Under the pieces are notes generated by a model. The model was given only the letters and a program-made list of their open reading frames with translations. It made no database searches and was not told the origin of the DNA. Positions 1 to 64,000 of a stretch of DNA of 64,000 nt are shown here, one piece after another. The number at the start of each line of letters is the position of its first letter. Within the stretch, counting starts at the first letter, position 1. Where the stretch lies: assembly GCA_001544655.2 (NCBI GenBank), contig FCOD02000012.1, positions 124,001-188,000 of the forward strand, read 5' to 3'. Position numbers and translations under genes: made by a program. The DNA is from Caballeronia turbans (GTDB lineage: Bacteria > Pseudomonadota > Gammaproteobacteria > Burkholderiales > Burkholderiaceae).

Positions 1-1096
1 GTTTGGTGGGCCAGTCGCACTCGTCGGCTACATGCACCGCGATCTCGTTGAACGGCGTGGTTGGATCACGGACGACGACTATCGCGAGGGACTCGCGCTG
101 GCGCAAATGATGCCAGGGCCGCTGGCCGCACAGCTTGGGATCTATCTCGGCTACGTTCATTACCGCGTGCTGGGTGCGACGGTCGCCGGGATCGCATTCG
201 TGCTGCCTTCGTTCTTGATGGTGGTGGCGCTCGGTTGGGCGTACGTGCACTTCGGTGGATTGCCATGGATGCAGGCGGTGTTCTATGGCGTTGCCGCAGG
301 GGTTGTCGGCATCATCGCGATGAGCGCCTATAAGCTCGTCAACAAGACCCTCAAAACTGACAAGCTGCTCTGGGCCATCTTCCTCGTGGTGGCGGCTGTG
401 ACGGTCGTGACCGAATCGGAAGTCGCGTGGCTGTTCATCGCCGGCGGCTTGGTGAACATGTTTCGCCGCGCTCCGCCCCGGTGGCTCGGCAAAGGTGGCA
501 TGAACGCGCTCGCCGCCGTGCACGGGCCGGCGCTCGGTGGACTCATGAGCGGGCATGACGTTTCTTTGATGACCCAGATCGGACTGTTCTTTACGAAGGC
601 GGGCGCCTTCGTGTTTGGTTCGGGGCTCGCGATCGTGCCATTCCTATACGGCGGAGTCGTCACGGAAAATCACTGGCTGAACGACAAGCAGTTCGTCGAC
701 GCGGTCGCAGTCGCGATGATCACGCCGGGTCCGGTCGTCATCACTGTGGGATTCATCGGTTATCTGGTTGCGGGTTTGCCCGGCGCCTGCGTCGCGGCAC
801 TCGGTACGTTTCTGCCTTGTTACCTGTTCACGGTCTTGCCTGCACCGTACTTCAAGAAGTACGGGCGGCTCCCCGCCATCAAAGCGTTTGTGGACGGCAT
901 CACGGCGGCAGCGGTCGGCGCGATCACCGGCTCGGTGATCGTGATCGCACGTCGCTCCATCGTCGACTGGCCAACGGCGCTGCTCGCACTGATCACCGTC
1001 GTTGTGCTCTGGCGTTTCAAGAAGCTGCAGGAGCCGGTGGTCGTTGCGGCAGCCGCACTGGTTGGTCTCGTCGTCTATCCGCTCACTCACCTGTAA
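1..1096 (+). CDS. chrA: Chromate transporter ChrA, 5' end outside the window
   Basis: Inner-membrane CHR-family protein predicted to export chromate. The frame is open from base 2 and reads FGGPVALVGYM before the first ATG at 32, so the start lies upstream of the window. FGGP near the N-terminus is a CHR signature, and the second half repeats the pattern (FGSGLAIVPFLYGGVV, then ITPGPVVI), giving the two homologous halves of long-chain ChrA proteins. Many hydrophobic segments span the whole length. The next gene is an exported superoxide dismutase, the partner seen in chrBACF-type chromate loci; chrB may lie just outside. Family assignment is firm; chromate as substrate is by family. Confidence 0.9.
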   Translation, partial: FGGPVALVGYMHRDLVERRGWITDDDYREGLALAQMMPGPLAAQLGIYLGYVHYRVLGATVAGIAFVLPSFLMVVALGWAYVHFGGLPWMQAVFYGVAAGVVGIIAMSAYKLVNKTLKTDKLLWAIFLVVAAVTVVTESEVAWLFIAGGLVNMFRRAPPRWLGKGGMNALAAVHGPALGGLMSGHDVSLMTQIGLFFTKAGAFVFGSGLAIVPFLYGGVVTENHWLNDKQFVDAVAVAMITPGPVVITVGFIGYLVAGLPGACVAALGTFLPCYLFTVLPAPYFKKYGRLPAIKAFVDGITAAAVGAITGSVIVIARRSIVDWPTALLALITVVVLWRFKKLQEPVVVAAAALVGLVVYPLTHL

Positions 1097-1187
1097 GCCG
1101 CTTCGAGCTGGAAAACGGCGGGGGAAATTCCTGGGCGAAAACGAGCGAAGCGAAGACGAGCACCTCGGCACACTACGAGGAGACATC

Positions 1188-1919
1188 ATGGCAACCCGTC
1201 GTAAATTCCTGCATCAGACCGCTGCCGTGGGGGCAGGCTTGATGATCGCGAAAGCCGATGCTGCGCACGCTGCAGACCAATACGGCTATGTCGACAACCT
1301 TACTGACGCCGACGGCAAATATGCGGCTGGCCCACTACCGTTCGCGTTCGACGCGCTGGAACCCGTCATCGACGCGCGTACTGTCGAATTGCACTACACC
1401 TTCCATCACAAACCCGCTGTGGCGGCAGCGAACAAGGCCGAAGAAGCGCTCAGCAAAGCGCGCGAGTCGAATGACTTCGCGCTCGTGAAGTATCACGAAA
1501 AAGAACTCGCGTTCCAGCTTTCGAGCCATATTCTGCACACGGTTTACTGGACGAGCCTATCGGGCAAGGGTGGCGAACCAAAGAACGAACTGGCCCAAAT
1601 TATCGACAAGAACTTCGGCTCCTACGCCAAGTTCAAGGCGCAACTCGTAGCGGCGACGATCGCCACGGAAGCATCGGGCTGGGGTGTGGTGGGATATTTG
1701 CCTTCCACCGGAAAGCTGATGATCCTCCAGTGCGAGAACCACCAAAAGCTCACGGCATGGGGCATCCAACCGATACTGGTACTGGACGTCTTCGAGCACG
1801 CGTACTACCTGAAATATCAGAACCGACGCATGGAGTACGTCAATCAGCTCTTCAACATCCTGAATTGGGATAACGCAGCCATGCGGCTACAGGCAGCGAT
1901 GCGGGTTCCGAGCGCATGA
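1188..1919 (+). CDS. Tat-exported Fe/Mn superoxide dismutase, ChrC-like
   Basis: 243 aa. The start is the ATG after CGAGGAGA; the longer frame upstream overlaps chrA and is not needed. The N-terminus TRRKFLHQ followed by a hydrophobic stretch and an AHA-type cleavage site near residue 28 is a twin-arginine signal, so the enzyme probably works in the periplasm. All four metal ligands are present: H69, H117, D200 and H204 (DVFEHAYY). Two conserved residues differ: the usual gateway tyrosine eight residues after the first ligand is A77, and the W of DVWEH is F202. Position behind chrA suggests defence against oxidants formed during chromate reduction (inference). A 16-bp perfect palindrome at 1926-1941 follows the stop. 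Confidence 0.88.
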   Translation: MATRRKFLHQTAAVGAGLMIAKADAAHAADQYGYVDNLTDADGKYAAGPLPFAFDALEPVIDARTVELHYTFHHKPAVAAANKAEEALSKARESNDFALVKYHEKELAFQLSSHILHTVYWTSLSGKGGEPKNELAQIIDKNFGSYAKFKAQLVAATIATEASGWGVVGYLPSTGKLMILQCENHQKLTAWGIQPILVLDVFEHAYYLKYQNRRMEYVNQLFNILNWDNAAMRLQAAMRVPSA

Positions 1920-1925
1920 CCGAGC

Positions 1926-1941
1926 GCGCGTCCGGACGCGC
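1926..1941. repeat. 16-bp perfect GC palindrome after the dismutase gene
   Basis: GCGCGTCC followed directly by GGACGCGC, seven bases after the stop codon. It could fold as part of a terminator, but no T-run follows. Role unknown. Confidence 0.4.
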
Positions 1942-1961
1942 ACCGGAAAGCGTGCCGAACG

Positions 1962-2390
1962 ATGCCGATGATGAATCGTCTCTCACACTGGTTCGCACTC
2001 GAACAACGCGTCGCCACCATCGCGCTTGGTGGCAAGGTTGACAACACCCAGTACGATCCCGTTTCGCATCACGTCTTCGTGAACGTCCGGACGCGCCAGC
2101 AACTGATTGAGATTGACCCCATCGAAGGCAATGACCGCATGCTCGTGCTGGATTTGCGGACGAAGCGCGTTTCTCAATCCTTCGACATCAGTGCTGATCC
2201 CCACGTTCTCGCATTCGATTCATCGAGTCACACGGTGTACGTAGCGGGCGAGCAAGGCGTGACTTCAATGTTCGAGGCAGAAGCCAAAGGCGTCCGACAT
2301 CCGGCTGACGGGCACGTAGGACCTAACGCTCACGTGGTCTACATCGACGCCAAAACGCATTACTTGTACTTCCCGCTGAAGAGTGTCTAA
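1962..2390 (+). pseudogene. YncE-type beta-propeller protein, internally deleted and truncated
   Basis: The 142-aa frame matches YncE-like beta-propeller proteins in two blocks: an N-terminal blade (KVDNTQYDPVSHHVFVNV, QQLIEIDP) and a later blade (EGNDRMLVLDLRTKRVSQSF, then DPHVLAFDSSSHTVYVAGE). These are joined at IDP-IEGND, where intact relatives have another stretch of roughly 30 residues. The signal peptide at the front and the remaining blades at the back are missing, since full proteins exceed 300 aa. No ribosome binding site precedes the ATG. I read this as the remnant of a larger exported protein; family memory is the basis for the expected length. Confidence 0.65.
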
Positions 2391-2459
2391 GGACGCCCGC
2401 TGCTTCGGATCTTGGCGCCGCATTAACGGTGGCTCAATCCGACCAACCGGAGAATCGAA

Positions 2460-2819
2460 ATGAAAGCACTAGTCGGATTGGTTACCCTGCTTGCCGCAGT
2501 ATCGGCCAGCGCGGCATCACCGCGAGTGAACAACGGCCGACTCGTCGATGAGAACGGCATGACGCTGTATTCGTTTAGTGGGCAAGGTGCGCCCGACGCA
2601 AGATCTTGCGAAGGCGACTGCGCAAGAAACTTCCCGCCCGCCCTGGCAAGCCCTGGCGACACTCCAAGGGACAAACTCGGGCTTGTCGATACTGCCAACG
2701 GCCAACGCCAGTGGACGTATGAGGGCAAACCGCTCTATCGTGGGCTGATGGACAAGAAGCCCGGTGATCGGGCCGGCGACGGTCTCAACACCGTATGGCA
2801 CAGCGTCCAGCCGTACTGA
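2460..2819 (+). CDS. Secreted repeat protein (COG4315-like) of unknown function
   Basis: 119 aa with a signal peptide (MKALVGLVTLLAAVSASA, cleavage near residue 19). The body has the motifs of the 'secreted repeat of unknown function' family: G-M-T-LYSF, a Cys pair in SCEGDCARNFPP, then QWTYEGKPLYRGLMDKKPGD and WH near the end. These proteins are exported or lipoproteins; this one has no lipobox cysteine at the cleavage site. CGGAGAATCGAA before the ATG is a plausible ribosome binding site. An inverted repeat of 7-bp arms (TGAATCG/CGATTCA, 2817-2837) overlaps the stop. Function is unknown in the family. Confidence 0.8.
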   Translation: MKALVGLVTLLAAVSASAASPRVNNGRLVDENGMTLYSFSGQGAPDARSCEGDCARNFPPALASPGDTPRDKLGLVDTANGQRQWTYEGKPLYRGLMDKKPGDRAGDGLNTVWHSVQPY

Positions 2820-3271
2820 ATCGGCTTGTACGATTCACATTGACGTCGAAAAGTTTGACGAAGCGAACAGCGAACAAATTTTTTTTTGCTCAGACGTCGG
2901 CGGAGGCAGGCGAATGACTGCACCGCTCGGAAAAGAGCGCCTCGGTACTTTATCGAACGACCGACGGGTTTGGGTCGTGGGTGTGAGTTCGGACGAACTC
3001 GGGGGCGCGGTCTCCGTCTCAAGACGGCCCATGTCTGCAGCCCGCCATATCGCTGACGTAGAAGCGAAACACGTCGAACGTTGGCAATGGCCGAAGCGCC
3101 GGTGTCCGCCGTCGGCCAGGGTTCGGCGCGTCAGTCACTCGGGAGCATCAACCCTTTGCGACCGATGGCGACCATGCTTTCTGGTCGGTCTCAGCCGCGA
3201 ATATAAACCCCGGCGAAGCTCAGGCGACCCGATAGCGAGCGCGGCTCGTCGCCATCCAGCACCATGCCGGC
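2820..3271. other. Intergenic, no supported gene
   Basis: A run of nine T follows a short A-rich stretch near 2878-2888. Open frames here look like chance frames. The region separates two converging genes. Confidence 0.5.
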
Positions 3272-4240
3272 TCATGTTGACATGACGAAGTCAGGTAGAA
3301 CGAACTGACCAAGCTCCTCAATGACGTCACCTGCGGCGCGTTGGCCGTATTTCAAATTGATGATCACATGGTTGACGCCGACCTCCTGCAAGGTGTGCAG
3401 CAGCGCGATCAAGTGAGATCGTCCCAGTTGATAGCCCAGATGGATCGACCGTGGTGGTGTCTGCGGGTTATCTGTCAGGTCGATGTATAGCGACTGGGTA
3501 AAGGGTTTGAACAGTTCACCGCATTCGGCACGAACCGCCGTGCGCCAGCGCTCGACAATCAGCTGCTGGGTCTTCGGTGCACGCGGATAGCTGATCCAGC
3601 CATGACTGCAGCGGGCAATCCACTCCAGCGTCTGGCGGCTATGGCCGGTGACGAAGAAAGGAATTTCAGCCGTAGTCGGCTTGGGAATCAGATCTGCCCC
3701 CTCGAGCTTGCCGCCGGACCAGGTCAAAGGCACGAAGCTCTTGAGCTGAACCTCGCGAAATACCTCGAGGTATTCGCGGAACAGGCTGCCGCGCTGCTCC
3801 GGGTCGACACCGAATGCTGGAAACTCTACTGGACGGTCACCGGAAGCCACGCCGAGTAACAGGCGGCCACCACTGAGCTGATCGACGCTAGTTGCAGCCT
3901 TGGCGGTGTGTAGGGGATTGCGGATTGGCAGGATGACCGACGCGGTACCCAACGCGATCGAGCGAGTGTGTGCCGCCATGAAACCCAGGTAGACCCAGGG
4001 ATCGAAGACCTGGCCCGAATCACCGAAGGTGGGATCGCGTAACGGCACGTCGCGAAACCAGAGGGCCGAGAAACCCAGCTTCTCGGCACGTTGGGCCAGG
4101 CTTACTTGGTCGAGCATAGTCGGTGCATCGCCGGTAAAGGCCTCTAGGGGAAAGAAAAGACCTAGGCTCAGGCGGCCTTGGCGGTAGGTGCGCTGAAAGG
4201 CAGGTTGTTGCTGATAGGGAATGGAACTCGGAGTAAACAT
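3272..4240 (-). CDS. LLM-class (luciferase-like) flavin oxidoreductase, BA3436 type
   Basis: 322 aa. The start is the ATG at 4240, preceded by AGGAGAAGC; the frame continues upstream but overlaps the next gene. The protein is a TIM barrel of the bacterial luciferase superfamily, expected to use reduced flavin from a partner reductase. Visible blocks are RLSLGLFFPLEAF, LGFSALWFRDVPLRDP, LGTASVILPIRNPLHTAKAA and LSGGRLLLGVASGDRP, the pattern of the BA3436 luciferase-type family. The substrate is not known for this subfamily. It lies 73 bp downstream of an NAD(P)-binding protein on the same strand, and the two probably form an operon. Confidence 0.85.
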   Translation of the reverse strand: MFTPSSIPYQQQPAFQRTYRQGRLSLGLFFPLEAFTGDAPTMLDQVSLAQRAEKLGFSALWFRDVPLRDPTFGDSGQVFDPWVYLGFMAAHTRSIALGTASVILPIRNPLHTAKAATSVDQLSGGRLLLGVASGDRPVEFPAFGVDPEQRGSLFREYLEVFREVQLKSFVPLTWSGGKLEGADLIPKPTTAEIPFFVTGHSRQTLEWIARCSHGWISYPRAPKTQQLIVERWRTAVRAECGELFKPFTQSLYIDLTDNPQTPPRSIHLGYQLGRSHLIALLHTLQEVGVNHVIINLKYGQRAAGDVIEELGQFVLPDFVMST

Positions 4241-4313
4241 GCTTCTCCTACCTATTTCCGGATATAGATTTCCGAGGGGCTGAACAAACGCCTGCGATCC
4301 TGCTCTGGTGGCG

Positions 4314-4988
4314 TTAGCTCGCCGATTCTCTCCGTCGCGGCGCGCAACGCGAACGGAGCGCGGCCACCGCGTCGCCAATCGGTTCGCTGCCACCGGCAAA
4401 TCCGACGATCGTGTTGACAAGGCCCACTCTGAGCGTTTCGAGCACGACGTCGGCAACATCTTCGCGCGAAACGGAGGCGCGAGCGGACTGCGCGTCGGTG
4501 GTGATCTCAATCGTCCCGGTGCCCGGCTCCATGGTCAGTGTGCCGGGACGCAGCACAAGATAATCGAGTCCACTGCGGATTAGATAGTCGTCCGATGCAC
4601 GCTTCATCTGGGCGTAATGCTTAAGTGCATCCGGGGCGCGTTCGGGGGCGTAGGCCAGCAAGGTGCTGACGACGATGAAGCGGTCCGCACCATACTGTTT
4701 TGCACAAGTCACCGCCTTGATGATCGCGTCCCGGTCGATCTGACGCTCCTGCTCGGCGCCCTCAGTTTCAGCGGATCCAGCGGCAAAGATAACCGTATGT
4801 ACCCCCGCGAGCGCCGCGCAAAAGTCCTGCGTCAGGTCGACGATCACGGGACTCGCGCCGAGGCCTTCGAAATGGGCCCGCTGCGCCTCGTCGCGTAGCA
4901 AGGCACGAAACGGCGTGCCCGCACGGTGCAATTTTTCTGCCACTAAGCGGCCGGTGCGGCCGGTGGCGCCAATTAATGCAATGCTCAT
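4314..4988 (-). CDS. NAD(P)-binding atypical SDR (NmrA/YwnB-like)
   Basis: 224 aa Rossmann-fold protein. The N-terminus MSIALIGATGRTGRLVAEKL carries the GATGxTG nucleotide-binding motif, and the strands VIVDLTQDF, VHTVIFAAGS and DRFIVVST follow in the expected order. There is no classical YxxxK pair, although Y-A-Q-M-K occurs at the usual place (KHYAQMKRASDDYL). This is the layout of atypical SDRs related to NmrA and the flavin-reductase-like SDRs. The extreme C-terminus is Arg/Ser-rich. It probably leads the two-gene unit with the luciferase-like oxidoreductase downstream, which would pair a nucleotide-binding protein with a flavin enzyme (inference). Confidence 0.8.
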   Translation of the reverse strand: MSIALIGATGRTGRLVAEKLHRAGTPFRALLRDEAQRAHFEGLGASPVIVDLTQDFCAALAGVHTVIFAAGSAETEGAEQERQIDRDAIIKAVTCAKQYGADRFIVVSTLLAYAPERAPDALKHYAQMKRASDDYLIRSGLDYLVLRPGTLTMEPGTGTIEITTDAQSARASVSREDVADVVLETLRVGLVNTIVGFAGGSEPIGDAVAALRSRCAPRRRESAS

Positions 4989-5068
4989 CGTGTCACTCTA
5001 AGAACACATCTCGGCGGGATGCACGAGCTGTCGGTGTGCTGACCCGTTCCCGACGGCCATCAGCTACC

Positions 5069-5151
5069 GGAATCGCGGTCAAGGACGGCAGGGTTACGTT
5101 GTCTGGTTTCGTGCGCAGTTGGACGCAAAGGCGCAAGGCCGAGAGGAAGCG
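5069..5151 (+). pseudogene. BON-domain fragment
   Basis: One frame reads GIAVKDGRVTLSGFVRSWTQ followed by RRKAER, which matches the core of BON domains (V-K-D-G-x-V-T-L-S-G-x-V-R-S-W ... A-E-R). Nothing before or after it in that frame continues the domain. It seems to be a small remnant of a periplasmic BON protein. Confidence 0.45.
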
Positions 5152-5454
5152 ATATGTCCGGAACCCACTTCAGTTCCTACTCCGGGTACCGCTCGAGGTT
5201 TGCGTCGGTTCTGATCGTTGCTCCTTATCGGTTCGTTGATAGACTGAGCCGCGCAAGGGGACTGCGCCAGCGCCACACGAATCGATCCATCGTAACGCGT
5301 GCCCACGTGCATTTCTTCCCTTCGCCTGCGCAGTTATTGCGCAATGCTGCTTTCAGTTCATCCACCTTCCTTGCGAATAAACATGACGACTCCGCGACCG
5401 TGGAACGGCAGTGTCAACGCAAGGAACTGGGATGACGCCCGTCCCGCAGGACGC

Positions 5455-5671
5455 TTCGTAAGGCGCGACGACTCGAAATAGCGCCGCTGCGCCTCCGCGT
5501 CGAGCGTGCCGATGCGAGCGACGACTTCCCGCGCCTGACACGCCGGTAAATCAGACGAGCGCGTCGCGCGGGATATCGACATTCACGTTCTTGAGGTTGT
5601 GTTCTCGCGCGCATCGTACGCGCACGAAGCTGCGCAGGCGTTATGCAGTTTTCGACGGGCAGGGTGTTCAT
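5455..5671 (-). pseudogene. UvrA-like ABC ATPase, N-terminal relic with stop and frameshifts
   Basis: Read on the minus strand, one frame gives CAREHNLKNVNVDIPRDALV, then a stop codon, then FTGVSGAG. Another frame gives GKSSLA, and a third gives DAEAQRRYFES. Together these are the first 60 or so residues of UvrA-type ATPases (REHNLKNV, Walker A GVSGSGKSS, AEAQRRYFES). A start codon at 5671 (MNTLPVEN) is plausible. After YFES the similarity stops. At least one in-frame stop and two frameshifts make this a dead fragment. Confidence 0.7.
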
Positions 5672-5712
5672 GCGTGCGACGGCAGCAAGTCCGGCACTCG
5701 AGCCCGGCGCGG

Positions 5713-6015
5713 CTACGACGGCAGCTTCGCCGCGAGTACATCGATGTTCATGATTTCCGGCGGTTTGGCGAAGAGATCGGGCGCCTTCGCCATCAGCGCC
5801 TCGGCTACCTTGCCGGAGAGGTGCGCTTGGCGTCCGGCATCGTCGGGGAACGCATCGAAGATGCCGTACACCGACGGCGCGATTTTCAGCCCGAACCACG
5901 CGATCGTCGCGGGTTCCTGCTCGACGAGCGGCAGTCCGCCCATCAGGAAGCTTTCGACTTCCTGCTCCTTGCCCGGCTTCGCTTCGAGCCGGACGAACAA
6001 CGCGGTCTTGACCAT
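5713..6015 (-). CDS. Antibiotic biosynthesis monooxygenase (ABM) family protein
   Basis: 100 aa. The start is the ATG at 6015 with a strong AAGGAGG six to seven bases upstream; the longer frame has no supporting homology. The sequence MVKTALFVRLEAKPGKEQEV, then FLMGGLPLVEQEPATIAW and FDAFPDDAGRQAHLSGKVA, is the dimeric alpha/beta-barrel fold of YgiN/ABM-like proteins. Members act as small cofactor-less oxygenases or are of unknown role. It sits alone among gene relics, with the UvrA fragment 42 bp downstream on the same strand, so its ancestral operon is probably gone. Confidence 0.8.
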   Translation of the reverse strand: MVKTALFVRLEAKPGKEQEVESFLMGGLPLVEQEPATIAWFGLKIAPSVYGIFDAFPDDAGRQAHLSGKVAEALMAKAPDLFAKPPEIMNIDVLAAKLPS

Positions 6016-6151
6016 GCCTGCCTCCTTGTTGATGCCGTTTGCGGGTATCGACGGGAATTCCAAACCGTCGCCGATGGTGTATTGATCGGAAGCGCCGTCG
6101 CACCAGCATATAGCGAAGAGTCTCCTGATACACAGTCTGATTTGAACATCC

Positions 6152-6217
6152 TTGGCGGGCTTCACCGTATTGATCGGCATTATCAACCCGCTCGGGGTCG
6201 CGTTCGTGTTTCTCGAC
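6152..6217 (+). pseudogene. MarC-family membrane protein fragment
   Basis: A 20-residue stretch, GFTVLIGIINPLGVAFVFLD, matches the first membrane helix of MarC/NAAT proteins, which carry INPLG followed by F-x-x-L. The frame then changes to unrelated sequence. Short, so the call is tentative. Confidence 0.4.
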
Positions 6218-6265
6218 GAATGGAAGGGCTTGCGGGCAACGGGCTGCCTTTGCTGCAGCCACATC

Positions 6266-6445
6266 GCGCCTGGCGCTGTGGGGACGTCATACTCTGCCGG
6301 CCACTGCGTCGTGGTCGCGGCCCAAGACCGACGTATCGCAGCGGTCGTGTCGATGACCCCCGCAATGGACGGCTTCGCCACGCTGCTGCACCTCATGCGC
6401 CAAGGCGAGATCGGTCTGCTGCTCTCTCGCGTGTTCGCGGTTTGA
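6266..6445 (+). pseudogene. Alpha/beta hydrolase fragment with frameshift
   Basis: One frame gives SRLALWG and the next frame continues GTSYSAGHCVVVAAQDRR and IAAVVSMTPAMDGF, as in the nucleophile-elbow region of COG1073-type hydrolases (LWGTSYSGGH). The two frames meet at TGGGGACG, consistent with the loss of one base. The frame ends shortly after, without the rest of the domain. Confidence 0.55.
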
Positions 6446-7036
6446 TGCTGTCCGCAATCGTGGACACCGACACGGAAGTCCTCAGATCGCTGGGGGTACG
6501 ACAAAGAGGCTGAGTCGAACAGGGCAGTTTCCGTGACAGAGTGCAGTCGGCCAAGAAGCGTCATTCGCTTGAGCCGTCGATCAGACGTTCAGACGTCGGT
6601 TTCACTCAGGACGCAGCCATTCGCGATGTCGCGCTCGAAATCAGCGTCGAGCTGTTTTCCATTGAAGGCCTGGCTGAAATAGCGGCCAGCAATGAATTTC
6701 CGGGACGGCTTTTTGCGAGTTCGTCGAACATCCGTAATGTGCGGACGTTCTTTTCGACGCACCGGCCGAAGTTCGAGGCGAACGCCCCGATTGTGAATCT
6801 TCGAAAGCGGCAGACTAGCTGAGGGCATGGCAGCGCCGCATCCGCCCCCCAATGGAGCGATGAACCGGGGTGAGCGCAGGATCGTGACACATCCGAGCAG
6901 AAACCGGAAAGAAGCGCGCGCGGGCGATGGCTAGACTGGCCGAGAGCGGGATCCCTACCGATGTGATCTGACGCCGACGCTTCGATGCATCTATGGCAGC
7001 ACTCTTCGGGGCAAGTCAAAAGCAAGGAGCAAATAT
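6446..7036. other. Intergenic, no supported gene
   Basis: Open frames occur on both strands near 6541-6852, but neither shows a recognisable family or a convincing ribosome binding site. An AAGGAG just before 7037 belongs to the next gene. Confidence 0.4.
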
Positions 7037-8251
7037 ATGCCTGATACGGAAATCGCGCCGGGAAAAGCCGGGCAGCACGACGAGCAAATCGCACTACGCA
7101 AGCTGTTCGAACCCATAAAGGTGGGACCGCACAACCTGCGTCATTGTGTCGTAATGGCGCCGCTGACGCGATCGCGCGCGAGCCGCCCAGGCAACATACC
7201 GTCGCAGCTCAACGCCTGCTATTACGCGCAGCGCGCATCGTCCGCGCTCATCATCAGCGAGGCGACGCAGGTGTCGATGCAAGGGCAGGGCTATGCATGG
7301 ACGCCTGGGATTCATACTCGCGAGCAGGTCGAAGGCTGGCGGCTGGTGGCGGACGCCGTGCATGAGGCGGGCGGGTTGATGTTCATGCAGCTCTGGCACG
7401 TCGGGCGCATATCGCACCCCTCGTTGCAGCCCGATGAAATGCTTCCCGTTGCGCCGTCTGCGGTCACGCCAAGAGCGGAGGCGTTCATCGAGAACGAGCG
7501 CGGCGAAGGTGTCGTCGCGCCCTGCGTCACGCCTCGCGCGCTGCAGGTCGAAGAGATGCCGTATCTCGTGCGCCAGTACTTCAGGGGTGCGCGCAACGCA
7601 AAGGCTGCCGGTATGGACGGCGTCGAAGTGCACGGAGCGAACGGGTATCTGCTCGACCAGTTTCTGCTGTCCGGCTCGAACCGCCGCACGGACGAATACG
7701 GCGGGTCGAGCGAGCGCCGGGCGAAGCTGCTCTTCGAGGTGATCGAAACGGTTTGCGAAGTGTGGGGCCCGGAAAAGGTCGGCGTACGGCTCTCGCCTCT
7801 CGGCACCTTCAACGACATGCATGACGACGATCCCGAGGCGACCTTCTCTTACGTCATCGAGAAGCTCAACCGATACGGGCTGGCTTATCTGCACATCGTC
7901 AATCCCGCGCTGGCGGCAACCGGCGAGGATGTCGCCTTCACGGAGCGCGCGAAACGCATGAACGAGCTGATACGCCGCACTTATCGTGGTGTGCTGATGG
8001 TCGCGGGCGGGTTCGACGGCAGCAGTGCGGAAAGGTGGCTCGAGGACGGCAACGCGGACCTGATTGCGTTTGGACGCCTGTTCATCGCTAATCCCGACCT
8101 GCCGGAACGCTTCCGGTCGCGCGCTCCGCTCAATTCGCCGGATCCGTCCACGTTCTACGGAGGCGGCGAGCGTGGGTATACCGACTATCCGTCGCTCGCG
8201 CAGGAGCGTGGGGAGGCCCCACGGTCCGTGATCGACGGACGTTGGAGATAG
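7037..8251 (+). CDS. Old yellow enzyme family alkene reductase (NemA-like)
   Basis: 404 aa cytoplasmic FMN enzyme predicted to reduce activated C=C bonds or nitro groups using NAD(P)H. AAGGAG lies a few bases before the ATG. The first 20 residues are an extra tail; the TIM barrel begins at LFEPIKVG. Motifs include VVMAPLTRSRA (FMN binding), FMQLWHVGR at 116-124, the substrate-binding pair H199/N202 in VEVHGANGYLLDQFL, DEYGGS at 219-224, and GRLFIANPDLP near the C-terminus. All positions expected for activity are present. It stands alone, with 84 bp to the next gene. Confidence 0.92.
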   Translation: MPDTEIAPGKAGQHDEQIALRKLFEPIKVGPHNLRHCVVMAPLTRSRASRPGNIPSQLNACYYAQRASSALIISEATQVSMQGQGYAWTPGIHTREQVEGWRLVADAVHEAGGLMFMQLWHVGRISHPSLQPDEMLPVAPSAVTPRAEAFIENERGEGVVAPCVTPRALQVEEMPYLVRQYFRGARNAKAAGMDGVEVHGANGYLLDQFLLSGSNRRTDEYGGSSERRAKLLFEVIETVCEVWGPEKVGVRLSPLGTFNDMHDDDPEATFSYVIEKLNRYGLAYLHIVNPALAATGEDVAFTERAKRMNELIRRTYRGVLMVAGGFDGSSAERWLEDGNADLIAFGRLFIANPDLPERFRSRAPLNSPDPSTFYGGGERGYTDYPSLAQERGEAPRSVIDGRWR

Positions 8252-8335
8252 GCAATCGTTGGCCGGCGGGCTCTCATGCGTCACCCAAGGATTGCGATGT
8301 GCGCCGAGCCGGCCACCGATCACTTAGAGGCTCAT

Positions 8336-8692
8336 ATGGCTGACACTACCTGGGTTGTCGTTGCCGACGGCAGCCGTGCACGATTCTTTGAGACACCGGG
8401 ACTCAAACTGGATTTGCGGGAAATCGAAGACCTGGTCAATATCGTCCCGAGTGGACTGGCGCTCAGCGAGAAGGATCGCGAAAAATTCGCGAAGACCGTC
8501 GCCAACTATGTCGAACAGGGACGGCTTCAACACCGATATCAACGATTGCGATTTGCCGTGGAGCCGAAGTTTCTCGGGATGCTGCGCGAGCGTCTGAGCG
8601 AGGAGACGCGTCAAATGATTTTTGAACAAATCGACGAAGATCTCTCGGCCCTCGATGCGCGCGAGATTCAAGCGCACCTGCAAAGGCATTGA
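8336..8692 (+). CDS. Host-attachment protein family (AtsE-like), shortened
   Basis: 118 aa from the ATG at 8336; the upstream part of the frame has no homology. The start TTWVVVADGSRARFFE is the hallmark of the 'protein required for attachment to host cells' family, and the end carries PKFLGMLRERL with IDEDLSALDAREIQ. Relatives are usually about 145 aa; here the charged middle loop between the first strands and KFAKTVANYVEQG is short. The family was named from Agrobacterium plant attachment, but most members are uncharacterised. Ribosome binding site is weak. Confidence 0.8.
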   Translation: MADTTWVVVADGSRARFFETPGLKLDLREIEDLVNIVPSGLALSEKDREKFAKTVANYVEQGRLQHRYQRLRFAVEPKFLGMLRERLSEETRQMIFEQIDEDLSALDAREIQAHLQRH

Positions 8693-9600
8693 CGGCGACC
8701 TGCCAGATGCCATTTCGGGACCGCTACAAACGCTTCTTGCGAGGCTTGTCCAAGTACGCACCTCCTGAGCGCGATGACCCACCCCTTGGAATCGTTGTCG
8801 GCGTTCCTGGCCAACTGCGCGCCCTCCGGAATGACTGCGACAAATGGCGCACTTATGAGCATGGAGTGATTCACACCGAGGTCGTCACAGCCCGCGGCCT
8901 GCACAACTGACGTGCCCGCCGGTATAACGAGCCGAAGTCCCTGCACGGTATTCGGCCCGCCGTTGGTGAAGCGACGTTCATCGGTTGGCAGCGTAGCCCG
9001 GGTCCCGGCGAGACGGCGGAAAGCCGGCGCGCCTCGCTGCGAAGACAGTTGAAAAGGTGGCAGCGCATGTCATCGCCGTCGATGAAAGCGGTTGTACACC
9101 GAACGGCAAATGCGAGCGCGCCGTCCTTGTTCGCGAACAGGCCGAGCTTGCCGAGCGACGTTGCATGCCCGTTCTCGTCGAGGATTGAGGCTGTAGCCAT
9201 GACGGTGCGTCCTGCCGACGCAACACGCTTGATCGATCCGTGACGTACGTCGCCAGCTGCGAAGTCGGCGAGGGCGCAAGGGCTGTGGCGCTGGTGCATC
9301 GCTATCTGAATAGCGTGTGAGCGTAAGCGCAACCTTGATCCGCACGTGCGCGCACCTGTCCGAGGAGTACGATCATGACCCCTGGTTGCACGCATCCAGG
9401 CGAGCCCGCATTCTCCACACGCCCATCGACTATTGCGTGGACTGCGTCAAGCTTCGCCAGCCGTGGGTACATTTGCGGCTTTGTCTTTTCGTGCGGACAC
9501 TACCGCGGCCGCTTTCCATCTTTGACGGCTTCATGCGGGATATCGTCGAGGGCCATGGAAGCTGACGAGCTGTTTCCGATGTCGCCGTGTGCGCACCGCG
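8693..9600. other. Largely non-coding; one weak minus-strand candidate
   Basis: A minus-strand frame starting with ATG at 9200 and ending at 8871 (MATASILDENGHATSLGKLG, then FIDGDDMRCHLFNCLRSEA) reads like a small soluble protein up to about residue 66 and then turns to low-quality sequence, suggesting a frameshift. I know no family for it. Other frames look accidental. Confidence 0.3.
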
Positions 9601-10200
9601 CTACTTGATCTCGAGGCGCCGCTTCGCGGCGGGTTCATTCGCCGCTTTGGGCACCCGCACGGTGAGCACGCCGTTCTCGAAATTCGCTTCGGCGCGTTCT
9701 AGATCGACGCCGGAGGGTAGCGGAATCACGCGCTGGAACTGTCCGAACGCCCGCTCCACCCGGTAGCAGCCCTTCTCGTCGCCCTTCGATTCGATGCGCT
9801 TCTCGCCGGTCAGCACCAGCATGTCCTCAACGACTTCGAGCTCCACGTCCTCGCGCGACAGTCCTGGCAACTCGGCCACGATGCGAAGCGCGTCGCCGTC
9901 GTCGACCACATCGAGGCGCGGCTGAAAGCGGCTGGGGCTGAAGTCGCCGAACCAGTTGCCGATCGGTCCCATCCCGCCGAACGGATCGCGTATCAGGTCG
10001 GTGAGAAGATGCAGGGGATCGGGCAGCGGCCAACGCGCCGCATCGAACGATGCTGGCCATGTGGACGCGCCCGCATCCGAGGTCGACGGCGCGGGGGCTT
10101 GCTGCGAGGGCGGGGTGTTCAGCTTCGCGCCCGCGGCCTTTTCCTCCGGGCTCTTGCGCAGGAAGCGGAAGGGGTTCCACTTATCGAGGTCCAATAGCAT
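9601..10200 (-). CDS. Small heat shock protein, Hsp20/alpha-crystallin family
   Basis: 199 aa ATP-independent holdase chaperone. The start ATG at 10200 is preceded by AAGGAGCATAGCG. Residues 1-90 are a variable N-terminal arm with a Pro/Ala-rich stretch. The alpha-crystallin domain covers about 92-185: FQPRLDVVDDGDALRIVAEL, PGLSREDVELEV, then ENGVLTVRVPK, the conserved GVLTV hairpin. It is the last gene of a minus-strand group, hdeD-like then PRC-barrel then hsp20, with gaps of 52 and 78 bp. This arrangement suggests joint stress induction. Confidence 0.93.
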   Translation of the reverse strand: MLLDLDKWNPFRFLRKSPEEKAAGAKLNTPPSQQAPAPSTSDAGASTWPASFDAARWPLPDPLHLLTDLIRDPFGGMGPIGNWFGDFSPSRFQPRLDVVDDGDALRIVAELPGLSREDVELEVVEDMLVLTGEKRIESKGDEKGCYRVERAFGQFQRVIPLPSGVDLERAEANFENGVLTVRVPKAANEPAAKRRLEIK

Positions 10201-10278
10201 CGCTATGCTCCTTGTCCGATGAGCCGTCAGAGCGGCCCGAATCTTCAGTGACTCCTGCCTTGGCGCTCGCGGCCGACG

Positions 10279-10701
10279 TCAGCCCTTTGCATATTCGAAT
10301 TCCGGCAGCTTTTTCAGCGCATCCTTGTTAGCGCCGACCAGGATTGCCTTCGGCGCTATCTGCTTGAACTGCTGAATGGGGATGGCGACTCGGTGCGCCG
10401 CCATCCCGAGAAAGCCGCCGACGTCGATAATCGCGGCCGAGAGCGAGCCATCGGGCGCGACAATCAGGTCGTCGACGCGGCCGATCTTTTCGTTCTTTTC
10501 GTTGTAGACATCAGTGTGGATCATCTTCGATGCGCGCCAGCCTGTTGCGACCAATTGCGCTTCGGTGACGGTCACTCCGAGCGTCGCCTTGCCGGCGATG
10601 GGCGCATCCTGCGCGGTCGCGCCGCTGGCCACAAAGCCACCAGCGGATAGCGCCAGGATAAATGTCGACAGCCTTGCGGCCGATGCGAGGTTAGTCATCA
10701 T
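10279..10701 (-). CDS. Exported PRC-barrel domain protein
   Basis: 140 aa. The start at 10701 follows GGAGAACGCC. A signal peptide (LSTFILALSAGGFVASGATAQ) is followed by one PRC-barrel domain: WRASKMIHTDVYNEKNEKIG, then RVDDLIVAPDGSLSAAIIDV and GGFLGMAAHRVAIPI. Soluble exported PRC proteins of this kind are common in Burkholderiaceae next to stress genes; their molecular role is unclear. It lies between the hdeD-like and hsp20 genes on the same strand. Confidence 0.85.
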   Translation of the reverse strand: MMTNLASAARLSTFILALSAGGFVASGATAQDAPIAGKATLGVTVTEAQLVATGWRASKMIHTDVYNEKNEKIGRVDDLIVAPDGSLSAAIIDVGGFLGMAAHRVAIPIQQFKQIAPKAILVGANKDALKKLPEFEYAKG

Positions 10702-10753
10702 GGCGTTCTCCAAAACGCGCAACGGATACGTGTACGCCGGGCGCAGGATGCGC

Positions 10754-11329
10754 TCATGAGTGCTGCGGCGTGTTTTGCTTGTCGCGAAGGACAGCGCTGC
10801 GCCAATTCCGTGCGCCGAGGCCCAGGACGAACAGAAGCGCGCCGGTCACGATGGCGTACGTGCCGATCATCCAGACGAGGGCAACGGCTCCAGCACCCGG
10901 GAAGGCCACCACGAAGATGCCGAACAGGACCGACAGGCTACCGACGCACAACAGCAGCCACTGCGTGCGGCCGTGCCTTTTCAGCCGAACCCAGGCGATG
11001 AGGTCGAGCACTCCGGTGACAATGGCGTTCGCGCCCATCACGGTGATCAAGACGAGCGCCGTGACGCCCGGCGCCGCGACGGCGATCAGGCCCGAAGCGA
11101 TCGCGCACAGGCCGAGCAGCAAGGGAATCCACCAGTCGGTGCGGATCGAACGATGTCCTATCGCCGCGCTGACCGCCGCGACGCCTCCGATGAGTGCATA
11201 CGCCGCGAACATCGCGACGAGAAGCAGCAGCGTGAGACCAGGCCAGAAGAGCGCAAGGAGGCCAAAAAGGATTCCCGCGGCGCCCCGCAGCGCGAGCATC
11301 CACCATGCGCGTCCGAGCAGTTCGTCCAT
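10754..11329 (-). CDS. HdeD-family acid-resistance membrane protein (DUF308)
   Basis: 191 aa polytopic inner-membrane protein with about six helices arranged as repeated hairpins: WWMLALRGAAGILFGLLALFWP, then WWIPLLLGLCAIASGLIAVAAP, then WLLLCVGSLSVLFGIFVVAFPG. The recurring G-I-x-F-G-x-x-x-x-x-x-P-G pattern is that of HdeD/DUF308. It is the first gene of the hdeD-PRC-hsp20 group, so the promoter should lie between 11330 and about 11450. The short soluble C-terminus ends in RDKQNTPQHS. Confidence 0.92.
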   Translation of the reverse strand: MDELLGRAWWMLALRGAAGILFGLLALFWPGLTLLLLVAMFAAYALIGGVAAVSAAIGHRSIRTDWWIPLLLGLCAIASGLIAVAAPGVTALVLITVMGANAIVTGVLDLIAWVRLKRHGRTQWLLLCVGSLSVLFGIFVVAFPGAGAVALVWMIGTYAIVTGALLFVLGLGARNWRSAVLRDKQNTPQHS

Positions 11330-11471
11330 CGGTTGGGTTCCTCAGCCGGATCGCCGGTATCCGGCTAATACAGCGCGTGCAGTTTTTGTTTAGTCAAGCC
11401 TACGTTCGCCAGGCGCGCTCTTCTTTCGAGTTCCTGCCCAAAGGTGTCGGACTTCTGCGTTTGTCGGTCGC

Positions 11472-11723
11472 TCACCGATCCAGTCGAAAGCGCATCGACA
11501 GATCGTAGGCGGTGATGCGCAAGGCGAATCGATATGGGTCCGGCATTGCCCAGTGACGTTGCGGGCAGCCGGTGAACGAGGGCTTGCTCCAGCTACTGAT
11601 CTGGTCGCGAAAGGGTTCGAGTGTCGGAGTGAGCTTCTTGCGGCCCATGAGCCCGGCGCGCGCTATGTCGCGGTCGGAATCGCCTTGCCGCATACGGACA
11701 AGGACTTGGCGGTACTCAAACAA
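11472..11723 (-). pseudogene. istA: IS21 transposase IstA, N-terminal fragment
   Basis: The frame begins MFEYRQVLVRMRQGDSDRDI and continues ARAGLMGRKKL, the N-terminal helix-turn-helix start of IS21-family IstA proteins, which are normally around 500 aa. After about 32 residues it runs into unrelated sequence (PTLEPFRDQISSW). No istB is present. The repeats expected at an IS21 end lie just upstream at 11818-11884. Confidence 0.75.
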
Positions 11724-11817
11724 TTCGAACCTCCGGTTGGCCCTGGGCGCTTCTCAGAAAAGAGCGAAGCGTGCCCAGTTGGGAGAGTTCGAACCGCGTT
11801 CTGCCACATGGCACAGG

Positions 11818-11884
11818 TGGCGCCTATACGCCGACCCTCCGCTGGCGCCTATGCGCCGATCACCAATTGGCTCCTATACGGCGA
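11818..11884. repeat. Three 17-bp direct repeats at exact 25-bp spacing, IS21 terminal repeats
   Basis: Copies start at 11818, 11843 and 11868: TGGCGCCTATACGCCGA, TGGCGCCTATGCGCCGA and TGGCTCCTATACGGCGA. The array lies upstream of the istA fragment and ends at TGACA (11889-11893), which read from outside gives TGTCA, a typical IS21 tip. Multiple terminal repeats are the transposase binding sites in IS21 elements. Only this end of the element was found. Confidence 0.75.
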
Positions 11885-11893
11885 TCCGTGACA

Positions 11894-12653
11894 TATGGTT
11901 CGCGTCGAGGCCGGCAGTGCCCGTTTCGGGCCGCTCGACCCCTTGAAACCGCGCATCCAATAGGGGGACCTAATAAACCGCTTTTATGCGGTGGATAGGG
12001 TGTACAGTGAGCAACGGCCCTCACTTTGTCGGTCGGTCGTCAGAGGTAGTGATGCGATTGGCTTCCGAGATACCATCCTTTTCGGAAATGAGACTGTCTA
12101 CCAACTGGCTCGTCAGGCGCGGCTCGGCAATCTCATTGTTGGGTCAGGCAGATCGACGGCGCAAAAGTAGCGATTTCCTGCAAACAGTATGACCATCTGA
12201 TCGTGGCTCTCGATTTTCTCGAATGCGGGCCGCAGTTGCGATGCCGTCAGGCATCGCACATGTTTCCGGGCACATGTCGATGCCTAGGAAATTATCTTTC
12301 AGTCGACGGCGAAACGCACACGCAGGCCTGACTGGAAGTTCGAAAAATCGATATTCGGCCGCCGCTGACATGTTTTCGTGACTTTTCAAAGGCGGCACTA
12401 ATCTCGGAAGTAGTCGACGCGCAAGGAGCCAGAAACCGCTGCGCTATGGCGGGGTCACTGAATCTTGGGCAAATCGCCGGCAAGTCCCGATGGACGGGCT
12501 GCTTGGCCCTGCTGGCTCAGCCGTCTTTTCTTCGACCGGGCACGTGTGCTCAAAGGCACGATAACCGCAACACCGATACGGTCGGGATCGAAAACGACCC
12601 GGCGAACCAGTCCGAACCTTTACATCAAACGGACAAACACCAGGAAGGCAGTC
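11894..12653. other. Intergenic, no supported gene
   Basis: Contains a perfect hairpin at 12237-12258 and a pair of ACATGT hexamers just after it. Short frames on both strands have no recognisable family. Its position between an IS21 relic and an intact gene suggests insertion debris. Confidence 0.4.
12237..12258. repeat. Perfect 9-bp inverted repeat with 4-nt loop
   Basis: Arms TGCGATGCC and GGCATCGCA separated by GTCA. No T-run follows on either strand, so it is not a standard terminator. Two ACATGT hexamers at 12258-12276 form a second possible structure. May be a protein-binding site or a remnant of a mobile element. Confidence 0.5.
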
Positions 12654-13109
12654 ATGAATGATCGATTGGTTGACGTAGTAGACCGCAGCGGCACGGTGCT
12701 GCACACGTACCCGATTACCCTAAGTGATTCGGGCAACGCCGCGCACGACTCGGAATACCAAGCCAAGGCGCTCGAAGCAGCCGCCCACGGCCGGCTTGTC
12801 CCCGATGCTGAACTCGGCACCCTGACGGCCAGGATGCATATTAGTCGGGGCGGGCAGATGGCTCCCTACGGCGATGACCTGGAGAAAAACTCAGAGACGA
12901 AGCTCGGTTTAGAACAGGCGGTTCGGGAACGCGCGTATTTGCTCTGGGAGAAGGACGGGCGCCCTGAAGGGTATGCGCAAGAGTATTGGCATCGCGCTCT
13001 TGACCAGCATCTTCGGGAGCGGGCCTACGTTTTGTGGCAGCAAGAAGGAAGTCCCGAGGGGCGGCAAGATGAATATTGGCGTCGGCTTGTGGATTTCCAG
13101 GCTCAGTGA
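12654..13109 (+). CDS. Protein with two tandem DUF2934 motifs
   Basis: 151 aa soluble protein. AGGAAGGCAGTC precedes the ATG. Residues 1-80 are unassigned. Two copies of the short DUF2934 motif follow with a 30-residue period: RERAYLLWEKDGRPEGYAQE with YWHR at about 91-114, and RERAYVLWQQEGSPEGRQDE with YWRR at about 121-144. DUF2934 is a small helical motif (A-x-x-LWE-x-x-G-R-P-x-G ... YW) of unknown function, frequent in proteobacterial stress-associated proteins. The near-identical spacing argues for internal duplication. The protein appears intact. Confidence 0.85.
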   Translation: MNDRLVDVVDRSGTVLHTYPITLSDSGNAAHDSEYQAKALEAAAHGRLVPDAELGTLTARMHISRGGQMAPYGDDLEKNSETKLGLEQAVRERAYLLWEKDGRPEGYAQEYWHRALDQHLRERAYVLWQQEGSPEGRQDEYWRRLVDFQAQ

Positions 13110-13760
13110 GTGCCGCGCGCCCGGTTGTCCGGGCCGTACGGCGAAATAACCGCCTAGCAGTGTGATCTTCAGGTCGGTCAGTGCAGCCCAGCTGAGGGTC
13201 GAACAAAACGGACGTAGCTGGGAGTTACTCGTGCGGCCGGCAGCCCGCCAACTGAAGAATGCCAGCGCCGACGCCTCTTTAGCGTGCTGCGTCGCAGTGC
13301 ATGCGCACGGGTCGATGGATCCCATCAAATCTCGATCTCTGCGCGCCAGGCATTGCTCGCCTTCGAGCCACTCGACGACATCAACGTATTTCGACTGCAA
13401 TCTGGAATCCTGCACTGGCCTGTGGCGCGACAATTTGGAGGAGAGAATTGCTTTTCATTTCATCAAAACTTCTCGAGCGTCAGATACATGCTTTTTACTT
13501 GGGCAGATAACGGAAGAAAATATTGAAGTGGGCAGCGTCCTACGTACCTGCCATGTGAAAGCACGAGCCTTTTTCAAAGGAGGACCGATAACGGCGTGTT
13601 CAGTGGAGCGTCAGTGCTTTGGAGCGCCAAACACTGCCTCGCGTGGCGCCCGACATTGAGCCCAGAGCTTCCGTGCAGATTCCTGTCTGAGCGGTCTGCA
13701 TTTCCTGCACTACACTCGTTGATGTAGAACAAAGACGTCGTGCGCACGGGAGAAGGCGTC
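13110..13760. other. Intergenic, no supported gene
   Basis: Overlapping frames on both strands have no family resemblance and their composition differs from neighbouring genes. GGGAGAAGG just before 13761 is the ribosome binding site of the next gene. Confidence 0.4.
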
Positions 13761-16700
13761 ATGAGCCGGCCGCTGGATGATGAACTCTTGCGCGCGTCGC
13801 GCGTCAGGCCTGCCAGGCGCTGGATCGCATGGTTTTTCGCCATCGCGAGCGTGATCATTTGCGCGGTGGCGGTGCGCATGACGCAGATCGAAATGCAGAC
13901 CTCGCTTCGGCAGGCCCGTTACTTGTCGGAGTTGGGGCGCGAGATCGGCTTTTCTGTCGGCGAGGGACCCAGCGCCAGCGTTCCGCGGGCGTCCGCCGGA
14001 CCCTATGATGTGCGGCTCGGCTATGCGTTGCTGCCGTCGTTCGAGGAGCGGCTCCTTGCGCGCGGGTTTGCCGTCACCGCGCAGGCGCGCGGCTCGGCAG
14101 CCATGCTATCAATGGCCGATCGGGGCCTTTTCGTTCCCTATGAAGAGAAGGACCGCGCCGGGCTTGCACTGCTCGATTCGCGCGGCAACCCGCTTTACAG
14201 CGCTTCGAGTCCCGGTCTCGCCTACGAGAGCTTCGAGTCCATTCCGCCGGTCATCGTCAATGCACTGCTGTTCATCGAGGATCGCAGCCTGCTCGACAAC
14301 AGCCTGCCCAACCGCAATCCGGCAATCGACTGGGGACGCTTGGGCCGCGCACTCTTCGACCAGGGCCTGCGAGTCGTCGACAAGCATGCCCCGCAACCGG
14401 GCGGCAGCACGCTGGCGACCCAGATCGAGAAGTTCCGCCACTCGTCGGGCGGACGCACGGCGTCGCCGCCGGAGAAGCTCCGCCAGATCGCATCGGCTTC
14501 CGTGCGTGCGTATCTCGAGGGCCCGCAGACGATGCCCGCGCGCCGCCAGCTCGTCGTGCGCTATCTGAACTCAGTGCCGCTTGCGGCGCGGCCGGGCATC
14601 GGCGAGATCAACGGGCTTCCAGACGGCATGGCCGCGTGGTACGGACGCGACTTCGACGAATACAACCGCATCCTTAACGCACCAGTTTCGGCCGACATGC
14701 TCGATGCGCAGGCGCTCGCGTTCAAACAGGCGCTATCGCTGATGATTGCGCAGCGCGCGCCATCGCGCTTTCTGCGCCCGGGCAGCCCGGAGCTCGAGCG
14801 CCGCACCGACAGCTACCTGCGCCTGCTCGGGGCGAACGGCATTATCGCCCCGGCGCTGCGCGACACGGCGCTTGCCGTGCCGCTCGAACTGAATCCGGCG
14901 CCGCATCGTCGCGCGGCGGTGTCGTTCGTCGCGCGTAAGGGCGTGACCGCGCTGCGCTCGAACCTGCTTACGATGCTGGGCGTTTCCAGCCTCTACGATC
15001 TCGACCGTCTCGACCTCAGCGTCACCGCCACGCTCGACGACGCGGTGCAGCGGGCCGTGAGCGAGCGGCTCGCGAGCGCGGCCACCCGCGATGGCGCGGC
15101 GGATGCCGGGCTATTCGGCTATCACATGCTGCGGCCCCGCGATAATCCTTCGAACATCTCGTACAGCTTCACGCTGATGGAGCGCAAAGGCGGCTCGAAC
15201 CTCGTGCGCGTGCAGACCGACAGCGTCAACGAACCTTTCGACATCAGCCGCAGCGGGCGACTCAACCTGGGCTCGACAGCCAAGATGCGCACGGTTATCA
15301 CCTACCTGCAGATCGTCGCGGCGCTGCACGCGCGCTATGGGGCGATGAGCGCAGCGCAGTTGCGAGTCGTGACGCCCGACCGCCAGGATGTCCTGACGCG
15401 CTGGGCGCTCGACTATCTCGCGAAGACCCCGGACCGCTCGCTCCCCGCGATGCTCGATGCTGCCGTCGCGCGCAAGTATTCCGCGGGCGCCGGCGAGACT
15501 TTCTACACCGGTGGCGGCGCACAGGCCTTCTCCAACTTCGAGGCGACCGACAACTCGCGCGTGCTCACCGTGGAGAGCGCGTTCCAGCATTCAGTGAATC
15601 TCGTGTTCGTGCGCCTGATGCGCGATATCGTCCATTACGAAATGGTCGAGGCGGCGGGGCCGTCGTCGGACTGGCTCAACGATCCGGTGGTGCGTCACGC
15701 CTACCTGACCCGTTTCGCCGACGCGGAGAGCCGCGTGTACATGAACCGCTTCTACACCAGATACCGGCTCCGGACTGCAGACGAGGCTCTTGCGCTGCTG
15801 TTGCGCGACGTGCGCAAGTCGCGGCCGAAGCTCGCAACGGTGTTGAGAAGCGTCGCACCCGACGAGCCGCAGGCGTGGTTCGATGTCCGCATGCGCGCGG
15901 CGCTGCGCGGCACGCCGTCCGCGTCGATCACGGACGAGGACCTGGCGAAGCTCTACGTCAAATACGGCGTCGACAAGTTCAATCTCAACGATCGCGGGTA
16001 TATCGCGAGCGTGCATCCGCTTGAACTGTGGACGCTGAACTATCTGCGATCGCATCCGCTTGCGACGCTGACTGACTTGCAGGAGGCGAGCCGCGATGCG
16101 CGCGCCACCGCCTATTCATGGCTCTTCAAGACACGCTATCACGCGACGCAGGACAGACGCATCAAGCGCATGGTCGAGTTGCAGGCGTATGCGCAGATCA
16201 CGAAAGCGTGGCGCGCGCTCGGCTACCCGTTCTCATCGGTTACGCCTTCCTTTGCTACCGCGATCGGGGCTTCGGGCGACCGTCCGGAGGCGCTCGCGCA
16301 ACTGGTCGGTATCGTGGAGAACGGTGGCCAGGGTCTCGCCACGCAGCGCATCTCGACGCTCGAATTCGCGAAAGATACACCGTTTGAGACCCGGTTCACC
16401 CAGGTGAGCGCGCCGGCGAAGCCGTTGCTCGCGCCCGAGATCGCAACGGTGGTTCAACGGCTCCTGCGCGACGTGGTCGAGGGCGGCACGGCGAAGCGTC
16501 TCGCCGATGGCCTGACATTGCCCGATGGCCGCGCACTCGACGTCTCCGGCAAGACGGGCACCGGCGACCAGCGCTTCAACGTGTATGCCCGCGGCCGGCG
16601 TCTCATCGAATCGCGCAAGGTGAACAGGACGGCCACGTTCGTCTTCGTGATCGGCGAGCGCTTCTTCGGCACGATCACGGCCTACGTCCGCGAGCCTTAC

Positions 16701-16832
16701 GCCGCGCATTACGACTTCACAAGCGCGCTCGCCGTGCAGTTGCTGAAGTCGCTCGGGCCGGCGCTGCAGCCTCTACTGGCCGACGGACAGGCGGCTGGAG
16801 CCGCCGGCGAAGCGAAACCGGAATCCCGGTAG
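13761..16832 (+). CDS. Bifunctional class A penicillin-binding protein, divergent 1A-like
   Basis: 1023 aa from the ATG after GGGAGAAGGCGTC; a GTG seven codons upstream is less likely. A membrane anchor near residues 21-42 (WIAWFFAIASVIICAVAV) places the rest in the periplasm. The glycosyltransferase-51 domain shows FIEDR with catalytic E173, GGSTLATQIEKF at 214-225, EKLRQ and RYLNSVPLA. The transpeptidase domain has S505-T-A-K508, a candidate SVN motif in FQHSVNLVFVR, and K931-T-G-T. All catalytic motifs are present. It is longer than typical PBP1A, diverges strongly between the domains, and stands alone, so a condition-specific role is plausible (inference). Confidence 0.85.
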   Translation: MSRPLDDELLRASRVRPARRWIAWFFAIASVIICAVAVRMTQIEMQTSLRQARYLSELGREIGFSVGEGPSASVPRASAGPYDVRLGYALLPSFEERLLARGFAVTAQARGSAAMLSMADRGLFVPYEEKDRAGLALLDSRGNPLYSASSPGLAYESFESIPPVIVNALLFIEDRSLLDNSLPNRNPAIDWGRLGRALFDQGLRVVDKHAPQPGGSTLATQIEKFRHSSGGRTASPPEKLRQIASASVRAYLEGPQTMPARRQLVVRYLNSVPLAARPGIGEINGLPDGMAAWYGRDFDEYNRILNAPVSADMLDAQALAFKQALSLMIAQRAPSRFLRPGSPELERRTDSYLRLLGANGIIAPALRDTALAVPLELNPAPHRRAAVSFVARKGVTALRSNLLTMLGVSSLYDLDRLDLSVTATLDDAVQRAVSERLASAATRDGAADAGLFGYHMLRPRDNPSNISYSFTLMERKGGSNLVRVQTDSVNEPFDISRSGRLNLGSTAKMRTVITYLQIVAALHARYGAMSAAQLRVVTPDRQDVLTRWALDYLAKTPDRSLPAMLDAAVARKYSAGAGETFYTGGGAQAFSNFEATDNSRVLTVESAFQHSVNLVFVRLMRDIVHYEMVEAAGPSSDWLNDPVVRHAYLTRFADAESRVYMNRFYTRYRLRTADEALALLLRDVRKSRPKLATVLRSVAPDEPQAWFDVRMRAALRGTPSASITDEDLAKLYVKYGVDKFNLNDRGYIASVHPLELWTLNYLRSHPLATLTDLQEASRDARATAYSWLFKTRYHATQDRRIKRMVELQAYAQITKAWRALGYPFSSVTPSFATAIGASGDRPEALAQLVGIVENGGQGLATQRISTLEFAKDTPFETRFTQVSAPAKPLLAPEIATVVQRLLRDVVEGGTAKRLADGLTLPDGRALDVSGKTGTGDQRFNVYARGRRLIESRKVNRTATFVFVIGERFFGTITAYVREPYAAHYDFTSALAVQLLKSLGPALQPLLADGQAAGAAGEAKPESR

Positions 16833-17346
16833 AAGCGCGCGTCAGGATGCCAGGCGCAGATGCCGCTTGCCGGAAGTGGTGTTTTCCGAGGGTCCGGTAT
16901 GGCGTGAATTGCGCCCTGGCCCAATGCGAACGGGCGATCATCCGACGATGTCGATCCTGCGTGCTCGCGTGATACACGCGCGGCATCCCCTGAACCTGCA
17001 ATCCGGCGCCTGCGGGATCCAGCGATGCCGGATTGCGCGGACCGTCCCGATCGTTCATTTCAAATCGACAGGCACGAAGCTGCGCACACGCTCGCGCTGA
17101 ATCAGCAAGGCAAGCAGCGCCGTGTTCGAGCTAACAGATTCATGCACCAGACGCCTCATCCTCGACAGGATGACTTTCAGACGCGCGATACCTTGTCGTG
17201 AACTTGCATTCCTAAGGACTTCGAGTTTCGCGCCGTAAACCAAATAAGCGGCCAGACATTTCCTCGTCGCCTGTCGCCTTACCTTCTGAAGCGCAAATCA
17301 ATTGAACCCTAGCGAGTCGCGCATTCGCCATGCGGGGGAATTTTTC
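16833..17346. other. Intergenic, no supported gene
   Basis: About 510 bp without a convincing gene. A minus-strand frame at 17055-17243 and plus-strand frames have no recognisable features. GGGGGAA at about 17334-17340 serves the next gene. Confidence 0.4.
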
Positions 17347-18531
17347 ATGGCCTCGACACGTTACGATATTCCCAGCTCGATGCGTCGCAGATTCCTTTCG
17401 ACGCTCGTCCTGGGCGCCGGCTCGCTCGCGCTAACTGCATGTGGTGGTGGCGGGTCGAATTCGTCGACTGCGGCGAGCTCGTCAAACAACACAAGCCCGA
17501 GCACGACCGCCGGCTCGCAGGGCACGAGCAACGTCAGTCCGAGCCCGGCCGCTAGTCCTCAGAGCGCGAACGAGACCGGTCCGGGCACGGGCTCCGGCAC
17601 CAGCTCGCAGAGCGCGAGCAACGCCAGTTTGAACGGCGTCTTGCTTGACGCGTCCTTCGGCGTGAAAGGCGACGGGATCACGAACGACCGCGTTGCGCTG
17701 CAAGCCGCGATCGACGGGTCAGTCGGACAGATTCTGCTGATCACCGGGCAAAGCCGGATAGACAGCACGGGCCTCACGCTGCGCTCGAACACCCACATAC
17801 GGTTTGCGCAGGGCGCTTCGATCAAGATGCTCGCTCACAATACTGACTGGTATCAGATGCTGCGCATCTGGGATGTGAGCGACGTGAAAATCGAGTCGCC
17901 GTACCTCGACGGCAGCAAGTCGCTTAATGCGGCCACGTCGGGCGAGTGGGGCATGGGCATCTCGATCGCCGGCAGCTCGAACGTCACGATTACCTCGCCG
18001 ACAACCATCGACTGCTGGGGTGACGGCATATACATCGCCAACAGCTACGTCGCGGACGGCGTGACGAGCAAGTCCGTCACGATAAACAACCATCTCGCGG
18101 ACGGCTGTCGTCGCCAGGGTGTGACTATCACTTCGGGCGACACCATCACTTTCAACAACCCTATCTGGCAGAACATAGCTGGCACAGCGCCTCAAGCGGG
18201 GCTCGACATAGAGCCGAATGACAACTCGGCGGTGTTCCGGGCTATCAGGATCGTCAACCCGAAGACGCTGGACTGCGGGGGGCCGGGCATCCAGGTCGAT
18301 CTGGGATCGCTCGCGGGACCGGTCGCCAAGACCGTCGATATTCACATCTCGAACCATATCGACAACAGCCAGAACGATGGCCCATTTAGCGTCGGCGGCC
18401 TGGAGCCGAGTGGCTACATCGTGACGGGATCGATCACGAGCACAAATCCGGTGTGGAAGGAGAACTGGTACCTGGGTGACTGGATACCGTCAGGCCCGAC
18501 CATCTCGGTTGTGAACCCGACCATCGGCTAA
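17347..18531 (+). CDS. Tat-type lipoprotein with right-handed parallel beta-helix domain
   Basis: 394 aa. The ATG at 17347 follows GGGGGAA; a TTG 45 bases upstream is also open. The N-terminus SMRRRFLSTLVLGAGSLALTAC combines a twin-arginine motif with a lipobox ending at C32, followed by GGGG, so the protein should be anchored as a lipoprotein. Residues 36-95 are a Ser/Thr/Gly/Ala linker. From about 98 (LLDASFGVKGDGITNDRVALQAAI) the sequence matches the pectate-lyase/polygalacturonase-like opening of parallel beta-helix proteins, followed by short strand repeats such as VTITSP, SVTINNH and GVTITSGDTITF. A polysaccharide substrate is likely but unassigned. No neighbour helps. Confidence 0.8.
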   Translation: MASTRYDIPSSMRRRFLSTLVLGAGSLALTACGGGGSNSSTAASSSNNTSPSTTAGSQGTSNVSPSPAASPQSANETGPGTGSGTSSQSASNASLNGVLLDASFGVKGDGITNDRVALQAAIDGSVGQILLITGQSRIDSTGLTLRSNTHIRFAQGASIKMLAHNTDWYQMLRIWDVSDVKIESPYLDGSKSLNAATSGEWGMGISIAGSSNVTITSPTTIDCWGDGIYIANSYVADGVTSKSVTINNHLADGCRRQGVTITSGDTITFNNPIWQNIAGTAPQAGLDIEPNDNSAVFRAIRIVNPKTLDCGGPGIQVDLGSLAGPVAKTVDIHISNHIDNSQNDGPFSVGGLEPSGYIVTGSITSTNPVWKENWYLGDWIPSGPTISVVNPTIG

Positions 18532-18908
18532 GTGTGCGACCCGAGAAGTTGCGCCGTCATTCACGCCCCCAATGCGATTGCTCTCACCGCTCTCATCAGC
18601 TACGGGAAGTGAGCCGTTTGTCAGTTCTGGGCGCGCCGGGGGGCGCAAGCAGCCTGCGATGAGCGGCGGCGTAAATACGGTCGGCGCCGTCGTGAAAAGT
18701 CTTCAGCATACTTGGCCTCCACATCGGTCGGCAGCCAGAAAAAGGCCTTCAGCTCTTGCCCGCCGGGACGACGGGATACGTCGATCGGGATGGCGTTTTC
18801 CAATCTCAAGCCGAGGCCTGGGCAATTGATCGAGTGGCGGCATGCGCCACGTGTCTCGCAGATGCCGCAGTTGCGCGTTCGATTCGACGCCCACCGCTCT
18901 TTTCCGTC
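18532..18908. other. Intergenic, possible gene debris
   Basis: A minus-strand frame from a TTG at 18809 reads MRLENAIPIDVSRRPGGQEL and then KAFFWLPTDVEAKYAEDF, which looks protein-like for about 40 residues before turning to Arg-rich noise. I cannot name the family. It directly follows the truncated dehydrogenase on the same strand. Confidence 0.3.
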
Positions 18909-19544
18909 TTACGTTACCTGCGCATAGTGCTCCTCGATGCCCGCGGCCAACTGCGTCACCAGCCGGCTCATCGCTACCTGCGTACGCCATGCGACGTGCG
19001 GCGTTACGATCAAGTCGGCTCGGGGATTGCGCAGCAGCGGATGATCGGGCGCAGGCGGCTCCTGCTCCAGCACGTCGAACGCGGCGTTGGCGATCAGTTT
19101 GCGATCGAGCGCCTCGACGAGCGCAGCTTCGTCGACGATCCCGCCGCGCGCCGTGTTCACGAGCGATGCAGTACGCTTCATCCGCTCGAATTCGCCTATC
19201 CCGCAAAGATGCCGCGTTTCTTCCGTGAGAGGACAATGCAGGCTGATCACATCGGACTCGCGCAGCACCTCGTCGAATGCGGAGTAGCCGGGACGGACCG
19301 CAGTTGCGCCCTTGCGGTCGGCGAAGAGCACACGCATGCCGAACGCCTCGGCGAGTTGGCCGATGCGCTTGCCGCCATGCCCCGACCCGATGATGCCAAG
19401 CGTCGAGCCGTAGAGATCCACGACCGGATGCAGTTCCGCATAGAAGGTGGGCGAGCCGCTCCCGCCTCCGGCGTAAATGTCACGCCAATACGGCACGAGA
19501 TTGCGGCGCAACGCCATCATCAGCGCGAAGGCGTGCTCGGGCAT
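18909..19544 (-). pseudogene. D-2-hydroxyacid dehydrogenase, 5'-truncated
   Basis: 211 codons encode the NAD-binding and C-terminal catalytic part of a D-isomer 2-hydroxyacid dehydrogenase: PEHAFALMMALRRN, LGIIGSGHGGKRIGQLAEAF, SLHCPLTEETRHLCG, LVNTARGGIVDEAALVEAL, AAFDVLEQEPP and the catalytic His in TPHVAWRT. Relatives are about 315 aa; the first 95 or so residues are absent, and sequence upstream in the same frame is unrelated. The last 10 residues are also atypical. No ribosome binding site is seen before the internal ATG. Probably nonfunctional. Confidence 0.75.
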
Positions 19545-19891
19545 CGGTCGTTTCGCGTCTGACCGCGCGGCGGCCTACTTCGCAGTCGATTGGGCCATTG
19601 CGCGGCTTAATGGCGAAGAACTCGAGCCGCCTTTCAGGATGCTGGACGCATGAGGCCTCGCTCAGCGCTTGACGGCTCGATCTTTCCGGAAGTTGCGAAA
19701 GCACATTTCATAAGTTCTGCGGCCAGATGTTGTCCGCATCTTCATAACATGGTGACCTAGCGTCGACGCAAATCGTCGCTGCTTGGCAGGCAATACCGTG
19801 ATCGGCGACCGGATGGCGCGGATCGCAACTGCATGCAGCGTCTCGACGTGGGCGCCGCGCTGGTGCGGATGCAGTTCTTCAACGGGACGCG
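19545..19891. other. Intergenic, no supported gene
   Basis: Nothing recognisable on either strand between the truncated dehydrogenase and the transporter operon terminator. Confidence 0.4.
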
Positions 19892-19923
19892 ATAATAAAA
19901 GGCGGCACCATCAAGTGCCGCCC
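19892..19923 (-). terminator. Rho-independent terminator of the ABC operon
   Basis: On the minus strand, GGCGGCAC, a six-base loop TTGATG, and GTGCCGCC are followed by TTTTATTAT. The 8-bp stem is perfect. It lies 33 bases after the stop of the substrate-binding protein gene, the last gene of the operon. Confidence 0.9.
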
Positions 19924-19955
19924 ATTCATAAGAGCACCGAGCCCCGTCAGAAGAC

Positions 19956-21695
19956 TTACCGCACCTTGCCCGCCTTCCACGCCGACAGCAGTTGCTCATA
20001 CTTCACTGTTTCGCCCTTCGGCTTTTCGTTGGCGAGCGCCTTCCACGGCGCGTGTTGGTCCGACAGCCACTTGGACGGATCGCTTTGCGCATTCAGCTCC
20101 GGCGCGCAAACCTTCATGCCGGCCCGCTGCAAACGGGCCAACACCTGGTCCATTTCCTTCGCGAGGTTATCCATTGCAGCCTGCGGAGTTTTTTCGCCGG
20201 CGACGGCGGTGCCAACGTTCTTCCACCAGAGTTGCGCCATCTTTGGATAGTCGGGCACGTTGTTGCCGGTCGGCGTCCACGCGACGCGCGCAGGGCTGCG
20301 ATAGAACTCGATCAAGCCGCCGTACTTGTCCGCGTTTTTCGTGAAGTAGTCGCTATGAATGTCGGAGTCGCGAATGAACGTGAGACCGACAATCGACTTC
20401 TTGAGCGACACGCTCTTCGACGTCACGAACTGCGCGTACAGCCACGCGGCGGCGCGCTGATTCGGCGGCGTCGACTTGAAGAACGTCCACGAGCCGACGT
20501 CCTGATAGCCGTTTTGCATGCCGTCCTTCCAGTAAGCGCCGTGCGGGGACGGCGCCATGCGCCACTTCGGCGTGCCGTCCGCATTCGTAACGTTGCCCGG
20601 CTTGAGCATCGACGCCGTGAACGCGGTGTACCAGAACACCTGTTGCGCGATCCGGCCTTGCGCGGGCACAGGGCCCGCTTCGCTGAAAGTCATGCCGGAC
20701 GCTTCTGGCGGCGCGTATTTCTTGAGCCAGTTGATGTATTTGGTCGTCGCGTAGACTGCTGCCGGGCTGTTGGTGCCACCGCCGCGCGACACCGACGCGC
20801 CTACCGGATGACAGCCGTCAGGCGTCACGCGAATGCCCCATTCGTCGACGGGCATGCCGTTCGGAATGCCCTTGTCGGCTGCGCCCGCCATGGAAAGCCA
20901 TGCGTCCGTGAAGCGCCAGCCGAGCGACGGGTCTTTCTTGCCGTAATCCATATGGCCGTAAACTTTTTCTCCGTCGATAGTTTTCACGTCGTTCGTAAAG
21001 AACTCGGCGATGTCTTCATACGCGGACCAGTTGACCGGAACGCCGAGATCGTAGCCGTATTTCGCCTTGAACTTGTCCTGCAAGTCCTTGCGTGCGAACC
21101 AGTCCGCGCGGAACCAGTAAAGGTTCGCGAACTGCTGGTCGGGAAGCTGATAAAGCTTTTTGTCCGGCGCGGTCGTAAAACTCGTGCCGATAAAGTCTTT
21201 CAGGTCAAGACCGGGGTTCGTATATTCCTTGCCTTCGCCTGCCATGTAATCCGATAGCGGAACGATCACGCCATAGCGATAGTGCGTGCCGATCAGGTCC
21301 GAGTCCGAGATCCAGCCGTCGTAAATGCTTTGCCCGGATTGCATCGAGGTCTGCAATTTCTCGACGACGTCCCCTTCCTGAATGATGTCGTGCTTCACCT
21401 TAATGCCGGTGATTTCACTAAACGCGTTGGCAAGCGTTTTTGATTCGTAGGTATGCGTATCAATCGTTTCCGATACTACATGCACTTCCTTGACGCCTTG
21501 CGATTTGAGTTTCGCCGCGGTGTCGATGAACCATTTCATCTCGTCCATCTGTTGCTGTTTCGAAAGCGTGCTCGGTTGAAACTCGCTATCCACCCATTTC
21601 TGCGCCTCAGGCGTGCCCGCCACAGCCTGGTTCGCGAAGGCACCAGACACGATGCTTGCCACTGCCAGCGCGACGATCCGTCTCCTCTGATGCAT
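19956..21695 (-). CDS. Glycerol-type ABC transporter substrate-binding protein (GlpV-like)
   Basis: 579 aa periplasmic binding protein. The ATG at 21695 follows CAGGAGAAGACC; an upstream in-frame ATG has no site. A signal peptide (MHQRRRIVALAVASIVSG, then AFANQAVAG) is cleaved near residue 26. The mature protein is of the large CUT1-type class: VVSETIDTHTYESKTLANAF, FSEITGIKVKHDI, YDGWISDSDLIG. Its length and motifs fit the binding protein of the rhizobial GlpSTPQV glycerol transporter. It is the last of six minus-strand genes and ends at a strong terminator. The substrate, glycerol or a related polyol, is by family and gene order. Confidence 0.82.
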   Translation of the reverse strand: MHQRRRIVALAVASIVSGAFANQAVAGTPEAQKWVDSEFQPSTLSKQQQMDEMKWFIDTAAKLKSQGVKEVHVVSETIDTHTYESKTLANAFSEITGIKVKHDIIQEGDVVEKLQTSMQSGQSIYDGWISDSDLIGTHYRYGVIVPLSDYMAGEGKEYTNPGLDLKDFIGTSFTTAPDKKLYQLPDQQFANLYWFRADWFARKDLQDKFKAKYGYDLGVPVNWSAYEDIAEFFTNDVKTIDGEKVYGHMDYGKKDPSLGWRFTDAWLSMAGAADKGIPNGMPVDEWGIRVTPDGCHPVGASVSRGGGTNSPAAVYATTKYINWLKKYAPPEASGMTFSEAGPVPAQGRIAQQVFWYTAFTASMLKPGNVTNADGTPKWRMAPSPHGAYWKDGMQNGYQDVGSWTFFKSTPPNQRAAAWLYAQFVTSKSVSLKKSIVGLTFIRDSDIHSDYFTKNADKYGGLIEFYRSPARVAWTPTGNNVPDYPKMAQLWWKNVGTAVAGEKTPQAAMDNLAKEMDQVLARLQRAGMKVCAPELNAQSDPSKWLSDQHAPWKALANEKPKGETVKYEQLLSAWKAGKVR

Positions 21696-21797
21696 GGTCT
21701 TCTCCTGTGTCTTCCGTGCCCCTTCGATCTTGTCGGCGCCCGCTGGGGGCATCAGCGGAACCGGCAGTTGCCAGTCTTCATTGCATGCTTCGGCTTT

Positions 21798-22079
21798 CTA
21801 GCCCTTCCACATGATTGCGAGCAACACCAGCACCGAGGCTGCGAAGCCCGGCCAGGAACTCGAGCCCTCGGCGCTGATTGCGAGCCACGCGAGATTCACA
21901 TACGCGGCAGCTAGCAGGCCGATGAACAGGCGATCACCGCGAGTCGTCGCGATAGGCAGAAAGCCCTTGCGTTCATGAGTCGGCGAGCGCAGTTCCCATA
22001 CCGTCATGCCGCCCAGCATAACGACGATGCAGCCGAAGAAGATTGCGACCTCGGGCGTCCAGTACATCCACGTGAACAT
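21798..22079 (-). CDS. Small DUF2160 membrane protein of the glycerol transporter operon (GlpU-like)
   Basis: 93 aa with two or three membrane helices (VAIFFGCIVVMLGGMTVWEL, LFIGLLAAAYVNLAWLAI, WPGFAASVLVLLAIMW). The start is the ATG at 22079, which overlaps the stop of the upstream permease gene as TGATG, so translation is probably coupled. DUF2160 proteins occur nearly always between the permease and binding-protein genes of GlpSTPQV-like operons; their exact function is not established. Position and length match that pattern. Confidence 0.82.
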   Translation of the reverse strand: MFTWMYWTPEVAIFFGCIVVMLGGMTVWELRSPTHERKGFLPIATTRGDRLFIGLLAAAYVNLAWLAISAEGSSSWPGFAASVLVLLAIMWKG

Positions 22080-22891
22080 CACACTCTCCCCATCGCGAAA
22101 CCCTTCGCGATGTAGTTGCGCACGAAGTAGATCACGAGCGCGCCTGGAACGATGGTCAGCACGCCCGCCGCCGACAGCACGCCCCAGTCCATGCCGGCCG
22201 CCGACACGGTGCGCGTCATCACGGCAGCGATAGGTTTCGCGTTGACCGAAGTCAGCGTGCGCGCGAGCAGCAGTTCGACCCAGCTGAACATGAAGCAGAA
22301 AAAAGCCGTGACGCCGACGCCCGACTTGATGAGCGGCAGAAAGATTTTCACGAAGAATGCGGGAAACGTATAGCCGTCTATGTACGCGGTTTCGTCGATC
22401 TCGCGCGAGACGCCCGACATGAAGCCTTCGAGAATCCACACCGCAAGCGGCACGTTGAACAGCATGTGCGCAAGTGCGACGGCAATGTACGTGTCGGTCA
22501 GGCCGACGCTCGAATAGAGCTGGAAAAACGGCAGCAAAAATACGGCGGGCGGCGTCATGCGGTTGGTGAGCAGCCAGAAGAACATGTGCTTGTCGCCGAG
22601 AAATCGATAACGTGAGAACGCGTACGCGGCGGGCAGCGCGACCAGCACCGACATCACCGTGTTCATCAGCACGTAGATGATCGAATTGATGTAGCCCCAG
22701 TACCACGAAGGATCGGTGAAGATCACCTTGTAGTTTTCGAACGTCACGTGCTGCGGCAGCGTGGCGAACGTCGACATGGTCTCCTCGTTTGTGCGCAGGG
22801 AGATCGAGAACATCCAGTAAAGCGGTATCAGCGCAAACAGCATATAGACGACGAGCATCAACGTCCGCGTCCAGCGGCGCCTATCCTGCAT
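22079..22891 (-). CDS. ABC transporter permease, MalG type (GlpQ-like)
   Basis: 270 aa. The start is the ATG at 22891 with AAGGAG 6-7 bases upstream, overlapping the end of the previous permease gene by 11 bp. Six helices are visible beginning LMLVVYMLFALIPLYWMFSI. The cytoplasmic coupling loop (EAA motif) is EIDETAYIDGYTFPAFFVKI, followed by FLPLIKSGVG. It should pair with the other permease to form the membrane channel. Confidence 0.88.
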   Translation of the reverse strand: MQDRRRWTRTLMLVVYMLFALIPLYWMFSISLRTNEETMSTFATLPQHVTFENYKVIFTDPSWYWGYINSIIYVLMNTVMSVLVALPAAYAFSRYRFLGDKHMFFWLLTNRMTPPAVFLLPFFQLYSSVGLTDTYIAVALAHMLFNVPLAVWILEGFMSGVSREIDETAYIDGYTFPAFFVKIFLPLIKSGVGVTAFFCFMFSWVELLLARTLTSVNAKPIAAVMTRTVSAAGMDWGVLSAAGVLTIVPGALVIYFVRNYIAKGFAMGRV

Positions 22892-23773
22892 GGTCGTCTC
22901 CTTGCGCGGCGAGGCCACCTTTGCCCACGCGGCTCATCCAGTTATAGAGAATGAAGCACAGAAGCAGGATGATCAGGAAATAGATCAGCGAGAAAGCCGC
23001 GGCCGGGCCAAGATCGAACTGGCCGACCGCTTTTTGTGTCAGATACTGACTGAGGAAGGTTGTGGAGTCGCCGGGACCGCCGCCCGTCAGCACGAACGGC
23101 TCGGTATAGATCATGAAGCTGTCCATGAAGCGGAGCAGCACGGCGATCATCAGCACGCCGCGCATCTTCGGCAATTCGATGTAGCGGAATACCGCAAAAC
23201 GGCTTGCGCCATCTATTTCCGCGGCCTGATAGAAGGCGTCCGGAATCGCCCGCAAGCCCGCATAGCAGAGCAGCGCGACGAGCGGGGTCCAGTGCCAGAT
23301 GTCCATCACCAGCACGGTGAGCCATGCGGCCGTGGGACTCGCCGTGTAGTTGTAGTCGAAGCCAAGACCATTGAGCCAGTAACCGAGCAGTCCAATATCC
23401 GGGCGCCCGAAGATCTGCCAGATCGTGCCCACCACGTTCCATGGAATCAGCAACGGCATGGCAAGCACGATGAGCGTGGCCGATGCGCGCCATCCCGAAG
23501 CCGGCATCGAAAGTGCGAGGCCCACGCCCAATGGAATCTCAAACAGCAGAACGCACGCGGAGAAAATGACCTGTCTGCCGAGCGCTTCGCGCAAATCCGG
23601 GTCGGTCATGATGTTGCGAAACCACTCCGTACCGACGAACACATGCTGCGTCGGGCCGATGATGTCCTGCACCGAATAGTTGACCACCGTCATCAGCGGC
23701 AGGATCGCGGAAAACGCGACGCAGATGAACACCGGAATGACCAGCAACCACGCTTTCTGATTGACGGGCTTGT

Positions 23774-23777
<4 letters not shown>
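22881..23777 (-). CDS. ABC transporter permease, MalF type (GlpP-like)
   Basis: 298 aa, six predicted helices starting AWLLVIPVFICVAFSAILPL. The EAA coupling loop is YQAAEIDGASRFAVFRYIEL with PKMRGVL after it. The start ATG overlaps the upstream ATPase stop by four bases (ATGA), and its own end overlaps the next permease start. This tight coupling supports a single transport complex. Substrate specificity is inferred from the operon type. Confidence 0.88.
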
Positions 23778-24884
<1,107 letters not shown>

Positions 24885-24898
<14 letters not shown>

Positions 24899-25976
24899 AA
24901 GCCGCCTCCGGGCTGGACACCAGTTGGGTATCCGCGCCGAACACAAACAGTTCGTCAGGGTCGATGAAAACGTCGAGCTGCGTGCCGAGCTCGATCTGAT
25001 GCACGCCTTGCAACTGCGCAACCAGGTCGACCGCGCCGGTGAGCGTGCGCAAGTGCAGATACGTTTCCGAGCCGCTCAGTTCAGCGAGTTCGAGCCGGCA
25101 CGGAACGGCGATCGCATGAGAGGACTTCGCCTGAAGACGCAGGTGCCCCGGCCGGATGCCGATGCGGCATGCGCCGTTCGCCGCGGGACCGTGCTGGACT
25201 GGAACCTCCACGCCGATCGGCAGACGCGCGCGGCCGTTGCCGCAGTCGCTCGTCAGCATGTTCATAGGCGGGTCGTTGAAAACGGCCGCGGCCGCGACGT
25301 TGACCGGTGCGTTATAGACATCGAGAGTGGGACCGAACTGCAGAACCCGGCCTTTATCGACGATTGCCGTATAGCCGCCCAGCAGTAGCGCTTCGAGAGG
25401 TTCGGTGGTCGCGTAGACGACGGTCGTCTTGCCGTCAGCGAAGAGCGTAGACAGTTCCATGCGCAATTCCTCGCGCAGTTTGTAATCGAGATTCACGAGC
25501 GGCTCGTCGAGCAGCACCAGCGACGTGCGCTTCACGAGTGCGCGCGCGAGCGCGCAGCGCTGCTGCTGGCCGCCCGACAGTTCACCTGGCCGCCGCTCCA
25601 GCAAATGGTCGATATGCAGTCTGGCTGCGACTTCCTGCACGCGCCGGCGGATTTCGGCAGGGTCGGTTTTTTGCAGGCGCAAAGGCGAGGCGATGTTTTC
25701 GGAAACTGTCATCGCCGGGTAGTTGATGAACTGCTGATAGACCATCGCGAGATTGCGCTGGCGCACGCTGACGCCTGTCACGTCCTGGCCGTCGACGAGC
25801 ACTCGGCCGCCGTTCGGCCTGTCCAGACCCGCCATGACGCGCATCAGCGCGGTTTTGCCAGCCTGCGTGGGTCCGAGAAGCACATTGATGGCGCCGGGGA
25901 CGAGGCGCAAATCCACGCCGTAAAGATACGGTTGCCCGCCAGAAACGACACTGACTCGCTCCAGTTCCAGGACCAA
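24885..25976 (-). CDS. ABC transporter ATPase lacking the H-loop histidine (GlpS-like)
   Basis: 363 aa MalK-type ATPase, first gene of the operon. The start is a TTG preceded by AAGGAGAGCGAT. Walker A is unusual, GPTQAGKT at 35-42. The signature LSGGQQQR (133-140) and Walker B (LVLLDEP) are canonical. At the H-loop the sequence is YATTEPLEAL, with T191 where histidine is expected. This combination is what I recall for GlpS of the rhizobial glycerol system. A C-terminal OB-type domain follows residue 235. The encoding order ATPase, ATPase, permease, permease, small membrane protein, binding protein matches that system. Confidence 0.87.
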
Positions 25977-26574
25977 ATCGCTCTCCTTTGCGGCGTGCGC
26001 GACGCCAGTCGCAGAAGCCGGCGCTTTAAGGTGGCGTCAGTTGGGTTGCACATCGATTACATGCAGCAGCCAAAATGTCCCTTTTGTTGGTTTTTGTTTA
26101 AATCGGGGTAAACCTTACGACAGGAAGAATTAGAGAACATCGTCGGCGGGTGGGGGAGATCGAGGATGGCAGCACCGAGCTTTGTCAATACGATTTTCGG
26201 TATCGCAAAGATGCTCGGAGCCAAAAGCGGCTGGACGAAGTGGCGAGCATGAACTTGGAGCGAGAGGATGAGCGTCTGGGGATCATCGATGATCTGAAGG
26301 TTCGAGCTGAGCAGATGGTCTCGGTAACCGCATTGACGGAAGCTGGCAACGAGAGGGGATCACGGAAGTCGGACGAAACGCATGTAGCCCCCGGGCTCGA
26401 GCTTGCCCCACGCAGCCGCTCGCTTTTTCGCGGTGCGGAAAAGGCAGTGACTGAATAAACCCCTTAATTCAAACGCTTCTCGGGAGACTTTGATTCCCGA
26501 CCGCTTAACACCTACAACAAGAAGTGTCCCACGACGTTCTTCGTGGCTGAAGTCAACCAGCAAACGAGGCGCAT
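25977..26574. promoter_or_regulatory. Upstream region of the ABC operon and of the DUF1326 gene
   Basis: Both flanking genes point outward, so this 600-bp stretch must hold two promoters. At 26078-26101 a T-rich segment contains the tandem TTTTGTT / TTTTTGTTTA, which resembles the repeat operators of DeoR-family sugar regulators, but no regulator gene is nearby. The frames at 26150-26563 have no recognisable family. Confidence 0.3.
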
Positions 26575-27177
26575 ATGAGCTATCGAGTGAGGGGCAGCAT
26601 TCTTGAAGTGTGCGAATGCAACGTGCTATGTCCGTGCTGGATTGGGGAAGATCCCGACAACGGCATATGCCGGAGCGCGATCGCCTACCACTACGAGCAA
26701 GGCTTGATCGACGATATCGATGTGTCCGGGGTGACGGTCGCGTTCGCCGCGTTCATTCCTGGCAACGTGCTGAAAGGCGGTTGGCGCGTCGCAATGTATG
26801 TCGACGAGCAAGCAAGCGAGGCGCAATTCAACGCGCTGGTGAGCGCGCACCGTGGCGAACGCGGTGGACCGCTTGCGGATATCGTGAAATTGATCGGCGA
26901 GATGGTATCGGTGGAACGGGCTGTGATTGAATATTCGGTCGTCGACGGCAAGGGCAGGATGAAGGTCGGCGAAACCATCGAGGCCGAACTGGAGCCCTAT
27001 CGGGGTCCAACGGGAGAGCCAACGAAACTTGTCGATAGCATCTTCTCGACGATACCCGGATCGCCCGCCTTCGTCGGCCGGGCGAACTCGTTTCGGCTGC
27101 GACACGAAGCCCTCAATCTTGATCTCGACTTGACGGGGCATAACGCCATTCAGGGATCGTTCAGCTTTACGTCGTGA
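26575..27177 (+). CDS. DUF1326 protein with CxC-CxC metal-site-like motif
   Basis: 200 aa soluble protein. GAGGCGCAT lies before the ATG. The N-terminus carries a striking cysteine cluster, C13-E-C15-N-V-L-C19-P-C21, with C32 nearby, which is the conserved core of DUF1326 and looks like a metal or redox site. The rest is a beta-rich domain (VTVAFAAFIPGNVLKGGWRV; GRMKVGETIEAELEP). The stop overlaps the start of the DUF2182 membrane protein gene, a pairing that recurs for these families. Function is unknown; a joint role in metal handling is an inference from the cysteines. Confidence 0.88.
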   Translation: MSYRVRGSILEVCECNVLCPCWIGEDPDNGICRSAIAYHYEQGLIDDIDVSGVTVAFAAFIPGNVLKGGWRVAMYVDEQASEAQFNALVSAHRGERGGPLADIVKLIGEMVSVERAVIEYSVVDGKGRMKVGETIEAELEPYRGPTGEPTKLVDSIFSTIPGSPAFVGRANSFRLRHEALNLDLDLTGHNAIQGSFSFTS

Positions 27178-27971
27178 AGATGCGCCTTCGCTCGCGGCTT
27201 TTCGCGTTGCTCTTTTCCACTTTGATAGCAAGTGCGTGGATCGCGCTATGGTCGTGGGATGCTGGGCCGTATGCGCGCTACCTGCATCATGCGAGCTGGA
27301 GCGAACTGCCGGGCGTTGGCCCGATATGTCGCGCGGTGCCCGCTGCCAGCGTCACGATCGTAGCGTCGCTGCACAGCGCCGCATGGCTCCTGATGATCGC
27401 GGCGATGATGTTGCCGACCGCTTTTCCTTTGTTCGACTGCTTCAGGCGGATGACCCTCTCACGCACCAAAGGGCGCACGCTAGTCGCGTTGCTCATCTCT
27501 GGTTACGCGGCTGCATGGGCCGCGTTCGGGCTTGTCGCGCATGGCTTCGATGCCGCACTCCATCTGCTCGTGGAGCGATCGACGACGCTGCTCGCGGAGG
27601 GGTGGCTGATCGGCGCCGCCATCGTCGCGCTGGCTGGCGTCTATCAATTCAGCACGTTCAAACACCGTTGTCTTGACAAATGCCGCTCGCCGCTCATGTT
27701 CCTCATCGAGCATTGGCACGGCCGGAATCCGTGCCGCGAGAGCTTTCTGCTCGGGGCGAGACACGGCGTTTTCTGCATCGGCTGTTGCTGGGCGCTCATG
27801 TTGCTGATGTTCGCCGTCGGCACAGGAAGCGTTGGCTGGATGCTTGCGCTGGGTGCGATCATGGCGGCCGAGAAGAATTTGCGCTTGGGAAAGTTCATCG
27901 GCAAGCCGCTCGGTGTCGCGTTGCTTGTGTGGTCCGCAGGGATCGTGGTGTGGAATGCCCGTATCGTCTGA
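27174..27971 (+). CDS. DUF2182 predicted metal-binding membrane protein
   Basis: 265 aa, starting with GTG overlapping the previous stop (GTGA), or with an ATG two codons later. About six membrane helices are visible. Conserved features are AAWLLMIAAMMLPTAFPLF, KHRCLDKCRSP (C166, C170), C187, and GVFCIGCCWALML (C201, C204, C205) leading into the last helices. DUF2182 is annotated as a predicted metal-binding integral membrane protein. With the coupled DUF1326 gene it probably forms a two-part membrane and soluble complex. Confidence 0.88.
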   Translation: MKMRLRSRLFALLFSTLIASAWIALWSWDAGPYARYLHHASWSELPGVGPICRAVPAASVTIVASLHSAAWLLMIAAMMLPTAFPLFDCFRRMTLSRTKGRTLVALLISGYAAAWAAFGLVAHGFDAALHLLVERSTTLLAEGWLIGAAIVALAGVYQFSTFKHRCLDKCRSPLMFLIEHWHGRNPCRESFLLGARHGVFCIGCCWALMLLMFAVGTGSVGWMLALGAIMAAEKNLRLGKFIGKPLGVALLVWSAGIVVWNARIV

Positions 27972-28335
27972 GTAGATGCCAACATCGGCTCGACCTTACG
28001 TAGCTTCCTCTGCATGCCTTCCCGTTTCCTGCACAAGAGCGAAAAAGAAGATCCGCAAAGTTGAAGATCAAGCCCAACGATTTCGTCGTCGACGACGCGC
28101 TACCACCGCGATTCCTCAGGCAGCGAGACTGCATGAGCAGACTTCGTGACCTTTGACTTCCTCCCGGTGTGCGGCCCAAGTAGGCGTCCCTGGCGCATGG
28201 TCGAAGGAACTCAGGACGGCCATTGACTCCGCTTGGCGGACCGAACTGGATCGACTCGAGCTGGCCTGGTACCTACATTGCGTCGCGCGCACGACAAATG
28301 CAGCTGCCCGGCTAAGAATCGCTGGCTGACGAGTT
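27972..28335. other. Intergenic, no supported gene
   Basis: Frames on both strands are short and without recognisable family. Confidence 0.4.
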
Positions 28336-28530
28336 TCACGACAGCCGCCGCAACGCGAATGAACCCGCGCTGAGTTGATTGCGCAGAAAATCCACGGCCA
28401 CGCGCACTTTCGCAGATGCTGACGAACGCGCCGTCGATATGGCCCACACGTCGGCGGGACGCCAGTAGTCTGGCAAAATGCGCATCAGTTCGCCCGACTC
28501 GATACCTTCGTCCGTGGCGTTGCTTGGACT
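28336..28530 (-). pseudogene. LysR-type regulator, C-terminal fragment
   Basis: The end of a minus-strand frame reads IESGELMRILPDYWRPADVW, then AISTARSSASAKVRVAVDFL, the usual last 45 residues of LysR effector domains. Upstream in the frame the sequence becomes a His/Arg repeat, so the DNA-binding and most of the effector domain are missing. Confidence 0.6.
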
Positions 28531-28594
28531 CTCCGAATACAGGTCAACCCGGCACACGGTCATTCGGCACTGGGGCGAGTATTGCTCCATCCGC

Positions 28595-28618
28595 CGATGC
28601 CGATGCCGATGCCGATGC
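28595..28618. repeat. Hexanucleotide tandem repeat, four copies
   Basis: CGATGC repeated four times without mismatch. It lies between two gene fragments and encodes the HRHRHR stretch in the frame of the LysR relic. Could vary in copy number between strains. Confidence 0.7.
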
Positions 28619-28645
28619 TCGTCGAAGGCGACCGTTCTTTCGTAC

Positions 28646-28935
28646 CTATAGGGCAGCGCTACTGCCTGTTTGTGAGGGCGTATCGCCCAGCCATTGCAAG
28701 AATCCGCCCACATGCTGCGCCCACAGGTCGGGACGCGTCATGGTGAAATGTCCCGGCGACGACGATGTGCCCTGCTGCACGACGAACCGGCCCTGCTGAA
28801 GCGTCGGAACAAGTCTCTCGAGGACCTGTAGCGAGTCGGGATTGAACTCGTCGTCGGAAAAATTCAGGGCGAAGAGTTTTGCCTTGATCCTGGGAAGCGC
28901 TGGCTGGGGATCGTAGCTGAATGATGGGCGGCTAC
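28646..28935 (-). pseudogene. MetX-like alpha/beta hydrolase, C-terminal fragment
   Basis: On the minus strand one frame reads FSYDPQPALPRIKAKLFALN, FSDDEFNPDSLQVLERLVPT, FVVQQGTSSSPGHFTMTRPD and LWAQHVGGFLQWLGDT before a stop at 28646-28648. This is the C-terminal third of COG2021-type hydrolases, with the catalytic Asp (SDDEFNP) and His (GHFT). The front two thirds are missing. Confidence 0.7.
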
Positions 28936-29371
28936 AACTTGGGACCGACCGTTACGGCTGCGCAGATTCGAACGGCAGTTCAGGGTCGGCATCGGCCCCA
29001 GATGCTACTTCTGACATTGGAAGTAGCACCGAGACTCGCTGTTGGCAGAAGATCAGAGGACCAGCGCAGTCGTCAGCCTGGAAGCCAATGAAACGCCAAT
29101 CCGATCGCGCCAAGGATTAGGGCCATACCAGCAGAGAACGCGACGATTAGATCGACATAGGTTCGCCAAGCGGGCCTATATAAGTTGACGAGGATTGATT
29201 GCCCTAGTTTTCACTCGCCACTGGGAAAACGTCGCCGACGCGACAGGCGTCGCTTATCGTGGCTATGCGACAGACCGTCTCCGGATAGCGAAGGGATTGA
29301 GCGGGCGAGTCCAGCACGGCGAGTTCGCCGGCTCGCCGTCCCGACTCTGCTACAAGCATTCCTGTGCTTGC
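28936..29371. other. Intergenic with a short membrane-protein relic
   Basis: On the minus strand near 29083-29203 an open stretch without start codon reads VNLYRPAWRTYVDLIVAFSA, GMALILGAIGLAFHWLPG and a stop, which looks like one or two membrane helices of a lost gene. I cannot name it. The rest holds nothing recognisable. Confidence 0.3.
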
Positions 29372-30064
29372 TCAGGTAACGCGCACGAACTCTCCTTCGG
29401 CGAAGAACCACGCCGACATCGTCCGTGCCAGCTCGAGCACAACCTCCGCGTCGGTCCGGCCGGAGGACGCGCGCACGTGGAACGAATGATCTGCGTCGTC
29501 CACCACATGCAGCGTGGCGCGTGGCCCCAGCGTCTGAACGACCGACCTCAGCAGGTGAAGCTCGGCCAGCTTGTCGCGCGTGCCTTGCAGGAAGAGAATC
29601 GGTACCGTGACGTCCGCCAGGTGGTGTGCCCGCTCTACGCCGGGCGCGCCCGCCGGGTGCAGCGGGAACGCGACGAAAGCGAGGCCACGCACGCCCTCGA
29701 GCGGGGAGATGGCTTGGGCCTGGGACGTCATGCGGCCGCCGAACGACCTGCCGCCCGCGAAGAGCGGCAGGGCTGGCAGCCTCCGGCGCGCCTCTGCGAC
29801 GGCTGCCTGCACGGCAGCATGTGCCACGGCCGGCGAGTCCACCCGCTTGGAGCCCCGCTCCATGTACGGAAACTGGTAGCGCAATGTGGCGACATTGGCG
29901 GCCGCAAGCGCGTCGGCCAATGACGACATGCCGGTGTGCTGCATGCCCGCCCCGGCGCCGTGCGCGAAGACATACAGGGCTCGCGCGTCCTCCGGCACTC
30001 GGAGGAGCGCGGAGACCTTAGTGCCGTCGGGCAGTGCCAGGGAAAGCGATTCTGGGTCGTCCAT
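29372..30064 (-). CDS. KANL3/Tex30-type alpha/beta hydrolase
   Basis: 230 aa from the ATG at 30064; a longer upstream frame has no homology. The order of motifs is that of the COG3571-type hydrolases: LYVFAHGAGAGMQHTGMSSL near the start, TLRYQFPYMERGSKRVDSP, the nucleophile elbow AGGRSFGGRMTS, PILFLQGTRDKLAE with the acid residue, and VVDDADHSFHV with the catalytic His. The catalytic set is complete. Substrates are not known for the family. The ribosome binding site is weak and the gene stands alone. Confidence 0.85.
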   Translation of the reverse strand: MDDPESLSLALPDGTKVSALLRVPEDARALYVFAHGAGAGMQHTGMSSLADALAAANVATLRYQFPYMERGSKRVDSPAVAHAAVQAAVAEARRRLPALPLFAGGRSFGGRMTSQAQAISPLEGVRGLAFVAFPLHPAGAPGVERAHHLADVTVPILFLQGTRDKLAELHLLRSVVQTLGPRATLHVVDDADHSFHVRASSGRTDAEVVLELARTMSAWFFAEGEFVRVT

Positions 30065-30360
30065 CGTATTCAGGTCGTGTCGTTGTGGCCTTTGCGCCGA
30101 TTCTGCATCAATGAGGCATCGGGGATGGAGCGTGCGCCTATCGTGAACGGCGCCGCAGTCGCGATGTGTCGGTTGACGACCGCAAGCCCGACCTGTGGGC
30201 CGCAACGTCATCCGCGCTTTGAGACATCTGGGTATCAGCACGCCTGCATCATTGTCAGCAAGCTGTTGCGACACTGCAATCAGCGTTAAAGGAAGTTCAC
30301 GGCACCCCGCCGAAAAAGATGCTCAGGTGCATCGAGGAGGCGCGTCTCACCGGGATGCTC

Positions 30361-30868
30361 CAATGAATTCGGCTGTGATCAAAAGCTCAATCCGGAGGCC
30401 ACCGCATTGCCGCCATTGCGCGATTACGACCGGGTTTTCGGGCGGCGAGCGCGAGGGGGTGAGCACGTCGGAACGCGAACATCTTAAGGCGCTGGAGCGT
30501 GAAGTCAAGGAACTGCGCCGCCCCAACGAGATTCTGAAACTGGCGAGTGCGTTTTTCGCCCAGGCGGAGCTCGACCGCCGCCTGAAGTCCTGAAGGCCTT
30601 CATCGATCAGCATCGCGACACCTTCGGGGGTCGAGCCGATCTGCAAGGTCTTGCGGATTGCTCCGTCGGGCTACCGGCGCCATGCTGCGCAGCTTCGCGG
30701 GCGTCGCGCCGCTGCGCTCGTGCCATACGCGATGAACGCCTGCGGCCCGAGATCCAGCGTATCTGGCAAGCCAACATGCGTGTCTATGGAGCGGATAAAG
30801 TCTGGAAGCAGCTGAACCGAGAGCGTATCGCGGTGGCTCGCTGCACGGTCGAACGGCTCATGAAGCAG
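30361..30868 (+). mobile_element. IS3-family element remnant (orfA tail and frameshifted orfB start)
   Basis: From 30361 a frame ends in [20 protein letters not shown] and [20 protein letters not shown], the C-terminal coiled part of IS3 OrfA. orfB then begins KAFIDQHRDTFG, shifts frame at a GGGGG run near 30625-30629, and continues as DERLRPEIQRIWQANMRVYG, ADKVWKQLNRERIAVARCTV, ERLMKQ before stopping near 30868. The helix-turn-helix start of orfA and the DDE catalytic part of orfB are missing. No intact ends were recognised; the 300 bp upstream shows nothing else. Confidence 0.75.
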
Positions 30869-31039
30869 GTCGCTGTAGCCATGCATGCCCTCGGGAGATC
30901 CGGGGACCTTGATCTCGACGATCAGCAGGGTCAGCGCGATTGCGAAGACCGCGTCGCTGATTCCCTCGAAGCGGTCAAGTCCCCGCTCGGCACCGTGCGT
31001 TTCCGCGGCGGTAGATTGGTTAAGCCTACGTAGCGTCAT
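30869..31039 (-). pseudogene. TMEM175-family potassium channel gene, cut off by the IS3 remnant
   Basis: Starting from the ATG at 31039, preceded by AAGGAC, the frame reads MTLRRLNQSTAAETHGAERG, LDRFEGISDAVFAIALTLLI and VEIKVPGS, the first helix of bacterial TMEM175 (DUF1211) channels with its (F/I)SDAVFAIA signature. After about 57 residues it runs into the orfB sequence of the IS3 relic read backwards. The remaining five helices are lost. Confidence 0.72.
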
Positions 31040-31499
31040 GTAAGTCCTTTCGCACGCCGGAGCCGCTCCTCGCGGCACAGCACGCGTAATCTTTGTCGGA
31101 CAGTCTGACTTACAGTATGACGCTTTTGGCCGAAGCCAATCGGAAGCCCTCTACGCGTGTGCGTCGGACATCTCGCCAGGATCAAGAGTTTGAAAGGCGA
31201 GTGGCGTGCGAGCCATCGAACGATGGCGTTCGCATTTCGGTCAATCGTCAAACGGAGGATGAGTAAAGATGCGCCAAGACGACCAACGTCCGTCATAGAA
31301 CCGGGCCCGGTTACGCGTGCCAGCGTGGTGATTATTGGCCGCCACCGCAACTTACCCAGTGCTTGTCGAGTTGTCCCAGTCCCAACGGGACCATGAGAAC
31401 AAGGAGGCCGTAAAGTCCTGGTCTCAAGTTAGCGAGCGCCACCGTCAATGGAGCTGCGGCAAATAGCGTCCCGACGGTGTCCTTCGCGAGTCAAAGTGC
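31040..31499. other. Intergenic with a membrane-protein relic
   Basis: On the minus strand, 31332-31490 is open without a start codon and reads DTVGTLFAAAPLTVALANLR, PGLYGLLVLMVPLGLGQLDK and a stop, apparently the tail of a membrane protein. Family not recognised. Nothing else seen. Confidence 0.3.
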
Positions 31500-32510
31500 T
31501 TAAGGTCCCTGTCGACCCCCGCTTAACCGTCCTTCCCAGTCCTTCGTCTCGGTCAGGTATGCGTCCATCTCCTGCCAGAACTCATCGGAAGGGTTTTCAA
31601 AGAGGCGGGCGAAGGACTCGCTGAATTCATCAGCGGTCTTTGCGCCGAAAACGATCGTGCTTACCGCCGAATGCCGCAGCGGAAAGAGCAGGGCAGCGGT
31701 AGCCAGGCAGACGTGATGGCGCTGGCAAATACGTTCCAATTCTTCCGTTTGCAACAGGGCCGGTCGCGTCGCGGGGCGCATGTTGTAGAAGGCGTCGGGA
31801 CGGGAACCGGTCGCGAGAATCCCCGAATTGAATGGCGACGCCGCGATCCAGGCGATGCCGTTCTCGGCGCAGTGCTGCAGCAATGCGGTGCTGCCGGTGC
31901 GAAGCAACGAGTACTCTCCCGCCGGCATGACGACATCGACGCCGGCCAGTTCGGCGAAGTCCAGACAGGCCTGCCAGTCCATGCTGGCGACACCTATCGC
32001 GCCAACCACTTTTTCATCCTTGAGTCGCTGTAAGGCGGGAAACGCACCTTCGACGGCCGTCATGAGTTCCTCGCGATACGCCGTTCGGGCAAAACCGGGA
32101 TCGAGATCGTGAATAAAAACGGCATCGAGACGATCGACCTTCAGCCGCGACAGGCTGCGCTCGACCGATCGCAGCGTCGTATCGTACGTGTAGTCCAGGT
32201 AGAAGTCGCTACCACCTGGCAAGGAGCTTGCGCCAGGCTGGCTCAAGTACCTGCCGAGTTTGGTCGATACATACAGCTCGTCTCGCGGATACTCAGCCAG
32301 CGCCGCGCCGAGCCGCTGCTCGCTTTCACCGCCAAGATAAGCCGCTGAGGTATCGAAATATCGGACGCCGCTGGCCCACGCGGCATGAATCATGTCTGAG
32401 AACGCCTGCTCGCCCGCGGCGTTCGCGAGGCTGCCGGCTCCGACTCCCACCCGAGGAAACCGAACAGTTCCATTCGGCGTTGCAATTCTCGCGTTCATTA
32501 ATTTCGGCAT
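31500..32510 (-). CDS. Aldo/keto reductase (D-threo-aldose 1-dehydrogenase-like)
   Basis: 336 aa NAD(P)-dependent TIM-barrel oxidoreductase. The catalytic Asp and Tyr lie in YFDTSAAYLGGESEQRLGAA, the conserved Lys in LYVSTKLGRYL, and the His in AVFIHDLDPGF. The AKR sub-family resembles D-threo-aldose, L-fucose or pyridoxal dehydrogenases (VGVGAGSLAN at the start, AASPFNSGILATG later). It is the last gene of the minus-strand group downstream of the IclR regulator, 80 bp away. It could oxidise a sugar or aldehyde intermediate of this catabolic island; the actual substrate is unknown. Confidence 0.85.
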   Translation of the reverse strand: MPKLMNARIATPNGTVRFPRVGVGAGSLANAAGEQAFSDMIHAAWASGVRYFDTSAAYLGGESEQRLGAALAEYPRDELYVSTKLGRYLSQPGASSLPGGSDFYLDYTYDTTLRSVERSLSRLKVDRLDAVFIHDLDPGFARTAYREELMTAVEGAFPALQRLKDEKVVGAIGVASMDWQACLDFAELAGVDVVMPAGEYSLLRTGSTALLQHCAENGIAWIAASPFNSGILATGSRPDAFYNMRPATRPALLQTEELERICQRHHVCLATAALLFPLRHSAVSTIVFGAKTADEFSESFARLFENPSDEFWQEMDAYLTETKDWEGRLSGGRQGP

Positions 32511-32590
32511 CCTTTATAAAGTATTCACAGAATGGCATCAATATGGTGGCTGCCGCAAAGACGCTGGCCGCCGAAAATGCGTCGGCGAGC

Positions 32591-33382
32591 TTACCTGGTA
32601 TGTTCGTTTGCGGCGATGTAATCGCGGCGCACGCGTTCCGCGGAGGCCTTGAGAACGGCGACGGCCCGCGCGCCGACACGTTCCGAATAACGTACCGACG
32701 GAATCGCGACGTTCAGCGATCCAAGCGGAAAGCCCGACGATGACAACACCGGCACGCCCACGCCGACGATGCCCTGCGTGTATTCGTCGATCGAATAGGC
32801 GACCCCGGTCTGTCGGATGGTTTCGATCTGTGCGAGGAGCGCCTTCTTTGCTGTGATCGTCTTTGATGTGATGGCTTGCATCTTCACGGTCTTGATGTAC
32901 TCGCTGCGCATCTGATCCGGAAGAAAGGCGAGAATCACCTTTCCGCCCGACACAGCATAAAGCGGCGCAAGATCGCCGAGTCGCAGATGCGACACCAGCC
33001 GTTGCGGGCTGGTCACCGTCGCGGCGACTTCCACCTGGTCGCCCTTGAGCTGATTGAGCGCGCAGGACTCCAGCGTCTGTTGTGTAATCTCTGCCAGCAC
33101 CGGTTGCGCGCAGCTGACGAGCGAACGGCTATGGGTGGACTGCTGGGAAAGCCGGATCAGCGCTTCGCCAAGGCGATAACCCTTGGTGACAGGGACGAAT
33201 TCGACAAAGCCACGAGCCGTAAGGTTCTTGAGCAGCTTGGTCAGCGAACTCTTCGGTATGTCCAGCGCTTCCGCGATTTCCGCATGGGACATCTCGCGTC
33301 CCCATCGCGCGAGCAACTCGATCACGTCGAGCACCCGATCCGCCGACTTCACCACTCCATTCGATTCGTCTTCCAACAGCAT
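32591..33382 (-). CDS. IclR-family transcriptional regulator
   Basis: 263 aa. AGGAGCTGGAT precedes the ATG. Residues 8-70 are the winged helix-turn-helix (SADRVLDVIELLARWGREMS, HAEIAEALDIPKSSLTKLLK). The C-terminal effector domain shows LRLGDLAPLYAVSGGKVILA, YSIDEYTQGIVGVGVPVLSS and GSLNVAIPSVRY. IclR proteins commonly control aromatic-acid operons in response to a pathway compound. It lies within the minus-strand catabolic group, 37 bp behind the TIM-barrel gene, and is the likely controller of that group and perhaps of the divergent SDR/MHS genes. Confidence 0.9.
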   Translation of the reverse strand: MLLEDESNGVVKSADRVLDVIELLARWGREMSHAEIAEALDIPKSSLTKLLKNLTARGFVEFVPVTKGYRLGEALIRLSQQSTHSRSLVSCAQPVLAEITQQTLESCALNQLKGDQVEVAATVTSPQRLVSHLRLGDLAPLYAVSGGKVILAFLPDQMRSEYIKTVKMQAITSKTITAKKALLAQIETIRQTGVAYSIDEYTQGIVGVGVPVLSSSGFPLGSLNVAIPSVRYSERVGARAVAVLKASAERVRRDYIAANEHTR

Positions 33383-33418
33383 ATCCAGCTCCTGTTTACC
33401 TATGGAAACACCTTGGCG

Positions 33419-34228
33419 TCATGATACTGGACCAGCGAGGAACGTCCGCATCCGCGCTTGGATGTGTCTCGCCTGTTCGTCGAACGGCAGGCCACGTAGC
33501 GCGAGCGTCGGCGCCTCGACAGCGAGCGGAAGATCAGACCGCAGTTTCCACAGCAGTTCGCGCAGCGGTAATTCACCATCTCCGGGTAGCAGCCGGGCCG
33601 TTCTCGCTTCTTTTCTCCGCGCTTCGAGAGACTGCGGTGCGGCGCTCGGTGCATCGCAAATCTGGATGTATTCGATCAGCGCCGGGTCGATCGCATCGAT
33701 CTGCTCGCACGTTGCGCCCGAACGGAAGAATTGCAGTGCGTCAATCAGTATCCGCGCGTTCGGCTGTCCGCTGGATCGCACGAGCTCGAGCGCGTCGGCC
33801 GGCGTGCTGACCGCGCAGTACGTGATCGCTTCGAGTCCGACCGAAAGGCCGAAACCGTCCGCCGCCTCGCAGAGACGGCCGAAGTTGTCCCGCAGGCGAT
33901 CGCGTTCGGTGTCGTTGCCGACGCAGAGCACGTGCCGCGCACCGAGCGTACGACCCGCTTCGAGTGCGGGCAGTAGTGACGCGACATCCGTCTGCGGGCT
34001 CAGCCAGATGGCTTCGATATCCAGTAGCCTGACGCCGGTTGCGTCGAGTCGCGCGTGTAGCTCGCGGATGAGTGCGGGATTGTTCGCGACGTCCACGATC
34101 GCATCCGTAGCGGTAGGGGCGATCAGCCGCAAGCCGCAATACTCGAATCCCGCAGCGGCTGCCGCATCGACGAGTTGCAGCGGATGCGCGTCGAGGATGG
34201 TCAGATGATGCAGCGATAGTTCATGCAT
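33419..34228 (-). CDS. Sugar phosphate isomerase/epimerase-like TIM-barrel protein
   Basis: 269 aa protein of the AP-endonuclease-2 TIM-barrel family. Typical stretches are MHELSLHHLTILDAHPLQLV, AAAGFEYCGLRL, LLDIEAIWLSP, VGLEAITYCAVSTPADAL, ARILIDALQFFRSG, IEYIQICDAPSA and ARTARLLPGDGELPL. The Glu, Asp, His-like and Glu positions of the metal site are in VGLEAI, ILIDAL, IQICDA and AVEAPTL. Members include sugar epimerases and 3-dehydroshikimate dehydratases; the latter would fit an aromatic pathway, but the sequence does not decide it. Confidence 0.82.
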   Translation of the reverse strand: MHELSLHHLTILDAHPLQLVDAAAAAGFEYCGLRLIAPTATDAIVDVANNPALIRELHARLDATGVRLLDIEAIWLSPQTDVASLLPALEAGRTLGARHVLCVGNDTERDRLRDNFGRLCEAADGFGLSVGLEAITYCAVSTPADALELVRSSGQPNARILIDALQFFRSGATCEQIDAIDPALIEYIQICDAPSAAPQSLEARRKEARTARLLPGDGELPLRELLWKLRSDLPLAVEAPTLALRGLPFDEQARHIQARMRTFLAGPVS

Positions 34229-34273
34229 GAGAACGCGTCCGTAACATTAAAAATGGCTCGAGGCGCACAGCGA

Positions 34274-35140
34274 TCACTTCCGAGGCGGAAGCACGAAATC
34301 ATAGGCAAGCAGGGCGGTCGGGACTTCGACGCGGTGACCGGCCGGACTCAGGCCCGGTGCGAGCGGCGCCAGCGGCTCGATCAGTGCGTCCTTCACGCCG
34401 AACACGACGTCGGAATCCAGGTAGACGTCGCCGCTCACGAACACATGCGTAACGAGCGTCTGGAAGCCGGGAGCACTGACGCGAAAGTGCACGTGAGCCG
34501 GGCGGTACGGATGCCGCCCCTGCGCATCGAGCATGCGGCCAACCGGGCCGTCGTTCGGAACCGGATAGGCCGCAGGCACGATCGACCGATACCAGAACGA
34601 GCCGTCCGGATCGGTCAGGAAGCGCGCGCGCATGTGTAGCTCCGCCTTGCCCGCCGTCTTCTGCACGTCATAGAAGCCATGGCTGTCCGCGTGCCACGTC
34701 TCTACCCGTGCGCCCGCGATCGGATCTCCGCGCAGATCGCGTACGGTGCCTTCTACCAGCAGAGGGTCTCCCGGCTCGCCATCCGCGATTGAAGCGCCCA
34801 GCGGCAGCGTAGCCGCTTCTTCGACATAGAACGGACCGAGCACCGTGGTTTGCGTCGCGTCGCCCGGATAGCGATGATTGATCGCGTCCACGAGCATCGA
34901 TACACCGAGCGTGTCGGACAACAGAATGAACTCCTGCCGGGTGTCGGTGCACATCTGCCCAGTCTGCGTAAGAAAGCGAATCGCAGCGGCCCATTCGTTT
35001 TCGGTTGGCTCGATCTCCTTCACGAACGCATGCAGGTGACGAACCAGTGCGTCGCTGATTTTGTGCACGCGTTCGCTCTTGCTTCCCGCGAGACGCTCGA
35101 TGACCGCTGCGGTGATGTTGTCTTCGTTGAAATTGCGCAT
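34274..35140 (-). CDS. Intradiol ring-cleavage dioxygenase, hydroxyquinol 1,2-dioxygenase-like
   Basis: 288 aa from the ATG at 35140, preceded by GAGGAAAACGCG; a longer upstream frame overlaps the next gene. Non-haem Fe(III) enzyme that opens a catechol- or hydroxyquinol-type ring between the hydroxyls. The N-terminal helical dimer domain (RHLHAFVKEIEPTENEWAAA) is followed by the catalytic domain. Ligand positions are Tyr in ADSHGFYDVQK, Tyr in IVPAAYPVPNDGP, and two His in HPYRPAHVHFRVSAPG. It lies 10 bp from the maleylacetate reductase gene, which makes hydroxyquinol the best guess, giving maleylacetate as product. Confidence 0.88.
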   Translation of the reverse strand: MRNFNEDNITAAVIERLAGSKSERVHKISDALVRHLHAFVKEIEPTENEWAAAIRFLTQTGQMCTDTRQEFILLSDTLGVSMLVDAINHRYPGDATQTTVLGPFYVEEAATLPLGASIADGEPGDPLLVEGTVRDLRGDPIAGARVETWHADSHGFYDVQKTAGKAELHMRARFLTDPDGSFWYRSIVPAAYPVPNDGPVGRMLDAQGRHPYRPAHVHFRVSAPGFQTLVTHVFVSGDVYLDSDVVFGVKDALIEPLAPLAPGLSPAGHRVEVPTALLAYDFVLPPRK

Positions 35141-35150
35141 CGCGTTTTCC

Positions 35151-36236
35151 TCACAGCGAATCGGGTTGTGGTGCTGCGCCGCGCCATGCCCGTTCCAGCA
35201 TTGCCCTGATCGAGTCATGGTCCGGCGCGCGCGGATTCGCATAGGTTTCTCGCAGCACCAATTCGGCCGCACGCCCGATGCCTTCGTGCGGCATGCCGAT
35301 CTCGGCAAGAGACTGGGGAACGCGCAGCCTGGTGCCGAGCGCGTGCAGTCCGGTCCATGCGTCATCGGTGTCGAGCGCGCATGCGATGCGGCGCATTGCA
35401 TGCGGCGCCGCGCCAGCCTGGTAGGCGACGATGTGCGCAAGCATGATCGCATGCGTGTCGGCATGCGGCAGATCGAAAGTGCCGCCCAGTACGTGACACA
35501 CCTTATGATGCAGCGCCATGCCGACGGAGCCGAGGCAGGTTCCGCACAACCACGCGCCGTACTGGGCGCGGCTGCGCGCGTCACGACTGGCGGGATTGGC
35601 GAGGATCTCGGGCAGCGCGGTGGCGAGGGCCGCGATACCTTGTTCAGCCATGATCGACGTGACCGGATTGGCGTCTACGGCATAGAGCGCTTCCACCGCG
35701 TGAGCCATCGCGTTCAGACCGCTCGACGCCGACAAGCGCACGGGCAGCGTCAGGGTGAGTTCGACATCGTAGATCACGGCTTCCGGCAACACGTCGAGCG
35801 TACGACGCGTACGTTTCTCGCCGTCCTGCGTTTCGCCGATGATCGGCGTGACTTCAGAGCCGGCGTACGTAGTGGGCAGCGCGATTTGCGGCAGGCCGGT
35901 GCGCAGCGCAAGCGCTTTCGCGAGGCCGATCGCCGAGCCGCCGCCAACAGCGATCAGGGAGTCGGCGCCAGTCCCTTGGGCGACGGCGAGCGCACGCGAT
36001 GTCACGTTCCACGGCGTGTGCATCGCGGCCTCGGAGAAGACATGCACCTGTGCCTCGGAGAACAACGACGCGATGGCGTCGGCCAAGTCCTTCTGTTCCG
36101 GCGTGGAGATGATCAATGGACGCGTGCAGCCCAGTTGCCGGGCGACTTCAGGCGTTTCCCGACGCCTGCCCGCACCGAACAGTACGCGTGCCGGCAGCGC
36201 GTGGTAATCGAAGCGCATCGGCGAGACGTCCTCCAT
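35151..36236 (-). CDS. Maleylacetate reductase (iron-type alcohol dehydrogenase family)
   Basis: 361 aa from the ATG at 36236, which overlaps the stop of the upstream gene as TGATG; a GTG one codon earlier is possible. Converts maleylacetate to 3-oxoadipate with NAD(P)H. Blocks seen: VLFGAGRRRETPEVARQLG, DSLIAVGGGSAIGLAKALAL (nucleotide binding), ALPTTYAGSEVTPIIGET, SSGLNAMAHAVEALYA, GMALHHKVCHVLGGTFDLPH and ADTHAIMLAHIVAY, with the His residues of the family. The neighbouring intradiol dioxygenase would supply its substrate. Confidence 0.9.
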   Translation of the reverse strand: MEDVSPMRFDYHALPARVLFGAGRRRETPEVARQLGCTRPLIISTPEQKDLADAIASLFSEAQVHVFSEAAMHTPWNVTSRALAVAQGTGADSLIAVGGGSAIGLAKALALRTGLPQIALPTTYAGSEVTPIIGETQDGEKRTRRTLDVLPEAVIYDVELTLTLPVRLSASSGLNAMAHAVEALYAVDANPVTSIMAEQGIAALATALPEILANPASRDARSRAQYGAWLCGTCLGSVGMALHHKVCHVLGGTFDLPHADTHAIMLAHIVAYQAGAAPHAMRRIACALDTDDAWTGLHALGTRLRVPQSLAEIGMPHEGIGRAAELVLRETYANPRAPDHDSIRAMLERAWRGAAPQPDSL

Positions 36237-36835
36237 CACAGCGCTCCGTTCTGCAGATACTGGCGGCCGCGCGCATAGAGCGCTTCGACCTCCGGGCCGG
36301 TCAGCGTCGGCATGTCGCGTTTGACCTTGTAGCCGATGCGGGTCTGCATATACGCGAGATGCCGGTAGCCAGCGGGAAACTCGCGCAGCAGCGCCCCATC
36401 GAGAACGGGACGGGCGTCCGGCTCGACCGGATCAAGACGATCCTTTTCATAGATGGGCTGACGAAGCAACAGCAGCCATCGGTCTTCGACCTTCTCGAAG
36501 AAGTCATAGAAGCGGCCGGTGCACACGACGTCGCATAACGTGCCTTCGACTTCTCCACGCTGCGAAATGGTCATCTTGGTCTGAGCGATGGCACGCGAGC
36601 CGCTCACTTCGATCGACGTGCCGCCCAGAAAGTGCAGGATGCTCACGCCATTCGCCCAACCGGCCTTCGTCACTTCGATGAACTCGCGACCGCTTCCCTG
36701 AAACCACGTCGCCATCATACGGCCGTCCGGATGCCAGAGTGTCGCGAAACGCTCCCAGTCGCCCGCATCTCGCCACACCGCCCAGTTTTCGATCGTCTCA
36801 CGGATCGTCAATCGATCAATCATCGCCTGCTCCAT
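36236..36835 (-). CDS. SnoaL/NTF2-like protein of the aromatic operon
   Basis: 199 aa from the ATG at 36835 (GAGGACCGACAG upstream). A cone-shaped NTF2-like fold is suggested by IRETIENWAVWRDAGDWERF, ATLWHPDGRMMATWFQGSGR, and GTLCDVVCTGRFYDFFEKVE with DRWLLLLRQPIYEKDRL. Family members are isomerases, hydratases or small dehydratases, and the beta subunits of ring-hydroxylating dioxygenases share the fold. First gene of the minus-strand group and translationally coupled to maleylacetate reductase, so it probably acts on a ring-cleavage precursor or product. Exact reaction unknown. Confidence 0.75.
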   Translation of the reverse strand: MEQAMIDRLTIRETIENWAVWRDAGDWERFATLWHPDGRMMATWFQGSGREFIEVTKAGWANGVSILHFLGGTSIEVSGSRAIAQTKMTISQRGEVEGTLCDVVCTGRFYDFFEKVEDRWLLLLRQPIYEKDRLDPVEPDARPVLDGALLREFPAGYRHLAYMQTRIGYKVKRDMPTLTGPEVEALYARGRQYLQNGAL

Positions 36836-37039
36836 CTGTCGGTCCTCGATGTTCACACATAGGAATGAGTTTCCATGGTGGTGCTTAAGAGCACGCCAGG
36901 TCAAGCGGTTTTTGTCGCAAACCGGGACATTCCCTAGTTTGTTTCCCTATGTGAATGAATGTCGACATCACCGTTGACGGGCCGGATCCGTGTTTCTAGC
37001 ATGGGAACCAGGTTATGGACAGGAACAAAGGAAATGGAA
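36836..37039. promoter_or_regulatory. Divergent control region of the catabolic island
   Basis: About 200 bp between the minus-strand operon and the plus-strand SDR/MHS genes. It includes GTTTCCATGG and the near-matching GTTTCCCTATG (36860-36960), which could be part of an IclR-type operator, but I cannot define a palindrome with confidence. Confidence 0.3.
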
Positions 37040-37789
37040 ATGCAACCGGTAAAGCAACGAAGATTCGAAACACGCACGGCCATCGTGACGGGCGCCGCGC
37101 GTGGCATCGGGCGCGGCATCGCAGAGCGTCTTGCGGACGAAGGCTGCCGCGTCGCCTGTTGGGATATCGATTGTTCACCGCTCGTAGCAGGCGGTCACTC
37201 GCCCGCGGCACTCGTGCAGGCCGTCGATCTTGCCGACGCGCGTTCCGTCGACGCAGCGTTCGCCGCCACGCTCGCGTCGTTCGGTCATGTAGACATACTC
37301 GTGAACAACGCCGGCATCAATGGACCGGTCATGCCTATCGAGGACTACCCGCTCGACGCATGGAACCGCGTTCTCGCCGTCGATCTGAACAGCGTCTTCC
37401 ACACCTGTCGCCTCGCCGTACCACACATGCGCGAACGCGGGGCGGGACGCATCGTCAACGTGGCGTCGATCGTCGGCAAGGAAGGACATCCGAACATTTG
37501 CGCCTATGCCGCGGCGAAGGCGGGTGTCATCGGTCTGACGAAATCGATCGCGCGCGAGCTGGCCGGCACGGGCATCACGGTCAACGGCATCGCGCCTGCG
37601 ATCACCGAAACGGATCTTTTCCGGGAGATGACGGAGGAGCACATCGAGACCAGCAAGGCACGCATTCCGATGGGGCGGTTTTTGACCGTTCCGGAAATCG
37701 CCGCCATGGTGGCGTGGATCGCGAGCGACGAATGCAGCTTCACGACCGGTTTCACCTTCGACCTGTCAGGCGGCCGTGCGACGTATTGA
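37040..37789 (+). CDS. Short-chain dehydrogenase/reductase
   Basis: 249 aa classical SDR. The ATG at 37040 has AAGGA at seven bases; an earlier ATG at 37034 is too close to it. Cofactor motif TGAARGIGRGIAERL, NNAGING, catalytic Ser in VNVASIVGKEG, and Y-A-A-A-K in CAYAAAKAGVIGLTKSIARE are all present, as is a typical FDLSGGRATY end. The acidic residue after strand 2 (WDIDCS) suggests NAD. It starts the plus-strand arm of the island, 60 bp before an MHS transporter gene. Substrate not determinable. Confidence 0.9.
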   Translation: MQPVKQRRFETRTAIVTGAARGIGRGIAERLADEGCRVACWDIDCSPLVAGGHSPAALVQAVDLADARSVDAAFAATLASFGHVDILVNNAGINGPVMPIEDYPLDAWNRVLAVDLNSVFHTCRLAVPHMRERGAGRIVNVASIVGKEGHPNICAYAAAKAGVIGLTKSIARELAGTGITVNGIAPAITETDLFREMTEEHIETSKARIPMGRFLTVPEIAAMVAWIASDECSFTTGFTFDLSGGRATY

Positions 37790-37849
37790 GCCCGCAACCC
37801 AACGCGAGCTTTGTTCCCGATCACCGACAAGACACATGCAGGAGACGAA

Positions 37850-39250
37850 ATGGCACTGACGCATCAGCAGAGCAGCAATCAGGCACGAACCGCCACCGCG
37901 AGCGCGTGGATCGGCTCGGCGCTGGAGTACTACGACTATTTCATTTACGCCCAAGCCGCCGCGCTGGTTTTTCCCCAACTCTTCTTTCCCTCCGGAGACA
38001 GCCGCGTTGCGATCGCCGCGTCGCTCGCGACTTATGGCGTCGGCTATCTTGCACGACCAGTCGGCGCATTCGTGCTCGGCCGTCGTGGCGATACACATGG
38101 ACGCAAGAACCTGCTTCTCACGTGCATGTTCATGATGGGGTTGTCGACACTCGCTGTGGGTCTTCTGCCGACATTCGCGCAAGCGGGCTTCGTAGCGCCG
38201 ATCCTGCTCGTGATCTTGCGGCTCATCCAGGGTTTCGCGGTCGCCGGGGAGATCTCCGGTTCCAGTTCCCTCGTGCTGGAGCATGCGCCGCTCGGCCGTC
38301 GCGGCTACTTCGCCAGTTACGCGATGCAGGGCGTGACCGCCGGACAGGTGTTCGCTGCGGCCATCTTCATGCCGCTCGCCTACTATCTGCCCGAGAAGGA
38401 ATTCCTGACATGGGGTTGGCGCGTACCGTTCCTGCTGAGTGTGCTCGTGCTCGTAGCCGGTTATGTAATTCGGCGCAAAGTGTCGGAGACACCGGCTTTC
38501 GTCGATGAAGCGCAACATCGGCGGATTCCCGCGTCGCCCGTCAAGGAAGCGTTACGCGATGGCTGGCGAGATATCGTGCGCATCGCCGCAATCGCGTTGA
38601 TTGCGATCATCCTCGCGGTGACTTCGATCTTCGGCGCGGCCTATGCGGTGCAGCCCGCTTACGGTATCGGTCTTTCGAAAGGCTTTTTTCTCTGGATTCC
38701 ACTGCTCGCCAATCTGACCGCGATGTTCTTCATTCCCTTCGCAGGCAGTCTGTCCGATCGATGGGGACGCCGGCCGCTCATCATATTCGGCGCGCTTGCA
38801 TCGGGCCTGCTGTCGTATGGGTATCTCTATGCGATCAGTCTGCACAACGCCATGCTGGCGATCGGCATCGCGATCGTAATGTGGGGCGTGGTGTATCAGT
38901 GCTTCAACGCGGTATATCCGAGCTTCATGCCTGAACTGTTCCCGACGCGTATCCGGGTTACCGCCATGGCGATCGGCCAGAACATCGGCACGGCCATCAC
39001 CGCGATCTTGCCGGCGTTCATCGCAGCTGCCGTCCCGCCGGGCACGCAGCACATTCCGTTGATCGTCGGGACGATCACGCTGATCGTCTGCGGTGTCGGC
39101 GCACTGGGTGCATGGACGGCGCGCGAAACCTACCGGCTGCCCGTCAGCGCGCTCGGCCAGCGAGATGCATCGCCGATCAGTCAGGAGGAGTACGACAGCC
39201 TGCGTGCGGACATTCGCAGGAAGAAAACTGCGTCCAATGTTCCCGTATGA
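37850..39250 (+). CDS. MFS transporter, metabolite:H+ symporter type
   Basis: 466 aa, twelve predicted helices. GGAGACGAA precedes the ATG. Family motifs: SALEYYDYFIYAQAAALVFP, the loop RRGDTHGRKN between helices 2 and 3, RLIQGFAVAGEISGSSSLVL, and GSLSDRWGRRPLIIFGALAS between helices 8 and 9. It closely resembles the transporter at 53.0-54.5 kb in the window. Members of this family import carboxylates including aromatic and hydroaromatic acids; here it probably brings in the substrate of the neighbouring enzymes. Confidence 0.9.
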   Translation: MALTHQQSSNQARTATASAWIGSALEYYDYFIYAQAAALVFPQLFFPSGDSRVAIAASLATYGVGYLARPVGAFVLGRRGDTHGRKNLLLTCMFMMGLSTLAVGLLPTFAQAGFVAPILLVILRLIQGFAVAGEISGSSSLVLEHAPLGRRGYFASYAMQGVTAGQVFAAAIFMPLAYYLPEKEFLTWGWRVPFLLSVLVLVAGYVIRRKVSETPAFVDEAQHRRIPASPVKEALRDGWRDIVRIAAIALIAIILAVTSIFGAAYAVQPAYGIGLSKGFFLWIPLLANLTAMFFIPFAGSLSDRWGRRPLIIFGALASGLLSYGYLYAISLHNAMLAIGIAIVMWGVVYQCFNAVYPSFMPELFPTRIRVTAMAIGQNIGTAITAILPAFIAAAVPPGTQHIPLIVGTITLIVCGVGALGAWTARETYRLPVSALGQRDASPISQEEYDSLRADIRRKKTASNVPV

Positions 39251-39278
39251 GGGCGATCTCTGTGTACCGCGGTCCGCG

Positions 39279-39674
39279 TCAGGTGACGGGCGGTACCGCA
39301 CCTTCGAGCAAGGTCTTGACGAGCCGCGCGCGACGCTTTTCGAGGTCCGCGATCTGACGTTCGATAGCTTCGAGCCTTACCCGCTGGACCTCGGTGATCT
39401 GGTCGCATGAGCGGGCGCCTTCGCTCAGAAGCATGCAATCCGGAAAGCCGCGAATATCGTCGATGGTGAAACCGGTCGCGATCATGCGCTGAATCTGCTT
39501 GACCTGCGTTACTGCCTTCTCGGGGAACATGCGATAGCCATTGCTCGCGCGTACCGAGGCGAGCAGACCATGTTCGTCGTAATGCCGGAGCGATCGCACG
39601 CTCGCGCCGGTGAGTTGCGAGAGTTGTCCGATCGTCAGCAGTTCCTGAGAAGACGTGTTTTTCGTGAAAAGCAA
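39279..39674 (-). CDS. MerR-family transcriptional regulator
   Basis: 131 aa, starting with TTG at 39674 and no clear ribosome binding site; the true start could be slightly further in. The helix-turn-helix is LLTIGQLSQLTGASVRSLRH followed by YDEHGLLASVRASNGYR. A coiled dimerisation helix (EAIERQIADLEKRRARLVKT) ends the protein. No cysteine pair typical of metal sensors is seen, so it belongs with the ligand- or redox-independent MerR proteins. It is divergent from an alpha/beta hydrolase gene across a 77-bp gap with a MerR-like promoter. Confidence 0.88.
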   Translation of the reverse strand: MLFTKNTSSQELLTIGQLSQLTGASVRSLRHYDEHGLLASVRASNGYRMFPEKAVTQVKQIQRMIATGFTIDDIRGFPDCMLLSEGARSCDQITEVQRVRLEAIERQIADLEKRRARLVKTLLEGAVPPVT

Positions 39675-39689
39675 GGTAGCACAATTCGC

Positions 39690-39720
39690 TTGACTCTCAC
39701 ATCGGTGTAAGGGTTGAGAC
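39690..39720 (+). promoter_or_regulatory. MerR-type promoter for the hydrolase gene
   Basis: TTGACT (39690-39695) is followed, after a long spacer of about 19-20 bp, by a weak -10 (TGAGAC/GAGACT). The spacer holds TCACAT-CG-GTGTAA, an imperfect inverted repeat. A stretched spacer with a dyad is typical for promoters activated by MerR proteins, and the MerR gene lies divergently next to it. Confidence 0.5.
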
Positions 39721-39751
39721 TAGGCGCACTGACACGCTCTCAGGAAAGACA

Positions 39752-40660
39752 ATGAGCTTACGAACGTTCCTCCACTTTTTGACTTCCGCGTTCTCTGCGG
39801 CGACGCTGTTCGCGTGCGCACCCGACACAAGCGCGCGGCCGGCAAGCTATACGGTTACATCGACGGATGGGGTGAAGCTGGCGGTTCAGGAAAGCGGCAA
39901 TCCGAATGGCCCTCCCATCATTCTGGTGCACGGACTACTCGGCAGCCGCCTGAACTGGGACGCGCAGGTGCAGAGTCCCGAATTGCGCCAATACCGGATC
40001 ATTACGTACGATCTGCGCGGTCATGGTCTGTCGGATAAGCCATCCGGCCCGGAGCCGTATCATGACGGAAACCGTTGGGGGGACGACCTCGCAGCCGTGA
40101 TACAGGGCTCACACGCGCGCAAGCCCGTCGTGGTCGGCTGGTCGCTGGGCGGCGTGGTGATATCGAACTACCTCGCCAAGTATGGCGATCGCGCGATCGC
40201 GGGCGCCGTGTACGTCGACGGCGTGGTCGAACTCGCCCCGGGTCAGATCGTCGATCACCCCGAGGTTTATCGAGACATGAATTCGCCCGATCTGAAGACG
40301 CATCTCGACGGTGAACGCACGTTCGTCGGCCTTTGTTTCAACCATCGGCCTGACGCCGATACATTCGACCGGCTGCTCGCGAACGCCGCGATGGCCTCGT
40401 GGGACATGCAAAAGGAAGTGCCGACGATGACGGTCTTCGCTGCGGAGGGGCTCGGCAAGGCGCGCGTATCGCTGCTCTTCATCTACGGCGGCCATGACGC
40501 GCTGGTCGACAGGCGTGCGACGCTGGCTCGCGCGGCCGTGCTGAATCCACGCATCGTCAGCAAGGAGTACGCGGACTCGGGTCACGCGCCGTTCATCGAG
40601 GAACCCGAGCGTTTCAATCGCGATCTGGCCGAGTTCGTCAGGTCGGTGTCGCAACAATGA
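39752..40660 (+). CDS. Exported alpha/beta hydrolase, probable lipoprotein
   Basis: 302 aa. AGGAAAGAC precedes the ATG. The N-terminus FLHFLTSAFSAATLFAC ends in a lipobox-like cysteine near residue 22. The hydrolase fold shows the oxyanion segment ILVHGLLGSRLNWD, TYDLRGHGLSDKP, nucleophile elbow VVGWSLGGVVISNY, acid LLFIYGGHDALVDR and His in SGHAPFIEEPERF. The catalytic triad is complete. Next to it downstream is another hydrolase gene, and a MerR gene is divergent, so expression is probably MerR-controlled. Substrate unknown; esterase or lactonase are possible. Confidence 0.85.
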   Translation: MSLRTFLHFLTSAFSAATLFACAPDTSARPASYTVTSTDGVKLAVQESGNPNGPPIILVHGLLGSRLNWDAQVQSPELRQYRIITYDLRGHGLSDKPSGPEPYHDGNRWGDDLAAVIQGSHARKPVVVGWSLGGVVISNYLAKYGDRAIAGAVYVDGVVELAPGQIVDHPEVYRDMNSPDLKTHLDGERTFVGLCFNHRPDADTFDRLLANAAMASWDMQKEVPTMTVFAAEGLGKARVSLLFIYGGHDALVDRRATLARAAVLNPRIVSKEYADSGHAPFIEEPERFNRDLAEFVRSVSQQ

Positions 40661-40679
40661 AGTCGCGTCTTACGAGAAG

Positions 40680-41585
40680 GTGACCACGGTGCATGAACTT
40701 GCGCAAGACTTCTTTCCGGGCTTCGCGAAGCTCGACGTCGAAGCGGGCGATGTCTCGTTTCGCGGCAGGATTGGCGGAAGCGGATCGCCGGTTTTGCTGT
40801 TGCACGGCTACCCGCAGACTCACGTTGCGTGGCGATTGATTGCGCCGACGCTTGCGAGGTCGCACACCGTCATCGTGCCGGATCTGCCGGGGTACGGCGA
40901 CAGCCGGACTTGCAACGATCAGCCGCGATGGACCAAACGTCGCGTAGCCAGCGCGCTCGTCGCGCTGATGGACCGACTCGGGCACGAGCGCTTCGCAGTG
41001 GTCGGGCATGATCGCGGCGCTCGGGCCGGATACCGGCTTGCGCTCGACCATCCTCGACGCGTTGCCGCGTATGCCTCGCTGACGGTGATACCGACGCTCG
41101 ATGCATTCGCAGGTATCGACAAGACGTTCGCGTTGAACGCCTGGCACTGGTTCTTCATGGCGCAGCCGGGCGATCTGCCGGAGCGGATGCTTGCGGCTGA
41201 TCCAGACGCTTATCTCGACGCCGCACTGGCGAAGATGGCGGGCGGTCTCGAGCGGATCGATCCTTTGGCACTCGCCGCCTATCGAAGCGCGTTCAGGAAT
41301 CCGCACGTGCGCCACGCCATGTGCGAAGACTATCGCGCCGCTGCTTCCGAGGACCTGGAGCACGATGCAAGCGATTCAGCTGCGGGCCGAAGACTCGCCT
41401 GTCCGGTCCTGGTTCTGTGGAGCGAGAGCGAACAGAAGGGGAGAAGGATCCTGCCCCTTGACGTGTGGTCCCGATGGGCAACGAACGTGACGGGCAAGGG
41501 ATTGCCCGGCGGCCATCTGTTGCCTGAGGATGCCCCGAATGAGGTCTTGATGTCCCTTGAGGATTTTTTGGTCGGACAGGTTTAG
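40680..41585 (+). CDS. Haloacid-dehalogenase-type alpha/beta hydrolase, fluoroacetate dehalogenase-like
   Basis: 301 aa from a GTG; the GTG three codons later has better spacing to GAGAAGG. The active site matches fluoroacetate dehalogenases closely: nucleophile D111 in VGHDRGAR with R112 and R115, the halide pocket H156-W157 in NAWHWFFMAQ, Y218 in CEDYRA, and catalytic H279 in PGGHLLPEDAP. One difference stands out: the usual acid Asp in the L-D-I-x-P-T motif is T135 (SLTVIPT). The gene lies 19 bp behind the previous hydrolase gene. It may be a dehalogenase with altered activity or an epoxide/ester hydrolase relative. Confidence 0.8.
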   Translation: MTTVHELAQDFFPGFAKLDVEAGDVSFRGRIGGSGSPVLLLHGYPQTHVAWRLIAPTLARSHTVIVPDLPGYGDSRTCNDQPRWTKRRVASALVALMDRLGHERFAVVGHDRGARAGYRLALDHPRRVAAYASLTVIPTLDAFAGIDKTFALNAWHWFFMAQPGDLPERMLAADPDAYLDAALAKMAGGLERIDPLALAAYRSAFRNPHVRHAMCEDYRAAASEDLEHDASDSAAGRRLACPVLVLWSESEQKGRRILPLDVWSRWATNVTGKGLPGGHLLPEDAPNEVLMSLEDFLVGQV

Positions 41586-41852
41586 CGTTGGCTTTAGCTC
41601 CAACAGTGTAAATAAGGAGGCCGGTCAGAGAACGGCCGAGAAGGGTCGTGAGGGTGAGTTCACCGTGCAGGTTGCGGCCGTTCGACCCAGCGACGCCGCC
41701 GACGTCAGCAATTCGTCGGACTGCTGTCGTAGGAGTCGGCCAGTTCCAAGGCCCGCAAAGGCCGACTTGGGGCAAGGAGACCGCACGGACGGTCACGACG
41801 AAAAAGATAGAGGAAGACAATGTAACTCCCTTCAACTCAATGGGAGTCTGTC

Positions 41853-42435
41853 ATGGGAGGCAATCTAAGCCGTGAGCCCTGGAACAAAGGCAAGTTGGTT
41901 GGTCAAAAGCCGCCGCTGAAGCCGAAAGACGTCTGGGCAATCCGGATTACCTTCATAACGCGCACGGGTTAATGATCTAGCGCTATTCAATCTTGCGATC
42001 GACAGCAAGCTGCGCGGGTGCGACTTGGTTCAACCTGCATGTTCGCGACGTGACGCATGACAATCAGATATTGCCCCGCGCGATGATAGTGCGGCGCAAG
42101 ACTAAACGGCCCGTGCAGTTCGAGTTTACAGGGCCCGCTCGCCCTGCGGTCGCTGCATGGATTGAAAAAGCTAAGTTGAGGTCCGAGGAGTACCTTTTCC
42201 CAAGCCGCTTTTCTCGGTCGCCGCATATCTCAGCGCGACAGTACGCTCGGAAGGTCGCCCCTTATCCGACCGCTTACGGCGCACACTCGATCCGTCGGAC
42301 GAAGGCGACTTTGATTTGCAAGCGGAAGAAGAACCTCAGAGCGGTTCAATTTCTGCTTGGACATAGCAAGCTCGAAAGCACCGTTCGATACCTCGGCATA
42401 GAGGTCGACGACGCGCTCGAGATTCCCCGAGCAAA
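41853..42435 (+). pseudogene. Tyrosine recombinase (phage-type integrase) with frameshifts and deletion
   Basis: The start MGGNLSREPWNKGKLVGQKP is followed by a stop near 41970. A second frame gives DLALFNLAIDSKLRGCDLVQ, a third LHVRDVTHDNQILPRAMIVR. The C-terminal half reads AYGAHSIRRTKATLICKRKK, then VQFLLGHSKLESTVRYLGIE, with the HxxR, GH and Y positions of tyrosine recombinases. About ten residues are missing before AYGAHS, and the first catalytic Arg region is disrupted. The tail is lost after DALEIPRA. No attachment site or tRNA was seen nearby. Confidence 0.75.
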
Positions 42436-42957
42436 CATAAATCTAAAAAGTCGCGGCCGTTGGACCGGCTGTTTGTCGCTGCGGCCGCTTTCGCGTTTGG
42501 TGCACCGCTCCGTGCGGCCAATCTCCGACGTCCGGCGCCGTCGGTTCATATTCGAGTGACTGTTGATCTCCCTTCTTTGGCCGTTCCTTCAGGCTCGATA
42601 GCAATGGCGACATTCTGCTTACCACGTGGACTCATATCAGCTATCACATGGCGTTGTTGTGGCTTCCCATAGGTGCCGGCACGGTTAAAGCGGTCTATCG
42701 CTATAAGCGGCTGCACCCGGCAACAGATCATTAAAGGCCCTCGCCCTGCGAAACCCGCAGCGCTATCGGTCTACAAAATCGCAAACGTTCTGCCCTAAGT
42801 CGGACATGGTTGATCGCATGCTATTTGGCTGCGTTGCGTCGGTCCAGCCGACCGCGCGGGAGCCAGTCGGCCACAATCGGTGTCATTGGACAGTCACTGG
42901 CGAATCGCTGACAATTGAGCGACCCTGCAACGATGACCTACGGCTGCCGGAAGCGAT
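42436..42957. other. Intergenic with an unidentified membrane-protein relic
   Basis: On the plus strand 42592-42734 is open without a start codon and reads RLDSNGDILLTTWTHISYHM, ALLWLPIGAGTVKAVYRYKR and a stop, probably the tail of a membrane protein. I do not recognise the family. CCGGAAGCGAT at the end of the stretch is the ribosome binding site of the next gene. Confidence 0.3.
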
Positions 42958-43857
42958 ATGCGCCCCAACTTTCTAGTCTCCGACCGCACCGCCCAGTATC
43001 GAACAATCGCGCTGATCCTGATATCAATGTTCTGTTTCGCTGTCGTCGATGCGCTAGGCAAGGCAGTGGCGCTTGGTTATCCAGCGAACGAAGTAACGTT
43101 TTTTCGCATGCTGTTTGGCATCGTGCCTGCGGTCGTTGTCGGCCTTAAAGGCGGAGGGTTATTCGCCCGCGTTAAGAAGGTTGACTTTCGCGGACAGACG
43201 ACGCGTGCGGTCACGCTTCTCGGGGCTTCCGGCCTATTCTTCGCGGGCTTGCCGTACCTGCCATTAAGCGAGGCCGTGGCGATTGTCTACTCGGAGGCGA
43301 TATTCGTCGTTGTCTTCGCCCCGTTGCTCCTCGGGGAGCGCTTGTTTGCGCGGAATGCGGTCGCCGCGTGCGTAGGCTTTGTCGGCGTGCTTCTAGTCGT
43401 CCGGCCTCAAGGTAGCTTGTCGAATCTCATTGGCCCATGTTTGCTCCTTACGAGTGCGTTGTGCGGTGCTCTTTCTATGATTCAAATTCGCAAGCTCAAG
43501 GTTGACGACGACTCAAGCATCACAGTGCTTTTCTTCACGGCTTTCGGCACCGTGGTTACGAGTGTTTCTCTGGTCTTTGCGTGGAGGACGCCGACACTGA
43601 AGGACCTGCTGATCATGGCGTTGTTGGCTCTATTCGCCACGACAGGCCAGCTACTTTTTACGGTCGCGGTACGGCGCGAAAGTGCTGCGAAGCTAGCCCC
43701 CTACACCTATACAAGCATCATTTGGGCAACGTTATTTGGATTTCTCGTGTGGGGCGAAACGTTAGGCTTCGTTTCAGTCCTGGGAATATTGACCATCGTC
43801 GGGAGCTCAATCGCTGTTGCGGTTCGGGAAGAGCCGCCGGAAGGCCCAGCGGTCTAG
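42958..43857 (+). CDS. EamA/DMT-family transporter
   Basis: 299 aa inner-membrane protein with about ten helices in two homologous halves. The first half opens RTIALILISMFCFAVVDALG and ends LLLGERLFARNAVAACVGFV with GVLLVVRP, the typical fifth helix. The second half ends FLVWGETLGFVSVLGILTIV with GSSIAVAVRE. The composition is less GC-rich than its neighbours, and it sits between an integrase relic and an inverted-repeat element, so recent arrival is possible. Substrate unknown; the family exports metabolites or amino acids. Confidence 0.87.
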   Translation: MRPNFLVSDRTAQYRTIALILISMFCFAVVDALGKAVALGYPANEVTFFRMLFGIVPAVVVGLKGGGLFARVKKVDFRGQTTRAVTLLGASGLFFAGLPYLPLSEAVAIVYSEAIFVVVFAPLLLGERLFARNAVAACVGFVGVLLVVRPQGSLSNLIGPCLLLTSALCGALSMIQIRKLKVDDDSSITVLFFTAFGTVVTSVSLVFAWRTPTLKDLLIMALLALFATTGQLLFTVAVRRESAAKLAPYTYTSIIWATLFGFLVWGETLGFVSVLGILTIVGSSIAVAVREEPPEGPAV

Positions 43858-43924
43858 TGACGGACGGCCGAGTCCACGAGCAAAAGCGTTGGCCGGTCGA
43901 TGATTTGGCTAACTGGGACAGCCG

Positions 43925-44107
43925 TTTTTCACTTACCTGGCACAGTTTTCACTTTCCGTGGCACGCGACATCTTTTGTCGGGTGACACCACCAGTGAGAA
44001 AGTGCATCGTTGAAGTTAAAGCGCTTTTCAGAAAGGGCGGCACCGAGCGGCCGGCAGGTGCCACGGAAAGTGCAAATTTCCCGCGCACTGCCGCAGTAAG
44101 TGAAAAA
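43925..44107. mobile_element. Inverted-repeat element of about 183 bp, MITE-like
   Basis: The left end (43925-43964) contains TTTTTCACTTAC and CACTTTCCGTGGCAC. The right end (44058-44107), read on the other strand, contains the same TTTTTCACTTAC and CACTTTCCGTGGCAC with a longer spacer. The left end also repeats TTTTCACTT directly. The core of about 90 bp encodes nothing. Multiple repeats at each end suggest a non-autonomous derivative of an IS21-like element. No target duplication was identified. Confidence 0.65.
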
Positions 44108-44199
44108 TCCTCGGTGTTCCATCGACGCGCCCGGAGTAGACGGAGCATTTGCGTCACAAGTTGCCTGATAAATCCCGGTTGTAATCCGGCGAATGCCTT

Positions 44200-44605
44200 T
44201 GCGCGCGGGGAAACACTGCGAAACGTCAGCGTGCCGCTGGCCAGATCGCGTTCGAAGACAGCGATGTCACCCCGGAACTCGCTGAGCACGTATAGATGGC
44301 GCCCGGAAGGCAGGCGCAAAATGACGCGGACCGAAGCCGCGATCCAGGTCCACCATGTCGACTTCTTTTCGACGTTTGCGTGAGCTTGCCCGTGTGCCGG
44401 TCAATTGCAAATGTGAGCAGGGGAGCGCCGGGAGCCAACGCGTACCTGCGACGAAAGGCGACTGATCCGCAGAAAGCGCTAAAGGCATGACACGGTCCGC
44501 CGCAGGATAGCGATCTAGCGGTGTCAGGCTTCGGGTCCGGCCGTCGAGTCTGAATACGCCTATGTCTCCATCGTCGGCGTACGAAACGAAAGCGAAGTAG
44601 TTCAT
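44200..44605 (-). pseudogene. Lactonase-family beta-propeller (6-phosphogluconolactonase-like), broken
   Basis: From an ATG at 44605 one frame reads MNYFAFVSYADDGDIGVFRL, DGRTRSLTPLDRYPAADRVM and PLALSADQ. The next frame continues APLLTFAIDRHTGKLTQ, and a third gives RHLYVLSEFRGDIAVFERDL with ASGTLTF. These are successive blades of YbhE-type lactonases in the right order. At least two frameshifts are needed to join them, and the C-terminal two thirds are missing. The MITE-like element lies about 95 bp beyond the break. Confidence 0.7.
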
Positions 44606-44818
44606 CTCGCTTTTGCGGAGTATCGGGTCCGACGTCTGATTACATGTTGAACCAAATAGTACGAAACAGCTCCTCACTGCATCAAGCTCCCTAGTATTTT
44701 CCCTTACCGCCAAGCCTGGTTTTCACGCAGATTGTCCTGCGCAATGTCAGTATTGCGTTCATTGCATTGCCAATATGTGCGCGGAATCGTATCGTCGTGT
44801 CCATTCAAGGAGACATTG

Positions 44819-45769
44819 ATGAAGATCGCATTTCTGGGCGCAGGCGCGCTGGGCTGCGCCATCGGCGCTGCGCTGACCGAAGGGGGGCACGAGACGTGGC
44901 TCGTCGACAGGTTCGCCGCGCACGTCGAGGCCATGTCCCGCGACGGCCTGCAGGTCGACGACGAGCGCGGCACGCGCCGCGTCAAGGTGCGCGCGACGAT
45001 GAATCCCGCCGCCGTCGGGCCGGTGGACCTCGTGATCGTCCTGGTCAAATCCTTCCACACCGATTCGGCGATGCGCGGCGCGCTCGACCTCGTCGGCCCC
45101 GAGACGCTTGTGCTCTCCCTTCAGAACGGCCTCGGTCACGAGGATCTGCTCAGCGAGATCGTCGGACGCGAGCGAGTGCTCGCGGGGAAGACCTATGTCG
45201 GTGGAGTGTTGCGCGCACCCGGCCACATCCAGTCCGGCGTTACCGGAAAGATCACAATCATCGGCGAGCTCGACGGCCGCGTGACCCCCCGCGCGCAAGC
45301 GGTGGCGGATGCGTTCAACAGTGCGGGTCTCTCGACCCTGGTCAGCGACAACATCCTCGGCACGATGTGGGACAAGCTGCTGATTAACGTCGCCACCGGT
45401 GCGATTACTGGCATCACCCGTCTGACATATGGGCAGCTTTACAGCGATCCCGTGCTGAAGGCGACGTCGCTCGCTGCCGTTGAAGAAGCGATGACGGCTG
45501 CAAAAGCGGCCGGCATTACGCTGTCCATTACGAATGCCGAAGACGCCTGGAACATGGCCGCCGAAGGACTGCCGGCCGGGTTCAAAACCTCGATGCTGCA
45601 AAGCCTGGAAAATTCCTCCGTCACCGAAATCGACTTCATCAACGGTGCGGTCGTGCGATGGGGCGAGCGGCTGGGCGTGCCGACGCCGGTGAACTCGACG
45701 CTCGTTGCGTGCATAAAAGGCATTGAGCGTGGCATGACTGAGCGCAAGAGAGAGGGGGCCGCGGCATGA
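44819..45769 (+). CDS. Ketopantoate reductase family 2-dehydropantoate 2-reductase-like enzyme
   Basis: 316 aa NADPH-dependent enzyme. The N-terminal Rossmann motif is MKIAFLGAGALGCAIGAALT. LVIVLVKSFHT carries the catalytic Lys, LSLQNGLGHED the conserved Asn, and GTMWDKLLINVATGAITGIT the helical domain pattern, with a C-terminal Glu in ENSSVTEIDFINGAVV. It is the first gene of a tightly packed plus-strand operon; ATGA overlaps the next start. In this setting it probably reduces a catabolic 2-oxo acid instead of making pantoate (inference). Confidence 0.88.
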   Translation: MKIAFLGAGALGCAIGAALTEGGHETWLVDRFAAHVEAMSRDGLQVDDERGTRRVKVRATMNPAAVGPVDLVIVLVKSFHTDSAMRGALDLVGPETLVLSLQNGLGHEDLLSEIVGRERVLAGKTYVGGVLRAPGHIQSGVTGKITIIGELDGRVTPRAQAVADAFNSAGLSTLVSDNILGTMWDKLLINVATGAITGITRLTYGQLYSDPVLKATSLAAVEEAMTAAKAAGITLSITNAEDAWNMAAEGLPAGFKTSMLQSLENSSVTEIDFINGAVVRWGERLGVPTPVNSTLVACIKGIERGMTERKREGAAA

Positions 45770-46158
45770 GCGTACCTAAAGCTTATCTCGAACACGTGGC
45801 GATCTGGGTGAAGGACATCCACTGGCACATCCGCTTCTTCGAACAAGTGCTCGGCATGACCATGCGCGAAGTGGACGGCCCGCGCGAAGAGCCGCGTCAG
45901 TACTGGACACTCGGCGGGCTCCAATTCATCAGCGATCCTCTCCACGAGGGCCCTGAAGGCCGGCTCGCGCATCTCGGCGTGATGTGTGAGGACCTCGAAG
46001 GCGCGCTCGCCGCCGCGCAGCCCTTCGGCGTCACTGAAATGTCGCAGGGCCGCAACTGGCTGCGTCTGCCCGACGGACTCGCCGTCGAACTCATTCAGGC
46101 AAAACCCGCCGCATGCGTTGCGCAGGCGCTGTCGATCAATCCACGCGCGGAGGCGTGA
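45766..46158 (+). CDS. VOC-family (glyoxalase/dioxygenase fold) protein
   Basis: 130 aa with one vicinal oxygen chelate domain: AYLEHVAIWVKDIHWHIRFF, EQVLGMTMREVDGP, QYWTLGGLQFISDP, RLAHLGVMCEDLEGALAAAQ and LRLPDGLAVELIQAKP. Metal-ligand candidates are His10, His70 and Glu109. It overlaps the preceding gene by ATGA and lies two bases before the MaoC gene, so the three are translated together. VOC members include isomerases, epimerases and ring-cleavage enzymes; the reaction here is not evident. Confidence 0.82.
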   Translation: MSVPKAYLEHVAIWVKDIHWHIRFFEQVLGMTMREVDGPREEPRQYWTLGGLQFISDPLHEGPEGRLAHLGVMCEDLEGALAAAQPFGVTEMSQGRNWLRLPDGLAVELIQAKPAACVAQALSINPRAEA

Positions 46159-46160
46159 GC

Positions 46161-46622
46161 ATGAGCACCACCACCGAAAAATACTGGGACGATGCGCAGG
46201 AAGGCGACGAATGCGTCAGCCCGACCTACACGGTCACGAAGGAACGCATCCTCGCTTACGCCGATCTCACGGGCGACCACACGCCGGTGCATGTGGATGA
46301 AGAATACGCCAATGCGAGCCATTTCGGGTCGATCGTCGCGCATGGTCTATTCGGCCTGTCCATTGCCGATGGGCTCAAGACACAGAGCGACTATCGCTTC
46401 CTGCCGGGCATGTCGCTCGGCTGGACGTGGGACTTCGTGCTGCCCATCAAGGTCAACGACGTGCTGCATGTGAAGTTTCGCGTGACGTCGATGCGGGCGA
46501 GCAAGAGCCGCCCGGGCTGGGGCATCGTAGTGTTGCCATCCGAACTGATCAACCAGAGCGGCGAAGTCGTTCAACGCGGCGAGCATCGTCTGATGATCCC
46601 GCGCCGTCCGGGAGCCTACTGA
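46161..46622 (+). CDS. MaoC-like (R)-specific hydratase
   Basis: 153 aa hot-dog fold protein. The hydratase motif is AYADLTGDHTPVHVDEEYAN, with the catalytic Asp and His, followed by FGSIVAHGLFGLSIADGL. Acts on an enoyl-CoA thioester, adding water to give a 3-hydroxyacyl-CoA, or on a mesaconyl-CoA-like substrate. Its stop overlaps the CoA-transferase start (TGATG), fitting a pathway in which the transferase provides the CoA ester. GC-rich codon use matches the operon. Confidence 0.88.
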   Translation: MSTTTEKYWDDAQEGDECVSPTYTVTKERILAYADLTGDHTPVHVDEEYANASHFGSIVAHGLFGLSIADGLKTQSDYRFLPGMSLGWTWDFVLPIKVNDVLHVKFRVTSMRASKSRPGWGIVVLPSELINQSGEVVQRGEHRLMIPRRPGAY

Positions 46623-47842
46623 TGCAAGCCCGTCCTCTCGAAGGCATTCGCGTCGTCGACTATAGCCACTTCCTGGCCGGTCCCTATGTCGGACGCTGCC
46701 TCGCCGCGCTCGGCGCCGAAGTCATCAAGGTCGAGCGTCCCGGCAGCGGTGATGCAGGCCGCCAGCACGCGACGATTCTCGACGACCAGCAAAGCGCCTA
46801 CTTCCTCCAGTTGAACATGGGCAAGCGCGGCGTGAGCGTCAATATGAAAGAGCCGCGAGGTAAGGCTTTCATGGAGCGCCTTTGCGATTCGGCGGATGTT
46901 TTCATTGAGAACTATCGCCCCGGAGCGCTGGACAAGCTCGGCCTCGGCTATGGGGCGTTGTCCGAACGCAATCCCGGTCTCGTCTATTGCTCCATCTCGG
47001 CCTATGGGCATACAGGTCCGGACGCGCATCGCGCAGGCTTTGGGCTGATCGCGGAAGCGAAGAGCGGCATCATGCAGATGATCGGCAACCCCGGCGAACC
47101 GCCACCGCTCATGCGCATTTCGCTCGGCGACATGTACACCGGCATCCACGCGGTCGCCGCGATCAACGCTGCGTTGCTGGGCCGCGTAAAGAGCGGACGC
47201 GGCCAGCATATCGACATGGCGCTGTACGACACGCTGTTCTCGATGCACGAATACGCCGTCCAGTGCTACACGATGCAGGGCGTGGTCCCCGAACAGACCG
47301 GCCATGACATGCCGACATCAACTTTATACGGCGTGTTCCGGGCAAGCGATGGGGATCTGGTCATCGCCGCGCAGGTCGATGATTCGTGGAAGCGGTTCGC
47401 GACGGCCGTCGAGCAAAACGGCGGCCCCGCGGGCTTCGCCACTGATGCGCGCTTGCATAGCCTAAACGGGCGCAATGCGAACCGCGAGGCCATTCTCTCG
47501 GTTGTGAAGCCATGGGTCGCTGCGCGTAACGTCGCCGATGTGCTCGCGCTGCTCGACAGCGTCGATGTGCCATGCGCCAAGGTACAACGCATCGACGAGG
47601 TCGTGGCCGATCCGCAGATCGTCGCGCGTGGCATGGTGATCGAACAGGAGCATCCGCGCCTGGGCACGCTGCGTCTGCCGAACCTGCCATTTCGCTTCTC
47701 GGACTGCGATACGTCGATTCGCGATGTTGGCCCGGATCTCGGGCAGCACAACGAGGAAGTCGCCCGATCGCTGGGCTTCAGCGCGGCCGAAATCGATTCG
47801 ATGCAGACCGATGGCGTGCTGTTCTCGAAGCGGAGCGCGTGA
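46622..47842 (+). CDS. CaiB/BaiF family CoA-transferase
   Basis: 406 aa class III CoA-transferase. Starts at the ATG within TGATG. Motifs: LEGIRVVDYSHFLAGPYVGR, LAALGAEVIKVERPGSGDAG, FIENYRPGALDKLGLGYGAL, PGLVYCSISAYGHTGPDAHR, and the catalytic Asp in SLGDMYTGIHAVAAI. Transfers CoA between carboxylic acids such as succinyl-, formyl- or carnitinyl-type donors and acceptors. Coupled at both ends to MaoC and shikimate-dehydrogenase genes, it probably activates the organic acid degraded by this operon. Confidence 0.92.
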   Translation: MQARPLEGIRVVDYSHFLAGPYVGRCLAALGAEVIKVERPGSGDAGRQHATILDDQQSAYFLQLNMGKRGVSVNMKEPRGKAFMERLCDSADVFIENYRPGALDKLGLGYGALSERNPGLVYCSISAYGHTGPDAHRAGFGLIAEAKSGIMQMIGNPGEPPPLMRISLGDMYTGIHAVAAINAALLGRVKSGRGQHIDMALYDTLFSMHEYAVQCYTMQGVVPEQTGHDMPTSTLYGVFRASDGDLVIAAQVDDSWKRFATAVEQNGGPAGFATDARLHSLNGRNANREAILSVVKPWVAARNVADVLALLDSVDVPCAKVQRIDEVVADPQIVARGMVIEQEHPRLGTLRLPNLPFRFSDCDTSIRDVGPDLGQHNEEVARSLGFSAAEIDSMQTDGVLFSKRSA

Positions 47843-48687
47843 TGGGCGATCGTTATGCGGTCATCGGCAATCCGATCGGGCACACGAAGTCGCCCTTGAT
47901 CCACGGCTTCTTCGCGCAAGAGACCGGTCAGGATATGAGCTATAAGGCCATCGAAGGGCCTGTGGAACCTGCCAGCGGCTTCTCTGACAGCGTCAGAAGT
48001 TTCATTGCTGCGGGCGGCCGCGGCATGAACGTGACCGCACCCTTCAAACTCGAAGCATTTGCAATGTCCGATGAGCGCAGCGAAAGAGCCGAGCTCTCAG
48101 GTGCGGTCAACGCGATGAAGTTCGAGAACGGCCGCATCATCGCGGAGAACTTCGATGGCGTCGGCCTCGTGCGCGACATCGAAGTCAATCTGCATCAGCC
48201 GATGGCCGGCAAGCGCGTGCTGATCCTCGGCGCGGGCGGCGCCGCGCGCGGCGCGCTGCTGCCGTTCGTCGCGGCACGGCCCGCCGAACTCGTCGTAACA
48301 AACCGGCACGTGGACAAGGCGCGGGCACTTGTGGAACAGGTCGCCAGACCGCTCACTGCTGCCGGATCGCTCATTGCATGCGGGTATGCGGATCTGGAGG
48401 CTATGGGGCGCTTCGACCTGGTTATCAACGCGACATCGGCGAGCCTGACAGGGCAACTGCCGCCGGTGCCACCTAGTGTCTTCAGCGCCAGCGGAAGCGC
48501 CTATGAACTCGCTTACGGGAAGGGACTCACGCCTTTCTTGCGGCTCGCGCGCAATGCAGGTGTGCAAGGTATCGCTGACGGCGTGGGCATGCTGGTCGAG
48601 CAGGCGGCGGAGGCGTTTGCATGGTGGCGGGGCATTCGTCCGGAAACGCGCACCCTTATCGACCGTCTGACTGTTCCGCTCGATTGA
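47842..48687 (+). CDS. Shikimate dehydrogenase family protein (AroE-like, probably catabolic)
   Basis: 281 aa. The start ATG overlaps the transferase stop (TGATG). Substrate domain: YAVIGNPIGHTKSPLIHGFF, and GGRGMNVTAPFKLEAFAMSD with the catalytic Lys. The Asp partner is in ENFDGVGLVRD. Cofactor domain: VLILGAGGAARGALLPFVA and VVTNRHVDKARAL, where Asn-Arg suggests NADP. The C-terminus has GVGMLVEQAAEAF, the conserved Gln of the family. Since biosynthetic AroE is usually encoded elsewhere, the operon context with dehydroquinase points to quinate or shikimate use. Confidence 0.88.
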   Translation: MGDRYAVIGNPIGHTKSPLIHGFFAQETGQDMSYKAIEGPVEPASGFSDSVRSFIAAGGRGMNVTAPFKLEAFAMSDERSERAELSGAVNAMKFENGRIIAENFDGVGLVRDIEVNLHQPMAGKRVLILGAGGAARGALLPFVAARPAELVVTNRHVDKARALVEQVARPLTAAGSLIACGYADLEAMGRFDLVINATSASLTGQLPPVPPSVFSASGSAYELAYGKGLTPFLRLARNAGVQGIADGVGMLVEQAAEAFAWWRGIRPETRTLIDRLTVPLD

Positions 48688-48706
48688 CCCGAAGAGGACA
48701 TCTTGC

Positions 48707-49495
48707 ATGCAAGCCGAGCCATATCGTTTCTGCAGGTACGAAGTCGACGGGCCGCTTCTTACATTGACGATCGACCGGCCCGAGGTTCTGAACTCGCTTC
48801 ACCCCGATGCGCACCGCGAACTTGCCGACGCCTTCGACCGGTATGCGGCAGATCCCGCGTTGCGCGTGGCCATCGTCACCGGTGCGGGCGAGCGCGCCTT
48901 CTGTGTCGGCACGGACTTGAAGGCACTCGATGCTACCGGCGACCACACCAAGCCATCGACAGGCTTTGCAGGCATCACGCATCGCTTCGACTTGTGGAAG
49001 CCGTTGATCGCCGCAGTCAACGGCCTGTGTCTCGGCGGCGGCATGGAAATTCTCGCCGCGTGCGATCTCGCCGTTGCCGCCGCTCATGCGCAGTTCGGCC
49101 TTCCCGAGCCACGTGTCGGTCTGGCAGCGCTTGGCGGCGGCCTCCTGCAGCGCCTGCCAAGACAGGTCGGCATGAAGGATGCCATGGCGCTGGTGCTCAC
49201 CGCCAGACGCATTCCGGCGGAGGAGGCGCGTCGCATCGGCCTGATCAACGAGATTGTGCCGGCAGCCGAACTGATGAGCCGGGCACGTGCGCTCGCCGAC
49301 GACATTCTGGCCTGTGCGCCGCTCGCTATTCAGGCATCGAAGCAGGTGATGCTGAGAAGCCTCGCACAGGCGGACCTCGCATCGACGATGCACGAGGATT
49401 ATCCGCTCGCGCAGCGCATGCTCGCGAGCGACGACGCGCGCGAGGGTCCCAAGGCGTTCGCCGAAAAGCGTCCGCCGAAGTGGACCGGCCAATAG
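48707..49495 (+). CDS. Enoyl-CoA hydratase/isomerase family protein
   Basis: 262 aa crotonase. GAAGAGGACATC precedes the ATG. Oxyanion-hole strands are ERAFCVGTDLKAL and VNGLCLGGGMEILAACDL; the active Glu is in FGLPEPRVGLAALGGGLLQR. The C-terminal trimerisation helix ends KAFAEKRPPKWTGQ, common to crotonases of this sub-group. Adds water to or isomerises an unsaturated acyl-CoA. It follows the shikimate dehydrogenase gene by 19 bp and precedes an MHS transporter. Confidence 0.92.
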   Translation: MQAEPYRFCRYEVDGPLLTLTIDRPEVLNSLHPDAHRELADAFDRYAADPALRVAIVTGAGERAFCVGTDLKALDATGDHTKPSTGFAGITHRFDLWKPLIAAVNGLCLGGGMEILAACDLAVAAAHAQFGLPEPRVGLAALGGGLLQRLPRQVGMKDAMALVLTARRIPAEEARRIGLINEIVPAAELMSRARALADDILACAPLAIQASKQVMLRSLAQADLASTMHEDYPLAQRMLASDDAREGPKAFAEKRPPKWTGQ

Positions 49496-49564
49496 CCGGG
49501 CGAACGCATCCATCCCTCGATCGGACCGCTCGAAGAAGCGGCCTGACATCTACCGGAGACGCAA

Positions 49565-50884
49565 TTGACGCCGCAAGAACACACACTGAACGGCGACGCC
49601 GCCGTTCGGGCCCAGGATACCGATGACAAGCAGATGGCGAACCGCGCAGCGCTGAGCAGCATCGCGGGTTCTGCGCTCGAATGGCTGGATTTCGCCGCTT
49701 ACGGAGCCATTGCAGCAACGGTCCTGCCACAGCTCTTCTTTTCCGCAACCGACACGACCACGGCCACGCTCGCCGCCTTTGCGACTTTCTCGGTGGGATT
49801 TGTCGCTCGGCCGCTGGGCGGTCTGATCTGCGGCGCGCTGGGCGATCGCGTCGGCCGCCGCAACATGCTCGTGTTTACGTTCCTGCTGATGGGCGTTTGC
49901 TCGTTCCTGATCGGCGTGCTGCCCACTTATGCGTCGATTGGCGTGTACGCTCCTGTGGCGCTCGTCGTACTGCGCTTCATGCAGGGCTTTGCGCTCGGGG
50001 GCGAGGTCACAGGCAGCCAGTTGCTCACGATGGAGCACGCGCCGAAGAACCGCCGCGGCTTTTACAGTTCCTTCATCGCGATGGGCTCGCCGCTCGCCCA
50101 AGTATTGGCGAATGCGGTTCTTTTCGGCGTCGCCGCGATCGTCACGAACGAACAGTTCCTGAGATTTGGCTGGCGTATTCCGTTTCTCTTCAGCTTCCTG
50201 CTGGTAGCGATTGGCCTGTTCATCCGCATGCGGATCTCGGAGACACCCGCGTTCGAAGCGCAGATGAAGCAGAAGCGTTCTGGTCGCGTGCAGTCAACCG
50301 CCGGTTTCGGCAAGCATGGCGGCACGATACTGCGTCTTATGATGGTGTGGGCCGCCGTGTCTATCGCGTACTTCATCGCGACGGTATTTATCCTCTCCTA
50401 TGTGACAGGGAAACTCGGTATATCGAAGCAGACTGCGTTTGCAATTCTGATCGTCGCGCATCTTTGCTCGATGGTCGCGATGGGCTTCGGCGGCGCGCTT
50501 TGCGACCGCATCGGACGGCGACGCGCCATGCTGCTCGGCTCACGATCGATGCTTGTCGCGTTCATCGTGTTCTTCCCGCTGATCCTCAGCGGGCATGTTC
50601 TGCTGATTGGCCTGGCCATCGTGTTTCTGCTGTGCGCAGCGCAATTTCACGCCGGTGTACAGCCCGCCTATTTCGCCGAAGCGTTTCCCACGGAGTTCCG
50701 TTATCGCGGTTCCGCCGTGGCGTATAACCTCGCGGTCGTGATCGGCAGCAGCGCGCCGTTCGCCGCGACTCTGATCCAGGCGCACACAGCAGGCGCCACC
50801 TGGCCGATCGTCGCGCTCGGCATTGTGTTCAATCTGATCTCGATGTGGGCGATCCATGCCGGCCCGGAAAGTCACGGAGAGTGA
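49565..50884 (+). CDS. MFS transporter, metabolite:H+ symporter type
   Basis: 439 aa, twelve helices, starting with TTG behind CGGAGACGCAA. MHS motifs: SIAGSALEWLDFAAYGAIAA, GALGDRVGRRNMLVFTFLLM, RFMQGFALGGEVTGSQLLTM, and FGGALCDRIGRRRAMLLGSR. It is clearly more distant from the transporters at 37.8 and 53.0 kb than those are from each other. It closes the intact part of the operon and presumably imports its carboxylate substrate. One base separates its stop from the deleted oxidoreductase gene. Confidence 0.9.
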   Translation: MTPQEHTLNGDAAVRAQDTDDKQMANRAALSSIAGSALEWLDFAAYGAIAATVLPQLFFSATDTTTATLAAFATFSVGFVARPLGGLICGALGDRVGRRNMLVFTFLLMGVCSFLIGVLPTYASIGVYAPVALVVLRFMQGFALGGEVTGSQLLTMEHAPKNRRGFYSSFIAMGSPLAQVLANAVLFGVAAIVTNEQFLRFGWRIPFLFSFLLVAIGLFIRMRISETPAFEAQMKQKRSGRVQSTAGFGKHGGTILRLMMVWAAVSIAYFIATVFILSYVTGKLGISKQTAFAILIVAHLCSMVAMGFGGALCDRIGRRRAMLLGSRSMLVAFIVFFPLILSGHVLLIGLAIVFLLCAAQFHAGVQPAYFAEAFPTEFRYRGSAVAYNLAVVIGSSAPFAATLIQAHTAGATWPIVALGIVFNLISMWAIHAGPESHGE

Positions 50885-50885
50885 C

Positions 50886-51372
50886 ATGACAAAGACGCGC
50901 ATTGCTGTCGCAGGCGCCGGTTATATCGGCCTCGAACATATTGGATACCGTCGCCATCAACCTTCGTTTCGCAAACGGCGCCCTCGGCACGTTTCTTCTC
51001 TCCGACACGGCCGCCAGCGCGCGCAGCTGGGAACAGACGTCGCAGGAAAACAAGGCCTATCCGTCATACGCCGATGAAGACTGCTATGCGATTGCCGGTA
51101 CGTTCGGCTCGCTTTCAATTCCGACGATGCGCCTCAAGACATACGGACGGGCCGAGGACCGGTCCTGGTGGAAGCCCTTCGATGTCGGCGTGGCCGAACT
51201 GACCCGAGACGACCCGCTTGAACATCAGATGGAACACTTCGGCAGAGTCGTGCGCGGCGAAGCGAAACCTATCGTCACTGCACGCGATGGTCTTCAGAAT
51301 CTGCGCATCACCGAAGCGATCGTCAAAGCCGCGAAAACAGGCGCAGTTGTCGAGGCGGCATCGTTGGATTGA
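50886..51372 (+). pseudogene. Gfo/Idh/MocA-type oxidoreductase with large internal deletion
   Basis: The start MTKTRIAVAGAGYIGLEHI is an intact Rossmann beginning, but near base 50943 the reading changes frame and jumps to DTVAINLRFANGALGTFLLS, the late part of the C-terminal domain, which then continues to a normal end (GLQNLRITEAIVKAAKTGAV). Intact relatives are about 350-380 aa, so roughly 190-200 residues are missing. The gene sits in-line between the transporter and dehydroquinase genes, so it was once part of this operon. Confidence 0.8.
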
Positions 51373-51407
51373 ACATTAATCGACTGCAATCCACATTGGA
51401 TGGAAGA

Positions 51408-51845
51408 ATGAAAACGTTTCTTATGCTGCACGGCGTCAACCACAACATGTTTGGCAAGCGAGATCCCGTTCAGTACGGCACGGCTACGCTCGCCGACATT
51501 GATGCAAAATTGCAGGCGCTCGGAACTGAACTTGGCGTAAAGGTCGAAAGCTATCAGACCAACAGCGAGGGCGACATGTGCGAACGCATCCATCAGGCGT
51601 TTACCGATAAAGTCGATGGCGTGCTCATCAATGCGGGTGCATGGACGCACTACAGTTACGGCATCCGCGACGCACTCGCCATTCTGACCGTGCCCGTCGT
51701 GGAGATTCATATGTCGAACATCCACGCACGTGAGGCTTTCCGTCATCATTCGGTGTTCGCGGAAATCGTCAAGGGGCAGATTTGCGGGTTCGGTATAGAA
51801 AGCTATTCCCTCGGTCTGCGGGCGGCGGTGGCGGCGGCGGCCTGA
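51408..51845 (+). CDS. aroQ: Type II 3-dehydroquinate dehydratase (AroQ-like)
   Basis: 145 aa dodecamer-forming flavodoxin-like enzyme converting 3-dehydroquinate to 3-dehydroshikimate. The N-terminal motif is divergent, HGVNHNMFGKRDPVQYG instead of NGPNLNLLGTREP, but Asn, Arg and Tyr positions are kept. NAGAWTHYSYGIRDAL and VEIHMSNIHAREAFRHHSVF carry the substrate-binding Asn and catalytic His. It is intact between two badly deleted genes. With the AroE-like gene upstream it supports a hydroaromatic (quinate/shikimate) pathway. Ribosome binding site is weak (GGAAGA close to the ATG). Confidence 0.88.
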   Translation: MKTFLMLHGVNHNMFGKRDPVQYGTATLADIDAKLQALGTELGVKVESYQTNSEGDMCERIHQAFTDKVDGVLINAGAWTHYSYGIRDALAILTVPVVEIHMSNIHAREAFRHHSVFAEIVKGQICGFGIESYSLGLRAAVAAAA

Positions 51846-51853
51846 CAGCGTAG

Positions 51854-52249
51854 GCCGTCGGGTGCGGGTCGAATACGGAGACGGCGCTGATCATCGGCAA
51901 CGAACAGGACGTCACGCGCGCACTGCTCGACGATCTGGCGCATGCGCCCGACGCGCGCTTCCGGGAAATCATGTCGGTGGTGGTCCGTCATCTGCACGAT
52001 CTGGCGCGGGGAAGTTCGGCTCACCGAAGCCGAGTTCCATCAGGCTTGCGCCGTCGTGGCGAACTCGGGCAACTCAGCAAGTTCGGCGTGACGCATGCGC
52101 TCGTCGGTCGCTACCTGCTGCACGAAACCGGCGCCGCGCCCGCGACGGATATCGACGGTCCGTGGCATTCACTCGATCATCACGTCGTGATCGAGCCCGG
52201 CGAAGCGCGTCTGCCGGCACCGCCGATTACCGGAAAGGCGGCCGGCTGA
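51854..52249 (+). pseudogene. Intradiol dioxygenase (hydroxyquinol type) with internal deletion
   Basis: The front part reads NEQDVTRALLDDLAHAPDAR and FREIMSVVVRHLHDLAR, then the frame shifts (EVRLTEAEFHQACAVV is in another frame), shifts back, and jumps to KFGVTHALVGRYLLHETGAA, ending VIEPGEARLPAPPITGKAAG. Front and end match the N-terminal helical domain and the last 60 residues of hydroxyquinol 1,2-dioxygenases. The whole catalytic middle with the Tyr/His iron ligands, about 150 residues, is gone. Confidence 0.78.
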
Positions 52250-52265
52250 CTAAAGGAGTTGGATC

Positions 52266-52483
52266 ATGCCTATCGCATTGATCAAGATTTTCGAAGGACG
52301 TAGCATCGAGAAGAAACGCAAGCTGATCGAGAGCGTATCGCTTGCCATGTCAGAAAGTCTGGATATCCCATAGACGCCGTTCGCGTCGTCGCCGAAGAGG
52401 TCCCGCCGGAGCTTTGGGGCCGTGGCGGGCGGACTGTCGCCGATCAGATCGCCGCGGGATCGGCCGCGCCGCCGAAGTCCTGA
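52266..52483 (+). pseudogene. Tautomerase (4-oxalocrotonate tautomerase family), single-base frameshift
   Basis: AAAGGAGTTGGATC precedes an ATG and the frame MPIALIKIFEGRSIEKKRKL, then IESVSLAMSESLDIP and a stop. The next frame continues IDAVRVVAEEVPPELWGRGG, RTVADQIAAGSAAPPKS. Loss of one C in a C-run at about 52368-52371 restores a complete tautomerase-like protein of about 72 residues. The initiating Met is followed directly by the catalytic Pro. A recent inactivation or a sequencing error are both possible. Confidence 0.8.
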
Positions 52484-52503
52484 GCCCTCTCGCGGGCGAA
52501 GCC

Positions 52504-52737
52504 TCATGCGGCAGCCCACGCGCGGCGCAGGAACGCCGTGCTTTCGCGCATTCCGATCACGGGATCGCCCTTGATAGCGCACTCGCTGCTGAGCAAACCG
52601 GTGTAGCCACCTGCCTTCGCCGCGTCGTCCTCAATGCGCAGCGGCACGAGTTGACCCTCGATATAGTCAAGCCCCGCCTGCTGCATGAGCGGCGCCTGGT
52701 GACGAGGCCCACACCAGCCGAAACGGGGTGTGATCAT
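52504..52737 (-). pseudogene. Sugar phosphate isomerase/epimerase-like TIM barrel, internally deleted
   Basis: 77 codons join a barrel start (MITPRFGWCGPRHQAPLMQQ, AGLDYIEGQLVPL) to a barrel end (GGYTGLLSSECAIKGDPVIG, then MRESTAFLRRAW). Intact relatives are about 270-290 aa, so some 200 residues are missing between EDDA and AKAGGY. The frame is preserved across the junction. Confidence 0.68.
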
Positions 52738-52750
52738 GGTCGAAGATGGG

Positions 52751-52915
52751 TCAGCTTAGCGTGGCGAGCGAGCGCAGGACGTCGGGCGTCGTCGTCGGGA
52801 AGCCGAAGAATTCGAGGTAGGCAGGGATCTGTTCGAACAACATGTCCGAGCCGACCTGAAAGCGGCAGCCACGCCCCTGTACGGCCTTAAGAAACGCGGT
52901 CATCTCCGTTTTCAT
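52751..52915 (-). pseudogene. Shikimate dehydrogenase, C-terminal fragment
   Basis: The frame reads VMKTEMTAFLKAVQGRGCRF, QVGSDMLFEQIPAYLEFFGF, PTTTPDVLRSLATL and a stop. This is the last 55 residues of an AroE-like protein of a different sub-group from the intact one at 47.8 kb. The rest of the gene is absent upstream. Confidence 0.65.
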
Positions 52916-53000
52916 CACCCCTCGCCGACGAAAGTCACGGGTCAAATGCGTTCGACGTCGACAGGAAAGCGGATCGCCTTCGCTCATACCCATGCATGTA

Positions 53001-53040
53001 CAACAAAACCAGCGACGGGCACCGCGTTTGAGGTGCCCGC
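53001..53040 (-). terminator. Probable terminator of the minus-strand MHS transporter gene
   Basis: On the minus strand GGGCACC, an eight-base loop and GGTGCCC (53017-53038) are followed by GTCGCTGG and TTTTGTTGT. The T-stretch is offset by eight bases, so efficiency is uncertain. It begins about 11 bases after the stop. Confidence 0.5.
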
Positions 53041-53048
53041 TCAACGCG

Positions 53049-54494
53049 TCAGCGGGTCTGCATCGCCGCCTTTGCGAGTCGCACCTCGTCTAGCGCCTCT
53101 TCGCGCAACTGGTCGTACTGCTCTTTTGGAATGGGCACCGCATCCTTCTTGCCAAGATCGCTGAGACGCACGCGATAGGTCTCCCGTGCGCTCCATGCGG
53201 CCAGCGCCGAGATGACCGTGACGCCGAGTGTGATGGAGCCGATCAGCATAGGAACGTTATGCGATCCAGGGGGAGCAACGGCCGCGAAAAGCGCGGGAAG
53301 CAGGGCCGTGATGGTGGTGCCGATGTTCTGCGCGATTGCCATAGCGGACACGCGAAAGCGTGTTGGGAACAGCTCCGGATAGTAACCCGGGAAGATCGCG
53401 TTATAGCCCTGGTAGACCACGCCCCACATCAGGATCGACATGACGAAGGCGACCGGAAGATTGTGGATGCTGATCGCGTAAAGATACGCGTAAGACAGCA
53501 AGCCAGATGCAAGGGCACCGAAAATGATCGGAACGCGGCGTCCAATGCGATCGGAGAGATTTCCGACGAATGGGATGACGAGTACCGCTACGATGTTCCC
53601 CACCACCGGGATCCACAGATACACACTTGCATGGAAGTTGATTCCGTAGGAAGGCTGCACGGCATATGCGGCACCGAAGATCGTCGTGACGACCGGGATC
53701 ACGTTCATGAAAGCCATACACACGACACGAAGCATGTCGGGCCAGCTGTACTTGAATGCTTCGAGAACCGGCGCACGAGCAACTTGGCCGCTGGCATCTT
53801 CCTTCGTGAATGCAGCCGTCTCATCGACTTCACGACGAATAACGAAGCCGGCAATCAGAACGCCCGCACTCAGCAGAAATGGAATGCGCCAGCCCCACGC
53901 GACAAACGCGTCCTCAGGCATGTAGTAAGCGAGCGGCAGGAAAACGGCGGCCGCGAGAATCTGGCCGGCTTGCACACCCTGCAGCGTGAAGCTCGCAAAG
54001 TAGCCGCGCCGACCGAATGGTGCCTGCTCCATGATCATCGAACTGGCGCCGGAGATTTCACCTGCCACCGCGAAGCCTTGAACGAGCCGCAAAATCACCA
54101 GGAGCGCCGGCGCAAGGACGCCCACCGATTGATAGGTCGGCAACAGGCCGACGGCCATCGTGGAAACGCCCATGAGAAACATGCAGATCAGCAGCACAGT
54201 CTTGCGACCGTGCGTGTCGCCCCAGTGCCCCAGGACGAAAGCGCCGATGGGGCGTGCCACGTAGCCCACCCCGTACGTCGCGAGCGAGGCGACGATTGCA
54301 ATCTTGGGATCACCTTTAGGGAAAAAGATCTGAGGAAAAATCAGTGCGGCAGCCTGCGCGTAAATGAAGAAATCGTAGTACTCCAAGGCGGACCCGATCC
54401 ATCCGCTGGCTCTCGCCTTGCGTGCCTGCTTTCGGGCTCGCTCATCCATGAGCCCGTCGTTCACCCCGCCTTGACGTGGCAGTCCTTGTTCCAT
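53049..54494 (-). CDS. MFS transporter, metabolite:H+ symporter type
   Basis: 481 aa from the ATG at 54494 (CAGGAGACGTTC upstream); a longer frame runs into the divergent LysR gene and is not needed. Motifs SALEYYDFFIYAQAAALIFP, GHWGDTHGRKTVLLICMFLM, RLVQGFAVAGEISGASSMIM and GNLSDRIGRRVPIIFGALAS match the transporter at 37.8 kb almost block for block, so the two are close paralogs. Divergent LysR gene and nearby remains of aromatic genes suggest uptake of an aromatic or hydroaromatic acid. Confidence 0.92.
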   Translation of the reverse strand: MEQGLPRQGGVNDGLMDERARKQARKARASGWIGSALEYYDFFIYAQAAALIFPQIFFPKGDPKIAIVASLATYGVGYVARPIGAFVLGHWGDTHGRKTVLLICMFLMGVSTMAVGLLPTYQSVGVLAPALLVILRLVQGFAVAGEISGASSMIMEQAPFGRRGYFASFTLQGVQAGQILAAAVFLPLAYYMPEDAFVAWGWRIPFLLSAGVLIAGFVIRREVDETAAFTKEDASGQVARAPVLEAFKYSWPDMLRVVCMAFMNVIPVVTTIFGAAYAVQPSYGINFHASVYLWIPVVGNIVAVLVIPFVGNLSDRIGRRVPIIFGALASGLLSYAYLYAISIHNLPVAFVMSILMWGVVYQGYNAIFPGYYPELFPTRFRVSAMAIAQNIGTTITALLPALFAAVAPPGSHNVPMLIGSITLGVTVISALAAWSARETYRVRLSDLGKKDAVPIPKEQYDQLREEALDEVRLAKAAMQTR

Positions 54495-54659
54495 GAACGT
54501 CTCCTGATTCGACTTAACTGGAGCAGCATCGTCGGCTGCGTCTCTGGTGACATGGTCTGGCGGTTGCAACGCGTTCGACCACTCAAATCCAAAATCAAGA
54601 TACGCAGTTGCTTTCGCCCTTGCAATGCAATGATTACAATAGGGACATTGCGTCGAACA

Positions 54660-55574
54660 ATGACCACCGTGACTACCTCTGAGTTGCCTGATCTCAAGTT
54701 GCTTCAGCTTTTCGATTTGCTGTACGACGTTCGCAGCGTCACCCGCGCAGCCGAGCAGTTGGGACAGGCTCAGCCAACAGTCAGCATCTGGCTTGCGCGC
54801 CTGCGCGATCATCTACAGGATCCGCTGTTTGTCCGCACGCCAGGCGGCATGACGCCTACGCCGCAGGCGGACGCGCTGATCGGGCCATGTCGGGAAATCC
54901 TGGAGTCGTTGCGTCGGTTTTCCGCGTGGGATTTTTCGTTCGATCCGATGACAGCGAAGCGGCGGTTTCGCATTTGCATGACCGATGCGAGTCACATCAC
55001 GCTGCTTCCGCGAATGCTTGCGCACGTACGTGCACAAGCGCCGGGCATCCGGCTGGAGGCCGCGCGAATTGACGGCAACACGGAACGCGCGCTCGAATCG
55101 GGCGAAGCCGATCTGGCAATCGGGTATGTCCCGTGGCTCGGAAGCGGTATGTTTCAACAACAGCTCTACATGCAGGACTGGGTCTGCCTGGTCAATCCGA
55201 GCCATCCACGTATACGTGCAAGATTGACTCTCAAACAGTATCGCAGCGAGGGGCACGTCATCATTGCCGCAGGAACGGGCACGCAACTGTTAGAGCAGGC
55301 CCTTCTGCGCGAGGACATTGAGCGTGATGTTGTGCTTGAGCTTCCTGGGATGCTCGGGCTTGGATCGATCGTCAAGTCCACCGACCTCATTGCCACCTTG
55401 CCGCGCAACATTGGTGAAACGCTGGCGAGGGTGAACGACTTAACCGCCCATACGTGTCCGTTTCCGGTTGATAAGTTCGCAGTGCGCCAGCATTGGCACG
55501 CGAAATACCATCACGAGGCGGGTAATCGCTGGCTGCGCTCGGTCGTGGCCGATCTATTTCTGAGCATGAATTAG
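54660..55574 (+). CDS. LysR-family regulator, NahR/NodD-like sub-group
   Basis: 304 aa. The ATG is at 54660. The helix-turn-helix is LKLLQLFDLLYDVRSVTRAA, EQLGQAQPTVSIWLARLRDH with LQDPLFVRTPGGMTPTPQAD, typical of the NahR/NodD/SyrM branch. The effector domain starts RFRICMTDASHITLLPRMLA. It is transcribed away from the MHS transporter, the usual layout for a LysR protein that activates a divergent gene. The intergenic stretch contains TACAAT at 54635-54640 as a possible -10 for its own gene. An aromatic ligand is likely by family. Confidence 0.9.
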   Translation: MTTVTTSELPDLKLLQLFDLLYDVRSVTRAAEQLGQAQPTVSIWLARLRDHLQDPLFVRTPGGMTPTPQADALIGPCREILESLRRFSAWDFSFDPMTAKRRFRICMTDASHITLLPRMLAHVRAQAPGIRLEAARIDGNTERALESGEADLAIGYVPWLGSGMFQQQLYMQDWVCLVNPSHPRIRARLTLKQYRSEGHVIIAAGTGTQLLEQALLREDIERDVVLELPGMLGLGSIVKSTDLIATLPRNIGETLARVNDLTAHTCPFPVDKFAVRQHWHAKYHHEAGNRWLRSVVADLFLSMN

Positions 55575-55854
55575 GCTTTGAACGCAACGGTTCGGTCGAA
55601 GAGCAATTCGGTTTAGGAAAGAGGTTCGCTAGCGCGGTGCCGTCGTCGCGCCACGCAGCCGAAAGAGAACCACACTTTCAACCGCGCACCAATTTTTGCG
55701 AGCTCCTGTGGGCATCCCCGTAGGCTCGTGTGCGAAAGCATCGACATGGGGCGGTACTTCTTTCGGCCGGGGTTCGGCGGTCAGATCACCTCACACAAAG
55801 CGGCAGCCCGCAGCCTGGGGCTGTACCGGCAAAGGGGCGTGGGGCGTGCATTAG

Positions 55855-56508
55855 TCAACCCGCGTGTTCTGCGTAGGACGGAACTACGCGGAGCATGCTA
55901 GAGAAATGGGTGGCAACCCGGACAAAGAGCCGCCGTTCTTTTTTCAGAAACCTGCGGACGCCGGGATTGACGCTACAGGTGTTGTGCCGTACCCACCGCT
56001 CACGTCGGATTTTCAGTTCGATATCGAGATGGTGACTGCGATCGGAAAAGAGGGGTTCGAGATAAGGACAGAGCAGGCACTTACACATGTATGGGGCTAT
56101 GCAGTCGGCGTCGATTTGACGCGCCGAGACCTTCAGGCGCAAGCCAAGGCACAACGCCGGCCGTGGGACTGGGCGAAAGGGTTTGATGCGTCCGCTCCGG
56201 TTACGCAGCTTCGCCCTGTGAGTCAAATCGGTCACCCAACGACCGGTCGGATCTGGCTCGCCGTCAATGGTGAGGTTAAGCAAGAGAGCGATCTAAGCGA
56301 AATGGTCTGGCCGGTCGCTGACATCGTGAGGTACGTTTCGCAGTCGGTAGCTTTGAAACCGGGCGACATCATATTCTCGGGCACTCCCGCTGGTGTCGGT
56401 CCGCTGCATCCCGGTGATGTTGTTCGGGCGGTGTTGAGGGGATAGCTGGGTTCGAGTTCCGCGTGGGGCCGAAGTCGGCGGGCGCAGCGGCGACGGGGGC
56501 CAGCAAAT
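55855..56508 (+). pseudogene. Fumarylacetoacetate hydrolase family protein, truncated and frameshifted
   Basis: After a stop at 55852-55854 the frame reads RVFCVGRNYAEHAREMGGNP, PFFFQKPADAG, QFDIEMVTAIGKEG (metal-binding Glu), VDLTRRDLQAQAKAQRRPWD, WAKGFDASAPV and FSGTPAGVGPLHPGD, the body of a FAH-fold hydrolase. About 20 N-terminal residues are missing. Near 56430 the frame ends early; the next frame continues GGVEGIAGFEFRVGP to a stop at about 56508, as in intact relatives. The protein may still be made from a GTG at 55864, but without proper ends. Confidence 0.7.
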
Positions 56509-56608
56509 GATGAAAACTCTCCGCGTTTTTTCGCTGGCCGCCTGCACGAGCATGTCGATAGCGGCTCAAGCAGGCACCTTGCCAAGCCTTGCCGTTTGCA
56601 ACTTGTGA
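56507..56608 (+). pseudogene. Signal peptide of a lost exported protein
   Basis: A 33-codon frame MMKTLRVFSLAACTSMSIAA, QAGTLPSL ends in a stop soon after a good cleavage site (AAQA). It looks like the start of a porin or other exported protein whose remainder has been lost. No ribosome binding site of note. Confidence 0.35.
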
Positions 56609-57227
56609 CGAAGAGGTCTGGAAACTCGCCTGCTTGTAAGGTCCCGCGTACTGGACTACTGCCGGCCTTCTCCGACTATCTCCCTTTGCCGCGTCGCCAG
56701 CCGCCGGGCCACAAGGCGCCGTGGAAATCGAATTGCAATCGACAAGTACATCAGAAGCCGCCGATCGGGCTGCGGCGGATGCTCCACATGAGGCGTCGCG
56801 CCGGGAAGGGGAGCGCCCGACTGTCGGCAGTCGGCTACCCGACGTTGGATCGGAGTATTAGGCTCACCGGGCAGCGCACGTGGTCGATCACGCATGCGAA
56901 TGGGGCCAGCACGCGTATCGTTCGATACGTTTGCGCATCGGCATTTCGCCCGCTGGTGAGCTGGGATATCTGTGTCGAGCGACAAGGCCGTTGACAGCGT
57001 TCCGTTGTAGAACGACCCGTGAACGCCTTCCGAGGGCTTAATGACAGCCGTTGGCCATGTGGTAGCCGGCTCCCGGTCTGCCGCCGGCTGGTATCTGGCT
57101 GTAGTCGGCGGGCGGATTCAACCGGTCGATGCAACACCTAGAATCTGCGTGAGCAGCGGAGGTGTTGCATATCAAGCAGCGACCGAGAATTTATTACTCC
57201 GAGATCCAGAAAGCGCTGATGTGGGAC
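56609..57227. other. Intergenic, no supported gene
   Basis: About 620 bp with only chance frames. Probably the worn remains of genes between the two relics. Confidence 0.4.
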
Positions 57228-57370
57228 CGAAGGCGATTCCTTTCACGGTGAGCATCGGCGTGGCGACACGCGAGGCCGGTGAGCGCGACGTGAATGCGCT
57301 CATGCGGCGCGCGGACCGGCGTTGTATCACGCGAAGGCGGCGGGGCGTAATCGTGTCGAGGTTAGATGAA
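57228..57370 (+). pseudogene. GGDEF-domain tail, frameshifted
   Basis: One frame gives IPFTVSIGVATREAGERDVN, ALMRRADR; the next continues LYHAKAAGRNRVEVR and a stop. This is the C-terminal third of a diguanylate cyclase domain. The catalytic GGDEF segment is not present upstream. One lost base near 57323 explains the break. Confidence 0.68.
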
Positions 57371-57448
57371 CGCGGTGACGTAGTCTCATGCTGGAAACCG
57401 TGGCTGTGTCGGGTAGAAGCCGGGCCTGCAAGAAGCGCGAGTCCGCGC

Positions 57449-59818
57449 TTAATCCGTGAACAACGCCTTGCGGATGATCGCGTGCACGCCCCAGTTGCCA
57501 TCGACGACTTGCGTGACGCCGAAGTCCACCGCCACCGACATCAGCGAGATGGCTTCGTCTTCGGTGAGTCCCTTGGTGGACATCAGAAACCGCCGCGTCT
57601 TGATGAAGGCATCGCGCATGGCCTGATCCAGCGTGGACTTCTGATAGACCTCGCTTTGCGCGCTGGTGCCGAATTCGGCCAGATAGTCGGGATGGCTGAA
57701 GCCGTGCAGCACCCATTCATCGGCGGTTTCGACAAGCGGATAGGTGAGGTCCGCGAACGACTGCGAGGCAAGCGTGGACTTCTTGTGCAGGATCAGTTCG
57801 AAGTCGCCGGTGAGCGAGCATTCGATGGCCGTGCCGCACAACTCGGAATCTCCTTGCGACGCGTGCGGGTCACCGATTGACAAGAGCGCGCCGGCCACGC
57901 CGACCGGCAGAAACACGCTTGCGCCCGGGCCCACGCGCCAGTTGTCGAGATTGCCGCCGAAGGCCGAAGGCGGAATCGAATCGATCAGACCGTTCTGCTG
58001 CGGCGCCACGCCGATCACGCCGAAGTGCGGTCGCACGGGAATGGTCACGTTCCTCAGCACGTCGTGATTCTCGACCACGCTCGCGTGGTCCACCGGCACG
58101 CCGGGATAATCGATGATCGGATGCAGCACGCCGAAGGGATCGCGCTGCGGCGTCCAGCGATAGTTGTAGACGGCGCGCGCATAGGCGCTGTCGTCGCGCG
58201 CTTCGTCCGTGTGGATCTCGTAGATGGTTACGACTTCGCGCGGCTTCGGTTCGGTGAGCAGCTCGCGATAATGAAAGCCCCACCACGCCGCAACGTTGCT
58301 GCCGAACGCGCGGCCGTGGAACTTCGGATTCGTGCAGCGGCGAGGATGAATATCGACGATGCGCACTTCGAGCACATCGCCCGGTTCCGCGCCCGTCACC
58401 GCAATCGGCCCGGTGCAGATATGCACGCCGAAGCCTTCGCCCGCGCCGCGTCCATAGATGGAGGCGTTCATCGGGCCCGCGCCGCGACGGTCGACGTTCT
58501 TGCGTTCGGGTGTCCAGTGGAACACGCTCTCCGCGCCGGGATCGCCCGCGATCATGCGGTCCCAGTCATCCGACGCATGCTGCGTGAGCGCTTCGACCGT
58601 CACCGTATCGCCGCTCGCGACTTCGAGCACGGGCTTGAGATCGTGGCTGAAATAGCCCCAGTGCACCGTGTTCGCCGTTGCCCGCAGCAAATGATGCCGC
58701 GGCCTGCCGCCCGTCCGCGCGGGCCGCGCTTGCACGGCATCGCTTTCTTCGCGCACGGCGACGAGCGTGTCGCCCGTCTCTTCACTGCGCGCTTGCGCGA
58801 CCAGACTCGCGGCGTTCACCGGCAGCCCGCGCGATAGCGAATGCACGAGATGGCGCGCGAGTTCCAGGTTCGCTTCGTGCCGGAACGTGCGGGGCGATGC
58901 GCCATAACGCTCGCGGAACACGCGGCTGAAGTGCGCCGGATCGTTGAAGCCCCAGCGAAAGCAGATGTCGGATATGGAGACTTTCTCCGAGAGCGGATCG
59001 GCCAGTTCCGCGCGGCAGCGTTCGAGGCGGCGCGAGCGCACATAAGTCGAGAAACTCTGTCCGGCGAGTTCGAACAGCTTCTGCACGTAACGCGGCGACA
59101 CGCGTTCGTCTTTGGCGAGCGAGGTCACGCTCAGGGCTGAATCGGCGAGATGCGTTTCGATAAAGCGGCACAGGCGCGCGAACAACGCCGACTGCGGCGG
59201 CGTCAGCCCGTTGAACGAACCTTTGCGTTCCTGTCCGGCAAGACAGGCCACGAGCATTTCGGCGAGCGCGAGTTCGGTGGGACGCAACTCCTGCGCGCTC
59301 AGCGTTTCGAGGCTTTCCACGACCGAACGCAGAAAGCCCGAGAAGATGTGGCCGATGCCCGTCGCGCCCGGCAGCAACGCCACGCGCAACGAGAGCGGCG
59401 AGATGACACGCGCGTTGATGGCGCTCTTAGGCGCCCGCACGATGAACGCGCGAAAGCGTCCCGCGAAAACCAGTGACGCGCTCTGTCCCGGCGCTGCATA
59501 CACGATGTCATGCGGGCTCACTCGCTCGCGCAGACCATCGGCGATGAGCGTGGCGTCGCCATCGATCAGCAGCACGAGCATGAGACTGTCCGCATGATCC
59601 GCGCTCATCTGCAGCGTCTGCGCGGCCGAGGCGATGGTCGTGAATTCGATCCCGCCCGCCGACAGGCGCGAGGTCAGCGTGCCGTGCAGACCGCGTTCGC
59701 CGCCTTCGATCTTGCTGCGCCATCCGAGACGTGCGAGCGCCGCGTTCCATTCATGACGGCGTTCGAACTCGGGATACGACTCGGTGGTGAAGCGCGACAG
59801 GTTCAACGAAAACTCCAC
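57449..59818 (-). CDS. AraC-type regulator fused to acetamidase/formamidase
   Basis: 789 aa in one open frame, starting with GTG at 59818 (ribosome binding site weak). Residues 1-200 are an AraC-binding-like sensory domain (SLMLVLLIDGDATLIADGLR). Residues 211-316 are the two helix-turn-helix motifs of AraC: FIETHLADSALSVTSLAKDE, RVSPRYVQKLFELAGQSFST, ISDICFRWGFNDPAHFSRVF, RERYGASPRTFR. A 65-residue linker leads to a complete acetamidase/formamidase domain from 381 (ANTVHWGYF, GDPGAESVF, GRAFGSNVAAWWGFHYREL, SIGDPHASQGDSELCGTAIE). The enzyme half is paralogous to the gene at 62.6 kb. Regulator and likely product- or substrate-handling enzyme are thus one protein. It is divergent from the ABC transporter genes. 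Confidence 0.88.
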   Translation of the reverse strand: MEFSLNLSRFTTESYPEFERRHEWNAALARLGWRSKIEGGERGLHGTLTSRLSAGGIEFTTIASAAQTLQMSADHADSLMLVLLIDGDATLIADGLRERVSPHDIVYAAPGQSASLVFAGRFRAFIVRAPKSAINARVISPLSLRVALLPGATGIGHIFSGFLRSVVESLETLSAQELRPTELALAEMLVACLAGQERKGSFNGLTPPQSALFARLCRFIETHLADSALSVTSLAKDERVSPRYVQKLFELAGQSFSTYVRSRRLERCRAELADPLSEKVSISDICFRWGFNDPAHFSRVFRERYGASPRTFRHEANLELARHLVHSLSRGLPVNAASLVAQARSEETGDTLVAVREESDAVQARPARTGGRPRHHLLRATANTVHWGYFSHDLKPVLEVASGDTVTVEALTQHASDDWDRMIAGDPGAESVFHWTPERKNVDRRGAGPMNASIYGRGAGEGFGVHICTGPIAVTGAEPGDVLEVRIVDIHPRRCTNPKFHGRAFGSNVAAWWGFHYRELLTEPKPREVVTIYEIHTDEARDDSAYARAVYNYRWTPQRDPFGVLHPIIDYPGVPVDHASVVENHDVLRNVTIPVRPHFGVIGVAPQQNGLIDSIPPSAFGGNLDNWRVGPGASVFLPVGVAGALLSIGDPHASQGDSELCGTAIECSLTGDFELILHKKSTLASQSFADLTYPLVETADEWVLHGFSHPDYLAEFGTSAQSEVYQKSTLDQAMRDAFIKTRRFLMSTKGLTEDEAISLMSVAVDFGVTQVVDGNWGVHAIIRKALFTD

Positions 59819-60096
59819 GATAGGCGAAGCAGGAAAAGCATTCCAAAAGCAACCTTCACGCCATCGCGCTGCTTACGGCGCCGGGTGCGTCGCGTATCAA
59901 AGACAGTGCATACATGCGCCATCGCGGCGCACGCCTGCACTTGCGCGCATCACGCGACGCGCTGCGTCATGCGTTCTTGGATGAGCGTGCACGCCAATAC
60001 CAGCAGTTGTGCGCAGCCAGTCAAGTTCGCGAGATTTCGGTCGCCTACGCTCTGGGCATCGCAAGTCAATCGTCGTCAGCCGTCAGGAGCGTATCG
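59819..60096. promoter_or_regulatory. Divergent control region between the AraC-amidase fusion and the ABC transporter
   Basis: 278 bp without a gene. It is the natural target of the fused AraC domain. I see no clear pair of direct repeats that would mark its binding sites. CAGGAGCGTATCG at the end is the ribosome binding site of the binding-protein gene. Confidence 0.4.
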
Positions 60097-60978
60097 ATGC
60101 AAAGGAATCTCGTGGGCCGGTTATCTCGCGCAGGATTTGGCGCGCTGTGCGCGGTGTTGTTCGCCTTCGCGGGACAGGCGCACGCCGCCGCGCCCGCAGA
60201 ATGCAGCGCGTTGCAGGCGAAGTACCCGCAGTTCAAGGGCAAGACACTCACCAATGCGATCAACCCACATACGCCGGGCTATGAAGCGCTCGACCCGAAC
60301 GATCCGAGCAAGTACATCGGCTTCGATATCGATCTGGGCGAGTTGATCGCGCAATGCCTCGGCTTCACGATTGCCTACAAGCCCGTGACCTTCGCCGCGC
60401 TGCTCACGACCTTGCAGAGCGGTCAGGCCGATATCGTTATCTCCGATATCTACGCGACCGAGGAGCGCGCCAAGGCCGCGGACTTCATCACGTACTCGAA
60501 GGTGTTCGACGGCGTACTCGTCGCCAAGGGCAATCCGAAGAAGATCACCGGCATCAACACGTCGATGTGCGGCACGACCGCCGCCGAAAACACGGGCTAT
60601 GTGGAAGTGCCGCTGATTCAGGCGCTGGCGCCGCAATGCAAGGCGGCCGGCAAGCCCGAAGCCACCGTGCAGCTTTACGACAACAACGCCAACTGCATCC
60701 AGGCCATTCTCGCGGGCCGCGCCGATACGTACATCAACGACGTGAACACGGTCGACCAGGCGGTGAAGGCGTATCCGGACAAGCTGGAGAAAGCGACCGC
60801 CGTGACCTTGCCGTACTTCGTGGGCATCGGCGTGCCGAAGGACAAGCCCGATTTCCGCGATGCCGTGATGGCCGCGCTCGTCGCCATTCAGAAGAGCGGC
60901 GCGCAGTCCGGGCTACTCAAGAAGTGGAGCCTCGGCGTCGAGAATCTCGCGACGCCGCAACTCGTCGTTGCGAAGTAA
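60097..60978 (+). CDS. ABC transporter substrate-binding protein, polar amino acid type (family 3)
   Basis: 293 aa. The ATG at 60097 has AGGAG at eight bases. Signal peptide: SRAGFGALCAVLFAFAGQAH with cleavage after AHA near residue 30. The mature domain shows YIGFDIDLGELIAQCLGFTI, FAALLTTLQSGQADIVISDI, YATEERAKAADFITYSKVFD, and LAGRADTYINDVNTVDQAVK, typical of family 3 binding proteins. Five or six cysteines (AEC, AQCL, SMCGTT, PQCKA, NANC) may form disulfides. The ligand is probably a small polar compound; given the flanking amidases, an amide or amino-acid amide is a reasonable guess. Confidence 0.87.
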   Translation: MQRNLVGRLSRAGFGALCAVLFAFAGQAHAAAPAECSALQAKYPQFKGKTLTNAINPHTPGYEALDPNDPSKYIGFDIDLGELIAQCLGFTIAYKPVTFAALLTTLQSGQADIVISDIYATEERAKAADFITYSKVFDGVLVAKGNPKKITGINTSMCGTTAAENTGYVEVPLIQALAPQCKAAGKPEATVQLYDNNANCIQAILAGRADTYINDVNTVDQAVKAYPDKLEKATAVTLPYFVGIGVPKDKPDFRDAVMAALVAIQKSGAQSGLLKKWSLGVENLATPQLVVAK

Positions 60979-60995
60979 GCGCGGAAGCATCGGCT

Positions 60996-62576
60996 ATGGA
61001 CCTGTTCCTTCACTATCTCGGCCTGCCTTATCTGCTCGACGGCATCCGCTTCACGATCGCCGTCACCTTGCTCGGACTCGCGGGCGGGCTCGTGCTGGGA
61101 CTCGTCCTTGCCGCCATGCAACTGAGCCGAATCGGACCGCTCGCGGCCATCGCGCGCGGCTATACGGTGATTTTTCGCGGCACGCCGCTGATTCTGCAAC
61201 TCGTGTTCGCCTACGACGCCCTGCCGCATATCGGCATCAAGCTGAGCGCCATCGGCGCGGCGGGCCTCGCGCTCGCCGCGAACGAAGCGCCTTTCATCGC
61301 GGAGATATTCCGCTCGGGCGTGCTCGGCGTGGATCGCGGACAGACGCTCGCGGGGCAGGCGCTCGGCATGACGCCTTCCGTGTTGATGCGCCGGATCATC
61401 GCGCCGCAGGCCCTTCGCTCGATGATTCCCGCGCTCGGCAACGAAACCGTCAGCGCGTTGAAGAACTCTTCGCTGGCTTCGGTTATCTCTGTGGGTGAGC
61501 TGACCTTGCGCAGCACGCAGCTTGCATCGTCGACGTTCGACTTCTTTTCGATCTTCTTTGCGTCGGGTCTCTTGTATTTGTGTCTGACGGGCGCGATTGC
61601 CGCTATTCAGCTGATGATCGAACGCGCGCTCGATCTGGACCGCGCCAGCACGCGCGGCGGCTTCTGGGGACGACGCCGGAGCGCGCCTGTACCGACGCCC
61701 GCAGGCCCGACCGATCTGCCACCTGTCTTCGTCCCGGCGCCCGTCACACCCGGCGACCGCGCACGCCGTTACGACGCGCTGTCTCGTAACAGTACCGCCG
61801 TGCAGATAAACGGCGTACACAAGCATTACGGCGAGCAGCCGGTGCTCAATGGCTTCGATCTAAACATCCGCTCCGGCGAAGTCGTCGCGTTGCTCGGACC
61901 GAGCGGCTCGGGCAAGAGCACGCTGCTTCGCTGCATCAATCATCTGGAACAGTGGGAACAAGGCGAGATACGCGTGGGCGGACGTCGTCTCGGCTTTCGC
62001 GATGACGGGCGGCGCATGAATCCGCGCGAGCTTGCGAAGGAGCGCGCGAGTCTTGGCGTCGCCATGGTGTTCCAGCAGTTCAATCTTTTCGGCCATCTGA
62101 CGGCGCGCGAGAACATTGCATTGCCGCTCGTCTGGGTGCATGGCGCGACGCTCGCCGATGCCAACCGACGCGCGGATGCCCTGCTCGAACGCGTGGGCCT
62201 CGCGCATCGCGCCGATGCTCTGCCGCGTCATCTGTCCGGCGGCCAGCAACAACGCGTGGCGATTGCGCGTGCGCTGGCGCCGAATCCGCGCGTGCTGCTT
62301 CTCGACGAGCCGACTTCCGCGCTCGATCCTGAACTCGTGGGCGAAGTGCTCGAAGTGATCCGCCGCCTCGCGCTCGACGATGGCCTGACGATGATCATTT
62401 CGACGCATCAGTTGCGCTTCGCCGATGAAGTGGCCGACCGCGTCGTGTTCCTGAGCGGCGGGACCGTCGTGGAGGACGGATCCGCGCATCAGGTTTTGAC
62501 GCAGCCGCATCATCCGTTGACGGCGCGCTTTCTCAACGTGATGGGCGCGGGCAGCACGCTCGAAACCGTGCACTGA
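60996..62576 (+). CDS. Fused ABC transporter permease-ATPase, amino acid type
   Basis: 526 aa from the ATG at 60996, 17 bp behind the binding-protein gene. Residues 1-215 are a HisM/GlnP-type permease with about five helices (GIRFTIAVTLLGLAGGLVLG; FRGTPLILQLVFAYDALP; EIFRSGVLGVDRGQTLAGQA, LGMTP as EAA loop). A Pro-rich linker covers about 228-262. Residues 268-526 are the ATPase: Walker A GPSGSGKST at 301, signature LSGGQQQRVAIARAL, Walker B VLLLDEPTSALDPE, H-loop ISTHQ. All catalytic motifs are intact. Joining both domains in one chain implies a homodimeric transporter. Confidence 0.9.
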   Translation: MDLFLHYLGLPYLLDGIRFTIAVTLLGLAGGLVLGLVLAAMQLSRIGPLAAIARGYTVIFRGTPLILQLVFAYDALPHIGIKLSAIGAAGLALAANEAPFIAEIFRSGVLGVDRGQTLAGQALGMTPSVLMRRIIAPQALRSMIPALGNETVSALKNSSLASVISVGELTLRSTQLASSTFDFFSIFFASGLLYLCLTGAIAAIQLMIERALDLDRASTRGGFWGRRRSAPVPTPAGPTDLPPVFVPAPVTPGDRARRYDALSRNSTAVQINGVHKHYGEQPVLNGFDLNIRSGEVVALLGPSGSGKSTLLRCINHLEQWEQGEIRVGGRRLGFRDDGRRMNPRELAKERASLGVAMVFQQFNLFGHLTARENIALPLVWVHGATLADANRRADALLERVGLAHRADALPRHLSGGQQQRVAIARALAPNPRVLLLDEPTSALDPELVGEVLEVIRRLALDDGLTMIISTHQLRFADEVADRVVFLSGGTVVEDGSAHQVLTQPHHPLTARFLNVMGAGSTLETVH

Positions 62577-62615
62577 ATCACATCGATAAGACACCCACTT
62601 GCCAAGGACGATTCA

Positions 62616-63866
62616 ATGAAGCATTACACGCTGCCCGTTTCATCATCCACCGTGCATTGGGGATACTTCAGCAAACGGGTAGAACCGCGCCTCACGCTCA
62701 AGTCGGGCGACCGCGCCACCATCGAAACGCTGACGCATCACGCCAACGACGACCACGAGCGCATGATCGCGGGCGATCCGGGCGCGCAAAGCGTGTTCGA
62801 ATGGACGCGCGAGCACAAGGCCGTTTCGCGGCGCGGCGCGGGTCCGACCGAAGGACCGTTCCGCCTGGGCGCTGGCGAAGGCGTGGGCGTGCATCTGCTG
62901 ACCGGTCCGGTGGCAATCGAAGGCGCCGAACCTGGCGACGTGCTCGAAGTGCGCATCCTCGATGTCAGGCCGCGGCCCAGTTGCAGCGCGTGTCATGCAG
63001 GCAAGTGCTTCGGCTCGAACGTGGCCGCGTCGTGGGGCTTTCAGTATCACGATCTGATCGAGGAGCCGAAGCCGCGCGAAGTGGTGACCATCTTCGAACT
63101 CGATACTTCCGGCGAACCGTATGCGCGCGCGGTCTACAACTATGTGTGGACGCCGCAGACCGACCCGGATGGCATCGTGCATGCGACTATCGATTATCCC
63201 GGCGTGCAGGTGGATCACCGGCTCGTGACGAAGCGCGAAAACATCTTGCCGGATATCCGCGTGCCGGCGCGACTGCATTTCGGCACCATGGGCGTCGCGC
63301 CCGCCGAAGCGGACTATGTCAGTTCCATTCCGCCGAGCTACACGGGCGGCAACATCGATGACTGGCGCATCGGCCGGGGCGCGACCATGTATTACCCGGT
63401 GGCGGTCGAGGGCGCGCTCTTCTCCGTGGGCGACCCGCACGCCGCGCAGGGCGACAGCGAGCTAGGCGGCACGGCGATCGAAACATCCTTGACGGGGGAC
63501 TTCGAATTCATCCTGCATAAGAAAGCGGACCTCGAAGGCACGCTGCTCGAAGGGCTCACGCATCCGCTGCTCGAGACAGATCAGCAATGGTCGGTGTATG
63601 GCTTCACGTTCCCCAACTATCTGGCCGAACTCGGGACTAGCGCGCAGGTAGAAGTGGCGCAGCATGCGAGCCTCGACAAAGCCATGCGCGACGCCTTTCG
63701 CAAGCTACGCCGCTTCCTGATGACGGTGCATGGTTTGAGCGAAGACGAAGCCATTGCGCTGATGTCGGTAGCGGCGGACTTCGGCGTGACGCAGGTGGTC
63801 GACGCGAACTGGGGCGTACATGGTTCGATCCGCAAGGACGTGTTTGCGAACTACAAGAAGAGTTGA
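62616..63866 (+). CDS. Acetamidase/formamidase family enzyme
   Basis: 416 aa, free-standing paralog of the C-terminal half of the fusion protein. Shared blocks: STVHWGYFS, RMIAGDPGAQSVFEW, RRGAGP, LEVRILDVRPR, FGSNVAASWGFQYHDL, EEPKPREVVTIFELD, YARAVYNYVWTPQTDPDG, IDYPGVQVDH and FSVGDPHAAQGDSELGGTAI. By eye more than half of the aligned residues agree. It has a cysteine group C-S-A-C-x-x-x-x-C at about residues 126-134 where the fusion protein has C-T-N-P-K. Hydrolyses short amides such as formamide or acetamide to ammonia and acid. It closes the plus-strand operon, 39 bp behind the transporter. Confidence 0.88.
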   Translation: MKHYTLPVSSSTVHWGYFSKRVEPRLTLKSGDRATIETLTHHANDDHERMIAGDPGAQSVFEWTREHKAVSRRGAGPTEGPFRLGAGEGVGVHLLTGPVAIEGAEPGDVLEVRILDVRPRPSCSACHAGKCFGSNVAASWGFQYHDLIEEPKPREVVTIFELDTSGEPYARAVYNYVWTPQTDPDGIVHATIDYPGVQVDHRLVTKRENILPDIRVPARLHFGTMGVAPAEADYVSSIPPSYTGGNIDDWRIGRGATMYYPVAVEGALFSVGDPHAAQGDSELGGTAIETSLTGDFEFILHKKADLEGTLLEGLTHPLLETDQQWSVYGFTFPNYLAELGTSAQVEVAQHASLDKAMRDAFRKLRRFLMTVHGLSEDEAIALMSVAADFGVTQVVDANWGVHGSIRKDVFANYKKS

Positions 63867-63872
63867 TCTTCG

Positions 63873-64000
63873 TCAGGTTGAGATCGAACGGATAAAGCGT
63901 TGATCGGCGCGATTCAGGACCTCCGATACCTCCCCTGTCAATCCGGCGACTTGATTGGTCGAGTCAAGCACGCACTGGATGCCTTGGCGCTGAACGCGCA
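63873..64000 (-). CDS. Partial gene, C-terminus only, unidentified
   Basis: The last 42 codons of a minus-strand gene that runs off the right edge: RVQRQGIQCVLDSTNQVAGL, TGEVSEVLNRADQRFIRSIS and a stop. The composition is that of a real soluble protein. It converges on the amidase gene with only six bases between the stops. Family not recognised from this fragment. Confidence 0.5.
   Translation of the reverse strand, partial: RVQRQGIQCVLDSTNQVAGLTGEVSEVLNRADQRFIRSIST

Follow-up and report, generated by a model that had tools for sequence, protein, structure and literature searches.

An AraC-type regulator fused in frame to an acetamidase/formamidase in Caballeronia turbans, which probably lets the cell sense an amide about to be digested

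Introduction

In PutA and Ada a regulator and an enzyme share one polypeptide chain, and in both the catalysis is established. In the GATase-1-like AraC regulators (GATRs), a GATase-like domain replaces the usual N-terminal sensor of the family. GbdR and CdhR are AraC regulators of the GATase-1 subfamily, and CdhR is encoded divergently from the catabolic operon under its control, as described in PMC5806209. In the MocR/GabR regulators, such as EnuR, a GntR helix-turn-helix is joined to an aminotransferase-fold domain that acts as both sensor and dimerisation unit, and this enzyme-fold domain has been reported to be without enzymatic activity (PMC8739950). Sensing through an enzyme fold is a known theme among regulators, with MocR/GabR and GATR as its examples.

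Here we analyze a gene of Caballeronia turbans that joins an AraC-type regulator to an acetamidase/formamidase. It lies in the window, by which we mean the whole stretch of 64,000 nucleotides that was studied (assembly GCA_001544655.2, contig FCOD02000012.1, positions 124,001 to 188,000). The earlier note on this DNA, made from the sequence, knew of no described AraC-amidase example, and none is announced in the literature searched, which comprised titles and the first parts of abstracts with few subscription papers; a word search likewise found 'AraC' missing from the main text of a formamide review (PMC10781810). The domain pair is visible to anyone running Pfam, and annotation names only one half or the other. 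We consider it probable that the protein is a one-component AraC regulator whose amidase half is the amide-sensing part for the divergent operon.

Results

Anatomy of the fusion gene

The gene and its main domains are as follows.

57449..59818, minus strand: AraC-FmdA/AmdA fusion gene, 789 aa, with its start at GTG 59818 or 59806
59240..59668, minus strand: AraC_binding_2 domain, residues 51-193 (Pfam, 40.9 bits, cut-off 27)
58877..59119, minus strand: AraC-type double helix-turn-helix, HTH_18, residues 234-314 (Pfam, 72.0 bits, cut-off 33.6)
57449..58699, minus strand: acetamidase/formamidase domain, residues 374-789 (Pfam and alignment to solved relatives)

Translation of the window gives a single, stop-free open frame of 789 aa, which reads from the N- to the C-terminus as an AraC_binding_2 domain, an AraC helix-turn-helix, a linker of about 57 residues and a full FmdA_AmdA amidase. 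The HTH_AraC profile also matches residues 272-314 (46.8 bits, cut-off 26.6) and, together with HTH_18, identifies the double helix-turn-helix of the AraC/XylS family. The FmdA_AmdA family (PF03069) is matched in two stretches with 104.9 bits against a cut-off of 27, and residues 365-787 align to residues 63-479 of the 484-residue chain 3b9t_A (phmmer, E 3.7e-190). The complete regulator described before, with sensory domain and helix-turn-helix, is thus above the Pfam cut-offs in all its parts (AraC_binding_2, HTH_18 and HTH_AraC), and its joining in frame to a full amidase stands as well. The four Pfam matches at E <= 0.001 include no GATase-1/DJ-1-like domain and no GntR helix-turn-helix or aminotransferase-fold domain of the MocR/GabR kind. 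Two narrower families score below their curated thresholds, the FmdA formamidase equivalog NF045496 (58.7 bits for the fusion and 66.8 bits for the free partner amidase described below, curated score 500) and the FeaR equivalog NF007243 (101.9 bits for the fusion, curated score 199). The start codon is uncertain: the Caballeronia zhejiangensis ortholog, which is 98% identical and annotated as 'acetamidase/formamidase family protein', has its annotated start four codons further in, giving 785 aa (57449-59806 here).

Distribution of the fusion

An overlooked stop or frameshift, or an assembly join of two genes, could give the appearance of a fusion, and separate AraC regulators adjoining an amidase do exist in other genomes (in the even draws from the phylum and from family f212). 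However, the same domain order, which the earlier note had proposed to look for elsewhere, recurs in a widened sample of 88 distinct fused amidase halves (63 after collapse at >=95% identity), which come from many assemblies of beta-, alpha- and gammaproteobacteria. The first collection held 71 distinct full-length fused homologs from 80 places. Two of the 88 rows, L047 and L054, are incomplete and end before the amidase end, and L096, cut by a contig end, was included in the AraC tree and lies outside the 88. The full fused protein was present in 13 of 58 genomes (own included; 15 places) in the genus-level search, in 13 of the 149 genomes of the even draw from family f212, in 8 of 398 from the phylum (own included) and in 1 of 369 from the class, namely the own genome alone. 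A contig scan took the best 80 of 151 relatives, at 79 loci from Caballeronia, Paraburkholderia, Variovorax, Parvibaculum, Aliiglaciecola, Halopseudomonas, Oxalicibacterium and others, and 70 of these loci carry the fused gene. The earlier note would have taken it as a refutation if the two halves were always separate genes at this locus in homologs; this is not so, and fused homologs occupy such loci.

Plasmid records add Rhizobium, Sinorhizobium, Neorhizobium and Novosphingobium. Eighteen such records match, and 16 of them cover 80% or more of the query in a single place. One of these 16 (Rhizobium johnstonii) is annotated as two ORFs, so that the N-terminal part there is an ORF of its own, which would fit an artefact. 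In that record (L164, pRlX5, 7457-9866) a separate hypothetical protein precedes a gene named as an amidase, whose match begins only at residue 154, and the split possibly reflects a frameshift in the record. An artefact is, all in all, so improbable that we regard it as refuted by the 88 distinct fused sequences and by the fused matches in complete plasmid records; because the homologs are so many (63 even after the collapse), the fusion is no assembly accident, and the in-frame AraC-amidase fusion in this window is confirmed. The own genome also holds, outside the window (C83:1603-3798, L115), a second copy of the fused gene, broken into pieces with stops and lying beside another SBP/ABC operon.

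Origin of the fused halves

The fused amidase halves form one clade in both amidase trees, one with 71 fused and 75 separate sequences (support 97) and a larger one with 88 fused and 99 separate rows (SH-aLRT 98), both of them quick trees with long-branch warnings. The 99 separate rows include three truncated duplicates, and the very divergent amidase L026 11639-12652 was dropped before the larger tree was made. The one clade indicates that a single fusion event took place and has been long maintained. Its sister group, joined with support 84, consists of 22 rows of stand-alone amidases and T3 partners (the partner clades are introduced below), and 18 of these rows, two of which are one gene, have a twin-arginine RRxF-type signal by eye, the rows without it being L094, L079, L083 and L084. 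The T1 partners inspected begin near the enzyme and have no signal. The stand-alone amidases L089-L093, L095, L097, L098, L110, L111, L158 and L159, which lie near the fused half in the tree, have twin-arginine-like signals by eye, and some of this set come from Rokubacteria.

In a tree of the AraC halves, 13 AraC regulators that lack an amidase half form one clade (99/90), joined with 19 fused proteins at 100/98, and a topology that holds all 90 fused AraC halves together was rejected (AU p = 0.033); the outgroup AraCs of this tree, usable rows from five of 10 loci, are distant and long-branched, and it was drawn at the midpoint. With this moderate support, the amidase-less regulators appear to have lost the amidase half later. 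Ten of the 13 have a T2 amidase nearby, several together with Rieske and LigB-type dioxygenases, and in the stretches examined around the other three (L148, L152 and L153) there is no T2 amidase. Some genomes carry both the fused and the amidase-less form. These related f212 regulators lie close to an amidase of the same kind and have apparently lost their own amidase half, so that this half would be dispensable in them.

The linker

Two further features lie between the halves.

58700..58870, minus strand: linker, residues 317-373, poorly conserved, 49-88 residues long in 71 homologs
58820..58831, minus strand: R-G-x-P motif (RGLP in this protein, residues 330-333) in the first part of the linker, in 88/88 fused proteins

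The earlier note had placed a linker of 65 residues between the halves; a linker is indeed there, but with the borders used here (helix-turn-helix end at 316, amidase start at 374) it measures 57 residues. It had also seen no stop, frameshift or start signal in it, and this stands for stops and frameshifts, but not fully for starts. The linker in the window has no Met, but in-frame GTG codons do occur in it, and it is possible that one of them acts as an internal start and that two proteins are made from one frame. The linkers of the homologs were compared by eye, as protein. The R-G-x-P motif lies 9-13 residues past the end of the helix-turn-helix in the fused proteins and is missing from 13 unfused and five outgroup AraCs. 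These proteins end 2-17 residues past the helix-turn-helix, so the contrast is mostly one of a missing tail, and the motif as a striking mark of fused against unfused AraCs was set aside, since most of the unfused proteins have no room for it.

A long and poorly conserved linker would suit a bifunctional protein without crosstalk, in which regulator and enzyme are simply made together. We judge this improbable, as one fusion has been kept across beta-, alpha- and gammaproteobacteria, R-G-x-P is invariant among its members, and a second amidase is usually encoded nearby (see below).

Core residues of the amidase half

Two places in the amidase half are of special interest for its activity.

57842..57874, minus strand: core motif GDPHASQGDSE, residues 649-659, with D650 in 87/88 and H652, D657 and E659 in 88/88 fused proteins
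58580..58582, minus strand: Gln413, a position at which the 88 fused proteins have Gln (73) or His (15) and 96/97 separate amidases have His

The fusion has both core motifs of the FmdA_AmdA family, GGN.D and GD.HA..GD.E, the second of which is shared with the aligned distant solved relatives 2f4l, 5ubu, 3tkk and 2ii1. N623 and D625 are, like H652, D657 and E659, present in 88/88 fused proteins, and these conserved residues, with D650, are the putative catalytic ones. Residue 637 is Leu in 88/88 fused proteins and Tyr or Phe in 97/97 separate amidases (100 rows minus three truncated duplicates); Leu637 is also found in the aligned solved relatives 2f4l, 5ubu and 2ii1. After collapse at 95% identity, residue 413 is Gln in 52/63 fused proteins. 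The sole separate amidase without His at this position is L026 11639-12652, the very divergent relative mentioned above, which lies near a fused gene. The change from His to Gln as a mark of catalytic loss had looked stronger in the first collection (66/71) than after wider sampling (73/88), and hence loss is not claimed. Because Gln413 and Leu637 differ from the free amidases, catalysis by the fused half may nevertheless be altered.

Conservation differs between the halves: that of the amidase half comes close to that of the free enzyme, and the AraC half drifts. Mean pairwise identity of AraC half, amidase half and partner amidase was 0.47, 0.75 and 0.80, respectively, at loci whose partner shares 50% identity or more with the fused half (250 sampled pairs, 47 loci), and 0.51, 0.74 and 0.78 at loci whose partner shares less than 50% (250 sampled pairs, 25 loci).

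These observations bear on a stronger form of the sensor reading, a self-resetting trigger enzyme in which a fully active amidase half would hydrolyse the inducer and the switch would turn off. Core motifs intact in 87-88 of 88 proteins and conservation nearly equal to that of the free enzyme agree with it, whereas Gln413 in most fused proteins (73/88, against His in 96/97 free ones) and Leu637 in all of them do not. Furthermore, a second, free amidase lies nearby in 64/70 loci, so the hydrolytic job is usually covered. We therefore see the trigger enzyme as a possible, though rather unlikely, arrangement.

Partner amidases and the divergent operon

The genes on the other side of the intergenic gap run in the opposite direction.

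60097..60978, plus strand: ABC transporter substrate-binding protein, first gene of the divergent operon (homologs SBP_bac_3)
60993..62576, plus strand: amino-acid-type ABC permease and ATPase in one polypeptide (Pfam; start from annotated ortholog length)
62616..63866, plus strand: separate amidase paralog, clade T1, 416 aa, 60% identical to the fused half, last gene of the divergent operon

The divergent operon had been described as one for a transporter, in agreement with the amino-acid-type ABC genes at 60097-62576. It ends with the separate amidase paralog, which strengthens the functional link of the regulator to the operon. The cluster of proteins similar to the permease-ATPase polypeptide spans 49 loci. 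A separate amidase lies within 6.5 kb of the fused gene in 64 of the 70 fused loci, and within 400 bp in 53. Among loci with full flanks, 50/53 have one within 6.5 kb and three do not, including L072, whose separate amidase is at 6.65 kb.

The 64 partner amidases are of several kinds: 40 are at least 50% and 24 less than 50% identical to the fused half, and in the amidase tree the partners fall in distinct clades T1, T2 and T3. Because they come from all three clades, it is amidase pathways that the regulator accompanies, rather than one particular partner. T1 partners are set among substrate-binding protein and permease/ATPase genes. T2 partners occur in some cases in a Rieske/LigB cluster (gene clusters 5 and 6, 11 loci each) and in some Paraburkholderia and Caballeronia in an ABC operon. 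A RidA-like gene was found at 11 clustered loci and on two rhizobial plasmids beside T1-type genes. At L052, L055, L063, L113, L147 and others there is a cluster of a Rieske oxygenase, a LigB protein, a T2 amidase, TauD and an SDR. The LigB protein of the Rieske clusters is 4,5-DOPA-extradiol-dioxygenase-like, and the AraC regulator of these clusters is either fused or amidase-less. Titles and first parts of abstracts on dihydroxypyridine, homarine and formamidase structure gave no lead for them.

The frequent presence of a free paralog (64/70 loci) could also mean that the amidase half is a scaffold that oligomerises the regulator or co-assembles with the paralog, the ligand being sensed by AraC_binding_2, a domain that the fusion does possess. 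The entries of six solved relatives contain 4 or 8 chains each, a hint of oligomers but no proof. Scaffolding alone would leave the near-invariant core motifs unexplained, and the identity of the partners to the fused half, which ranges from about 60% to about 38%, fits co-assembly poorly. We consider this explanation doubtful and retain the amidase half as the probable sensor.

Just past the window, in the same direction, are genes for a CobW-like GTP-binding protein, DUF1097, nitrile hydratase beta and alpha, an accessory protein and CbtB (L165 8356-11871). In the own genome, nitrile hydratase alpha (C22:190707-191264) lies about 2.8 kb past the partner amidase, in the same direction, and in the annotated C. 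zhejiangensis plasmid the gene order is identical through the nitrile hydratase region. These genes may share the divergent operon. Of the loci compared, many of which are too short to tell, only those of the own genome and of three close Caballeronia (zhejiangensis, grimmiae and G035, the last with a contig that matches C. sp. NK8) have the nitrile hydratase set next to the system. The set is a lineage-specific clue to the chemistry (from nitrile to amide to acid) and no general partner.

A candidate operator in the divergent gap

One element of the gap between the fusion gene and the divergent operon may be a regulator binding site.

59905..59941, no strand: imperfect 37-bp inverted repeat, candidate operator

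Its counterparts in L012 and L015 have perfect 16-bp arms, L015 with a symmetric change, and similar sequence is found in L008-L011, L013 and L014. Recognisable forms of the repeat were confined to Caballeronia-type relatives, to which L012 and L015 belong. In the window alone, 2/100 shuffles score as well. When each region was scanned for repeats, L013 was no better than its best shuffle and in L014 another repeat scored higher, and a count of 8-mers in 53 upstream regions, with relatedness kept in, found no word common to more than 18 regions. By its sequence, the repeat is a candidate operator of the fusion regulator.

Discussion

The proposed mechanism starts from an operon that would import a small polar nitrogen compound and whose free paralog would hydrolyse an amide; in this lineage, the nitrile hydratase just past the window would make the amide from a nitrile. 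This amide or a close analogue would bind the active site of the fused amidase half, binding would alter the assembly or position of the AraC half, and the AraC half, bound somewhere within 59819-60096, would then activate the divergent operon. The binding of an amide, a signal from one half to the other, the operator, the sign of regulation and residual hydrolysis are all elements that we infer. The sensor reading is supported by the conservation of the fusion, its single origin, the nearby partner amidase, the intact core motifs and the invariance of R-G-x-P (88/88). Several observations speak against it. The actual sensor may be the AraC-type sensor domain, which the protein still has, the apparent loss of the amidase half in the f212 regulators suggests that it can be done without, the exchanges at residues 413 and 637 may have altered catalysis, three of the 53 full-flank loci have no separate amidase within 6.5 kb, and nitrile hydratase neighbours are confined to the own genome and its three close relatives.

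A more far-reaching proposal is that the half was recruited once from a relative of Tat-exported enzymes and is still an active amidase, so that the regulator would bind the inducer amide, induce the import and amidase genes (with nitrile hydratase here) and destroy the inducer, timing its own output. We put this forward as tentative and would not expect it to hold in full.

The fusion extends the theme to a further, unrelated fold, carried by an AraC regulator and with the enzyme core motifs intact, and offers a testable case of an enzyme becoming a sensor, possibly of a regulator that consumes its own signal. Natural comparisons are at hand in the fused and related amidase-less regulators, in the Gln and His variants at position 413 and in the three clades of partner enzymes. 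A role is also suggested for genes that are annotated by one half, for instance as 'acetamidase/formamidase family protein'.

With respect to known systems, the nearest solved FmdA_AmdA relative, 3b9t, aligns with residues 365-787 over the enzyme domain and is named a twin-arginine translocation signal protein; the fused form has the AraC regulator in the place of the signal. PutA and Ada resemble the fusion in having regulator and enzyme in one chain, but their enzyme parts are unrelated to it. GATRs likewise combine an AraC helix-turn-helix with an enzyme-like domain; however, their GATase-like domain is of an unrelated fold, and the fusion keeps the AraC sensor and has the enzyme added C-terminally. 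Lastly, the MocR/GabR regulators share with the fusion a DNA-binding head attached to a whole enzyme-fold domain, but they differ in the helix-turn-helix family and in the enzyme fold, and their enzyme-fold domain is reported to be inactive, whereas the core motifs here are intact.
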